The notes below the pieces were generated by a model, which searched no databases, had not been told where the DNA came from, and saw only the letters and a program-made list of their open reading frames with translations. Shown here piece after piece: positions 1-64,000 of a stretch of DNA of 64,000 nucleotides; the first letter of the stretch is position 1, and every line of letters starts with the position of its first letter. A program made the position numbers and the translations under genes. Source of the DNA: Ephemerocybe angulata (Eukaryota > Basidiomycota > Agaricomycetes > Agaricales > Psathyrellaceae); the NCBI GenBank assembly GCA_013368325.1, contig JAACJK010000020.1, positions 1 to 64,000 on the forward strand, in the 5' to 3' direction.

Positions 1-58
1 CCTAACCCTAACCCTAACCCTAACCCTAACCCTAACCCTAACCCTAACCCTAACCCTA
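1..58. repeat. Telomere repeat (CCCTAA)n
   Basis: Nearly ten perfect CCCTAA units run from the first base, ending at CCCTAAG. This is the C-rich strand of a TTAGGG telomere read towards the chromosome interior, so base 1 is the physical left end of the chromosome or very close to it. No degenerate telomere variants follow; unique sequence starts at once. Confidence 0.98.
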
Positions 59-569
59 AGTATGATCAAGCGAGGGGAACAATGAGGAGGAGAGTCAACC
101 ACGACGAGGGAAAAAGATCGGGAATGAATGCAAATGAGAGCCAGGTAGAGAGCATATTTAAGAATTATAAGATATCACTTCCGGTATTCGGGGTTTCCTG
201 TCCATAAAGCGAGCCAACTAGTCAACAATTACTTCATGAGCGCAGAAAGGACAACTACGACTGAAACTCTCGTCGCATCACGGCATAGACGATCGACAAT
301 AGTCCCCGACACCGTTGTAGGGGTATGTTGCTCGAAGTAGGATATACAGTATGCAATATGGAATATTACCCTTCGAGCAGGGTACCGCGGATTCAGGAAA
401 CTACTTTACTCATAGATTTCGTGGCAACAGGGTTCCAGTCTCCTTCGCAGACGAGTTATGCATTAGGCATTAATCTTGAGCTACGGTGGCAGATGGCTTG
501 GGATAACCGAGACACTTTTTTATTTCTGACATCCGTAACTTCCACCGCAGCTCGCCTCTGACCATCACG
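59..569. other. Telomere-proximal spacer, no gene identified
   Basis: The sequence is AT-rich and unique. Short reading frames are present on both strands but none has splice-linked neighbours or a recognisable motif. The 5' exons or promoter of the following EZH2-type gene may lie in the right part. Confidence 0.5.
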
Positions 570-3500
570 ACCATTTGCACCCACTTCGACTACAAAGTCT
601 ATTTGATCAGAAGCTTCAAGAACGACCACGAGCGGGTCACACATGACGCTGGGGCTGGTCTTGAGGTGGTCACAGTCCTGAATACAGCACAGGTGAAGCT
701 GAGCTCACCTTCAGGGCTTCTGTTTCGAGTGCGAAATTAATTGGTACAACTTGCGGAGGCGGACCGCCCTGTGGATGGATTGCCTAATGCTCCAAAAAAT
801 CCACTTGAAGGTGAATCGAGCGAAGCAAGCCACAATTCCAGCTATAGTGGTAAGAGGAAACCCGGAACCCATTTGGATGACGATCACGAGATTCCAGTCT
901 GGACTGTACACCTTCAGAACCCCGTCCGTGTACCACCTTCTTCTTTGCCTGCGAAGACATACCCTCCAGGGCAACCGGGTATGAATTGTGAGTTATCAAG
1001 CTTCTCAGACTAGCTCAGTTCGACCACGACACGACTCTCTAGGTCTAAACTGAGTGGCGTCCAATCTCCCTCGAACCAAGATCCACGTCTTATTCAAAAT
1101 ATTTCTAGCCGATTCTCGAATCAATAAATGTAATAACCTTGGTAGAGAGAGGGAGGCACTGGCTGCAAACCAGAGGTCGACTATTCCGAAGAAGCGCCCG
1201 TCCGGAGTATGTACCTGTGAGACTGCTGAGTCAGAGCGTGATCGGCAAGCCCGGCTGTTCAAAAGAAAGAATGATTGGCCTCTCCTTTCACGTTCCAAGA
1301 CGATCCGAGGACTTCTACTGATAACAAGTCCTTCTTCAAGTCCCCCTTGTCTATATCATCTAACATTTCCTCACAAGGCAAAATCTTCATGGCCCACGAT
1401 GCAGTCAACGCTCTCTTGGCCACACAAAAGGAGCCTTCTATTGCTCAAAGCATCCTTGTTGATTGTATAAAGGAATACACGGCATGGGACAGGGAATACT
1501 GCAAAAAAGCACTTTCATCGTTACAGAGGATTGCAGAATCAACCAGGAAACCCTTAAACATAGGCAAGTGTCATGAAAAGATGCAGTTTACTTATATATA
1601 CTGACTGAGCATGGAGACACAAACCCGATCCAAACACCACAGAGCGATTGTGAGGTTGAGTTTGGCGAATTCCTCTGGTGTGACTACCCCGATGATGATG
1701 CTGGAGTAGAAATCAGGACGGAACATCGTGACCCTGTCGAAGTATATGTTGAGGAGTCATTCCTGCCACATCCACCGTACGAGTCCTGCGCTCCGGCGTC
1801 CCGCAATGTCAGAGTGGGCGATGATCCCGACATCATGCCTTTCATCCCATTTGCCGATGACCCCACCTTTGACCGGGAGGACTACTGTTGCGAGTTCCGC
1901 TCGTTCGCTTGGCAACGTCTTCATCAAGATCCTGATTGTCAGTACCTCTTCCATCTAATGAGACCAATATTTCACGCAACCCACAGTGGAAATGACTGTT
2001 AGGGAGATGGCCCGAAGGCTTACCCTTCCTGATCTTGAGCGAGCGGCGTCTGAGTCCAAACTAAAGTTGCTGTCATCTAGGAGGTAGGCCGTTAGGTCTT
2101 ATGTCCTGTGTCAATAGCTAAAATATTTGAAGGGACTATCCAGATACCATACCACTGGGCTGGAGCAGGGCGCCCTCCCGCCTCACTCCGCGTTACAAAG
2201 ATGCCCGCCCATCCGACATTCTAAGCGCTCTCCAAAGCTCTTTTTGTCATTCACAAAGCTGTGTGATAGCGTATTGCACTGTACACTGTGAGAAGTCGAT
2301 AACCTTTCCGATCCTAGACTGACTCAAGTAGTAGAGGATATAGCTCGACCAATCTCCAATGGAGGGGAAGTGCCCCTTGAATCGAGCCTACCAGAAAGGG
2401 AAGATCCATGTGGAACTGATTGCTACACTCTAGGGGCCCATGCCAATGACCTGGTATGTTACAGTTGACCAGGCAGTTTTTTTTAATGACGGCCATATGA
2501 TGCTAGGCAAATGATTCAACAACGAATGAAGCTGACGATGATCTCTGTACTGCAATCTTCCAAAATAGTCCGAGTGCCCTGCCCTGTGATCTCGCCATCA
2601 TTCTACGCCGGCCGTGTTTTGAGGTATGTTTCCAATCCAATGTCAATATCGTGCACCTGCAAATTTAATATCCACCGTTCCCTAGGTGGCCAGCTACCGC
2701 AACAGATTTTTTCAAAAGAGCAATCTGATCCTTCCGCCAAGGCCAGAATGTGATGTTGCTCTCAAAGGTTAATACACGATTCACAGTCTGTCTTGTGTGA
2801 TACTGATCAATATAAGTGGCCAATGCGTACAACCCATGTGTCATGTTCGTCTCAGCCATGTTACCATGTTGCCCCCATTCGCCACACTAACTTATTGATT
2901 GGTTCCCCAGCTGGAGTCCCTGCAGCCACAGCGGTCCGTGCAGTGATCAGCAAAATTGCAGTTGCTACTCAAACAACGTGGAATGCACGTATGACTGCCG
3001 TTGTGACCATCAATGTATGCCCTTTCTCACCTTTCATAGAGCACGAGCTCACATGAACCCTAGGCTCGCGCCAGAGAAAAGGATGCACCTGCAAAGTCAC
3101 GGGGCGCTGTTCAACACGTCGCTGTCGCTGCGCATTAATGCTTCGCGAGTGTGACCCAAGAATTTGCAATGGATGCACGTCAGGGTAAATGCATCTCTCC
3201 CTCAATGTAGACTTCCTATCTGAGTGACTGTATTGCTTGTAGTGATGCCTTGGGGTGCCTTAACATGGCGATTCAGCTCGGGCGGACAAGGGTGTGTCCC
3301 ATAGATATATATGGCTACATTTCTAATGCCGTGCATGCAGAGAACGAAGGTCCACCGCAGCAAGTTGGGCTTGGGCCTATTTATGGATGAAGACGCCAAC
3401 CAAGGGGACCTAATAACTGGTATGTGCATTACATCATAATCTATCATGGCCAGTTTTCATGGACGCACCAGAGTACATTGGCGAGGCCATTTTCAATGAA

Positions 3501-3964
3501 ACCGCCGAAACACGGGGGTAAGGATACTGCTACTGCTGAAGCCCTTTCCTGCATCAAGCTGATGTGCACCTCATGGCCAGATACATATCGAGGCACATTG
3601 GACGAGTGTACACCTACCAGTTGGACGAGACAATTCTCATTGACAGTGGGCAGGTTGGTAATGAAGCACGGTATATAAACCACAATCCCCGCAAAGCCAA
3701 CGCTAAAGCAAACAGTGTGCCATTTCACCAGACCCGGATGACTGCCATAGCTGACCGTAATTGTAGTTAAAAGTGTGAACGGCGAACATCGAATTGGAAT
3801 ATATGCCGGTACGAATGAACATGCTCTCCACTCTAATGTATCCCTAATCTTTCTCTGTAGCAACACACATATCCGAGGGCACCGAAATATTTCTAGACTA
3901 TGGACCTGAATTCTTTGGAGAAAACGAAATGGTAGATCCATACGAGGTTGAACAGCCCAAATAA
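570..3964 (+). CDS. EZH2: E(z)/EZH2-type H3K27 histone methyltransferase (KMT6)
   Basis: The product is predicted to trimethylate H3 lysine 27 in a PRC2-like nuclear complex. The downstream half resolves into exons with consistent phases: 2507-2623, 2686-2767, probably 2818-2860, 2912-3014, 3064-3184, 3243-3291, 3341-3419, 3472-3517, 3581-3714, 3767-3808 and 3861-3964. A CYTLG segment preceded by PCGTD near 2.4 kb matches the PCGxxCY motif of EZH2. Exons 2912-3184 encode a dense Cys array (CSDQQNCSCY, GCTCKVTGRCSTRRCRC, RECDPRICNGC), the CXC domain. The SET domain follows, with GLGLF, EYIGEAI, RYINHN, NGEHRIGIYA and the closing FLDYG. Coding-like exons reach back to about 570, including 1615-1941 and 1990-2085, which carry DPD-LEM-RRL as in fungal EZH2. 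The exact 5' end and some middle introns (for example around 2288-2328) are unresolved, so N-terminal damage cannot be excluded. It is the gene nearest the telomere. Confidence 0.85.
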
Positions 3965-4609
3965 CGCGGCTTAGGGATCTGCAAAAACACTATCTGGACC
4001 CAGTCTCCTCAAAGGAGATGGCCGATAGGCGTTGCCTGATTAGCTTGGCTCACTTCCCATGCCTGTGGTTCACTACGATTCCCTATCATTCGGAGTTTCC
4101 ATACCTAATTTGCGCATTTACTCAATGTATGACTTCCCGTAAGAATCTAGTCCACAGTTGAGAGGACTAGATGTTTCCCGAGGGATATTTCCGAGTTCCC
4201 AGGCCTTCCTATGGAAGGTATGATGTCAATGGGAACGCGGTGGCTCGTCCTCTGCCATGCTCATAAGCCTTTCTTTTATAAAAGGTGAAATGTGGGCATG
4301 CTCCTGTTTGGCTGCGGCCTGCTTCGTACAGCCCTGTCGAACATGGTCATGGCTCGGTCCTCACTGACGCTCAGTGGTATTCTACGGTTATAACTCTCCA
4401 CGAAGCTGGAGGGACTAGATCTCGGAGTACGCTGGAGTCTCGACGCGAGATACTTAACTTACATGGCACCTCAGGGTCATCAAAACAACGAATGAGCCTG
4501 ACTGAAGGAGCGGGCTACGTATGCCACTCGTTACGCAGTGTTCACAACTTCGGCGCACCAGAGCCGAATCAAGCAGTCTGACAGTCATGCACGTGGGGGT
4601 GGGAGTGTA
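3965..4609. other. Intergenic spacer between EZH2-type and BAH-PHD genes
   Basis: This 645-base stretch lies between the EZH2-type stop codon and the promoter module of the next gene on the same strand. Short reading frames do not join into a splice-consistent model. It probably contains the 3' UTR of the first gene and the distal promoter of the second. Confidence 0.5.
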
Positions 4610-4702
4610 TGACGTCACTCGCGGGAATGTGACAGAGCCCGCGAGTAGTCACAAGTTGTCACGCAACTCTGCTCGTGCCACGTCATTCTCATCTCAAGCA
4701 AT
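4610..4702 (+). promoter_or_regulatory. Palindromic promoter module of BAH-PHD gene 1
   Basis: A perfect CRE-type palindrome TGACGTCA (4610-4617) overlaps a nested inverted structure: TCACTCGCGGG, a short spacer with GTGACAGA, then CCCGCGAGTAGTCAC (to about 4652). The 20 bases before the ATG (GCCACGTCATT...CATCTCAAGC) are nearly identical to those before the paralogue at 12380. Conservation between otherwise diverged paralogues argues that this is regulatory. The factor that binds it is unknown. Confidence 0.6.
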
Positions 4703-5917
4703 ATGGCCAGAACCGCGAAAACCAAAGGCAGAAAGGCAAAGAAGGCTAAGTCGGCTCCCGGCGCTGCAAAGAAGGCTAAGTCGGCTCCCGGCGCTGTTGG
4801 GGGGAAGTCTCCGGTGATCACGGTCGCGACGATCAAGTACCTCAAGCAGGTTCAAAAGGTCACCTTGATCGGCGAGAACAAAAAAGATCAACATGAGTTG
4901 GAGCCCGGCCAAGTGTAAGCCTTCTGCAGTATCTCCATTAAACCAACGATGACACAGCTCTCCTCCAGGCTCTACATTAGGCGACCCGAAATGGCACACC
5001 AGACCATATTCGACGATGGATGGAAGACGAACATGGTATACGTGGTCTCCGTTCACGAGGGGCACGTGGAGGGGGATCATTGGGTCCTCTGCAAGAACCT
5101 TTACCGCTCGAACGAGGCCACTCTCGCACACATTGACGAGGACCGGCGCAAGAACCTCGGCATTGCCGAAGTAGTTTTCTCCTCCGATGAGTCGATCTAT
5201 AAGACCACCGACATTGTTTGTAAGTCTGCTACTTTTGTCCTGGCGCAAAGTGGCTCAGCGTTTCGCCTACAGCGCCCGTCAACGTCCACATCTTCAACGA
5301 GGAGGATTTTGACCAGCAGGTCATTCCCACGTCGGAATGGTGGTGCCGCTATTATCTAGATAACGGCGAGCTCCGTGGCCTCCGGGTAAGCAAACCGTTC
5401 CTCGCTCTTGATGATACTGACCGATTGTAATTTATAGGGCACATTGAGCGCCCCCGAACTCGGCGAGTTTCACGAGGGGTGCGCTCAATGCCAAGAACCA
5501 TACAATTCCAACGACCATGCTAAGCAGCAGATCTACTGCCGCCATTGTGGCAAATGGCTCCACATCTCTTGCTGCATTGACGAGCCAGCGATGAATAAGC
5601 GTCCCCCGCGTTGGGTCGAGTCCAGGGGGCCCGCTACTGAAAAGGCGAAGCAGTTGGTGAAAAATCTGAAGGACCTCCCCATCATACGGGGGGCCTTCTA
5701 CCTTGATGAGGAAGATTCCATGCGGGAGGACTGGATGCTTTGCGGGTCTGGGCTTGTAGTTACTAACTTCCAAGCTCATGTGGACAGCCTTCTCGCAAGG
5801 ACCCCCCTGACTGAGCGCATGGTGAACGACTTGTTTGGTCACGAAGATGTCGCCGCCGATATCAGTGAGATTGACCTGCCCTTCATCCCATGCCCTCGTT
5901 GCCACAGTCAATTGTGA
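4703..5917 (+). CDS. BAH-PHD chromatin reader with H3-tail-like N-terminus (paralogue 1)
   Basis: Four exons (4703-4914, 4969-5219, 5273-5385, 5438-5917) give 351 aa; all phases close and the paralogue at 11160-12380 has the same intron positions. Residues 1-37 are basic and start MARTAK; two copies of AKKAKSAPGA then GAVGGKSP resemble the H3 K27 region. About residues 72-192 form a BAH domain (WVLCKNLYR, LGIAEVVFSSDESIY, PVNVHIFNEEDF, EWWCRYY). A C4HC3 PHD-like finger uses C207, C210, C226, C229, H234 and C237. Its last Cys pair, C344 and C347, lies after an insertion of about 105 residues. BAH-PHD proteins such as Neurospora EPR-1 act in H3K27me3 silencing; a reader role here is inferred from the fold and from the adjacent EZH2-type gene. 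The ATG is chosen because both paralogues share MART. Confidence 0.88.
4736..4795 (+). repeat. Perfect 30-bp in-frame tandem duplication inside BAH-PHD gene 1
   Basis: Two identical 30-base copies (4736-4765 and 4766-4795) each encode AKKAKSAPGA. They double a KSAP motif like that around H3 lysine 27. Perfect identity suggests a recent duplication. The second paralogue lacks it. Confidence 0.9.
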
Positions 5918-6199
5918 TCTCCACTCGTCGCCTCTTCCCCTGCCTTCTCTGCCCAGTCACTGTCTACCTCCCATAGCATGCATATTACCTGTCGATTTTA
6001 CTGTGAACTTTTACTTGTCCGAATTGTATTTTCTATTGGAACCATATAGTGTTTTCCCGAATTGTATCTCCGTGAGGTGGCCCTATTTGAGATATAAATA
6101 TCATTTCGATGTTCTTATCAGCTATCTTATAAACGATAGTGGTCAGCTTCGGAGCTAAACAAGGTGGCTCCGCAGGCGGTGCAGCTGGTAGGCTTGAAG

Positions 6200-7248
6200 C
6201 CCAGTGAGAACCCACCTTCGGCCAGGTGCGGTGAGTATCGTCCCAGCTCGGGATTTTCAGCATCTGATATCCCGAGACTGGACGAGCTGGAACGAAACCT
6301 GCCGTCAGATTGAGACAGTATTTCTCGTCTCATCTCACTATATTCTGGCCAATCTCGGCGGTTCAGGAGACCGAGATGGACCGAGATTCTTTGACCAATG
6401 ATTTATTGCATTTTTGGGGGCCCCGGGCTCCTCCTCCTGGCACGGTTTCATAGAGAAATGGGTCTATTTCAAGCGAATTCTAGCTACAGTACAGTTGAAG
6501 GAATAGGAAACTACAGAGGTACGCCATTGTTGCAGGGGGATGCAGGCCGGCGCAGGCGCAGGGGACGGGGCTCGAGAATGGTAGAGGCGCGAGAACTGAG
6601 AACATGTTCGTTGGGCGGGGGGTGGAGGCGAGATTTTCGAGTGGGAAACAAGGTGTAGAAGCGGCTGTGAAAGCTGGACTGGAAGCACAATAGCCCGGGA
6701 ATGATGAAGGGAGTGCGCGTACCAACTCCTCCTCCTCCCTTTGCCTGCATGGCTATGTAGCCCTCCTCGCTTATGAAGTCAGTTGAGAGTAATTACGCCA
6801 GGAGCTACCACAGACTCACCGCCAACATCATTTATTGGATCAGATGCAAACACGCCCTGTCGAATTCGGCCGCTACGTGGGCGGGGACATCTCGTGAAGG
6901 GGGTCTGGCGGAGGACATGGGGTGATGGTAAGAAGTGAAGATTGGCGCAGCTTCGTGAACTCGACTTCCGACTGTTTGCAATTGTCTAAGTCAGCGAATA
7001 CCACGGAAATTACTGCTAATATGATTTGAATATGATCATATTCACGCAGGATTGACACGGGAGTCACCAGAGTACTATAGCAGGTTATGAATAACATTAG
7101 TTTATCTATCTAGTGCCAGAGTAGAGCCATGGTTTGCCGAGATTGAGAAGGAGGCCGCTGTGAGTAACCGTGACTGACCAAAGTCCCATCTCGGGGCCGC
7201 GATTTGACGATACTCACCGCACCTGGCCGAAGGTGGGTTCTCACTGGG
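6200..7248. mobile_element. Non-autonomous DNA element with 43-bp terminal inverted repeats
   Basis: The 43 bases at 6200-6242 (starting CCCAGTGAGAACCCACC) are a perfect reverse complement of 7206-7248. The roughly 1,050-base interior has no transposase; its reading frames are short and unmatched. Further inverted pieces containing CCGAGATTG occur near 6350 and 7138. I see no convincing target-site duplication at either end, so the superfamily is unassigned. It lies between BAH-PHD gene 1 and the SET gene, with its right end about 220 bases before the chosen SET start codon. Confidence 0.75.
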
Positions 7249-7466
7249 TCGGAATAAATGTAACTTTGTATTGGAGTTAAGGCTTAAACGCGTGTGAAGC
7301 TATCATCATTAAACCGCGCTGGAGAGAAAGTAAATACTCGGGACCGCCGTGGGAAGCAGCGCCACGGAGCTTGGGATCCAATCAAGGGATCACGGAAACT
7401 GCCACAACGTTCTTTGCTGCGGACTACACTTGCTGCCACGTAGCATTCCCGCTCAGCACCGCCCTC

Positions 7467-8648
7467 ATGGTCCACAAAATCCTCGATTCTGCCAAACAGC
7501 CGAAGGTCCCTACGGAAGATCTCACCTTGATATTTGGAGGGAGGATCAGTAGCAATGGCCCATTTGAGCCCAAGAAAGCCTCCGAGGCTACCTTTCTTTC
7601 TTCGCTAGGTCACATTACCTTCCTGAATGAGATCGACAAGGACGAGGATACGCCGCCTTTCTACTACTCAGACGAGGCATATCGCGCTTTGGTCGTACCA
7701 GGTCCTGACACTGAGATCCTGGAAGGCTGCAAGTGCCGGGGCTCATGCCACCCTGATCATAACGACTGTTCCTGCAATGTGGCGTATACAAAGGATGGGA
7801 GGTTGCTGGACGGTCTAGACGAACAGCCCATTCGGGAGTGCAACCTGAACTGTAGCTGCTCTATGCACTGCCGAAACCGAGTAAGTGAGGTTAAGCCAGT
7901 CTTCCAGGTTCAGTCGCTTATATCCAGCCTGTGAATGTATAAGGTTGTTCAACAAGGCATAAAGCACAATTTTTCCATCACAAAAACAATTGGAAAGGGC
8001 TACGGCGTATACTGCTATGAGGAGTCTATCCCTAAAGGGACATTTGTTGGTGTGTACGCTGGAGAAGTGATGAGGTGGAACGACGCTGCTGACCGGATCG
8101 GGTTTGTCTCCCGCCCTTACACGTCTGACACCTTTTCAAATACTAATAAAGCCTCGTTCCAGTGCAAAGGACGCACTCACAAACCCAAAGGGTCGGTATG
8201 TATTTGCAATAAACTTTCCACACCTGCAGACCGATGGCTGGGTGCCCGAATACGTGGTAGACGCATATCAAGTTGGAAACGTAAGTCAGTCCCCATTGTT
8301 GCTCTTGGTGATGCCCTTATACCAATGGTTGAGGTAGTTCACAAGATTTTTGGTGAGCATCTCAGTAATACGGTGTAGGCTAAAGTGATCATTGTGTTTC
8401 ACCCTCAGAACCATAGCTGCAGCCCCAATGCCTCTGCAAAAGCTTGTTACATAGATGACCACCTCCCATTTGCTCCTCTCATCGCTTTTTTTGCAACCCA
8501 GGATATTGCTCCAGGAGAAGAGATCACAATTAGCTATGGTAAAGACGGCGAGGGCCTGCTTACGTGCCCCATATCAGATAATGATTGTCTTTGTGGCGCC
8601 TCGAACTGTACAGGTAAGCATAATCGGCGATATACAGACATATACTGA
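7467..8648 (+). CDS. SUV39/KMT1-type SET-domain histone methyltransferase
   Basis: Five exons (7467-7880, 7944-8101, 8163-8280, 8338-8352, 8409-8648) join in phase to 314 aa. A nine-cysteine pre-SET domain (residues about 88-138, CKCRGSC to CSCSMHC) precedes a SET domain with KGYGVYC, GVYAGEV, VDAYQVGN, NHSCSPNA at 236-243 and EEITISYG. The post-SET motif is CLCGASNC. This is the SUV39/Clr4/DIM-5 arrangement, so H3K9 methylation is expected. Exon 4 is only 15 bases and supplies FTRFL just before NHSC; without it the SET core breaks. No chromodomain is visible in the N-terminal 87 residues. The reading frame continues upstream of the chosen ATG (to at least 7371), so an additional 5' exon is possible. 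The frame could also continue by splicing at 8612 into a downstream exon. It sits between two BAH-PHD genes. Confidence 0.85.
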
Positions 8649-9438
8649 ACGAAGACCCAAGGGAAAATGTACACTTAAGTGTGAATAACAATCCTGTAAC
8701 TTTCGATGTAACCGTACAGGCATTTCCAAGTGTTATTGAGACAATTAGAACAGCGAACAGTGAATTTGCGCGCGCCTCGATTTTTGCGCTGCCTCACCAA
8801 ACGTTTGCCCGCCGATTCGAAATTTTCGCACTAGATGCGTGTTCAGCTTATATATAGAGTATAACACTGTTCTCTCCTCAAATTTGCACGCGAAGGACAA
8901 ATTTATGTGCGTGAGGCCAAATATTTGCGCGCTGCACTTTATATGCCAAGCAAAGGACGTCGAGCCTTGGTGTGTCCAGAACCAGGTGGGGCCCAGTCCC
9001 TCACCCCATTGGCTGGCCATTTCTTTGTTTGTAACAGTGTGCAGGATGCCCAAATTTGGCAGTGACCTGTTTCTTCGTTTGGGCCAGAACGGGAGTGCAT
9101 AGGCCTTACTGTCCAAAGATAGAAAGTTGGGAATCCTTCCAAGAGGCAAGTGCCAGAAACTCAAGTTAGTGATACGTTTCACTCTAGTTGGTACTTCCGA
9201 TCTTGTATTTCAATCAATAGAAAGAAGGGAGAATGTATTTGGAATGGATGTGATCGGTCAGCGCAAGATCATAGTACCTAACTAGTTACATCGCAATATC
9301 TAGTAGCATTAGTCGGGGGGTGTGTGACATTGAAGGGAGGTCAGCAAGCAACCAAAGGTCGTGGATCCTGGATACGCACCTGTATGTGACAAAGAATCTG
9401 GAGAGAAGGAGGCGGGGTTTGCTTAGATCACGCCTGAA
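8649..9438. repeat. Spacer with a diverged copy of the 51-bp subtelomeric module
   Basis: Within this gene-free stretch, about 9013-9092 contains CATTTCTTTGTTTGTAACAG then GCCCAAATTTGGCAGTGACC and TTTCTTCGTTTG. These are diverged forms of the module that is tandem and dispersed at 17.4-30 kb and again near 31.1 kb. No gene is recognised. Confidence 0.6.
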
Positions 9439-10129
9439 GTGGGCATCGAGAACGACCTTGTACCTGCCCACACGGCTGTAGGTTCGAGTGGATCGCACGT
9501 CTACGCCAGCACGCATCTCTGCCTCATAGCACGCTTGGAATTCCAGCAGGCGGGGGTGCTTCCAACCACTCTTCACTTTCCTGCCCTGACCCACCTTGCA
9601 TTGGGTGATTACGCCTTTTATCACCCCCGGAAGGAATACGGGGTTCTCATGGCCGCATTTGCGGTTGGTGGATTGATGCCAAAGTTGGAAGCCTTGGAGT
9701 TACTCCATTATGCCGGGGATCCTCGACCGTTGCTCGAGCGATTTGGGAAGCAGCTCAAGTTCCTATCATATCCAACCCACCCTGACGATGAGGGGTTCCT
9801 ATCACATCCCACCCCCTATGGCGATGAGGAGGAGGTTGACGTGCCACTGGATCTTCTGTCCTAATATCCGGACCTTGAGGCTCTTCTTCCATTCAACGAT
9901 CCCCCATGTCTATTCCAACCGGCAAAGGTCGATGCGTGTCGAGATTGTCACGATCGATATTGTCACGCCAGGGGGTGGTAAAATGACAGGGGGTGGTGAA
10001 ACAACTAGTTCCGAGGAGGCGAATCAGCGCTACAAACAGGTCCATCGGGTGTGTAGGATGGAGGGTCATTTGTTGGAGATAGTGGCGTATGCTGTCGCAC
10101 TGAAAGACATTTGTATCATACGTAGGTGA
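9439..10129 (+). pseudogene. F-box/LRR-like protein relic
   Basis: The frame at about 9480-9862 encodes a leucine-patterned stretch (FPALTHLALGDYAF, LMPKLEALELLHY, LERFGKQLKFLSYP) typical of the LRR-like part of basidiomycete F-box proteins. It stops after DVPLDLLS. A neighbouring frame continues with CPNIRTLRLFFHS, which suggests a frameshift near 9860. No F-box itself and no good start codon are seen. I read it as a truncated, frameshifted remnant; a spliced short gene is less likely. Confidence 0.45.
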
Positions 10130-10312
10130 AGCCGTAATCGTACGTAGTCGGTGATGCGCGCACGGAGGAGGCGTGTAGTGCCCTGCTAACGAATTCATCT
10201 GGACGCTTAACGCCAAGCTTAGAGCAGGAGGCTTCGGCTGGATACCGGACCCAGACAGGGTCTATATAGTCATGAATGCCGAAAACGCAGAATACCGGAC
10301 CGGCTGGTACAT

Positions 10313-10920
10313 AGGTTCGGGGTTCGGGGTTCGAGGTTCGAGGTCCGCAAAGTTCGAACTTCTCAGAGAGCGCTTGTAGCAACTCTGCTGCGCTGTTACT
10401 GTGTACCACATGCTCCTCGTCGGGGGTGGCCACCTATACCAGAATAAAGGAGCTTCACAGTGCCCCGCATTTCCATCCAACAAAATACATCTCTGTCCTC
10501 ATGGAGAACTTAGGGCTTCTCGGCATATCTTTCGGAGTCTCTCTTGGCACCCAGATCCCCTCAGATTCATCACGCTCGAGCTCGAGGATGTCGTGAAGTT
10601 TATTGACTCGAGGGATCAGTACTTATGCACTGTCTGGAGTATATATGCCCTTTGAGGTGGGCCAACTTGAGCCTCCATGGAATTTGACATTCTTATAGTG
10701 TCTGCGTACGTTGCGAAGTGTGCGTGCTTAGTTTGGTGCATATTCTCAGAGTATCGGAGGGGTATATATGCCAATATAAGAGCTAGGGCTTTGTGGATGG
10801 AACCCTGACATTCCAAGCAATCATTGCAGCGAAGAGTAAACGACGGCACTAGCACAACGGAACAAGCCGCTTAAATTCGCGGACCTCAAACCTCGGAGCT
10901 CGAACCTCGAACCTCAGGTT
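10313..10920. repeat. Inverted GGTTCGAGGT-type repeats bounding about 600 bases
   Basis: About 10313-10350 is a run of GGTTCGGGGTTCGAGGTTCG ending AGGTCCGC. About 10876-10920 is its inverted counterpart, GCGGACCTCAAACCTCGG followed by GAACCTCGAACCTCAGG. The interior has no coding sequence that I recognise. It could be a degraded foldback/MITE or simply inverted simple-sequence tracts. Confidence 0.4.
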
Positions 10921-11159
10921 CACGAATCTACGTGCCGGGTCGATCCGGTGTCCTCCAAAAACGAAGGCAGAACCATACTGGAATTAAAAAGATGACCTAG
11001 ACGAACATTCGCTAAAAACTCAACAAAGACGAGAAATAACTGATAACAATAAAAAGGGCGTCCGAGAAGGTGTGTGTGGGTGGGGTGAAGTTCAAAGCAC
11101 AATATGGCCAAACGATAATCAGCTAAGACATGGTGCTGGGGGAGGCAAAGGGGTAGAGA

Positions 11160-12380
11160 TCAAATGTTGGCCTTGCAAACAGGACATGGAATGTAGGGGA
11201 AGTCGAATTCACGAAGGTCAGCAAGAAGACCCGCGTTTCCAAAGATACCTTCCACCCTCTTCTCCGTGAGACTTTTCCTTTTCAGAAGATCGGGCACCTG
11301 CGATCGGAAGGCGGAAACCACCCTTCCAGACCCACAAAGCATCCAGTTCTCCCGCATCGAATCATCGGCAACAGCGTAGAAGGCTCCCCGAATGATTGGG
11401 AGGTCCTTCAGATTGTTCACCAACACACTCACCCTTTCGGTAGGGGACTGCTGCTCGGCGGCCTCCACCCAACGCGATGGGCACTTGTTCATTTCTTCCT
11501 CGGCTATGCAGCAGGAGATGTGGAACCATCTGGCGCAATCGCGGCAATAGATCTGCTGTTTGTCGATGTCATTGGGGTTGTAAGCCATGTCACAACAGGC
11601 GGGGCCCTGGTAGAACACGTCGGCACTTGGCTGGGCCAACGTACCCTATGCATTCCAATCCATAAGTGCATTCGAGAGCGAGGAGCAGTTTGCTTACCTT
11701 GAGGCCGTGGAGCTCGCCTTCCTTGAAATAGTAGCGGCACCACCAATCCGACGCAGGAATCGCCTCCTGGTTAAACTCTTGCTCATTGAGGATGTGGACG
11801 TCGACGGGTGCTGTAGACAAAACACTGAGCCACTTGACACGTATGCCAGGACAAAAGTAGCCGACGTACAAATGACATCGTCTACCTTATTGACCGATAG
11901 GTCATCCGATAAAATCACCTCTGCGATGCCGAGGTTCCTCAGGCGGGGGTTGTCATCGGCAATGTCTGTAATAGTGGCCTCATCCCGGCGGTAGACGTTT
12001 CGGAAAAGGATCCAAAAATCGTTCTTCTTGTAAACCTTGTGGAGCGACACGACTACCTTGATATCTGCATCCCAACCATCATCGAACTTGGTCTTGTCGG
12101 CTTGGCCCTTCGGCCTGACGTAAAGCCTGAGAAGCATCGCTGGTTAGCACACTTCGGTTGAATGAGGGCACGGCAGACCGTCTTACACCTGCCCCGGCAT
12201 CACCACATGGTCATCACAATCCGACTCGATCGTGACGGTACTGACCCTAGGGAACGAGTCGATGTTGTGGGTGGTAATTGCCGGAACCTTCCCGCCAACG
12301 TTGCCGCGAGATGACCCAGCGTTCTTCCTTGCCAGTTGTTGCTTCGGTGTTTTGCCTTTCACTTTCGCGGTTCTGGCCAT
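11160..12380 (-). CDS. BAH-PHD chromatin reader with H3-tail-like N-terminus (paralogue 2)
   Basis: Four exons on the minus strand (12380-12187, 12126-11870, 11810-11698, 11645-11160) give 349 aa; the three intron sites and phases match paralogue 1. The N-terminus starts MARTAKVKGK; residues after Met 8-21 (GKTPKQQLARKNAG) match H3 13-26 at 8 of 14 positions, followed by a VGGK. The BAH domain carries FWILFRNVYR, LGIAEVILSDDLSV, PVDVHILNEQEF and WWCRYYF. The PHD-like finger has CCDMAYN, YCRDCARWFHISCC and a distant CPVC close to the C-terminus. It is inverted relative to paralogue 1, and the two bracket the SUV39-type gene. A shared promoter module lies directly upstream. Binding specificity is inferred, not shown. 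Confidence 0.87.
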
Positions 12381-12530
12381 GTCGCTTGAGATGAAAATGA
12401 CGTGGCAGGAAGGAAAGAGCTGTGTCACAACTGTGACGACTCGCGGGGCTCTGTCACATACCCGCGACATGTGAAGGGTGTGACAAGCGTGACTACTCGC
12501 GGGGTCTGTCACCTCCCCGCGAGTGATGGC
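12381..12530 (-). promoter_or_regulatory. Two palindromic modules upstream of BAH-PHD gene 2
   Basis: Two copies of the structure seen before paralogue 1 occur at about 12424-12470 and 12480-12528. Each has CTCGCGGGG facing CCCGCGAG around a GTGACAGA-type core, with GTCAC/GTGAC flanks. The 25 bases next to the start codon also match paralogue 1. Paralogue 1 has one copy and this gene has two. Confidence 0.6.
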
Positions 12531-12599
12531 ATTACATCCGGTGCTCGCCACTCAGTGGAACCTCCAAGGACGCATACACCCCTGCTGAAGGCGTAAGTG

Positions 12600-13400
12600 C
12601 TTTCAGAACCTCCGAAAACACTTGAAAAGGCAACCTCTGTCGCTCCTTCGCCCACTCACCGTTGAGATGTTCTTGGGCCCCCACTCAGCGCTCAATGTCC
12701 ACGGACAATGTCCGTCTGTGAATCACTGATCCATCTCCACCCGTGCAAGCCATCACACTCCCCATCCTCACCAACCTCCTCGCGAAGCTCAATCCCGGCG
12801 TTGTCCCAGGCAACACCTCCATGTCCGCCGCATGCTGGAGTTCACGAAGTGAAAGGGGTCCAATGCGCGCCTCGGCCTCAAGCGACATTACGTCTGCTCC
12901 GTCCCGTCCTTCAAGGATGCCACCCACCTCGAGCTTAGCTTACCGTAGTCCAAGATCGACCCCTTTCGCAAGGGCATCACCGCCACCATCGCCGCCGCAC
13001 CAAGCCCATCTGCCCAGTCAGGGCGCTTAAACGCCATTGGGCAGAGACGCCCGATCGAAACCCATCCGATCCCCTCTTCGAAGATCGTCCCACTCGCACT
13101 TTCTGCCCCATCCAACCACCATCAAGCGGGCGCTTATCCAAGCTATGCCTGCGAGACTAAGCGAGACCAAGCGCTCAAGTCCTGTGCTGGGGTTCCCGAA
13201 TGAGCCCATTTGTAACAGCTTCGCATCAGACGCGGGGCATCGCCACTCAGCCGAGTTCGCACGCTCCCGGCTCACCCCAAAATGGAAACGCCCTTAAGCG
13301 CCGTGATCGGGAATCAAGCGCCCAAGGGACCTTCAAGGCTGATGCCTATGCCAGTCCTCTGGTGACATTTGGGGGGTACTCCATATTGTTAATTAAAACT
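12600..13400. other. GC-rich stretch with coding-like relic, no intact gene
   Basis: A plus-strand frame from about 12830 to 13200 keeps coding-like composition but is broken by stops (for example the TGA after FTK near 12850 and the TAG after LSLP near 12945). No family is recognised. It may be a decayed gene unrelated to the small gene that follows. Confidence 0.35.
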
Positions 13401-13464
13401 GTCTGCAAAAAATGGACTATTTAAGCCGAATTTTCGTCCCTGTCTCCCTTCAACCGCGACCACC

Positions 13465-13935
13465 ATGGCGCAGGTAAGTGATTCCACACCTTCGCCTTTG
13501 GGAAGCCCTGGGGATGCTGCTAACACCTTTAGATCGACTATCCACCCGTTTTCTGCCTCGACGACCAGTGGCCCGACCAGAGACACCATCCCACCATGGC
13601 TGGTGATACCTACGGCATGGTGCGCAAAGAAGCGCTCGACGTACGCGAAGCGGCCCGCATGGTGCGACACAGGCCGAAGTGCAAGCACTTGAGTTGGGTC
13701 ATCGTGTGAGTACTCCGTCTCCCGTTTACCAAGGTGCTCACCCGACTACAGCGCGTTTACGCATACCACGGAAGCCAACCCCCGCCCCCGCATCACCGTC
13801 CGCGGTCTTGATAGCGACGGCCGGACCTGCGCCACGCTCCACGTCTACAACCGCCATACCTACGACACCTTCATTGGTCCAGGGCCAGCCTACGACCTCC
13901 AACGACGTTATCCCCTTGACCATTACCTTTCCTAA
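13465..13935 (+). CDS. Small uncharacterised three-exon protein
   Basis: Exons 13465-13473, 13533-13705 and 13752-13935 give 121 aa. The first exon encodes only MAQ, in an ideal ACCATGG start context. The first intron has a CTAAC branch-like site, and both introns are GT-AG with matching phase (59 and 46 bases). The protein begins MAQIDYPPVFCLDDQWPDQ and is rich in Arg, His, Tyr and Pro (for example RMVRHRPKCKHLSWVIV and HVYNRHTYDTFIGPGPAYD). I see no signal peptide, membrane segment or known domain. Strong codon bias and clean splicing support a real gene; its function is unknown. Confidence 0.6.
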
Positions 13936-14812
13936 GGTGAGTCCCCGCCTCCCGATCGTCCTTGGGTGGGGCTGATGGGCGCCTGCACCTTCGACAGGCG
14001 CCTCCCTGCTCCCCCCAATACCGGACTCGATCAATTCTTGTAGTATATACCCTCGCTATTCATACCATTGCTTTCTCTATACCCTCTTTGCTATTAAATT
14101 CTTTCTTATTATACTACTTTCTAATGCATTCGGTGATCCGACGGTTTCGCGATGGGGCGCTAAGATGGGCGCTTAGTCGAGTTTTGTGCGATTAGTCCAT
14201 AGAGTTGAGGGACTGTCACCCGTCCCGTGTAGGTAGATCACTGAATAAATCAAGTTTGCTTTACGAAGTTGTGGTCCTCGCGCGGGCGCTTAAGGGAGTC
14301 GCGCGCTTGCTTACCTACTTTCCGCCGGCCCTGGGGTTAGGGTAGCGCCTCGCACCGAGGGGTCAGGCTTGGGAGAGGGGACTTGGTAGAAATCGCGTTT
14401 CGCGCTCTCGGGTTCATGGAGGGGGAGGGGATGGACTGGCGCGTCTGCCGACGTGGGGGCCTAAATAGATACTTTAATTTGAATGTTGACAGTACGGATC
14501 ACGACAGGAGCCCTGTGGTGGTATGTACGGGGAGGAGGAATAGGGATGGGGGGTCGGATAGCCTTTTCCGTTCCAGTGGCTTGCTGGTACTGGGGTTTAG
14601 AATGCATTGTACTCACACCAACGAAAATGCCAACGGGTGAAGTGCGCATGGGCCAACCCCGAGGACTCAGACTGTTATAATAGCGAGTGTCCCTGCCCCT
14701 ACAAGCCGGCGCGCTGTACCAGAGCGATGCGAGCTACCTACCCTCACCACAACTACTGGGCGTCCTGACCATCGAAGGCGCCCAGAAAGTGTTTTCGCAC
14801 CACCCCTCGCGG
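13936..14812. other. Intergenic stretch, no gene identified
   Basis: Only short unlinked reading frames occur. GCGCTTAAG-like words recur here and in the upstream stretch (about 13020, 13317, 14169, 14286) without an obvious organisation. A GGGGTTAGGGTAG near 14330 is too short to be an internal telomere tract. Confidence 0.4.
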
Positions 14813-14891
14813 CGCGGAGCGCGACAGCCTATTAACTAAGAACTCCTTGGAGGTGCAAGGAGTGCTTGATTAATAGGGCGTAGCGCTCCGT
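14813..14891. repeat. Strong three-tier foldback hairpin
   Basis: Outer arms GCGGAGCGC and GCGCTCCG, middle arms CCTATTAA and TTAATAGG, and inner arms ACTCCTT and AAGGAGT nest around a loop of about six bases. Total length is about 79 bases. It could be a minimal foldback element or a structured transcript. No neighbouring gene explains it. Confidence 0.6.
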
Positions 14892-16668
14892 CACTTAGGT
14901 TCTGTCCGAAGACACTGACAACAGCCCTGTTCAATCTGCGAAACGGCGCCGGTGGGCCGAGAGCGTTGAGACTCGTTACGAGGGATGGAAAACCATGCAG
15001 ATTTCCATGTAAATAGAACTACTTAAAATACAATTCAAGTGGCACTACGCGGTGCTACGTACCACCCGAGTTCTTACCGAAATACGAAAACAATCCGAAA
15101 CATATCCATCCGAGAAGCAAACGAGAGCTTCGGATGGACGACCAAAGTACAGCGAAGCTGCGAAGCTTCGCCGTTCTCAACAGAGAGGATTCATCTTTCG
15201 CTTGATGTTGCATGCCCCGCGATCCATTCGTCGAGGTAAGCACTACTCAAACCAATTACGAGCGACTGACTTACCTTGCATTACCGCCCTCGCCGCGTCG
15301 TTCCTTTCAACCTCTGCAACTGCGACATTGGCTCACCTATACCCCTAGTGGATGACAATGGGCTTGCGATGGCCGGATTGCGGGGAACGAGCGATGCGAA
15401 GGATGCGGCGAAGGGTGGGCTTCTCCAAAACCCCGCGCAAAGGATCGCCTGGTCGCGTCCCACCTGCGTTGAAGTACTGAGGCGAGCGGTAGTAGCAAGA
15501 TAGCAGAATCGAACGAGGAGTCCGAGGCGATACCCCTGTGATTACTAATTGGCCGACCATGTGATCAGAGTTCATTTATAGAACCGGCTCGAATTCGCTT
15601 TACACTGCAGGCAGCCCATAATCTACGAGGGGAATGTGATGTCCGTTAGATGGTCTCAGGGTTTTAAAATCTAGGATACCTTGTATTCCGAGAATACAAG
15701 GGATGGGTGATACTGAATATAAGACGTGATACGGCCGGAGTATAAGACAACATGCTTATGTAGAATATCTCTGCAGTGTGTATCATATTTTTTTGATGGA
15801 GTAGCCATGGGAACAGACCATCCCCTCAGTGGTTGAATCGTAAATCACTGACAAGCGATCCATTTTATGGGCATTGTGTTTTTCAGATTTTCGATGACTG
15901 ACAAGCTACATCAACGGTGCAGGCATGATGGTGGATTTAGGATACTCAATCAAATCCTGGGGACAATAAATTCTCGGGATGTATTCCACCCTGCCTGCAG
16001 TGTTATTATCCATAGATGCCGTATACATACGTGGTAGAGAGGCAACTTGCAGTGAGCTGGCAGGCATGTGCCAACCATAGAGCGTGTAGGTGCGATGTAT
16101 GGAACTCCGATAAATACGACTTCCTTACAATGACACCAAGGTAATACATCGCGCATACATGGATGCCATATGTTTTCTTCCCTCCATTTGCCTCGATATT
16201 CAATGTCGATCTCATCCCTATCCTCAAGTAACTACTCTACAGCCGCGCGGATTGATAAGTGGCTGGGCGAACCACCTCTACAGCGCATGCCTGAATCCAA
16301 CGATTGACGGCATGCGACATAGTCACTACCAAGTCACTACACAGAAGCTGGTTATTTCAATAAAAACACTTGTCTACAGGAATAGTGATTGACTGTTTCC
16401 TTCACAGTGGACTTTTTTGACTTCTCAATGGGCCACAGGGTAAATAGCTCCAACTTCCAATCGTAAAATGAGCAAATACATGTATGAATTGCCAGTCATA
16501 GGTGGTCTGGCAAAAGTTACGACCACAGATGACTGGTTTAGAGTCTGTATTTATTTACTATTTCAAGGGTGGAAATTTTGTAAAAATAATGTTATAAAGT
16601 ATAATACAGGGCCTTCTGGGTTGTGAAAGGTAATGCCCAAGAGGAAAGAAGTGAATGGAAGCTTTGGA
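14892..16668. other. Gene-poor stretch, no intact gene
   Basis: A plus-strand frame at about 15055-15237 ends at a good donor (GTAAGC) and has a basic coding-like tail (QQRGFIFRLMLHAPRSIRR), but no matching downstream exon or start was found. The rest appears to be unique AT-rich sequence without recognisable features. Confidence 0.35.
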
Positions 16669-16670
16669 AG

Positions 16671-17281
16671 GGGTCGATGTCAGAGATAGGAAAGCCGTCC
16701 AACAATCCGACACGCAAGGCTCCAGCGGGCCAGGTCGTATGCATCTCTGAGGCGACCCCCAGCTGGGGCCCAGCGGACCGTCAGCCGTGGAGAAGACAAA
16801 GTGGAGAAATAATAAAGGGGCTGTAGGTTTGAAGGGGTCGATGTCAGAGATAGGAAAGCCGTCCAACAATCCGACGCGCAAGGCTCCAGCGGGCCAGGTC
16901 GTATGCATCTCTGAGGCGACCCCCAGCTGGGGCCCAGCGGACCGTCAGCCGTGGAGAAGACAAAGTGGAGAAATAATAAAGGGGCTGTAGGTTTGAAGGG
17001 GTCGATGTCAGAGATAGGAAAGCCGTCCAACAATCCGACGCGCAAGGCTCCAGCGGGCCAGGTCGTATGCATCTCTGAGGCGACCCCCAGCTGGGGCCCA
17101 GCGGACCGTCAGCCGTGGAGAAGACAAAGTGGAGAAATAATAAAGGTGCTGAAGGTTTGAAGGGGTCGATGTCAGAGATAGGAAAGCCGTCCAACAATCC
17201 GACGCGCAAGGCTCCAGCGGGCCAGGTCGTATGCATCTCTGAGGCGACCCCCAGCTGGGGTCCAGCGGACCGTCAGCCGTA
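16671..17281. repeat. 164-bp tandem array, about 3.7 copies
   Basis: Units start at 16671, 16835, 16999 and 17163 (GGGTCGATGTCAGAGATAGG), an exact period of 164. Copies are nearly identical and the last is truncated near 17281. Reading frames on both strands reflect the repeat and shift at each unit, so I do not call genes in it. Confidence 0.95.
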
Positions 17282-17426
17282 GAGAATGGGGAAGAAAGGG
17301 GGGGAGGGGGTTCGTGATGATTCGCCACGAGAGGCTTATATATGTTTGCGGCGTGTGACAGTGACATGTCACACCTGCTTTACCACAGTTTTGATGGCGT
17401 ATGACTAATCGATCATTTGGATGATT

Positions 17427-20400
17427 GCCCAAATTTGGCAGTCATCCATTTCTTTGTTTGCACATTGTTTGTGCACATAGCGCATGAAGCCAACTCATGA
17501 GTGGGCACTGTCACGCAGCATTGGGTGAGGATGAGAGAAGAACCAATGGGTGTTCAGTGGTATCATGTCGACCTGGAAGCCATCAGAGTAAGTTATGTCA
17601 AATGATCTACGTCAATTCAAGCATGCCTCCTCCTCTGAGGGGAGGTTTGCCATGATGTCGCTCAAGGGTTTCCTGCAGCATAGTATCGTATTTCGCTTGT
17701 AGCCAGCCATGTTCGTCGTGGCCTCTGCCTGTTGGAGCAGCCTCCGCTCTTCGGAGGATCCTTTGTCCTTCATCCGCCCTTTGTACTTTGTCTGCCCTTC
17801 TTCCTTTGTCCGCCCTTCGTCCTTCGTCCTTCGGAGTTCGGAGGACCGTCGTCCTACAGAGGACTGTCGGAAGGAGTGTTGTCCTTCGTCCTTCGAGGAA
17901 CCATGGTCAACTAAACGGTAAAGCCCATGCAAACCGATGCACTCACATCATCATCATCGAGAATAGCAGAAGAGGAGCCTGAAAGGAAAATGGCGGTCGA
18001 CTTTACGTTAACGCTCAAGTTGAGCGATTCAACGTCCTTATCTAGGAGCAGGTCTACCCCAGTAGCCTAGGGCTACCAGAGCTCCGATCGAGGTCTTCTC
18101 ATAAAGGGTCCTTATATGGAACAGTTAACTTCCCTGAACAGTTTTCCGATTGTCGTCGTCGATGTCCGAGGTCATGACACAGACACTCGGAGGCATTGCA
18201 GAGTTCTACTGTGAACAGTGAAAAACGGGGGATGGATTGGTGCTTCATCCGGCCTTCGTCCTTTGTGGCCATGTCTTTGTTTGCAACCACTTGCACGGTT
18301 GCCCAAATTTGGCAGTCATCCATTTCTTTGTTTGCACATTGTTTGTGCACATAGCGCATGAAGCCAACTGCATGAGTAGGCACCGTCAAGCAGCATTGGG
18401 TGAGGGCGAGAAAAGAACCAAGGAGTGTTCAGCGGTATCATGTCAACCTGGAAGCCATCAGAGTAAGTTATGTCAAATGATCTACGTCAATTCAAGCATG
18501 CCTCCTCCTCTGAGGGGAGGTTTGCCATGATGTCCCTCAAGGGTTTCCTGCAGCATAGCATCGTATTTCGCTTGTAGCTGGCCATGTTTGCCGCGACCTC
18601 CGCCCGCTGGAGCGGCCTCCGTCCTTGTCCATCAGCGTCATCATGGGCCGGCCACCGCCCCTCGCCAGGAGGGGAGACGTACGAGAAAGGTGTCGCCAAC
18701 GATCCACGCTGGAGCACGGCCACCTACTGTGCCGACATTCTTCCTGCCTAGCCACATGATGTAGTGTAGATCTTGGAGAAGATCTCCCTACATGCCAGAC
18801 CTTCCATCCAGGCACGCACATCCATCCTTCCAGGAACTCCCTCAAACTCTGCCCTTCGGAGCGCCCTCTGCCCTTCGGAGCGCCCTCTGTTCACGCTGGA
18901 GTCGCCGCCCAAGGGAGGCGAGCAGAGTCAAGCTGCCGTAGAGGAGGAGGGCGATGCCGAGATGAAGGGCATGATCATCGAGTGCATGGCGACCTCAGGT
19001 GCGAGCTCGATGCCCGCTTCGGAGTGCCCTCCGCCCTTCGGAGTGCCCTCCGCCCTTCGGAGTGCCCTCCGCCCTTCGGAGCGCCCTCCGAAGGGCAAGC
19101 TGCCTGTACCACCGAGTCTCCACTATTGACGTCGTGTCCCACACTTTCTGTCGGTTGTTACGATACCCAACTGTATACCATGTAGAGCTGAAGGAGCTAG
19201 ACAATTAACGGCGAGTACGTACTACACCCAAAAGCCCTCCGCCCTTCGGAACGCCCTCCGGAAAGGCATCTTCCGAATGAGGAGCTCGGTGGACGCTTGG
19301 AAGCTCCTTATTTCGTGCAGCACAGTCTGCCCTGGTCGGAAACGGGGATTCATCCTTCCAGGAACTCCCTCAAACTGCGGACGAGTCTTTGGAAAGGCAT
19401 CTTCCGGATGAGGAGCTCGGTGGACGCTTGGAAGCCCTTTATTTCGTGCAACACAGTCTGCCCTGGTCGGAAACGGGGAGCGACCTCCGTGCTCATCCAT
19501 CCTTCCAGGAACTCCCTCAAACTCCGCCCTTCAGAGCGCTCTCCGCCCTTCGGAGCGCCCTCCGCCCTTTGGAGCAGCCTCCAAGATGTTATTCCTTTGG
19601 CCAAGAGGATGTCTGTTAATACACGCATGAATGCAATACCACATACCACTTCCATCTCTGTCAATCCCTTGAGTGAGCTCCGACCAGTAGGTTAGCACAC
19701 GGCTCGAGTATGTCAGCGTCATGGTGTCTACTTGATGCAGCTCCTCAACTCATCTTTCGTGAGGCTGCATGGGTGAGTAACGTTGGCTGAGGGTTCTTAG
19801 GAACCGTGGATGATTGGTCCTTATCAAAGGTGTAAAAAGTCACCATGGTCTCACCCAAACCAATATTGGGAGATCATTAAATGCTCATCGGCATCTACAG
19901 TACTTTGGGATTAGTATGTAGTCTGGCGATGATCTTCGATTAGGACAGTCACTCACATGTCATACCGCACCCCACAAACAAAAGGCCAAAGGACATACAC
20001 TGCTGTCCATCACTATACGACACACATCTTCACAGCCATCCGGGTCCGAGAAACACCCTTGAGGTATCCCGTCGATGCTGACAAGAGCAACCAAAGCAGG
20101 GCCTTCGGAGGGGCCACCCGGAGATTGGCCTGTCTGAAAGGGGTGACCACCCCTTCCGACAGTTCCTGTCCATCAGTGTCATCGTGGGTCGGCTCTTCCA
20201 CGAGAACCTTCCCATGTGGAACATCGGTGAGGGATGCGGTGCTCGGACGGCCAAAGATTATGCGCAGTGGCTCTCGACTCAGCCAGCCTCGATAACGGAC
20301 CCAGGCTGCAGGGGTAAGCATCGTTGGGCTTTACAGCGTGACGGTGCCCAGGTCGACAGGAGGAACGTGACAGCAGCAAAATGACTGGCCATTTCTTTGT

Positions 20401-22030
20401 TTGCAACCACTTGCACGGTTGCCCAAATTTGGCAGTCATCCATTTCTTTGTTTGCAACCGCTTGCACGGTTGCCCAAATTTGGCAGTCATCCATTTCTTT
20501 GTTTGCACATTGTTTGTGCACATAGCGCATGAAGCCAACTGCATGAGTAGGCACCGTCAAGCAGCATTGGGTGAGGGCGAGAAAAGAACCAAGGAGTGTT
20601 CAGCGGTATCATGTCGACCTGGAAGCCATCAGAGTAAGTTATGTCAAATGATCTACGTCAATTCAAGCATGCCTCCTCCTCTGAGGGGAGGTTTGCCATG
20701 ATGTCACTCAAGGGTTTCCTGCAGCATAGCATCGTATTTCGCTTGTAGCTGGCCATGTTTGCCGCGACCTCCGCCCGCTGGAGCGGCCTCCGTCCTTGTC
20801 CATCAGCGTCATCATGGGCCGGCCACCGCCCCTCGCCAGGAGGGGAGACGTACGAGAAAGGTGTCGCCAACAATCCACGCTGGAGCACGGCCACCTACTG
20901 TGCCGACATTCTTCCTGCCTAGCCACATGATGTAGTGTAGATCTTGGAGAAGATCTCCTCCTACATGCCAGACCTTCCATCCAGGCATGCACATCCATCC
21001 TTCCAGGAACTCCCTCAAACTCTGCCCTTCGGAGCGCCCTCTGCCCTTCGGAGCGCCCTCTGTTCACGCTGGAGTCGCCGCCCAAGGGAGGCGAGCAGAG
21101 TCAAGCTGCCGTAGAGGAGGAGGGCGATGCCGAGATGAAGGGCATGATCATCGAGTGCATGGCAACCTCAGGTGCGAGCTCGATGCCCGCTTCGGAGTGC
21201 CCTCCGCCCTTCGGAGTGCCCTCCGCGCTTCGGAGTGCCCTCCGCCCTTTGGAGTGCCCTCCGCCCTTCGGAGTGCCCTCCTCCCTTCGGAGCGACCTCA
21301 GGTGCGAGCTCGATGCCCGTGTCGCTCGTGGCGAGGACGGTCATGCACCCGAGACTCAAGGCGGAGAATCTTTATTACCTCTTGCTTCCGGCCTTTCATG
21401 TTTGGAGATTTAACTCTCACAAGTAAGGGTCTTTCGGATAATGAATCAGGGGTCCAGACTTACAGTTTACTTTACCTGCATTATAGGCGATGACGACTTC
21501 ATAGACGCGGGAATGGGGAAGCTAGGGGAACTGTCAATACAGAAAGGTTGTCTACAAAGAATGCGAGCCCAAGAAACACGTGAAGTCATCCGGTGTCACT
21601 GGTAGCCCCTCTGGTCACCCTCCGCCCTTCGGAGTGCCCTCCGCCCTTCGGAGTGCCCTCCGGAAAGGCATCTTCCGAATGAGGAGCTCGGTGGACGCTT
21701 GGAAGCTCCTTATTTCGTGCAACACAGTCTGCCCTGGTCGGAAACGGGGAGCGACCTCCGTGCTCATCCATCCTTTCAGGAACTCCCTCAAACTCCGCCC
21801 TTCAGAGCGCTCTCCGCCCTTCGGAGCGCCCTCCGCCCTTTGGAGCAGCCTCCAAGATGTTATTCCTTTGGCCAAGAGGATGTCTGTTAATACACGCATG
21901 AATGCAATACCACATACCACTTCCATCTCTGTCATGGGCTTTACAGCGTGACGGTGCCCAGGTCGACAGGAGGAACGTGACAGCAGCAAAATGACTGGCC
22001 ATTTCTTTGTTTGCAACCGCTTGCACGGTT
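17427..22030. repeat. Subtelomeric segmental repeat, unit 1 (4,604 bp)
   Basis: This block recurs 4,604 bases downstream with near identity over most of its length. It contains three starts of a core of about 300 bases (17427, 18301, 20472; beginning GCCCAAATTTGGCAGTCATCC), 19-bp GCCCTCCGCCCTTCGGAGT minisatellites near 19020 and 21195, and 51-bp modules near 20391-20510. Decayed coding-like patches appear on the minus strand, for example [19 protein letters not shown] and KPLSDIMANLPSEEEA. No intact gene is present. A roughly 1.3-kb part found in other units is deleted around 21934, where the sequence jumps from TCCATCTCTGTC to TGGGCTTTACAGCG. Confidence 0.9.
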
Positions 22031-25000
22031 GCCCAAATTTGGCAGTCATCCATTTCTTTGTTTGCACATTGTTTGTGCACATAGCGCATGAAGCCAACTC
22101 ATGAGTGGGCACTGTCACGCAGCATTGGGTGAGGATGAGAGAAGAACCAATGGGTGTTCAGTGGTATCATGTCGACCTGGAAGCCATCAGAGTAAGTTAT
22201 GTCAAATGATCTACGTCAATTCAAGCATGCCTCCTCCTCTGAGGGGAGGTTTGCCATGATGTCGCTCAAGGGTTTCCTGCAGCATAGTATCGTATTTCGC
22301 TTGTAGCCAGCCATGTTCGTCGTGGCCTCTGCCTGTTGGAGCAGCCTCCGCTCTTCGGAGGATCCTTTGTCCTTCATCCGCCCTTTGTACTTTGTCTGCC
22401 CTTCTTCCTTTGTCCGCCCTTCGTCCTTCGTCCTTCGGAGTTCGGAGGACCGTCGTCCTACAGAGGACTGTCGGAAGGAGTGTTGTCCTTCGTCCTTCGA
22501 GGAACCATGGTCAACTAAACGGTAAAGCCCATGCAAACCGATGCACTCACATCATCATCATCGAGAATAGCAGAAGAGGAGCCTGAAAGGAAAATGGCGG
22601 TCGACTTTACGTTAACGCTCAAGTTGAGCGATTCAACGTCCTTATCTAGGAGCAGGTCTACCCCAGTAGCCTAGGGCTACCAGAGCTCCGATCGAGGTCT
22701 TCTCATAAAGGGTCCTTATATGGAACAGTTAACTTCCCTGAACAGTTTTCCGATTGTCGTCGTCGATGTCCGAGGTCATGACACAGACACTCGGAGGCAT
22801 TGCAGAGTTCTACTGTGAACAGTGAAAAACGGGGGATGGATTGGTGCTTCATCCGGCCTTCGTCCTTTGTGGCCATGTCTTTGTTTGCAACCACTTGCAC
22901 GGTTGCCCAAATTTGGCAGTCATCCATTTCTTTGTTTGCACATTGTTTGTGCACATAGCGCATGAAGCCAACTGCATGAGTAGGCACCGTCAAGCAGCAT
23001 TGGGTGAGGGCGAGAAAAGAACCAAGGAGTGTTCAGCGGTATCATGTCGACCTGGAAGCCATCAGAGTAAGTTATGTCAAATGATCTACGTCAATTCAAG
23101 CATGCCTCCTCCTCTGAGGGGAGGTTTGCCATGATGTCCCTCAAGGGTTTCCTGCAGCATAGCATCGTATTTCGCTTGTAGCTGGCCATGTTTGCCGCGA
23201 CCTCCGCCCGCTGGAGCGGCCTCCGTCCTTGTCCATCAGCGTCATCATGGGCCGGCCACCGCCCCTCGCCAGGAGGGGAGACGTACGAGAAAGGTGTCGC
23301 CAACGATCCACGCTGGAGCACGGCCACCTACTGTGCCGACATTCTTCCTGCCTAGCCACATGATGTAGTGTAGATCTTGGAGAAGATCTCCCTACATGCC
23401 AGACCTTCCATCCAGGCACGCACATCCATCCTTCCAGGAACTCCCTCAAACTCTGCCCTTCGGAGCGCCCTCTGCCCTTCGGAGCGCCCTCTGTTCACGC
23501 TGGAGTCGCCGCCCAAGGGAGGCGAGCAGAGTCAAGCTGCCGTAGAGGAGGAGGGCGATGCCGAGATGAAGGGCATGATCATCGAGTGCATGGCGACCTC
23601 AGGTGCGAGCTCGATGCCCGCTTCGGAGTGCCCTCCGCCCTTCGGAGTGCCCTCCGCCCTTCGGAGTGCCCTCCGCCCTTCGGAGCGCCCTCCGAAGGGC
23701 AAGCTGCCTGTACCACCGAGTCTCCACTATTGACGTCGCGTCCCACACTTTCTGTCGGTTGTTACGATACCCAACTGTATACCATGTAGAGCTGAAGGAG
23801 CTAGACAATTAACGGCGAGTACGTACTACACCCAAAAGCCCTCCGCCCTTCGGAACGCCATCCGGAAAGGCATCTTCCGAATGAGGAGCTCGGTGGACGC
23901 TTGGAAGCTCCTTATTTCGTGCAGCACAGTCTGCCCTGGTCGGAAACGGGGATTCATCCTTCCAGGAACTCCCTCAAACTGCGGACGAGTCTTTGGAAAG
24001 GCATCTTCCGGATGAGGAGCTCGGTGGACGCTTGGAAGCCCCTTATTTCGTGCAACACAGTCTGCCCTGGTCGGAAACGGGGAGCGACCTCCGTGCTCAT
24101 CCATCCTTCCAGGAACTCCCTCAAACTCCGCCCTTCAGAGCGCTCTCCGCCCTTCGGAGCGCCCTCCGCCCTTTGGAGCAGCCTCCAAGATGTTATTCCT
24201 TTGGCCAAGAGGATGTCTGTTAATACATGCATGAATGCAATACCACATACCACTTCCATCTCTGTCAATCCCTTGAGTGAGCTCCGACCAGTAGGTTAGC
24301 ACACGGCTCGAGTATGTCAGCGTCATGGTGTCTACTTGATGCAGCTCCTCAACTCATCTTTCGTGAGGCTGCATGGGTGAGTAACGTTGGCTGAGGGTTC
24401 TTAGGAACCGTGGATGATTGGTCCTTATCAAAGGTGTAAAAAGTCACCATGGTCTCACCCAAACCAATATTGGGAGATCATTAAATGCTCATCGGCATCT
24501 ACAGTACTTTGGGATTAGTATGTAGTCTGGCGATGATCTTCGATTAGGACAGTCACTCACATGTCATACCGCACCCCACAAACAAAAGGCCAAAGGACAT
24601 ACACTGCTGTCCATCACTATACGACACACATCTTCACAGCCATCCGGGTCCGAGAAACACCCTTGAGGTATCCCGTCGATGCTGACAAGAGCAACCAAAG
24701 CAGGGCCTTCGGAGGGGCCACCCGGAGATTGGCCTGTCTGAAAGGGGTGACCACCCCTTCCGACAGTTCCTGTCCATCAGTGTCATCGTGGGTCGGCTCT
24801 TCCACGAGAACCTTCCCATGTGGAACATCGGTGAGGGATGCGGTGCTCGGACGGCCAAAGATTATGCGCAGTGGCTCTCGACTCAGCCAGCCTCGATAAC
24901 GGACCCAGGCTGCAGGGGTAAGCATCGTTGGGCTTTACAGCGTGACGGTGCCCAGGTCGACAGGAGGAACGTGACAGCAGCAAAATGACTGGCCATTTCT

Positions 25001-26213
25001 TTGTTTGCAACCACTTGCACGGTTGCCCAAATTTGGCAGTCATCCATTTCTTTGTTTGCAACCGCTTGCACGGTTGCCCAAATTTGGCAGTCATCCATTT
25101 CTTTGTTTGCACATTGTTTGTGCACATAGCGCATGAAGCCAACTGCATGAGTAGGCACCGTCAAGCAGCATTGGGTGAGGGCGAGAAAAGAACCAAGGAG
25201 TGTTCAGCGGTATCATGTCGACCTGGAAGCCATCAGAGTAAGTTATGTCAAATGATCTACGTCAATTCAAGCATGCCTCCTCCTCTGAGGGGAGGTTTGC
25301 CATGATGTCACTCAAGGGTTTCCTGCAGCATAGCATCGTATTTCGCTTGTAGCTGGCCATGTTTGCCGCGACCTCCGCCCGCTGGAGCGGCCTCCGTCCT
25401 TGTCCATCAGCGTCATCATGGGCCGGCCACCGCCCCTCGCCAGGAGGGGAGACGTACGAGAAAGGTGTCGCCAACAATCCACGCTGGAGCACGGCCACCT
25501 ACTGTGCCGACATTCTTCCTGCCTAGCCACATGATGTAGTGTAGATCTTGGAGAAGATCTCCCTACATGCCAGACCTTCCATCCAGGCATGCACATCCAT
25601 CCTTCCAGGAACTCCCTCAAACTCTGCCCTTCGGAGCGCCCTCTGCCCTTCGGAGCGCCCTCTGTTTACGCTGGAGTTGCCGCCCAAGGGGGGCGAGCAG
25701 AGTCAAGCTGCCGTAGAGGAGGAGGGCGATGCCGAGATGAACGGCATGATCATCGAGTGCATGGCGACCTCAGGTGCGAGCTCGATGCCCGCTTCGGAGT
25801 GCCCTCCGCCCTTCGGAGTGCCCTCCGCCCTTCGGAGCGCCCTCCGCCCTTCGGAGCGCCCTCCGCCCTTTGGAGTGCCCTCCGCCCTTTGGAGCGACCT
25901 CAGGTGCGAGCTCGATGCCCGTGTCGCTCGTGGCGAGGACGGTCATGCACCCGAGACTCAAGGCGGAGAATCTTTATTACCTCTTGCTTCCGGCCTTTCA
26001 TGTTTGGAGATTTAACTCTCAGGGTCTTTCGGATAATGAATCAGGGGTCCAGACTTACAGTTTACTTTACCTGCATTATAGGCGATGACGACTTCATAGA
26101 CGCGGGAATGGGGAAGCTAGGGGAACTGTCAATACAGAAAGGTTGTCTACAAAGAATGCGAGCCCAAGAAACACGTGAAGTCATCCGGTGTCACTGGTAG
26201 CCCCTCTGGTCAC

Positions 26214-26382
26214 CCTCCGCCCTTCGGAGTGCCCTCCGCCCTTCGGAGTGCCCTCCGCCCTTCGGAGTGCCCTCCGCCCTTCGGAGTGCCCTCCGCCCTT
26301 CGGAGTGCCCTCCGCCCTTCGGAGTGCCCTCCGCCCTTCGGAGTGCCCTCCGCCCTTCGGAGTGCCCTCCGCCCTTCGGAGT
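26214..26382. repeat. 19-bp minisatellite array, GTGC variant
   Basis: About nine tandem copies of GCCCTCCGCCCTTCGGAGT. Every copy has the T in GGAGTG. Three units equal 57 bases, so all plus frames stay open and give Pro/Ser-rich pseudo-proteins. Confidence 0.95.
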
Positions 26383-26625
26383 GTCCAGACTTACAGTTTA
26401 CTTTACCTGCATTATAGGCGATGACGACTTCATAGACGCGGGAATGGGGAAGCTAGGGGAACTGTCCAGACTTACAGTTTACTTTACCTGCATTATAGGC
26501 GATGACGACTTCATAGACGCGGGAATGGGAAAGCCAGGGGGACTGTCGATACAGAAAGGTTGTCTACAAAGAATGCGAGCCCAAGAAACACGTGAAGTCA
26601 TCCGGTGTCACTGGTAGCCCCTCTG

Positions 26626-26826
26626 GTCGCCCTCCACCCTTCGGAGCGCCCTCCGCCCTTCGGAGCGCCCTCCGCCCTTCGGAGCGCCCTCCGCCCTTCG
26701 GAGCGCCCTCCGCCCTTCGGAGCGCCCTCCGCCCTTCGGAGCGCCCTCCGCCCTTCGGAGCGCCCTCCGCCCTTCGGAGCGCCCTCCGCCCTTCGGAGCG
26801 CCCCCCGCCCTTCGGAGCGCCCTCCG
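26626..26826. repeat. 19-bp minisatellite array, GCGC variant
   Basis: About ten tandem copies of the same 19-bp unit, here with C in GGAGCG in every copy. One copy has CCCC in place of CCTC near 26803. It lies only about 240 bases from the GTGC-variant array. Confidence 0.95.
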
Positions 26827-27993
26827 GAAAGGCATCTTCTGAATGAGGAGCTCGGTGGACGCTTGGAAGCTCCTTATTTCGTGCAACACAGTCTGCCCTG
26901 GTAGGAAACAGGGATTCATCCTTCCAGGAACTCCCTCAAACTGCGGACGAGTCTTTGGAAAGGCATCTTCCGGATGAGGAGCTCGGTGGACGCTTGGAAG
27001 CCCTTTATTTCGTGCAACACAGTCTGCCCTGGTCGGAAACGGGGAGCGACCTCCGTGCTCATCCATCCTTCCAGGAACTCCCTCAAACTCCGCCCTTCAG
27101 AGCGCTCTCCGCCCTTCGGAGCGCCCTCCGCCCTTTGGAGCAGCCTCCAAGATGTTATTCCTTTGGCCAAGAGGATGTCTGTTAATACACGCATGAATGC
27201 AATACCACATACCACTTCCATCTCTGTCAATCCCTTGAGTGAGCTCCGACCAGTAGGTTAGCACACGGCTCGAGTATGTCAGCGTCATGGTGTCTACTTG
27301 ATGCAGCTCCTCAACTCATCTTTCGTGAGGCTGCATGGGTGAGTAACGTTGGCTGAGGGTTCTTAGGAACCGTGGATGATTGGTCCTTATCAAAGGTGTA
27401 AAAAGTCACCATGGTCTCACCCAAACCAATATTGGGAGATCATTAAATGCTCATCAGCATCTACAGTACTTTGGGATTAGTATGTAGTCTGGCGATGATC
27501 TTCGATTAGGACAGTCACTCACATGTCATACCGCACCCCACAAACAAAAGGCCAAAGGACATACACTGCTGTCCATCACTATACTTAGGACGACACACAT
27601 CTTCACAGCCATCCGGATCCGAGAAACACCCTTGAGGTATCCCATCGATGCTGACAAGAGCAACCAAAGCAGGGCCTTCGGAGGGGCCACCCGGAGATTG
27701 GCCTGTCTGAAAGGGGTGACCACCCCTTCCGACAGTTCCTGTCCATCAGTGTCATCGTGGGTCGGCTCTTCCACGAGAACCTTCCCATGTGGAACATCGG
27801 TGAGGGATGCGGTGCTCGGACGGCCAAAGATTATGCGCAGTGGCTCTCGACTCAGCCAGCCTCGATAACGGACCCAGGCTGCAGGGGTAAGCATCGTTGG
27901 GCTTTACAGCGTGACGGTGCCCAGGTCGACAGGAGGAACGTGACAGCAGCAAAATGACTGGCCATTTCTTTGTTTGCAACCGCTTGCACGGTT

Positions 27994-28790
27994 GCCCAAA
28001 TTTGGCAGTCATCCATTTCTTTGTTTGCACATTGTTTGTGCACATAGCGCATGAAGCCAACTCATGAGTGGGCACTGTCACGCAACAGTAGGTGAGGACG
28101 AGAAAAGAACCAAGGGGTGTTCAGCGGTATCGTGTCGACCTGGAAGCCATCAGAGTGAGTTATGTCAAATGATCTGCATCAATTCAAGCATGCCGCCTCC
28201 TCTGAGGGGGAGGTTTGCCATGATGTCGCTCAAGGGTTTCCTGCAGCATAGCATCGTATTTCGCTTGTAGCCAGCCATGTTCGTCGCAGCCTCTGCCTGT
28301 TGGAGCAGCCTCCGCCCTTCGGAGGATCCTTTGTCCTTTGTCCGCCCTTTGTACTTTGTCCGCCCTTCGTCCTTCGGAGTTCGGAGTTCATCCTTCGTCC
28401 TTCAGAGTTCGGAGGAGCGTTGTCCTACAGAGGACTGTCGGAAGGAGCGTCGTCCTTCGTCCTTCGAGGAACCATGGTCAACTAAACGGTAAAGCCCATG
28501 CAAACCGATGCACTCACATCATCATCATCGAGAACTGCAGAAGAGGAGCCTGAAAGGAAAATGGCGGTCGACTTTACGTTAACGCTCAAGTTGAGCGATT
28601 CGACGTCCTCATTTAGGAGCAGGTCTACCCCAGTAGCCTAGGGCTACCAGAGCTCCGAACGAGGTCTTCTCATAAAGGGTCCTTATATAGAACAGTTAAC
28701 TTCCCCGAACAGTTTTCCGATTGTCGTCGTCGATGTCCGAGGTCACGACACAGACACTCGGAGGCATTGCAATTGGAGTTCTACCGTCCT
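27994..28790. repeat. Segmental repeat, unit 3 (partial)
   Basis: Begins with the same core as units 1 and 2, follows the left part of the unit (about 17427-18200 equivalent) with scattered substitutions, then diverges. It is bounded on the right by a TTCGGAG simple-repeat tract. Confidence 0.85.
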
Positions 28791-28832
28791 TCGGAGTTCG
28801 GAGTTCGGAGTTCGGAGTTCGGAGTTCGGAGG
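28786..28832. repeat. (TTCGGAG)n heptanucleotide tract
   Basis: Consecutive GTTCGGA units, about six copies, at the point where unit 3 diverges. Related CTTCGGAGTTCGGAG words occur throughout the segmental repeats. Confidence 0.8.
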
Positions 28833-29469
28833 ACCGTGTCCTACGGAGGACTGTCGTCCTTTGTCCTTCGGAGGAGCATCGCCCTTCTTCCTCCTTCCTT
28901 CGGAGGAACATCGACCTTCGACCTTCGACCTTCCAAGAAGCCCCGTGCCTGCACTGGGATACGAGTGAGAATCAGCTAGAGCGGGGTAATGGGAATATAC
29001 TTACCCTAGCTCGACGACATGACTTGTTTTGAGCTTGTGCTGTTGAAAATACTTCTCCGCATTGGGAATGCATGTTCCTGCAGAACAAAGCGAGATAGAT
29101 CGATGCTTCCACAAATCATCTCCCGCTTAAGCTGAATTGTATGTAAAGAAATTGGATATACCTTACCTAGCCTTCCAGACTACGCTCCCAGTGTCACCTT
29201 TCTGGGAATTAAGCACCGTCTTATCCTGAATCAATTGAAATTCATACGAGTCCACTGGAGGAGTGGGTTTGGTCTTCTGTCTAGACTCCCTCGTTCTCTT
29301 TCCGGCTGCGAGGGAGGAGGGTTCTGCCTTCCGACGTCCTGCTTCCAGTCATCCAGTCCAACTCAACCCTGTCCGTCGACGACACAAACCTCGTGATCAG
29401 CTTTTGCAGAGTCCAATGTTATCAGTGCATGCCTCCTGACCCGCCACACCCTCAAAGTCCCACTTCTTA
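28833..29469. other. Unique insert between segmental repeat units 3 and 4
   Basis: No intact gene. Around 29330-29400 the words CCTGCTTCCAGTCATCCAGTCC and CAACTCAACC match about 30353-30385, so a fragment of that gene-like stretch is duplicated here. Confidence 0.5.
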
Positions 29470-30040
29470 TAACCCCAGGGCTACCAGAGCTCTGATCGAG
29501 GTCTTCTCATAAAGGGTCCTTATATGGAACAGTTAACTTCCCTGAACAGTTTTCCGATTGTCGTCGTCGATGTCCGAGGTCATGACACAGACACTCGGAG
29601 GCATTGCAGAGTTCTACTGTGAACAGTGAAAAACGGGGGATGGATTGGTGCTTCATCCGGCCTTCGTTCTTTGTGGCCATGTCTTTGTTTGCAACCACTT
29701 GCACGGTTGCCCAAATTTGGCAGTCATCCATTTCTTTGTTTGCACATTGTTTGTGCACATAGCGCATGAAGCCAACTGCATGAGTGGGCACCGTCAAGCA
29801 GCATTGGGTGAGGGCGAGAAAAGAACCAAGGAGTGTTCAGCGGTATCATGTCGACCTGGAAGCCATCAGAGTAAGTTATGTCAAATGATCTACGTCAATT
29901 CAAGCATGCCTCCTCCTCTGAGGGGAGGTTTGCCATGATGTCGCTCAAGGGTTTCGGAGGACCGTCGTCCTACAGAGGACTGTCGGAAGGAGTGTCGTCC
30001 TTGGTCCTTCGAGGAACCGTGGTCAACTAAACGGTAAAGC
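29470..30040. repeat. Segmental repeat, unit 4 (rearranged partial copy)
   Basis: About 29470-29955 matches 18069-18550, including the core start at 29709. At about 29956 it jumps into sequence matching about 17842-17960. The join shows a further rearrangement within the array. Confidence 0.85.
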
Positions 30041-30663
30041 CCATGCAAACCGATGCACTCACATCATCATCATCGAGAATAGCAGAAGAGGAGCCTGAAA
30101 GGAAAATGGCGGTCGACTTTACGTTAACGCTCAAGTCGAGCGATTTGATGTCCTCATCCAGGGGCAGGTCTTCCATTAGCATAAACAAGAGCGAAGACGG
30201 TGGGACGGACAAGGGTGACACAGATCTCGACATTGAGGAGACACACCCGGACACGGTGTGATGACACAGGTAGTGAGAAAGAATACTCGACTACTTCACG
30301 ATGTATGTCAATGGCGTACTCATCCAGCCTCCCGACAGACACCACAAAGACATCCTGCTTCCAGTCATCCAGTCCAACTCAACCCCGTCCATTGAGGACC
30401 CAAACCTCATACGTGCACATATCGTACAATACTTATGCAATACCAGATACTACCTCCATCACCTTGAGTGCGCTCTGACTAGCATGCAGGTTGATCCTAA
30501 GGTTACTCAAACAAACAGGTTAACCTGCACTAGAAGATTTGAGATGTACCTTTCTGTACTCGCATCGCATCCAGCATGCTGCCCTTCAGGTGGCGTCGTT
30601 GTGGTCTATCTTGAACCCGCCCAATACCCGTCATTCCATCTCGATTCTCAAGCCATGATTTGA
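30041..30663 (+). pseudogene. Gene-like relic linked to the segmental array
   Basis: Two adjacent plus frames (30043-30261 and 30301-30663) have coding-like composition: the first is Ser/Asp/Glu-rich (SSSRGRSSISINKSEDGG). The second has YVNGVLIQPPDRHHKDILLP and HIVQYLCNTRYYLHHLECAL. Pieces of the same sequence occur in the segmental units, for example near 19615-19680 and 29330-29400. No splice model joins the frames convincingly. The function is unknown; I read it as the least decayed copy of a gene captured by the repeat array. Confidence 0.35.
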
Positions 30664-32395
30664 ATTGCAAGACCTCTGGCATGAGTTCCCGGGCCTGTCG
30701 AGTCAGGGCTGTTCTTTTCAATGTAATCTTATATACTTACACATCGCCTCCGGGGCACTCCTATCGAAGAACCAAGAGAAAAGTTAGCTTAATGGTGTTT
30801 CCAGAAAGAACCCTAAGCCTATGTACCTGTCGTAGCATGGAACACACACCGAATGCACTGCTTTGATATAAGGGAAGGATCATTAATACTCGAGTAAATT
30901 GGTAAAGATACCTCAGGGATGAATATATGACACAGGCCATTCTGTTTGCTTGGCTAACACCTTGCTAACAAATGCCCGGGGCAACGGTCGGAACATGACA
31001 GTAACACTGTGGAATGGATGGGCGTGCCTTTGTTGACAAAATGAAATTGAAAGAATACCACGGTGCATTCATGCCAAATATGTGCAAGGGTGCCCTCGGG
31101 CCTATAGGGCAATGGGGATCCATGGACAGTCCTTTGTTTGTAACAGCTTGCATGCCTGCCCAATTTGGCAGTCATCCATTTCTTTGTTTGCATGATGTTT
31201 GTACGCGCCTTCCCAATTTGGACATATCCCCGGATATACCTTCTCCTCCTCCCTCCCAGAATGGCAGCCCCATATCTCATGCAATAATCACCCATAAAGG
31301 CCCTAACCTGGCACCCATATTGATACTATCCTCACCTTACCATGTGCACGTTTTTAAGAATTATGCAAACATATTGCATTGGCCAGGCAATGGTCTCCCC
31401 CTCGTACCTATTCCAGCTCTAGCGCCCTGCATAGGGCTCCATAAATCACAAAACTTGGCATGTGGCCTCCTAGGAGTATATGCAAATGCATGAAATCAAT
31501 ACTCCGATTTTTAGAGATCCCAATTAGTGCAAACCAGGCCTGGGCTGATTCCCACATTGCACCCCTTCTGGAGGAAGATTGGGTCCGCCGAAATTCGAGA
31601 TATTTGGGATATATGACCTCCATATATGTCCCTAAACATTGGTATAGTTTGCCAGAATTTTATGTGACCCCCATTTTTGACCAAAACTCAACCCAGGGGC
31701 CCTGAATTGTATTTAACCTCGCTTCGGTAGCGCCCTAGAGTAGATGAGCTGGTGGTGGGGCAAGTAATTAAAGAAAAAAAACATGCCGTAGCGCTGGACC
31801 AGGAGTACTTCATATCCCCGGAGTGACTGGTGGACAATAGCCACTCATGAACGGGGGTTGGTCGCAGTGCGGAGTCAGCGTCTATATGGTCCGATATGGT
31901 GCACGCTCTACTCGTGTCCAAATCCATATGCTTCTTAGCTGAGATTCGTTATTCACTGACTCGGGGCAAGTTCAGTTAGACGTGTACCCAGGAGTGAAGA
32001 TGATCACATACGTAGCAGGAATACCAGGAAAGAAAGGTGCAATTATTTTGGCGCACCACCATTAAGCATTATATCTGTGGGCTGGATTAGACTTGAATGC
32101 GAGTCGGACATGCAAGCTTCCTTCCATGTACGTTGATGCCCATAAAAAGGATTGTTAACATTCCTGCAGAGTGATTTTCACTCATTGAGGAGCGCGGGTC
32201 ATAGTAATGGGCACTTGCAATCCACTTGAATGTGTGCGGGCGTACCTGGGTGGGCCACTTTAACTTGGACTTCTTTCGTTTCGGGAGCAGAAACGTAGAT
32301 CCAGATGTGACAAAGAGGATTACAGCTGAGGATTCACAAAAGGACAGGTGCCATCGAGTGGTACTCCGTAGAGAATTGCTATGGAACATACATGT
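30664..32395. other. Gene-free stretch with a 51-bp module copy
   Basis: About 31130-31240 contains two diverged module copies (TTTGTTTGTAACAG, then GCCCAATTTGGCAGTCATCC and ATTTCTTTGTTTGCATG). Otherwise only short unlinked reading frames are seen. Confidence 0.5.
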
Positions 32396-35295
32396 CTAAG
32401 CAATAGCATCTACAATGAACATAGGATCGTCCCCATTGATAAGTACATTAACCAAGGGAGCACCAACATTGACTGCCGAGAACCCAGAGAATGTGGGAAG
32501 ATATTCAGAGGACCACAGTGCCTCGGCGCGACAGTGGGGTATCCAGTAGAGATTCTTGAAGACTTCATTCCACATGGCACGTCGTAACAGGTTGAAGGTG
32601 ACGGGGTTCAGAGAGTCGTTGTACTTGAGCCAGAGGGTGTAATAACGGGTTTGATGATAATGGTGAGCCTTGTAGGATGCCTGGACCCCTAACGGTGGGA
32701 ATAGAATATCAAACGATCAAAGCCATTCACCACAGGTAGCGTGCTTCCATCGACAGGCGTTGAATACATTGGCGAGATTCTCCTGTTTGAAGTGATGCCG
32801 CTTTCCGAGGTCGTGTTCGGGTCGTGCAAGTCGTAGGCTCGGGATGCTTCGGCTGCTCTTGGGGGCTGAGAGAAGTATATCTTCAAAGAAAAGGCGTTCC
32901 AATCTTTCCACCGAGGTTCGTAGAAAGGGATCCTGGAGGTAACGATTCTGCACGGTATCATCGATGCCTTTCAAGCCGAGGAGGGTGTCTGCGAACATAT
33001 GGCTGTGGTTGACACCTCCAAGGACCGGCACTGACCACACGAATGGAGGCCTACCCGCTGGAGATGGACGGAGGGGAGGATGGAGCGGTGGACCCGGATT
33101 GTCATAGCCGAATTCGTCTAATATATCCTTGCTGTCCTCTCTGGTATCCCGATATACCGTCCTCTCCATGGATCCACCATCATGAAAGAGGCTCCTAAAG
33201 TGCGGGATATCAACACTCCCACCGAAGACCAATGATTCGGAGAACACGGCTCCGCGATTGGTTGAAACTGGATAGGGGACGGTGTCGACATTGAGTTCTT
33301 CGTCCGCGGTATGGAGGGTGTTGACCATATACGTGATGTAGGCTGTCACATCCAGGGCGGACTGCCTTCTCAATGGTAGCATGTATGCGCGGTGTCGCTG
33401 TCGGCGTATCAGAAAGGCGTATGCATATAGACACAGGCCACGGAAGCGCCTTTGGGAGAAATTAACGGGGGGAATTGGACAGGTGAAGAAAGTCGCACCA
33501 GAGGTCTGAGCTACGAATCTCCACGCAGTGTTCTCCGAGGGTTGAGGCCTTGATGTTAAGCATATAGCCTTGCGCACGCGGAAAGCGAATCGAGACTACA
33601 ACACGTGCAGTATTCGGGGACTCCTTCGAGCTATACATTTGAGATGCGCGATGGAGGAAAGAAGGGGTGTCTCTAGACTCTCGTACAATGTCGAGAACCG
33701 AGATCTTCTTTGAGATACCCCCATCACCATTCCCTGAGCGAAGATATTCGTCCGTTATGTAGAGGCAAAAGGTCGCCACGTCGCCCGGGAATGCTTTATC
33801 TGTGCGTACTGTGCACCCCGCAAGGTCGACGAGATGTGAAATGGTCTTTCGACAATAGCGTGAGTTGGGTAATATGAGATCTTCGCCCACTAAAGCACGG
33901 TATATCTCCCTGTGACCATCGGCACGCCAGATTATGCTTGCGTCTTGGGAGGATAGATCTAGTCCAACATCAATGTGCCATGTACTTTCGAGGCCGTCCC
34001 GAGAACGTCGCTGATGTTTAAACCATGCCCAGAGAGGTAATCTTCGAGGATTATTGATGACGCCGTGTCAGTGACTTGAGTGGAATGAAGGTCGGATTGG
34101 CCCCGAATGGCATACAGGAAGGTGAGTCCTTGAAGCCAATCTTCCCCACTATCTTCGGCGTATCGTCGAACTCCTTCGCCCAGAGCGCGGACAAGGTGAG
34201 GGGGGATTATGTTGCAAATGCTACTCTTGTCCCGAGCTGGTGATGTTGTAGGGACTGAGTGGGCAGTACGACAGTAAATGAGGCCGAGATCTCCAAGCGC
34301 CGGGGTGATCACCTTCTCCCAGATTATACGGAAGTGGAAGACCTCCAAAGTGCGGTCATCTTGCTTGGAGCATAGTCCTGGTAGGAGTATAGTGATTGAG
34401 CTAGTCCCATGAAACCTGGCAAATGGCAGTTGGGGAATATCAGCGATGTTCGCATGGAAGAGCCCCTAAAGTGGCGATTAGAGAGAGACGAGGATGGATA
34501 CAAACGACTGCGCACCTCGACGTTTCCCAATGGGTGGAACATGTTTAGGCCGTCCGTAAATGTGGAAGGAGGCTGGATTGTATCATAGAGCTCTAGAGGT
34601 GTATTGACAATCAATAAACGCTCAGAAACTCCGTATACATTCCCGTAGAACCTCTTCAACGTCCCAGGGTATCGCCCACGAAGATTATTGTGGCTAAGGT
34701 CAACGCGGACCCTATGCCCGTCTTCAATACCTGCCACGAGCAGGGCGCTTAGCTCTTCGTGCCTGTCCTCGTGGTACAGTGTTGTGGCCGCGGCTACAAG
34801 CTCTTTAAGGCTTAGATGACGAGTAGGCATTGTCTGTGCCTCCGTCGCCTGGATGTTCTCTGCCAAGAGTGGGGAGCTTGAGCGGAGTGGGGACGAGGAA
34901 TCATTCGACCCAATGGTAATGGATCCGTCGTTCGAGTCGTCGGATGCTTGTGAGAGCTGCACCATCCCTAGCTCACTAATGAGAGGTTATGATCTAATGT
35001 TGCGAGCTCAATCTGTATGTCGAACGTACGTGGAAGGTGTTTTCTCCAAGCTGAGGCTCCTAGACCTCCGGGGAGAGCTTTCCGACCAGACAGGGTCAAT
35101 GGATGCCAAGAGCGAATGTGAATAATCCTCTAAGTCACTGGAACTACGGGGGCTTCCGTTAGGCGAAGAGAAAATATTGTTATCCACGAAAAGGGTGCCA
35201 CTAATTTCAGCGGGATCGATGCTCGATGGGTCGGTCTCTTCGGTTAAGGTTTCGACGTTAAAATCGGGGTGAGATGTGGTGCCAGTATCGTCCAT
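32396..35295 (-). pseudogene. Subtelomeric paralogous family, copy A (inactivated)
   Basis: Exons 35295-35030, 34975-34516, 34465-33499 and 33449-32396 follow the family pattern. Family marks include HLSLKELVAAATTLY, WHIDVGLDLS, NLANVFNACRWKHAT, VFKNLYWIPHC and VNVLINGDDPMF. Two lesions break it. Near 33985 the frame changes just before WHIDVG, equivalent to one lost base. At 32719-32717 a TGA interrupts GEWL-SFDILFPP where CGA would fit, a C-to-T change at CpG. It also has an extra Ser/Pro/Asp-rich 5' exon that other copies lack, and two weak donors (GTGCGC, GTGCGA). The function of the family is unknown. A sequencing error could explain one lesion but hardly both. Confidence 0.8.
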
Positions 35296-37815
35296 GGTCT
35301 GGGGATGTAGGTCAGCAATAGTGCAGACAAGTTATCGCTTGAACATACGCGAGTTCTCATGGCAGGAGCTAGACGAAGGAGCTGCGGTTTCGGTTTATAT
35401 ATAAATGAGACTCCAGCCTTCTAGAAACACAGTTCAATGTTCGCCGTCCAGGAGACCTCAGACATTCTTGCAACGAGCATCACAAATTCATGGGAACGCT
35501 TGCAGGATGGTATATCCGTCACACACATCATGTATGGGGCAGGATGCATCCACGCCGCATTCATGGCAGAAGGGCTTCTTCCACAGCTAGAATAAATCGG
35601 ATCCATGCAAATCAGATTCTATTGCGGCGTGCGAAGTCCAAGTTGTTTGACTCCTGCTTGAATAATCCGGTTTGATAGTGAAACCTGGAGCGCCATTCTT
35701 GTGATCTTTGCATCCACCTGCTACTGATCCCCTATCCAAGAATGTTTAAACGTACGTTGTCTAGTCAATCAGAAAATCATGAATTTACCACGAAGGCGAA
35801 TCCATTATCAATGAAGGCTAACTTATTTATGGATACAGTGTTAATTATTAATTACAGTCGCCGGTGTGGGGTAGGAACCAAGTACCGAGTCCCAATCCGA
35901 GCTGGATTACCTTGAGCGAGACTGGTGTAATCATTGTGTTTGCGACTGATCCTCATCCACGACCCAAAAAATGTCTAAACGTACATTTCTTCGCCAATTT
36001 ACCTCAATAACTTTGAGACGCAGATGAAGTACACCAGTAGCTCTTCTATTACCGCGTATCGCAATGTCACTCAACTTGCTATTATATTACTAGAGCTGAC
36101 ACAATGGAGGGTGCAATGACGCAGATGAAGTACACCAGGTAAACCGTAGCTCTTCTATTACCCCGTCTATGGAGCGGCAATATCACAATGTCACTCATTT
36201 ACCCTTCAGCAATGAGAGCTGAAGGTGACCAAATATTACTACAGTCGCCCAATGGAGGGTGCAACGTAGCAATCTGAGGCCCTGGTAACCCATTAGTAGA
36301 GAACCCATAACTCTTCTATCACCACATGTTTCTGGCTTCCTTGGCGCACGTAGACTCTGCCTCTAATTCTATCGTATTGACACATGCTTGTCTATAATAC
36401 AGTCTGGTCTCGGCGATTATCATCGTCTGGGCTTACATGGTGATACGACTGGTGTCGCAACTCGAGGAATTCGCGGGAATTAGCTCGAAAGGTGTCATAT
36501 TCCCCTACGATAATATGAGCCTGTACATGACAATCAGCTCCGCATTACGAAGATCTATCGATCCTCCCGGCACTTTCTCCACCTCCCTTCCCACCCTCCA
36601 TATACCTGTCGGACCCTTCCTCACGTTTATCAGTCCGTATATATTGATTCTGAGACTTACCTGAGCTACTTGGGCCTGCGCGACGATCTCGCGCCTGAGT
36701 GACTTGGGAACGGTCCAATTCGGACAGTACCGAACTTATGCGGCGCGCCGCGAGCGACTTTCGACGACCGCACCCCTCTCGCGCACTTTAAATGTTATAA
36801 AATCATGATAAATCCGAGAACGCTTTCGAAATATACCAATTTTTGTTGTATTACTGAGTGACCCTTTCGGAATAGGGTCATTATGCTACTGATCTACCTC
36901 GTGCTCTCCCTACTGAATCTGACTTAACCTTGTGTCTGTGTTTCGTAGTCAGTATTCTTCCGCACTCACGGGCCCTAACGCATCAACGGTTGGGTACCAA
37001 TGGGCTATTGAGGATTACTGAGATGTCCCCCAGCTAATGTCGACACGTCCCACAATGTATACCTCACTACTGACATCAAGAAAGATCGATTAATCCACCA
37101 ATGAGCCCCTCTTTCCGGAAGGTATGAGCTTCCCGGCGCTCACCCTAGCCACGTTTGGGCTCTAGACGTCTAGACTTCCACCACATTAGCCTGCTCGTTC
37201 ACTCTGGCCCGTGTACGTATCCTTGAGCGCGTCATCCACAACTGAGCGACGTTAATGACCAGTATTTTTTCAATGAGGTCAGCAAGAAGCCTCTTGCCAC
37301 TGTCTGACCATTGTTGGGGGTGAGATTGGGGTCTGCAGTAGTGCCCGCACTGACGAAGTTATCCAAGAGGGTCCCATGGACCCATCTCAAGAATGCTGAG
37401 ATGGGCTGAGTTAGTCTCGATGAGCTCTTCCGATGGAGTCTCTGGACTCTTGTGACTGATATCCTATTCCTTTCGCTCTTTTCAGGTGCAACTCTCCCAG
37501 AACCCTGGGTCGATTCACCAGTTGCTCATTTTCCACTTGGACCATGGGCTCCTGACGAATAACACAACGAGCATATCTACTTCAGTCATCCCTAGGGGCT
37601 CAAGGATGACAGCAGCTTAGTCCATGTCCAGACCCTGCTCGCCGATGTGGCTTCAAGGTATTTCCAACTCACAATGCTAAAAGCACACTCTATCTAATGA
37701 CAATATTCCATTACTCAATAACTATACTACTGGGCACCGGAGGATTCAATTTATGGACAGTGCATGTGTAGATAGCGGAAAAAGTTATTAAAATTATTCC
37801 AGCACGTTCGCTACT
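35296..37815. other. Gene-free stretch with an imperfect direct repeat of about 101 bp
   Basis: About 36017-36117 and 36118-36330 are imperfect direct repeats (GACGCAGATGAAGTACACCA, then AGCTCTTCTATTACC and AATGTCACTCA, then CAATGGAGGGTGCAA), with a third partial copy to the right. The remaining sequence has only short reading frames; none could be extended by splicing. Confidence 0.55.
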
Positions 37816-40276
37816 TCAGTCTGATAGACGAACTAGTATATCAACCATGGTACCACCGGTATTGTCCATATGCATGTCCGCATGTGCGAATTTGTAGGAA
37901 GTGACCCAAATCTTGTCAGACGAACATTGAGGAAGCCAGTAGAGATGTTTGAAGAACGACGACCAGGTCGCTCGTCGTAATAAGCAAAATGACACCTCTG
38001 ACATATGGTGCGAGAGCTCACGCCATTCCTTGAAGTGCTGGATCTCGCCGTGCTGTAGACAAGCAACATCGCACGAGAGTCCCCAGGACGGGAATAGGAT
38101 GTTGAACGCCTCGATCCATTCCGATAGCGTCGCATGCCTCCATCGGTAATGCGAGAAGACCTTGGAGAGGTCTCTCTCGTAGAATATGGCGCTAGGTCTG
38201 TAGGCATGTGGCGCCGCCCGCATGATATCCATGTAAAACCCTTCCCTAACGCGGTATAGAATGTCGCGGAACCCGGGGTCGTCTTCAAAACTGAGGGTGT
38301 CAATGCGGGCGTGAAGGTAGGATGGCTCGGGGCTGTCCCTGTGCCATTCATGTCGATAGTCGGTGCTTCGTAGTAGCGGGGTGAGGTGAGGGCGAGCGAA
38401 ATGGGCTGGTGATGCGGTATTCCATTGAGGAGGGGAGCTGCAATCAGATTCTTCACCTGTGAATGCAAGCCTCATGCGATCACAACTTGTCCCGAACCTC
38501 ACGAGGAAGTCTTCCCCCGAAAAATGGTCTTCCTCATGTCTGCCAGTGAGATAGGGAAGCTCGTCGGGCTCATCGCCGAAGGAGAGGCGGTCTATGAAGG
38601 CGATACCTCGGTTGGTGGATAACTGTGGGGGTATGGTGTCGTCGGAGTCATCCTCCTTGGAGGTATGGAGAGAGTTCACCAACCAAGTGGAGATGACTGT
38701 GGGAATGAGGCTAATATCCAACGAACTAGAGGGATCTCCCGGGTAGGTGCGTCGACGCTCTATGATGGAATGCAACGAATATACTCTGATAGTCCGCCAT
38801 GTCCTAATCAAACGGATCGGTAAGTCAGGACCCATTGCTAAGGAGTGAATACTGACTTACCAGATTTGCTCTGACTCGTACGCACCATAACACTGAGAAA
38901 GGCTGCGTGTATCCACATGGGTTAGGGCAGTATGAGCGGCGTCTAAACCGAGACGAATAACAGCTATGGCTGGTATGTCTTCCGTCGTTGAGTTGTAAAT
39001 ATCGTAGAGCTTGCTAAGAAACGTGGATCCGTGTGAATCTTGGCGTATTAGGTGTAATGGATCGAGCCTCTCGATGGGATAGCCGCTAGAGTTATGCGCA
39101 ACCTTCGAGTCGACGACTCGGAGCTGTACACCAAGAACTCCCTGACTCTGATTCGGGTCGTCCTGGGTGAACTGGCACTCCGAGGTTCCGACAATGTGGG
39201 AGATCATCCAGGTCTTAAGTCCTGAGCCATCTCCAGAATCCCTCCATTCCTTCCCAGTGAGTAGCCGATACGCTTCAGCATGCTTCTCCGTCCTCCAAAG
39301 AAGGCATCTTCCTAAAATCTCGAGCTGTATCCCAACGTCCACGTACCAGGTGCCGTTGAGTGATCCCGGCTGTGGAGTGTCCGGGAGGGGGATGTGGTTT
39401 TGCCGCATGAACTCATAGAGATGGGTATACGAGGAAAATGGATTGGCGTCGTGAAAGTCCGATTGCTTGGAGACGACATGAACGAATGTGAGTTCCTGAA
39501 GCCATGGTATCGCAGTCGTTTGGGCATGTGCCCGTATCGTTTCAGCGAGTCTCGGAACTAATCGCGACGCAATGGTCGAGGCGAACAGCGCAGTGTCATC
39601 GCCAGGGTCATTCGCTGCAGCTAGCTCAGCCGCAGCTGGGCCGACAACCGTGTCCATCAGGCTACGGTATTCGTTCGCCTTCAGGTGATGGCTCTGACGT
39701 GAGGGGCTGTATAACGCTGTGAAGGCGACCAGAATGGAGTTACGATCACCAAATGTGGCGATACATGCATGGGGGATACAGCTTAGAGGCGCAGTTTGAG
39801 GTCCCTGTGAGGTAGGAGTCAGTTGACGTGATTTAGCGAGGGGTATTATAACTAACCGCTTCGTTCTCCCACGTATGAGACGCAATCTCCGGACGGGTTA
39901 TCGAGTTCCTGGCCTCGTATTCGACCGCCAGCGACAGAGGTGTGCCTCTAACACAGATATCGTCAGAGATGCCGACTGCATTTCTATAAAATCGCCTAAT
40001 GGTTGGATGGGAGATCGATGATCGCAGAGGTCTGACGGTGACTCGGTAGCCGAACCCAATGCCTCGTGCGGCTAGAAGGGCGACTTCCTGTGATCTGCCC
40101 TTCCGATACAGTGTTGTCAGAACTTTTAGAAACTGGTATAGGGTTATATTTCGCGTGCGGAGCGTTTTCCCACTCGCGAGATCGTTGTAGTCATCCATCC
40201 AGTTGCGATATGCCATCGATTGGGCGGTAGAAGCTGTGCCAAGGAGTGGTGGAAGATGCTGGGTGACTGTCGCCAT
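37816..40276 (-). CDS. Subtelomeric paralogous family, copy B (uncharacterised, 783 aa)
   Basis: Exons 40276-39857, 39804-38861 and 38803-37816 join in phase (introns of 52 and 57 bases). The start ATG encodes MATVTQHLPP; in-frame sequence further upstream has no ATG. Family landmarks in order: ITLYQFLKVLTTLY, RFYRNAVGIS before intron 1, GPQTAPLSCIPH just after it, WYVDVGIQLEILG, SEQIW where intron 2 splits the Trp codon, STNRGIAFIDRLSFG, DLSKVFSHYRWRHATLSEW, LFPSWG and FKHLYWLPQC. The C-terminus ends MVDILVRLSD and lacks the usual VLINGxxxPxF tail. No known domain, signal peptide or membrane helix is evident. Function unknown. Confidence 0.8.
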
Positions 40277-41209
40277 ACTGTGTGTAAGATTAGTAAGTAT
40301 GAGCTCGTCTATCCACAAAGCAGTGAGAGTACGTACCTGATGTGTTGGGAGTTAGAGTGTATGGGAAGAGCGGTGGGCAATATCCTCCAATTTAGCCTCG
40401 TTCTTATTCAAGCACTGTATCATGCATCTTTTCCCATTGATAACCGATTTCACTTCATGAATGGGCCCTTTTGCGCCGAGAGTCTGGAATGTTGATGTGA
40501 ATGGCCGTAAGAATGATGTGGGATTCAAGGATGATACGCATTGCATTGGCTATGCATGGTGGTCATCGGTCAGATGTTCCGGGCCTTCCATATACAGAGA
40601 CCATGCCGAGTAGTCATAGATGGATAATCCCATTTCATGACATTCATCTGACACTTATCGACATTACCATGCATGAAGGAGCAACCATGGGCCAAGAACC
40701 GTTGATAGGGGTTGTCTCTAATGAGCCCCTCTCCAGGTAAACTGAAAACTACATGACCCGCGCCCCGAGCTGAACTGCAATAGTTACTCGCACCCGTAGT
40801 GAACCACGGTGAAGGCCATTCATTGCCTCTAGGCTAATCACAGCGGTTTGTGGCTAAGCCGATACACGACGGTCAGCTCGAGACTGGAACTGAGACACAA
40901 ACGAGTAAGTAATAGTCGGTATCCTGCCTCAATCCATGGAGGACGGAAAAAAGGAGGGGTGCGAAGCAGCAGCGCCGTAATTGGACCGATTTGTCTCCCA
41001 TGCAAGGGCGCATAGCAGTCCGTTTCCAATAATAGCTCTCTGGGAGTTCTCGCTAACCAGTGTGTGTGTGTGTGTGTGTGATGGGAGACTGGGCACTTAT
41101 ACGCATACAGAATTCTCTAACCTTGGTCTTACCTTAGTGAACGATATCAAGGCTCGTCGGCAATATTGTGAGTTATTTACCCTGAAAGACCTAACATGGG
41201 TAGTTGCTG
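40277..41209. other. Intergenic spacer with a (GT)10 microsatellite
   Basis: A perfect (TG)10 tract lies at 41061-41080. Short reading frames elsewhere do not extend by splicing. This separates copy B from the SNF2 gene, both on the minus strand. Confidence 0.6.
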
Positions 41210-44200
41210 TCATTTAAATTGGAATTCAATGATCCACGGATAGCAGGTTGCATCCATCACAAGTCGAACACACCATGTTAAGAGTAAATTACACAGAAGT
41301 TGTGAGAGAGATTGAACTTTACAATAATCACTACTTGCGGGCTGAGCCAAACGGATTAGTATTCTTTGCGGATAGTGGGTTCTCGGGCAGGCCACGAGAC
41401 TTGGTTGACCCGCTGGGCTTGAATACAGTCGGAATACGGTGAGATGGTGCAGCTGTTCGAGCTCAGTGACTTCTCGGATATATTTGACACGGAAAGACTT
41501 ACAATATTTTCTTCTCTGATTCTCGCCATCGTCCTGGAGGGTAGCCTTCCATTTTCCCTTGCTCAACGTGCTGAGAGGCTGGGGATTGGTAGGCAAATGG
41601 GCTATGGGACGCCGATGACTTGATCCCATGTACGTGGTATTGTTATTGCCCTTTGGTAGGTTCACCGCCGGAGGTCCATTAAGGTCTGATTTCAGTCTCT
41701 TGTATGCGGCGATCTGGTTTGTTGGGGATGATGGATCTGTGAGGCATCAGTAAGATACTGTTGAGAAGTTGGATACTCATTACCATCAGAAGCTTCGCCG
41801 TCCTCCTGGATGATGCTTGAGCGCCCACGCTTCCCAATATTTACAGCACAGCCATTTCGAAGGATAGGTCCTGGCGTCCGTCCAGTATTCAGGGGGGTTA
41901 CTATCACCTCCCCCATGCCTGGTACCGTGGTGATGTCGTCTAGTTCGTCCAAGTTCACATACTCAGAATCAACGGCGCGAGTGGTTTTCAGTTTCTGGGG
42001 CGTTTTACTCAGCGGTAGGGCTGTCTGGGTAAATCCTATATGTTATTAACACAAGTCACCTGGTGTACGAGCGAGTTCATTATACTCACCTGCAGTATCC
42101 GATTTCAGCTTCGCTGGTGGATAGTTTTCCGAGTCTGCATGTCGGTAAGCGCGTTAAGATAGGAATGAATGGACTGTGACTACCATACGCACTGATTTGC
42201 AACTTGTGCGGGGGATTCTCGGGTTCTGATACTTCTTCAGACGCCAATTCTTCGTCGGAGAAAAGGCTATGAGGCGAAGATTGGATGGTAAAGTCCTCCG
42301 AGCTCTGATCGTCGCCTCGTAGTAAATGATCTCCCTGATTATCGACTTGAGTCTCGATCGCTTCGTCATGACCGTGGCTGAAGTACGGTGCGAGGTCATC
42401 AGCCGCTTTTACACTATGGTGAGCCACGCCCTCCGTCTGCCTTTCCTTGTCACCGGCTACCATTCTCGAATCGTCGACATCCTTCGCAGGAGCAGGGTGA
42501 GGACTGATACTCTTGAGAGGTCCTAAATGGTCAGTCTTTCCCGAATCTTCCCTATCTGCAGGTTTTGAGCCCTCTAAGTCATTCAACTCGCCAATTTTGG
42601 TTGGATGTTCGTGATTGACCACCAGTGGGGAGGTTAGAACGGCTGTGGATGACTCAGGTATGGGAAGGTGATTTTTTTCCTTCTTCCTGGGCTTGGGCCT
42701 TGGCTTTACTTTCGGTTTCTCGTCGCTAGGAGGTGACACCCCACCCGTGGAGTTGGATTTTGTCTCCTGGTGGATGTTATAGCTAACCGCTAGGGTTAAT
42801 AATAGGAGTGAATTGCTCACTTCACAGTCGTCAGAGGCCAATACGTGTCCATGAAGAACAGCATTTAGCTCTGATGTAAGTTGTCAGCTACCAAGCATCG
42901 AGTCGTTCATCTGACACTCACTCTGGGATGTTTCACGGGAGAAGAATGCTTTCAACATATGGCTTTTGCTCTCAGATATCTGCGCTAGAATAGGATCTGC
43001 CGTATCCAAAGCGAGCAGCTGATATGATGTGCACGGTAGAGTTTGACCTTGACGATGGATGCGTCCTCGAATTTGCCCTTCATCTTGAGCGCTCCATGGC
43101 TGATCCTTCATGATAGTATGAGCCGCACAGAACATATGTAAGGGTGATATATACACCACTTACCATAAATATCACAGTGTTGGCACATGTTAAGTTTAGC
43201 CCAACGTTTCCCACTCTCGAGAAAAGCAAGACACGACACAGGGGATCCGTCTTGAAACGCGCGATTACCTCAGAGCGCCGCTCGTAGGTCATCCGACCAT
43301 CAAATGCGAGACTATCCACTCCGTACAAGCGAAGTACCTAGAAGTGTCGTTAGCTCAGAGCGGTGTGAGTAAGCAGCTCTGAGAACTTACATTTTCAAGA
43401 ACAGGTCGGTAAGATGGGAACTCTTGGTATATAACAATCTTGTTCTTCGTGGTTGGAGGGCTGGCTATATCGATAGATGGCATAGGCGGAAAAACCGGGG
43501 AACCATCGACGAATTCAACTCGTGGGGCATCGTCTCTTGAGAGTAGATGCCGTACTATTTGGGCACAGATATCAACCTTAGTTGATTTGACGGGCTCCCA
43601 TTCATCCAGCGAATCGAATTTGGGAAGCGGTGCGTCGGGGTCCGCTTGTGCGAATGTAACTCCCATACGGTGCTCGATATAGAATCTGGACGAGCTTACA
43701 CCTCGTCCGTTTCCGGTAGAGGCCCTGTAGAAGGTGAGATTCAATCATATGCAGGACATGTGTAGGGAACTGACGCGTCAAGTGACTCCTCGGTGCGAGA
43801 CTCCAGTATATCCAGTTCTCTTTCGGTAAGCTGGATGAAGCCGTGTATAATGTCGAGCTTTGGTAGGTCTACGAGTGGACACCCATTTCGTCCCTTGCTC
43901 TCCGAAGTTCTTCGAATGACAAACCCATCAAATTTGGCGTAAGTTCGGGATGAGATCTCTTCTTGGCAACGCCGTAGCGGACAGTCATCTTCAGATCCTT
44001 GGTAATCTTTCTTCTCTGACTTCGAGCGACGAAGGTCAGCCGCGTACTGGCGGTCCTGTTCAATCATCTCTTCTGAGAAGAAGTACGGTATACCCGCAAT
44101 TCTTCCCATAGCGGCTAGATCCTATCCAGAGAAAATATTGATTATTTAGTCTTATTTAGAGTGTAGAGGACTCGCCTTCGCAGAGGTTTGAAGGGGCGTC

Positions 44201-46328
44201 GCAGTGCAAGGTAAGCGAACTAGCGCCTGCTCCATTATGCTAAGGACAGCCGACTGCCGTGGTCCAGGATTCCGAACGTCCTGACTCTCGTCGAATACGA
44301 TTGCGAGATATTCTTTAGAAAAGAGTGTGTCCGGTTTACACTTCTCATACCCTGGCAGCTTCTCAGGTGCTTGCCATGGAGTGGACTGAATGGTAACCGG
44401 CGAGGTGTAGAGAGACGCCGAATCCTGATACAGGGCCTGAGAGGCTCGTCAGATATACCCCGTCTAGATTATCACGCCGATTCTTACCGAGTGGGATGCC
44501 AAAATAACTCTTCGGTGCGGCGGGTGCTTCGATGACTCGTAAGGACCGCCCTGCGCCCAGAAAGCCTTGTGTTGAATTGCACCACTGCCATAGAGCAGGA
44601 TGTCAATGAATCTTGGCTTAATGGCTATCTTCAGCTCGTGCAGCCACTGTGCTATCAGTGTACCCGGAACAAGGATGAGAATCGGCCTTGATGGGATAGG
44701 ATTATGAGTCACAAGGTATGGCTGCTCTCCTACTCCCACTGATTAGTATATACTAAAAGTTGAGTGGTTATGCACTCACGAATGATGGGGGGAATGGGGT
44801 GGCTCATGAGCTGTCGCGTGGCTACATCGACTAGAAAGGCGATGACTCCAATGGCTTGAAGCGTTTTACCCAACCCAACGCCGTCCGCTATGAGAATTCC
44901 AGTGTATTCCCGGGTACTTGGCTCTGTGGTAAATATCTTGCGTACGATAGCGTGGATTCCATCGATCTGATGCTCGTGCAAGGTGAGATTCTCGAGCATG
45001 GCATCGGCCTTCCCATCTTCGTGACAAGCCTTGTATTCCCATAGCGTAATCCCCATATCATGCCTTTTGTCGTTGAACATGAGAGGGAGCCCGTTGTGGA
45101 ATCCCAGATTATATCTTTTTTGCTCCGGAGTCATACCAGCTTCGATTTCAACCCCATGATCAGCACCGGAGACAGGCTCAGCGAATTTGACCTCGCCACC
45201 ACAGTGGCGTTCTCTCGCGATGCTATCATCGACCGCATCGTCCGAGAAGTAGGTGTCATACAGGTGTCCGAGATCTGATACATCTTCGTGAGATGCCAAA
45301 GCTTGAAGTGCTTGCTTGGTGATTAATGTAAGCTCTAGATGCTATGTGTGAGCCATGGGTGTGGACAGCAGTTCCAAAACAGACCTTTCTTCGGTTTTCT
45401 TGCTCTAACAGGTACATGTTGACCGAGCCCTTCAAGTAATTGCTCAAGCTCAGCACGGATGTCTTCAATCTTCATCAACATTGCTTCGCTGTTATAGCTC
45501 AACGCAAGCGCCTGCCATTTTCCCGCGTTTCGTATGAGCGATGTGAGCTTCTTCTTGGTTGGTTTGTTGTTATGTAACGCTGTTGGCCAGATCTGATAAG
45601 TGATAATATACCTGTGAGAGCGAGTATTACTTACCCTGCAGTGCCTTCTGCATGATACCCTCAAGTTTCTCCAAGCGAGCGTAATCACGGCCGTGTGCCC
45701 TTCGGAGGTGCTCCCAAGTCCGCTGAGCGAGTATTAGGGTGGGATCACGGAGCTCTCTTTGTAGATGGCCGGACTTGTCAAAGGATTCCTGCCCAAAGAG
45801 AGCAAGGGCAATATGGTCGAGCGCCATGGGAAGATAGGAAATAGCGCCCGGGTATTCATCGAAGTCGCCGAGAGATGACATGAGTTGCATGGGGTGTATT
45901 CGAACATCGTTAAGCACTTTTGAAATCCTGCCGTGGATATTCCACGACCTGCTATAATTCTCCGTGACGAAGGTGCGCCATAGAGCTCGACCAGGGACGA
46001 CGTCCTTTCCGACCTTGCGCGTCAGCCCTGCGAACTTGATCTTCTCGTCTTCAGTCCGCTTAGCTTTGTACTCTTCAAAGTACGACTTGATATGGGCGAC
46101 GTCTTGTTCTGACCACCCACGCGGACGGTGGGAGCTGTCTTCTGGAAATATTCCAGCCTCCAGACCCGTTATATCTTGCCAGGTTGGATAGCCCCATGGT
46201 GCGCCTTCAAGCGCAAACCAGAATTTTACGAGTGCGGAGTGAGCTGTGTGAGTGGGCATGTTGGATACGAGCGAAATAAAGTTAGCGGGGATGCTCTTAT
46301 ACATAATAGAGACTATTTCTAGCTCCAT
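41210..46328 (-). CDS. SNF2-family DNA-dependent ATPase/helicase, multi-exon
   Basis: A long minus-strand gene with many short introns. From 46328 the N-terminal exon encodes about 230 residues of unknown fold (for example LVKFWFALEGAPWGYPTW). Helicase motifs follow in order: I ADGVGLGKT (44890-44864), Ia ILVPGTLIAQWLHEL (about 44670), II FDESQD (about 44300), III PCTATPLQT (about 44200), V LLFSRVGNVGLNLTCA (about 43215) and VI QIRGRIHRQGQ (about 43060). Motif II is DESQ, not DEAH, and motif III is TATPLQT. Glu/Pro/Lys-rich low-complexity exons after 42840 (PPSDEKPKVKPRPKPRKK) form the tail; the last exon and stop are uncertain between about 41210 and 41500. Some intron phases at the 5' side (near 45635) were not closed, so damage cannot be ruled out. 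It lies among the paralogous family genes. The specific subfamily and substrate are unknown. Confidence 0.75.
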
Positions 46329-46374
46329 CGGTGCAGACCAGATCTGGTTATTCACGCTAAGAAATCAAATGCGC

Positions 46375-46387
46375 TTTATATATATAA
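46375..46387 (-). promoter_or_regulatory. TATA box of the SNF2 gene
   Basis: TTATATATATAAA on the minus strand lies about 47 bases before the ATG at 46328. No in-frame ATG lies between them. Confidence 0.5.
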
Positions 46388-46932
46388 CTCATATGATCTG
46401 ACATTGAGCTGACAATGGGGATATAATTTGGCTCGAAGCGAGAAGCAATGAAGGCTATACGCCCGATAGGTACGTAGGTAGGAGACGATACCATCGAGTG
46501 ATGAGTTCTTATCCTGGTGTACTATTGAGACTGCGGGTCTCTTCCTACCTGCGATGGGTGCGTGCCCAGGATGCGTCAATCCACATTGCGCCTCTACATG
46601 CATCTATGGACTCTTTTGGTCTCATGCACGCGTCCATACAAGTCAAGGAGGATGTATGTGCAGTGCCGCACCTGAAGTCCGTGGGTACGACCAGCCTCCA
46701 CTTCTTCATGACTGCAAAACAAGGCATACTAAAAATGTCTGAATGTGACTGGCATGTACATGTTGACAGAAGTGGGGCGTGCATCGTCACGAGCATTTGA
46801 GAATGTTCTATTATACGATCAGAACGGCTCCCTGAGTGCATAAACGCTTGGCATGCATAACTGGGCTAGTATTTAGATCTCGTAAAGCATTCAGAAAATA
46901 TTGATTTACGCCCCCACCTCAAGTACCAGAAT
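46388..46932. other. Intergenic spacer, no gene identified
   Basis: Divergent upstream regions of the SNF2 gene and the viroplasmin-like gene. Overlapping frames on both strands near 46500-46840 lack family signals. Confidence 0.4.
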
Positions 46933-47521
46933 ATGCAATCGACGAGTGCGCCCTCCGTGCGACCCAGTCCCACCGACATTATGGCCCTTCTGTCACAGAT
47001 ACAATCGAGTCAGTCCTCACCTTTCTAGCCGAGCTGCGAGTCTCACTGAGACGCTCCGAAGCGATTCAAGCCCTTTCTCTCAATGAACCCGATGGCGGTG
47101 CGACTAGCACTGGAACTGTCAATGAACAAACAGGTTGGTGTTATTCGCGGACATCAAGCGATCCGAGATACTACCCCAAATTTTACAGATGACCGATTCG
47201 TTGGAGAATGCCAAGATACTTCACCGGTCTTGGATGGACAGCAAAAGCCGCAACGTTGGTACGCTGTTATCGTCGGCCGGCATCCTGGCGTTTTCTGTGG
47301 ATCGTAGGTCTTGGAACACTTCCAACTGCTTGTAGATATTGACCTCAATGAGCAGGTCCGGTATCTCCCAGAATGTATCCGCGGTGCCTGATAACGTCGT
47401 CCTTAAGTTCCATTCCGAACAGGAGGCGAGCGCAGCGTATCAAAGGGCTCTGATGGAGGGAGATGTTGTTCAAGTCACGATTACCATCACACGAGAGATA
47501 TTAGTAGGAGACGGACTCTGA
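46933..47521 (+). CDS. Small protein with RNase H1 N-terminal (viroplasmin-like) domain
   Basis: Three 3' exons are clear: coding to 47133, 47189-47303 and 47356-47521, with introns of 55 and 52 bases in matching phase. They encode QRWYAVIVGRHPGVFCGS, then GISQNVSAVPDNVVLKFHS, EQEASAAYQRALMEGDVVQV and a short tail. This fits the RNase H1 N-terminal fold, which binds RNA-DNA hybrids or dsRNA: a Y-V-x-GR-PG-Y/F opening, then V-x-x-V-P and KF-S-EEA-AY. The upstream part reads SVLTFLAELRVSLRRSEAIQALSL, but its frame contains no ATG. The ATG at 46933 is in another frame (MQSTSAPSVRPSP), so the 5' end is frameshifted or an exon is unrecognised. No catalytic RNase H domain follows. Confidence 0.55.
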
Positions 47522-48691
47522 CGTCCTCGCTCTTGCACGTCAGCTTCCCAAATGACTCGGAGTATATCTTAGAATTGACCTTGTCCTCTCCGAATTGCCT
47601 AGTATATGTATCGACATGCCCTTTCTCTGTTTGTTTCTAGTTATATGCTTTCTCTCCAAATACCGCCTTCGGCCATGTCAATCTCAGCCACGACTATAGA
47701 CAAAATGCACACTTATTGGGTTTGAGGATATTTGGGAAAAGTCGGAGGGTGTCAATCGGGGGTATTTGGTCAGGACACTCCTATATTCTTGACATCGCCT
47801 AGGTACGTGCAAACTAAGCGACCCAGAGCTGAGCGAGGGCCGTTGATGTATGCATGAATTTATATTACTATCGTTCTTATGATTCACGAAACGGTGTTCA
47901 GTTGCAAGTAGTCGTTCTGGGGTGGGAGAATTGTCACAGTTAAGCCTTAAATACGCGGAGTGGGACTAATAAATCGACGGTCAGGCAAGTCACGATCACC
48001 AAGAAATCAGAATCAAATCGAAACGGACAACTACCAACGGTCAACCATGACCTCGGCTCAAGCACTGCGATGGGCTGGACATGACGACCACAAACGCCCA
48101 AAACCGCGATTCGCCGTTCAGATATCTGCCCATATCCTAGTCAGTCGCCACCAAACATACCCACTCACTACACAACGATCCTCCCTTCATCCATATCCCG
48201 ATGCCCCCAACCTTCTTCATCCTTACGAAAATACCATCCCGCGTATTTGCACTGATCTTCTCTATCTGCCACCCGTTTCTCCCAATCAGCCACACCTAAT
48301 CCTCACTCATGCGTCCATAGACCCGATAATGGTAATCGAGAATCCACGAGCTTACACACATACACACGGGTGAAGGTCGCACGTATAAATGGCGTGATGA
48401 GCGAGAGCGAACTCGTGCGCGGGTCGAATGCCATGGGAGGTGATACCAACCGACCACACATTCAGCTTACCCAGTAATAGAAAGGCCGAAGGGTTCCTGT
48501 AGTCCGTGTATCTAAGACAGTGCGATTGTTGCGAATGAATGACGACACGAGTCACTTGGGCTCGCTCCGTCCTTCTCCGAGTTCATTCCACCTATCCATT
48601 CCCTATGCAGCTCAAGCCCAGGGGATCTCTAAGAAGTTCTTTATGACGCTTCCGGCCTCACAAACCATCCAGATATGATGCGCGTTGCAAC
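47522..48691. other. Gene-free stretch, one doubtful open frame
   Basis: A plus-strand frame at 48047-48373 starts MTSAQALRWAGHDDHKRPKP and is Pro/His-rich, but there is no homology cue or splice continuation. I do not call it as a gene. Confidence 0.3.
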
Positions 48692-48979
48692 TCAGCGCGC
48701 CGCTGCAGCCTGCTGATGCGCATCGAACGCGTACTTTACACAGTGCCACTTCGATGGACCCTCCTCATTCGCGAGGTCGGACCTAACGGTGTACGTGTAC
48801 AGGGCTTCGGTGTGAATATTGAATAATCGCCAGTGGCACAACTGCGGAGGTGAGTTATCAATGTAGAGGGTGCAGGTGGAGGCGTGCCAACTGCGGAAGC
48901 CTGCGGATGTCGAACACGGACGAGGGATGACGATAGTTATAGGGAATAGTCCGCCTAGGCTCAATGTGGAGTGGCCCAT
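48692..48979 (-). CDS. Hypothetical short ORF, possible gene remnant
   Basis: A 95-residue frame starts at ATG 48979 (MGHSTLSLGGLFPITIVIP) and contains STCTLYIDNSPPQLCHWRLF and GPSKWHCVKYAFDAHQ. Its composition is coding-like and not repetitive. Upstream minus-strand sequence gives no further exon that I can join. It may be the end of a decayed gene; no function can be assigned. Confidence 0.3.
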   Translation of the reverse strand: MGHSTLSLGGLFPITIVIPRPCSTSAGFRSWHASTCTLYIDNSPPQLCHWRLFNIHTEALYTYTVRSDLANEEGPSKWHCVKYAFDAHQQAAAAR

Positions 48980-49429
48980 CGAAAAATCATCTCATGCTCG
49001 TAGAGGAAGCATACACTGTAAATATGGTTTGGGGATGGCACCATCGCCGGGGTGAATCTAACGAGAATTATGTAGTAACGGCATCCACCATCTACCATAG
49101 GCTTCTACTCAGGGATGAATCAATCGACCAAGGCAAATTCAATCTCGAAATGATATCTGAATCGATACGCAGCCAGTCTGTCGTTTCAGGTTTACCGGGT
49201 TAACGGACTCACACTTTTTTTGACATATACGACTTAATGTAGGGCCCAGTTCCAGTCTCTTCACTTCTTTTATATCTCAAAATACCGTATGATTCACGTA
49301 CTCAAGCTAGCAAGCCCACGAAACAACCCAAGGAACGACGAAATCCAGACAGCCGACTTTGCCGCGTTTGTCACTGTGGGTTTTTCTTAGTCATCTTCCC
49401 ACGTTTGGGGTTAGGATCAGGACTGACGT
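48980..49429. other. Spacer, no gene identified
   Basis: No reading frame with supporting signals. The sequence just left of 49430 may include promoter remnants of the FHA relic. Confidence 0.4.
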
Positions 49430-51170
49430 ATGGCTCACCCAATTACGACGACGACGACGACCCCGCCGACGATGCCCGCCCCAGCGCCGCCGTTCTCGAC
49501 GCCCAGCACCCAACAGCCAACGACGACTACGACGGCGCTACCGTACCCGGCTCTCTGTCTCTACCCCCTCAACGACAGCTTTGTTCCCAAGCACATCGGT
49601 CTGAGTCATTGCCAGCAACGTCAACGAACGCAAAACGGCCCCGGGCGAGCGAAATGGATATTTGAGTCGGCAGCACGCTGAGGTGTGGGAGGAGGGGGGG
49701 AAGGTGAGTTTGGGCGAGGGAACGACGGCGGGGCGGATGCTGACGATGAGTAGATATACATCAAGGATGTGAAGAGTTCGAAAGGGACGTTCATCAACGG
49801 CGAGCGGCTGAGCAGCGAGGCCGTCGAGAGAGACCCCTACGAGCTCAAGAGCGACGACATTGTGGTGAGTACGTCCATATATGCGGTCAAATGATGCTGA
49901 GCGACGCAGGAATTCGGCATCGACATCGTCGGCGAGGACAACAAGACGACCATACACCACAAAGTCGCCGCCCGGGTCATCTGCGTCTTCACGGAGCAGG
50001 ACGCGCAGGTCGCTGCCCGTGCGGAGCAGCATCCGCAGCACCAGGCCCAGCAGCAGCAGCAGCAGCAGGCGTACGCGGCGCCGCAGCAGCAGCAGGCGCC
50101 GACCGGGTTCAACTTTGCGGGTCAGGCGGGGAATGTGCAGAACCGCCGCCCGCCGATGCAGCAGCCGAATCTGGGGGGACTTGGGGGCGGGATGAGGCAA
50201 CCGGGGAAGACGGGGCTCAGCTTTGATGTGATTCTCAGCCGCCTCCAGGGCGAGCTGCAGAAGGGTCGGGAGACGGGGGCTGAGCTCAACACGCTGACGG
50301 GTGCGATGAGCGAGATTCACGAGACTTTGGCGGGGGGATTGGTGAGTGGATTTGCGAGTCTTTGGCGGGGGATTGGTGAGTGGATTTGAACTTGTGGAGT
50401 ATTGTCGCTACGTCGTTACAGCCGACTAATCTCCCCCCGTACCCTTCCCTCCTTCCGCCTGTACGACCGGCGCAAGAAGTCTCGCCCCCACCTCCAGCCA
50501 CTTCACCCCGACCAGCCACCTCCACCGGCAGCAACGGGTGTCATCATCGAGCTGCAAGCGCAGCTCCGCGACACGCAGTCCAACCTTGCCGGGCAGGTTG
50601 ACAAGGTCCGAGCACTGGAGGCGGTGTACATGGAGCAGGGGGCGATGAAGAGGGGAGTCAAAACGTTGCGGGAGATGATCGACTTGAGGCAGAGGGAGTT
50701 GGAGGAGCCGAAGGGGGATTTTGAGGACGAGGACGACGATGCAAGGAGTGTGAGTACCGTTGTGCCGCTCAAGCTCGGGTCCGTCGAGGAGGAAGATGAG
50801 AGTGAAGAGGTGGACTTGTAGAAGGAGACGGAGGAACGGGATCGTCGGGAGGCGGAGGCAGAGGGGGGCGCCGCGCTAAGAGCTCGAATGACGAAACGAA
50901 ACCGACCTCGGACGACCCCATACTCCCGAACCCCTAGCCACCCCAGCATTGTCGTCAAACCTCCGTGCGCCGTCGCCAACGCCGGTCTTGCAGAGCGCGA
51001 CGGTCATCGCGACGGAGGAGATTCGCTCACGGCGCAGGTGTGTGCGGTCGTTGCGCTGACGAGCGCACTCGAGGCGCAGCATACCGCCGCGCAGAGCACA
51101 ATCACCGCGTTGGAGAAGGTGAGGCTGGGAGTCTGTGCTTGCACCGGTACGAGTCTTCATCGAGTCGAAG
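49430..51170 (+). pseudogene. FHA-domain/coiled-coil protein relic (SLMAP/Far10-like)
   Basis: The order of pieces follows fungal FHA proteins of the SLMAP/Far9-Far10/Vps64 type (STRIPAK-associated). They are LYPLNDSFVPKHIGL, then SRQHAEVWEEGGK ending at a donor near 49702; IYIKDVKSSKGTFINGERLS (49754 onward) and EFGIDIVGEDNKTTIHHKVA; a Gln-rich linker; LSFDVILSRLQGELQKGRETG; and coiled coils (LQAQLRDTQSNLAGQVDKV). Several lesions are visible. The segment between VPK and SRQH is frameshifted and shortened (NAK then APGE-like codons out of frame near 49630). An in-frame TAG follows DEESEEVDL at 50819, before KETEERDRREAEAE. The ALEAQHTAAQSTITALEK part lies in yet another frame (about 51060). 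It is GC-rich and unlike its neighbours, so it may be a decayed duplicate from elsewhere in the genome. Confidence 0.7.
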
Positions 51171-53170
51171 GTGAGTGGTCATTTGATTCGCACGCCCCCC
51201 TTCATTATCGACTCGGGCGTGCAGAGGCACGACATGTCCTCTGCGCACCGGAGCCGTCGGGGGTACTCTACTGACTACTACAGGGCGAGACGACTACGAC
51301 GATTGACTACGACGACTACGGGTGACGAGAAGATGGAGACGATGTCGAAGGGTGGAGTGGGTTGGGAGTGACGGCGATGGGTCGGATAGGTGGAGCGAGA
51401 AGTTCGGGAGTCGCAAGGCGATGGGATGGCGAAACCTGGATGGTTGCGAGGCGTGATAACGGGTGACGGAACGACGTCTGTACGTGGGATGGGGAGGTGG
51501 CTAGGGCTAGGGTGCGAGGTGTTTGGAATGTGTGGTGGATGCGGCGAGAGAGTCGCGAGGCGATGGAAAGACGACGGAGGGCTGTGATGGGTTGATGGAC
51601 GGACGAGTCTGAGGGGAAGGGCTCGAGTGGGCGAGGACAGTAGGACGACTAACCACGACGACGAGTAGGACGACTAACCACGACGACGAGTACGAGAGTA
51701 GGAGGATGTCGATGGATTTAGGGCAGACGTAGTGTGAGTATGGTGACGAGCGAGGGTGAAGCGACGACGACGGCGGCGGACAGTGTGACGAGGAGGGATT
51801 AGGACGGCATACCGGTCGAGGTGAGCGAGTTCCCATCTTATATACCTTCGTTACGTTCGCGCTATTTGCGTCGCGGAGCTCGGAGCGGGATGTTGCGCTC
51901 GTCGCTACCCGATCATTTCGCTTCCTTGTGCTGGTGCGTCTCTCTCGCTTACGCCCTCCTCCTCACTCCTCCCTCCATCGTCTCTCGAGCTCGCGATCAC
52001 CGTACGTCGCTGCGTCGACAGTCTGCTTTCGATATACAAGAGGGTAGGCGACTACATCATCTACTAGGGGTACGATCGGACTTGGGTCATCAGTCATAAA
52101 CCGACTTTCAGCGCCCAGATTTGCTGAAGGTATGGGTTACCATTATCATAGAGTCCAACACAATACCATCGTATATGACTCGAATCGCTTCCGCTCCGAA
52201 AAAGACTTCTTTACATTCCGGGGCTGCTCTACAGTGAGTCTGAGGCCAAGGACGACCAAGGGTATGGTCATTGTTCTGTCGATATTTATCAGAGGTTTAG
52301 TCCAAGTTTAGTCATGAAGTTTGCGACTCTTTTAAGTGCTGAAAAGTATAAGTATCCCCCTAGCTTAAGATTACTCAAGAAAGAATTCGAGATGAAGGTG
52401 CCTTTGATCTTGCCCCTGGCATTCGCTGCAGTAGCCTACTAGTATGGACACACTATATTTCAGGTACCCGAGGTTACCTCTCACATACCCCGCGAAACTA
52501 AGGCTGAATCTGACATATGGACAGTCTCTGTAAATGGTGTCAACCAAGTTCAGCTGAAAGCTTCATTACGCGTCGTCCTTCACTCTCGATTGTTAGAGTG
52601 CCTTTGGCATCGAGACTGCGAGCGACCGATGAACGCAACAGGGTATGTAGAGACTCCGCGTCCGCATTACCGCCGTGCCGACTCCTTCGCTCCTTTGCTT
52701 GGACTCCCTATACACCGGGCTACTTGTCTCGTTAGCCTAGACAGTGGTTCTGCTTACCCATATTTCATTGGCTCTCCACACTACAAGAATGAGGTACAGC
52801 AAAGTTAGAGGCGACGCGGGCCTTTGCAACGTGAAGTTCCGTCCGATATGATTCATATCCAATACATCCCGCCCCTGCATGGGGCGATCCGGCTCATCCG
52901 ATTCCGCTGAACATCCTCGGCTGACTTCTTCGGCTCAGTCTCTGGTACGACCGACTTAATCCCCGCCTTCCCCTCCCCTCCATGCCTTACACGTCGCTCT
53001 CCGGACATCGTTCTGTCACTACTTCGCTATATACTCCAGCAACCACCTCCCTCTTCTTCACAACTCTATTTATCATATTTAGCACTGCCCCCAGTTACCA
53101 TGAACGCTCGCTGTGCTCGTCGTCGCTCAGCCTTAGCCAGAAACAAACTAGCCGAGCCTTGGAATGACCC
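51171..53170. other. Gene-free stretch with simple GACGA-rich sequence
   Basis: 51280-51800 is rich in GACGAC, with a perfect 26-base direct repeat near 51640-51690 (GACGACTAACCACGACGACG twice). 51830-53170 has no feature that I recognise. Confidence 0.45.
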
Positions 53171-53540
53171 GTCAGTCGCAGGACGCATTGAGATGTCGTC
53201 GAATGCAATTCGTTCTCGAAAGGCTCTGACCCCGTCGTGAGCGACAGTCGGACTGTGCGATGGAGAGCCGAATTTGATGCAGGAAGCTCTGTGGCTTGGG
53301 GTCCAGGTGTCGGCCGCGCGGTGTTGGTACGGACCGAGCCATTCTGAAGAGAGAGCAGGTGGAATACGGGCTGTTCAAGTCTATTATCGCAGACTCACCG
53401 GGAGTTGTGGCAGAGAAGTACACCGATGGTGCTCTGGGGACGAGTTCGAACATGGTGGTGAGAGCGCAACAAGGATACGCCCGCCTCACCTTGATCTGCG
53501 ATCTCATGACGAATCACTCGGACTTGGGCGCAGTACCGGT
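53171..53540 (+). pseudogene. Unidentified coding relic
   Basis: Plus-strand frames read WRAEFDAGSSVAWGPGVGRA to VRTEPF then a stop. In a shifted frame, KREQVEYGLFKSIIADSPGV follows and continues to ARLTLICDLMTNHSDLGAVP before a GTGAGT donor near 53540. The composition is clearly protein-like, but the frame shifts near 53345. I do not recognise the family. Confidence 0.4.
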
Positions 53541-53829
53541 GAGTCAAAAAGGCCATCTCGTGCATTCTGTCTATTCACCACTTTGCATACGTACCTGAGG
53601 GGTGAATCATCCCGGGCTCGCTAGTTAGAAAGTCGTGTGAATTAAAAAAGGCACGAGATCGGTTTTACATAGTCAGGATTTGCATAAATGGTGGCGAGAT
53701 CCGAGGGGATAGCCCTTGAATAGCTAAAAGTACGCAAAACAAAGTCATACTGATACGATACATATACTAAGTAATAACTGCAGCAGTGTAAGACAACATT
53801 GGAGGCTACATCGCAGTGGCTGGAGGACC
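53541..53829. other. Short 3' spacer
   Basis: AT-rich sequence without a reading frame; probably the 3' flank of copy C. Confidence 0.4.
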
Positions 53830-56277
53830 CTACATATCATCGAGCTCGAAAATCGGATCGTTCACTCCGTTAATCAGAACTCTCACAGGACGTGCATGTC
53901 CGTCCGAGTCGCCAATGTTAGTCATTGTCAGCCTAGGAGTAGCTCGTCTCGACCATATGCGGCTAGGAGAACACTGGGGTATCCAATAGAGGTTCCTGAA
54001 GAACGACATCCATAGAGACCGACGAACCATTCGGAATGTAACGGGGTTGGTAGTTTCTGCCAGTTGAATCCAAAGTGTGTAGAACCGGCATTGGATATAG
54101 CTGATACGGGCACTTGAGGTGCACTCTTGCTTGCGCGGAAAGAAGAGATTGAAGGCGGACTTCCACTCTCCGGCCGTTGCGTGCTTCCACTGGAACGCTT
54201 TGAAAACGTTAGCGAGGTTGGTGTCTTTGAATATGTGTATCCCTGGGGCGCCCTGCTGATGACGAAGCTTTTTGACGGCGGACTTGGGGGCACACGCGAT
54301 CAAATCGATAGCGAACTGAGCGGTAAGGATACCAACGAGGAGTCGCGTATAATCGTCATCCAGTGCTTCGTGTTCATCCTCGATCTCGTCTGTATCGGAG
54401 TCAGAGTCGTGGGTAATTTGGAAAAGTGGAAGAGGCGGGGAATATCCAAGATAGGGTACGGCGATGTGGAATGGACGACCCCCATTGGGAGATCGAGCAG
54501 GCTGAGGTGCTGCCGGGATTGGACGATATCGTTCCAGGAGTGTTGAGATGAACTTCCTACTCGGGATCCCGAAGGCCTCGCCGAACTCCTCCTGGGTAAA
54601 ATAGTTGTGGTATTTGGGAGAGATGAAGTAAGGAATGTCGTCCTTCTCATCGAGAGACAGGGCACCCAGAAATAGCGCACCACGATCCACGCTAGCCGGG
54701 AACCTCAGTCTTTCTCCCTCCAGGTTATCTTGAGCTATGTGAAGCGAGTTTATAATCCAAGGAATTGCCGCTGAAAGGAGTAATCCGTCCTGATCCCGTA
54801 TATAGAGCAGATTTGGCCTCCTCCTGTGCGCCTCGAGGATGCAATCAAGGCATGACGTACGAAGCGCCCGCCAATCCCTTCAAATTCAGTACCGTTAGTC
54901 CACAGGCAGATATGGAAACACAGGCTGTAAACATACCACAGGTCACAGCTTTCGTATACAAGGCATGAGTCGGCGAGGGCTTGAGTATTGAGATCAATCG
55001 CAGCGCTGGCGGCTGCGAATACAGAGGATCGCAACTTTGCAGTTGCAGTAATATCAGCGCTCTGATTCGCGTAGAGATTGGCGAGGGTGTGGAGGAAGGA
55101 TGACGAGCCTTGAGGCTTCTGCGCGAGGTGGAAGCCCTGTAGCACGTCGATCGGATGACCGTATTCGTCCTGGACCCTAAGGTCGACGTCCTCGATAGAT
55201 AGCTCCACATATCCGGCGGGGTTGTTATCCTCAGTGGGCGCTGGCTGTACTGTGCAAACTGAAGCCCCAACGATGTGTGAGACAAGTCGGCGCTGGTATA
55301 GCTTGCCAGATGTGTCGAGCGACAGTCCTGTCAATTCCTTGTAAACAATGGCGTGGGACTGAGTCGACCAGAGGGTCGATTTTCCATGTACAGAGAGGTT
55401 GATCCCCACGTCGATCTCCCAGTTTGCCTTCTTCTCCTCGTCGATGGCCACGGATAAGGGGATGTTTGCATCCTCGAGATAGTGCTTGAGAGCGTGGTTC
55501 GCGGCATCACCATCGACCGCGTGGAATTCGGATTTTCCGTTAATGACATGAACGAAGAGGATATGCTTCACCCATCCTGTCATCCTCTTAGATGCGTAGG
55601 CGCGGATGCGAGAGGAGAGAACGGAGGTACATTCTGCTGGTAGGTCCCTCCCGAAGTTAGGGTCTTCTGTTAAGGCTCCAATTGCTGGTGAGATAGCTTC
55701 ATCCCAGAGGGTGCGATACTCCTGTGGCGAGATGTTGGCTCCGCTTCGCACTGTGCTATATAACCTTGGGAAAGCCATGTAGATCGAATGCTTTGCGTTA
55801 AACGTGGCAAGGCGTGTATTGGGAATCAATGACAGAGGCGCAATGCAGGGTCCCTGTGACGAAATTAGTTTCTTGAAGGACACGTTGCACGCCTTGACTC
55901 ACTTGGGGCGTATCCCACGCCTGTGTGAGATCTATATCGCTGGGTATGGTTTGATCGAGGTGGAAGGTGGTGTCGAGACGCAACGCCGTGCCCTGAGTGA
56001 CGATATCGCTCGAGACGCCTACTATGCGGCCATAGTAACGTCTAGCATAGTGAGGCTGCGAGTGAGGCATAGAGTTTGCTCTTGTGTCCAGGATCACTCG
56101 ATATCCAGGGCCGATCCCGCTACATATGAGATGGACTAGAGATGCCCAGTCGGTGCGAGTGTCGATATTGTTTGCGATTTTAATTAACTCTCCAAGAGTG
56201 AGACAACGAGCAGGAGCCGAGTCCAAGGCTTGATTCTCCTTCGTTATTTCGGCGTTAGAGTCGGATGAGGAAGCCAT
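53830..56277 (-). CDS. Subtelomeric paralogous family, copy C (uncharacterised, 779 aa)
   Basis: Exons 56277-55903, 55853-54937 and 54877-53830 join in phase (introns of 49 and 59 bases). The start MASSSDSNAE is followed by the conserved CLTLGELIKIANNI. Intron 1 comes just before GPCIAPLSLIPNTRLATF. Then follow KHSIYMAFPRLYS, WEIDVGINLSVHG, STQSHAIVYKELTG and CDLW, with intron 2 inside the Trp codon. The third exon carries AAIPWIINSLH, VDRGALFLGALS, FHIAVPYLGYSPP, NLANVFKAFQWKHATAGEW, FNLFFP, FFRNLYWIPQCSPSRIW and VLINGVNDPIFELDDM. Copies B, D and E share these landmarks. No signal peptide, transmembrane segment or catalytic motif is evident. Function unknown. Confidence 0.85.
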
Positions 56278-57334
56278 GGGTCTAGAAGAATGATATTATT
56301 TAAGATCAACCTGAGAGTGGTTCAACATTTATCAAGGAGCTTACGAAATGATTCGTGATTGTGGATGGTTGAAGGTTGTGGAAGACGACGGGAACTGCTG
56401 ATTATTTTTTTGTGGACCTTTATACCCGCAGTAGCAATGCACGGCATTCATAGTGCGACAGGCTCTCAATCGCCTGCTTATCTCGGTGCGTACATTCGTG
56501 CGATCTCACAAGTCTCAATAAGTTCACGTATGTATGCACTTATGAATGGTCCATTCAATGTATGGAGCGTCCCACCGTTATAATCAAAAATTGAGCAGTA
56601 CATACCAGCAAGGTATGTCGAATCATTAATGTAGAAATATCGATGGACCTGAAAAGGCTTGAATATTCATGTGTACCATTCATGCAATCCTCGATCGCAC
56701 ACAATATGCCGTGATTCCTTCAATACAATGAGTCGTGCATGTACCCACCCAAATGAGCCGGTAGCATTCATGCAATTTTCGATGTCACACAATTTGCTGC
56801 GCTTCCATACATAATACGCCGGTGCCAGTCTTGTAATCGTCGATTGCACCCTCAGTGCCACGCTTCCAATGCGGCAAATATAGAGTTCGCAATATATTCA
56901 CCAGATTCCAAGCCGAAAGGTGTGCGCGATGTCTGTAGTACTCCTTTGATCTCACTCAAGCGCAGGTATGGCCATGAATTGGAGTCTATAATTCCCAAAT
57001 TAGTAACAATATACTTAGAACCAAATTTTTAAAAGATTGATTTATCGTAGCCAAGTGGGTCACCCAATCATGGACAACAGTTCTCCACTGGTAGAGTTGG
57101 CACTGGGATGATCAGTGCGTGCGGTGGTACACTTCCCGTGCTTAGGAAAGTGTGTGGGTGAGGATATTGAACGCACTCCATATATATCGGTGAGACATAT
57201 GTAAAGAGTATACTAAGGAATAATTCATGATTTAGTGGGGAGTTCAAAGAAGTAAAGCTAGAGGTCTCCAGAAATAATTCAAAAGGTCGGTTCGCACTGT
57301 GTACGTGCGTGGCTAATCAAAAGGAGAGGCCCTA
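56278..57334. other. Intergenic spacer, no gene identified
   Basis: AT-rich sequence between copies D and C. It contains recurring CATTCATGCAAT and similar words (about 56665-56775) but no splice-supported gene. Confidence 0.45.
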
Positions 57335-60070
57335 TTATATATCTGGGAGGTCGTCGTCGAAGGTGGGAGGAGTATTGCTATTGATGAGGATATTTGCAAC
57401 AGGAACGTGTGGTCGAAGGCGAGGGAACTCCACGAACCGCTTCGCTTTTTTGGTGTTCCAGATGCGGTCGCATATGGGATTTGGGAGCCAGTAAAGGTTT
57501 TTGAACACTTTAACCCAGATCGCATTTCTGACCAAGTCAAATACTTCGTCAGAACTCCGATCTTGAAAGATAATCCAAGCGTTATAGTAGGCGGTGGTGT
57601 AGTAGTTCTGGGATTTAAGTTTAGCTTGAGTGCCTTTGGGCGGGAATAATCTGTCGAACGCGTCCGTCCACTGAGCTCTAGTTGCTTGGGTCCAGCGGCA
57701 GGCATAGAATATCCGGGCGAGATTGGACTCCTGGAATACTTCAGCAGTCGCCGAGGCCCTTTCCTCATCGGATAAGCGACAGGTACTCTCATGAAGCGCC
57801 GATGGAGCATTGGGTGCCGTGTTGAGGACGTCGACGAAGAACTGTCGAACGATGTCGCTGACTATAGTCGTCACTTCTGGATTCTCGAAGAACTCGGGCT
57901 CAACTTGGGTTTCACCGTCATTGTTATTATCCTCGATCTGGGGTAGCGGGTTGACCATCAATCCATCCAATGCTGCGTCGGCGAGGTCGAAAGGTGGAGG
58001 GCCATCAGGGGCGGGTGGAAGTCGCCTTTGCGCCACCCTGTTACGGGTGCGATCAGGGTTAGGCCCGCTCGCGAGGCCTTTACCCAGGAGCTCGGTGATA
58101 ATATTCTTGAGTGAATCGCCAAGGAGGAAGCAACATGCTTCATCCGAGATAAACTGGTTGCCGGGGAAGTGTGGAATCTCATGGCGAGGTCCAACTAGAA
58201 TAGGGCGAAGATAGAACGCTCCTCGGTCGACCTTCGGCACAGTTCTGTCGTCATCGTCCGTTGGTTTAAGCGATAGACTGTAGGGTAGATCGTTCATCAT
58301 AACCTCGTCAGGGCGTCCGTGGGGTAGAATCGCACGCATTAGGTCTCGGGAGGCTGATTTCGTGTCGATTGTCGCGTGCAACCCATTTATGAGCCAGGGT
58401 ATACACGCAGTGAGGAGTAGAGCCCCCCTATTCGCAATGAGACGGGTTCTACGACGCTGCCACTCAAGGAGATAAGTCGACGTCAGAACGCGCCAGCCTC
58501 TCCACCCCCTATAAAGATTCGGTGAGTACAGCCTGTGGACCGGTAGGTGTCTATTACTCACCAGTATATTTCTGAGTCAAATGCCACTAGAGAGGTGTAC
58601 ACCTGCGATTTGTCGATATCGATCAAGACATCCAGCACACTAGCCAGTGGCACTCGAACCTCCACCCGCGCCACACTGAAATTCGTCCCACAGGCGTCCT
58701 GGTAAAGCTTGTACAGGCCAGATAGAAATGTATCTGCGCTGGCGGGCTTTCGTATGACTTGAATCGCCGTTATATGCTTCGCATGTCGTCCGTTGTCCTT
58801 CGAAGCGGTGAGACTCTTGTCCGTCACGTACATCTGGAAATACGCAACATCATGAGGTCCACGAGCGCGTGGACCGGGTGATATTCGGCAGCCAGACACT
58901 TCAACGAGATGTGATACGTGGTCCCGGATATACTGCGAGCTGGAGAGGGACGTGATGCGAATGCTTTCCTCGTAGTCGCAGCCGGCGGATTGGTAAAAGA
59001 TGTTGGCGTGGCTGTCTGTTCTCCATGCTAAACATTGCTTCTCTAGTGACACCTCGAGGCCCACATCTATGAACCACTTCCCACCCCGAGACTCCTTGAC
59101 CAGGTCAAACGGAATGTTGTTGTTGTCGAAGAACTCGTCCAGAGCGAGTTCCGCTGATTCTCGATCTACTGTGTGGTATGAAGAGCCCTTGACGCCACGT
59201 ATCATGTGCAGGTACACCATTCCCCGCGCCCAATCGTGGCCGCTGCTGATTAGGTACTGCGGAATAAGCTGCCCAAGCTCTTCAACATGCCAAGACGGAA
59301 ACACCTTCGTTGTAAACGAGTACGTTCCGTTGGCATTACGGGCCCGAAAGTACTCGGAATCAAGTGTGGAAGGGAGCTCCGATTCGCCGCGTCCATCGAG
59401 TAAATAGACCATGGCGGGTCGGACGCCGCACTCCCAGACTGCCCGCCGCTCATCGACGTTGAGCGTGTGATTCTGCCGAGTGGGGCCATAGAGACCAGGA
59501 AACAGCAGGACAATTGTATTCCTCGCGCTGTTGAACTTGGCGAAGGCCATATTTGGGATGCTGTGGAGTGGAGCAGAAATGGGGCCCTGAGATCCGTCGA
59601 TAGTACGTTAGCTACAGTAAGCGTATAGTCTACTTATCACTTACGGCTGGTGTATTCCAGTCATGCGTGACATGGACGTTATTCTGAAGGTCGTCGGCAA
59701 ATTTTGAGGTCATCGTAAAAGTGAGGTCGGCTCCTCGTACGAGTATCTCTTCGCTGACACCAAGCAATGAGTCGTAGTCCCTGATCAGGTTTATGGGCTT
59801 TGGGTCGTCCGGTGACAGCTGGTTCCGAAGAGCTTTGAGGACGACGGCGTACCCATCTCCAAGGCCGCATATAATGAAAGCGATCAAACGAGCGTAGAAT
59901 CCTAGGGCGTATAGCCTCGAGGCCATTTCGATAACCTCTGCGAGCGAGAATTCACGTATGGGAAGATCATCAACGTTGATCCCATCAGGGGGGTCGTCGT
60001 CAGTGGGAATGGGATGGTTGAATTGAACAGGTTCTTGGTCTTCATGGGGCTCCCAATTGTTGACATTCAT
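57335..60070 (-). CDS. Subtelomeric paralogous family, copy D (uncharacterised, 874 aa)
   Basis: Exons 60070-59645, 59586-58562 and 58508-57335 join in phase (introns of 58 and 53 bases). It is the longest member. The start is MNVNNWEPHEDQEP. Family landmarks are REFSLAEVIEMASRLY, SLLGVSEEILVRGADL, GPISAPLHSIPNMAFAKF after intron 1, WFIDVGLEVS, AWRTDSHANIF and SEIYW split by intron 2. Then come LTACIPWLINGLHAT, VDRGAFYLRPI, NLARIFYACRWTQATRAQW, FDRLFPP, FKNLYWLPNPICDRIW and ILINSNTPPTFDDDLPD. The extra length lies mostly between HA-ID (about residue 510) and the FNL-IW block, with an Asn/Asp-rich insertion. A closer in-frame acceptor for intron 2 would leave a 29-base intron, so the more distant one is preferred. 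Function unknown. Confidence 0.85.
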
Positions 60071-60694
60071 CTGTAATATATTAGCCACAACATCACCGCT
60101 ATGCTCTCTGAACGTACACTGGGTTTGAGATGCAATCTGGAGCAGCAGCGGACCGGTTTGTATATCGCTTCAATATCGCTTGGGACTGATGTGGAGACGA
60201 ATCGTCGCCGGGTGATACGCATACATATATGTGATAAGAGCACGTTGTGACAAGGGCAGTCAGTGACATACCACTCTCAATATGGTTAACCCTGTGACAT
60301 GGAAGATGTGCATGCATATCAGTGGAATTGTTCCCTATGAGAATGCGGATCTCAGATCTACCACTGTAAATTTGGGAGTGTCTCTCAATGCACAAATGGG
60401 GTACCTCAGTCAGCAAAAATTGCAGTACATGCCTCTTTCCGAGCATAGGGCTTCCACGGTTGGCATTCATCTTCGATATTCAAGGGACTTCGGATAGTTA
60501 GGGGGAGTTCTTTTCACATAAGTTCGCAGCTTTCAACCGATTCGGCACCTTCGCATTCTTCGTTCCAAGTTGGTTTCATCCGTATCGCTGGTACGTATCC
60601 CTCGCACCAATTCACCACCCATTTACTGACACATGGCGCTTGTTAAACCTAGACGGTCTTGGGACACTGATTTTGCAAGGTGGTGGTATCTACA
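60071..60694. promoter_or_regulatory. Shared divergent promoter region of copies D and E
   Basis: These 624 bases separate the start codons of two divergently transcribed paralogues. No other gene fits. Short frames are present on both strands but lack support. Confidence 0.5.
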
Positions 60695-63153
60695 ATGACC
60701 AGTAGTGACGATGAAGACTCGCAATCAGAGGTGACCATCCCTCTCCCAACCAGGCATCATTCCATCCGGGATCTCCTCTCCATTGCTCGAAAGCTTCGCT
60801 GCGATGACGCTGTGGCGCACGCTTTGTTTGTCACCAGCGGGATTACAACTGAATACAAAGTGCACCTCGACACTAGTCACAACAACCTCCTTCCAAGTGA
60901 GGACGTCGCAGTCAGCCGCTTCTACGGCGATATCTATGGCATTTCGAAGAGTATCGTGGTATCTGGAAACGACTTGCAGCTTCCATCAGCCTATGGAGAG
61001 AGCTATGCCGCGCTCGACACGCTCAACCATAATAATAGTTGGAAAACGGAACAGGTATGTGACTTCCATATGAACTGGCGAAAATCCTTACGAAGTGAAA
61101 CAGGGTCTCTACGATGCTCCGCTCAGTCATATTCCACGCATCAAACTTGCAACCTTCGGCAATGCAAACAGTATTTATGCCTTATTTCCCGAGATGGGAA
61201 AGGGAGACCAGACCGCATCCCAGCTTCCAATCAGCAAATATCGACTATTCTGGGACTCTGTTGTCCTGCCTGCCCAAGACCTGGTTGGGAATAAACCGCT
61301 CCCACACTGTCACGCTCTACCATCCGACAGAAGAATGATTCCTGCGCAGCATATTCCATCATTTGGTGTGGCTATTCAAGCTTTCGCCACCTTCCAGGGA
61401 TTACTATGGTTAAAAAATATTGTCTTTCTCCATGTTGCCCCACGGGCCCAGGCAGCACACGAGCTCAGTCGCCCGAGCGCGGTTGAGTCCCTGGAGCGTA
61501 CTCTGATGGAAGCGGGTCTCTCTCCCGCAAGCGTAAATGAAGATATTCAATGCGGTGGGAATTGGAATGTGGACGTCGGGATTCAGATATCCGTGAAGGG
61601 ACACTTTACGACCTGGAAAACGAGCTCTCACGCCACCCTACATCACGCCCTTACAGGATCTCCACTCGACACCAACAGTCCGTGTTATCATCGACGCGCA
61701 TCATCCCATCTCGGCGAGGGGTCAGGGTGTCGAATCCATGCGGATACCTTTCCTCGCGGGGCCTCGTACATCTCAATTGATGTATCGGAGCCAACACTCC
61801 ATGTGTTCAACGAGGTCGGTGGCATAGAAAAGACTGTGAATGCGCTCCACTTGGTAGAGGTCCCCAGCGGTCACACCCCGTTCCTCAAAGCTGCCGCAGA
61901 TCTCTACGCGCGCGAGTCAAGTAGCTCTAGGGCCGAAATTACCATGCATACCTCCTTCAGCAGCGCAACTGAGGTCATGACCGACATCAGTATCACTGAT
62001 TTGCTAAGTTCGTGTCTTACTTTCGATGCGAATCACTGGTGGTGTGTGTCCCAATATTGAGTGCTATTGACTGACCTGATTTACCTCCATTTTTAGGCAG
62101 TGGAGGGCGGAACGACTCCTGGGACTAAACTACATCATAGAGAAACAGCGCAGGAACACGAATGGTCTAGCCTCCACAAGAGGCGAGCTTCTACTGACGG
62201 CAGCGGCCGTATTTCTCGTCGACTCCCTGCACTCAACCGGTGTCACATGCAGCTCGGAGGCCTTACCCTTTACTGTCTCTACGGATAGAGGGCTGCTCTT
62301 CCTCGAGAATATCTCAATGGGCGGGGACTCGGACGCTCCTTGCTTCCTGTACACGGAGTACAGACCCTATATCAATGAGGAGACGATCTCAAAGATCCTT
62401 GGAGCGCCAAGTCATACGTTCTTCAGGGCATTCACCCACCCGAACCCCGCCATCCCTACTCCACTCCCCCTAATACCTTCACCCAATGGAGGCCGTGTAT
62501 TTCGAATGGCCATTCCAAGTCTCACCAGCACCCCACCGAACATACCCTTCGCTGATTATACGCCCAGGCTCGACTGGCTCCTTGCAACGACAAGCTCTTA
62601 CGAGGCAGACGATCCTTATATCACTTCGACTATCACGCAGATCATGGAATATTTCCTCTCCGATATACTCAACAGTGCACCCAAGAGTACTTCGGGCAGG
62701 TCATCCTTGACTATAGACCCAGATTTCTACGACTTCAGCGCTCCAAGGCATTTTCATCAACGAAATCTAGCAACCATCTTCCGGGGCTGCAAGTGGAAAC
62801 ACGCAACCCTTAGAGAATGGCGCACTCTATTTGACAAGTTCTTTCCCCTGGAAGACTCACCTCGACGCTGCTTTATACAAGACTTCAGCTGCCATTACCT
62901 CAATATGTGGATATCCTTGCGTGCACAGCTAACAGAGAGGTCACTCGAAGTACTTCGCCTGGGTATATGGCATCAGTTCTTCAAGGATCTTTACTGGCTA
63001 CCTGCAGACAATGCATCGAGTCGAATCTGGAATGTTGTATACTGTGTAGAATTACAGATATGCACACTGGAGGAGTCGACCAATGAGCCCCTTCCTAGCG
63101 TACTTATAAATGGACAAGAAGCCCCTGTGTTTGACTGCGACGAATTTTATTGA
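60695..63153 (+). CDS. Subtelomeric paralogous family, copy E (uncharacterised, 784 aa)
   Basis: Exons 60695-61054, 61104-62041 and 62097-63153 join in phase (introns of 49 and 55 bases). The first ATG in frame gives MTSSDDEDSQSEVTI. Landmarks are RHHSIRDLLSIARKL, SRFYGDIYGISKSIV, GLYDAPLSHIPRIKLATF after intron 1, WNVDVGIQISVKG, TWKTSSHATLHHALTG and NHWW with intron 2 in a Trp codon. Then come ELLLTAAAVFLVDSLH, TDRGLLFLENIS, SPNGGRVFRMAIPSL, NLATIFRGCKWKHATLREW, FDKFFP, FFKDLYWLPA and VLINGQEAPVFDCDEFY. It is the only plus-strand copy and is head-to-head with copy D. No known domain or targeting signal. The motif spacing is the same as in B and C, so all three regions are probably under constraint. 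Confidence 0.87.
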
Positions 63154-63397
63154 TATACCTATTTGTACTTACTACGTACATACCCAATGCTTCATCCGGG
63201 TCCGAGATTGCTACATCGCACTCTGCCTTGTGCCAGCTGTAATGAGAATAGCGAGTTTAAGCACCTCCAGGGTTCTTATTTCTCAAAGGTAAAAGAAGTG
63301 ACATTGTGATATTGCCGCGAAACGGACGCGGTAACGGATGATGTGCGGGTCACCTGTACTTTATCCGGCTCTCAGGGTCGTTGAAGTAAAAACACGA
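63154..63397. other. 3' flank of copy E, no gene identified
   Basis: No supported reading frame. Confidence 0.4.
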
Positions 63398-63723
63398 AAC
63401 AACGTACGTTTTGACATTTTTTGGGTCGAGGATGATGATCAGTCGCAGGCGGACACAATGGTCACATCAGTCTCGCTCAAGGTAATCCAGCTCGAGCCGA
63501 GACCAAGAGTCATTCGGGACTTGCCTATTGCGCGCCGCTACCGTGGTCGCGAAATTGATAATGGATCCGCTTTTATGGGTAAATTCCTGATTGTCTGGGT
63601 ATGTTCAGAGAAGGAGAAGGAGGATAAGAAGACCATTAGCTCGTCGTTGAGGTAAGTTGACTAAACAACGTACGATTAGACATTTTTTGGGTCGAGGTCT
63701 CGCTCAAGTTAATCCAACCCCGA
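63398..63723. repeat. Imperfect direct repeat pair about 265 bp apart
   Basis: AACAACGTACGTTTTGACAT and TTTTTTGGGTCGAGG (about 63398-63431) recur as AACAACGTACGATTAGACAT with the same ending (63664-63697). TCTCGCTCAAGGTAATCCAG (about 63472) recurs as TCTCGCTCAAGTTAATCCAA directly after the second copy. The second copy therefore lacks about 40 bases of the first. The first copy lies in an open frame (63338-63655) of uncertain reality. Confidence 0.7.
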
Positions 63724-63759
63724 ATGCGATGGCTTGAACTCGATAACCTGGCCAAAACT

Positions 63760-63915
63760 CGATAGCCCAAACTCGAGTCGTGTATCCTCTCGCCGAACAA
63801 GACAACCCAATCCCAAAACTCGGTAACGCAGTCCCGAAACTCGATATACCAGTTCCGAAACTCGATATCCCAGTCACGAAACTCGATATCCCAAACACGA
63901 AACCCGATAACCCAA
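63760..63915 (+). repeat. 21-bp tandem repeat encoding PKLDIPV-type heptapeptides
   Basis: Units such as CCGAAACTCGATATCCCAGT recur every 21 bases, about six times. In one plus frame they encode heptads PKLGNAV, PKLDIPV, PKLDIPV, TKLDIPN and TKPDNPN. The frame stays open to the end of the window (from 63780), so this may be part of an open gene that continues outside. No start or promoter can be assigned. Confidence 0.65.
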
Positions 63916-64000
63916 ACACAGTCTTCCGATGGTGGTGGAACGCAGTGCCGCTACGATTCAGGAGAGCGCTAATCGTGAGATACCCTTCTCAATGAGAACC

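Follow-up and report, generated by a model that had tools for sequence, protein, structure and literature searches.

Locus and gene content

The window analysed here is a 64,000-bp stretch (bases 1–64000) of contig C80 (68,876 bp) from the 58.7-Mb genome of Ephemerocybe angulata, an agaric of the family Psathyrellaceae, and it opens with CCCTAA telomere repeats, indicating that the contig is telomere-ended. Gene A (4703–5917, + strand) encodes a BAH–PHD-like protein of 351 amino acids in four coding exons (4703–4914, 4969–5219, 5273–5385 and 5438–5914, with the stop codon at 5915–5917). The product of this gene model starts with MARTAKTKGRKAKKAKSAPG and is identical over 351/351 residues, the start included, to the E. 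angulata protein D9611_014973. No further methionine occurs until residue 79, which already belongs to the BAH-like part, making a downstream translation start unlikely. A genome search revealed one further copy, gene B (11160–12380, − strand), which encodes 349 amino acids beginning with MARTAKVKGKTPKQQLARKNAGSSRGNVGGK in four exons (12380–12187, 12126–11870, 11810–11698 and 11645–11160, stop codon included). A and B share 53% identity and have introns at equal positions, and both genes look constrained, with a dN of 0.38 and a dS of 0.94 between them.

An earlier reading of this DNA from its letters alone (hereafter, the sequence-only reading) had placed an EZH2-type enzyme next to A, along with a SUV39-type enzyme. 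Both are present: partial matches identify an EZH2-type CXC-SET gene (3069–3931, +) and a SUV39-type Pre-SET/SET gene (7722–8615, +), giving the order EZH2-type gene, A, SUV39-type gene and then B. Elsewhere in the genome, more EZH2-type matches occur on contig C214 and more SUV39-type matches on C185 and C67. This setting suggests a chromatin gene cluster, although adjacency does not prove a functional link between its members. The EZH2-type SET gene reads NHNPRKAN at a position usually occupied by NHS, and its activity is accordingly uncertain. Between A and the SUV39-type gene lies a 52-nt inverted repeat (6200–6251 and 7197–7248, 92% complementary and 945 nt apart), which possibly marks the two termini of a small mobile element. 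An Rfam scan of the 64-kb window gave no matches.

N-terminal tails of A and B

The first 33 to 37 amino acids of the two proteins resemble the tail of histone H3. Exon 1 of A encodes the tail MARTAKTKGRKAKKAKSAPGAAKKAKSAPGAVGGKSP (4703–4813, +), which contains 12 lysine and arginine residues and no aspartate or glutamate and, as noticed in the sequence-only reading, begins Ala-Arg-Thr after the methionine, like H3. The tail of B, MARTAKVKGKTPKQQLARKNAGSSRGNVGGKVP (12282–12380, −; nine lysine and arginine residues, none acidic), lies outside the stretch considered in that reading, which did not mention it, and is the better H3 match of the two, with 11 of 22 residues identical to H3 G13–G34 in an ungapped alignment. 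The earlier observation of an H3-like tail at 4703–4813 thus stands and extends to the paralogue, whereas the account that was built on it holds only in part. The extreme N-termini have MARTAK.KG in common, and A1-R2-T3, an acid-free basic run and VGGK.P recur in both tails. Position 4 is alanine in both, where H3 has Lys4, and the equivalent of Lys4 is displaced to position 5.

We compared the tails with composition-preserving shuffles, in sets of 5,000 that held Met or MART fixed or left MART out, and in sets of 20,000 that left MART out. With MART removed, the likeness to animal-type H3 gave p values of 0.027–0.039 for A and 0.0004–0.0010 for B (0.027 and 0.0004 in the 20,000 shuffles), and the likeness to three H3 tails of E. 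angulata itself gave 0.027–0.075 and 0.0004–0.0016, respectively (20,000 shuffles). Twelve gap settings yielded 0.011–0.039 for A and 0.0005–0.0025 for B, and the least favourable setting, a local alignment with MART fixed, yielded 0.106 and 0.0044. The tails of H4, H2A and H2B and the reversed H3 tail produced no signal for A or B; with a smallest p of 0.081 (B against H2B), other histone tails were rejected as the model for these tails. As a background, 2,043 distinct stop-to-stop stretches of 30 amino acids or more (2,265 when overlapping loci and duplicates are included) were drawn from the window plus 11 further loci, with the H3-search loci left out. In likeness to the H3 tail beyond MART, B ranked first and A second in this background, which consists mostly of non-coding frames and is not a proteome. 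A search of 177,635 PDB sequences with the B tail reported a single one, histone H3mm7, ungapped and with a weak E value of 2.7, and the A tail reported none from the PDB sequence set. Within its own genome, the B tail matched only B itself and A (E 0.29) and none of the H3 genes. Judged from these comparisons, B probably has a genuine likeness to H3, and that of A is marginal.

The common start is also conserved at the DNA level. At the degenerate residues shared by A and B, the codons are identical in seven of seven cases within the first ten, as compared with 107 of 171 overall, and the upstream regions are likewise conserved as DNA. A palindromic element, TCGCGGG-n-CCCGCGA, lies upstream of A (4619–4646, +) and of B (12522–12495, −), the only two places in the genome where it was found with up to three mismatches allowed. 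Gene B has a second, similar palindromic copy closer to its start. Since the first codons and the upstream DNA are conserved as DNA, the MARTAK start may owe part of its preservation to something other than the peptide. Base arithmetic puts an ATG followed by ART codons at about 1 in 2,000 per ATG, and the window contains three such strings against 1.10 expected, a count reached in 12 of 100 shuffles; by themselves, ART codons after an ATG are no rarity.

The K27-like register of A

The sequence-only reading numbered K25-S26-A27-P28 and G32-G33 of A after Met removal, which is correct, and took this KSAP as the counterpart of H3 K27. The register results from an exact 30-bp tandem repeat in the A tail (4736–4796, +), of which the two copies encode AKKAKSAPGA twice, and the first unit yields another KSAP at K15. 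Paralogue B lacks the repeat; in its tail, a serine aligns with H3 K27, and the alignment is gapped over the K9 part. EZH2 prefers Arg26, and because the residue preceding the KSAP lysine of A is alanine where H3 has this arginine, the site is no obvious EZH2 substrate. Although the A tail contains GRK and KSAP and the B tail contains ARK at residues 16–18, no K9 or K27 site is shared by the two.

Five H3 loci of E. angulata itself were compared: two on C154 and single ones on C86, C128 and C117, the last with an in-frame stop. From the residue after K27 up to the intron, they read TAA, TAA, TAQ, TAQ and TAT, giving the sites ARKTAA (two loci), ARKTAQ (two) and ARKTAT (one), with SAP in none of the five. 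The KSAP of A therefore matches animal-type H3 and not these loci, which have threonine after K27 and no Pro30. Ser28 and Pro30 of H3 are reported to be used by H3K27me3-reading BAH domains (PMC13068663), and up to the intron, the five loci have neither. No ARKS- or ARKT-like site stands in register in both paralogues and matches the species' own H3. The K27 reading of A thus gives way to a repeat-made register that is absent from B and from the five H3 loci.

BAH–PHD-like body

The sequence-only reading had described the rest of the protein as BAH and PHD modules that read H3 tails. PHD-like and BAH-like parts are indeed present, but the Pfam BAH model reported neither A nor B, both fell under the cut-off of the Pfam PHD model, and by alignment the BAH cage Trp is absent. 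The BAH–PHD assignment rests on a profile of the two sequences, whose top PDB hits were EBS and SHL (E 3.9e-4 to 6e-4), and on a UniRef name. EBS and SHL were not found with A alone as the query, and a BAH family search of the genome reported four other places, with A and B not among them.

We judged the cage residues from the HMMER alignment of A and B to EBS and SHL. In the BAH cage (Tyr, Trp, Tyr), the tryptophan is replaced by asparagine in both proteins, the following tyrosine is kept and the first tyrosine lies outside the alignment. SHL His88 and Asp90, reported to bind S28 and P30 of H3 (PMC6013494), are Asp and Ser in A and B. By alignment, the BAH-like part would thus lack the residues of an H3K27me3 reader, namely the cage Trp and the His/Asp pair that contacts S28 and P30. 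In the PHD-like part, Tyr214 and Trp232 of A stand at the SHL cage positions Tyr148 and Trp163, where B also has Tyr and Trp; the counterpart of Tyr141 is ambiguous in the alignment, and the first PHD zinc cysteine of A (C207) is proline in B. Between the sixth zinc ligand of the PHD-like part and a C-terminal CPxC, which may complete that part, A and B have about 106 well-conserved residues (A ~238–343; NLKDLPIIRGAFY..DSMRE.WMLCGSG). Structure prediction from the two sequences gave a mean pLDDT of 30.2 and no usable model.

Protein-database searches scored 7,996, 645 and 4,750 candidates and reported one, two and two of them, respectively, every one from E. angulata. Other species thus yielded no homologue among the candidates scored, which were word-limited and, for the set of 7,996, also capped, so that absence elsewhere is not implied; the gene B protein was not returned either, although B words stood in two of the queries. 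Besides A itself, the searches reported a single relative, P0002, from another strain record of E. angulata, which lacks a MART tail and appears to be rearranged or wrongly modelled.

Comparison with known systems

PAF15 is a PCNA partner that is not known to have a BAH or PHD. Like A and B, it is a non-histone protein with an H3-like extreme N-terminus, which reads x-R-T once Met is removed. This N-terminus is reported to be read and ubiquitylated by UHRF1, the PHD recognition of its VRTK sequence depending on R and T, with a small effect of mutating the lysine at the K4 position (PMC7060239). The fungal tails differ in having ARTA in place of VRTK, and their PHD binding is predicted only. 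As the K4-position residue of PAF15 matters little, ARTA presents no obvious bar to PHD binding.

The sequence-only reading knew of no H3-tail mimic attached to a BAH–PHD reader. An H3 mimic in a reader has been published, though not on a BAH–PHD protein: the linker between the PHD and bromodomain of BAZ2B is described as an H3-like, Lys-rich, disordered segment that acts in cis, in the same chain as the PHD (PMC5663869). The BAZ2B linker is internal, whereas the tails of A and B are free N-termini ahead of the BAH-like part, for which in-cis binding is hypothetical. H3 mimics are already known from PAF15 and BAZ2B, and A and B would be a variant of that kind. Among the matches listed from the open-licence literature, we found no H3 mimic on a BAH–PHD protein, and no paper naming E. 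angulata together with subtelomere and histone.

The plant BAH–PHD readers SHL and EBS share the BAH-then-PHD order with A and B, which differ from them in the unconserved cage Trp and S28/P30 His/Asp residues and in the ~106 extra residues inside the PHD-like part. The fungal EPR-1 and BP1 have the same order. EZHIP (H3K27M-like), PALI1/JARID2 and G9a/ATF7IP exemplify non-histone H3-like peptides that engage H3 enzymes or readers, and the part of H3 that they copy is the K27 or the K9 site. In A and B, by contrast, neither site is preserved in both paralogues. K27-site mimicry of the EZHIP/PALI1 type was rejected, given an AKSAP without the arginine, the repeat-made register, the serine in B and the ARKTA of the species' own H3.

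Interpretation of the tails

The reading that we favour, by analogy with PAF15 and UHRF1, is that the N-terminal extension of A and B serves as an H3-tail bait for PHD-type H3 binders; we assign it a probability of roughly 0.4 and regard a chance resemblance of a basic tail as about equally probable. Removal of the initiator Met would expose A1-R2-T3, a PHD finger would grip this Ala-Arg-Thr end, in trans in the first place, and the tail would thereby recruit H3-binding factors to chromatin, with tail methylation forming no part of the account. PHD fingers like that of UHRF1 hold an exposed ART end, and a PAF15-like PHD ligand is favoured because A1-R2-T3 is kept in both tails. The bait reading is further supported by the MARTAK.KG start of both proteins, the ungapped 11/22 identity of B, the shuffle p values, the specificity for H3, ranks 1 and 2 in the background, the H3mm7 match and the constraint on the genes. 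It is opposed by the weakness of the PDB match (E 2.7), the lack of any such match for the A tail, the marginal p values of A (0.106 in one setting), the missing match to the species' own H3 genes, the conservation of the start as DNA, the displacement of Lys4 to position 5 and the fact that no orthologue was found outside the species. If the bait reading is true, the pair would be a natural case of a chromatin protein that presents the end of H3 rather than reading H3. The histone mimics in the literature surveyed come from viruses and vertebrate regulators; this pair is fungal and has an H3-like N-terminus on a degenerate BAH–PHD body, with EZH2- and SUV39-type genes adjacent, at a telomere. 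It also offers a small, testable pair of peptides, in which B is clearly H3-like and A has diverged by repeat expansion.

The equally weighted alternative is a disordered, basic tail that binds nucleic acid or nucleosomes, its H3 likeness reflecting shared composition and an inherited chance ART. Both tails are rich in Lys and Arg and free of acidic residues, AKKAKSAPGA-like repeats such as that of the A tail occur in linker histones, the p values of A are marginal, ART codons after an ATG are not rare, and the start codons of A and B are conserved together with the upstream DNA; on the other hand, the likeness of B stands up to shuffling that preserves composition and, of the histone tails compared, extends to H3 alone. 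An unlikely possibility is in-cis autoinhibition, in which the tail would dock on its own PHD (or BAH) and compete with nucleosomal H3, as proposed by analogy with the Lys-rich linker of BAZ2B (PMC5663869). The Tyr and Trp that both proteins keep at the PHD cage positions of SHL (Tyr148 and Trp163) would suit such docking, which is at odds with the loss of the cage Trp and S28/P30-reading residues from the BAH-like part, the replacement of C207 by proline in B and the lack of a usable structural model (pLDDT 30). It is very unlikely that A and B are self-linking silencers, in which the H3-like N-terminus would dock in the PHD of the next molecule and form head-to-tail A/B chains by the telomere, the H3 lookalike then serving as an assembly tag that replaces the nucleosome. 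The account given in the sequence-only reading, that a neighbouring EZH2-type or SUV39-type enzyme methylates the tail and the BAH reads the mark, appears highly improbable: SET genes flank A on both sides and the tails contain ARK (B, 16–18) or GRK and KSAP (A), but the KSAP has no Arg before it and stands in register only through the tandem repeat, B has serine at K27, the species' own H3 reads ARKTA, and the BAH cage Trp is absent.

Equally remote is descent from an ancestral BAH–PHD gene that captured the 5′ exon of an H3 gene. Pieces of the H3 core and divergent copies of H3 occur at scattered sites in the genome, several of them in the window, but the window fragments match the H3 core and not the tail, and synonymously recoded versions of the tails come as close to two H3 genes of the species as the actual tail DNA does (p 0.34–0.66), by which test a recent H3-exon capture was rejected. 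Descent from the tail of a divergent own H3 variant was also rejected (p 0.24 for A and 0.026 for B). The divergent H3 genes (C55:316800–318200 and C154:233000–234500; unusual tail, MPQTARKT..., GKQTARKMALKNPIRGGK...) have a core about two-thirds identical to canonical H3. The window contains seven histone H3 core matches (RFRPGQTVLHEIRSFQASTELLIRKMPFQRLVR and alike; 19243–27050, −) within long subtelomeric repeats, and these resemble pieces of the divergent genes on C55 and C154.
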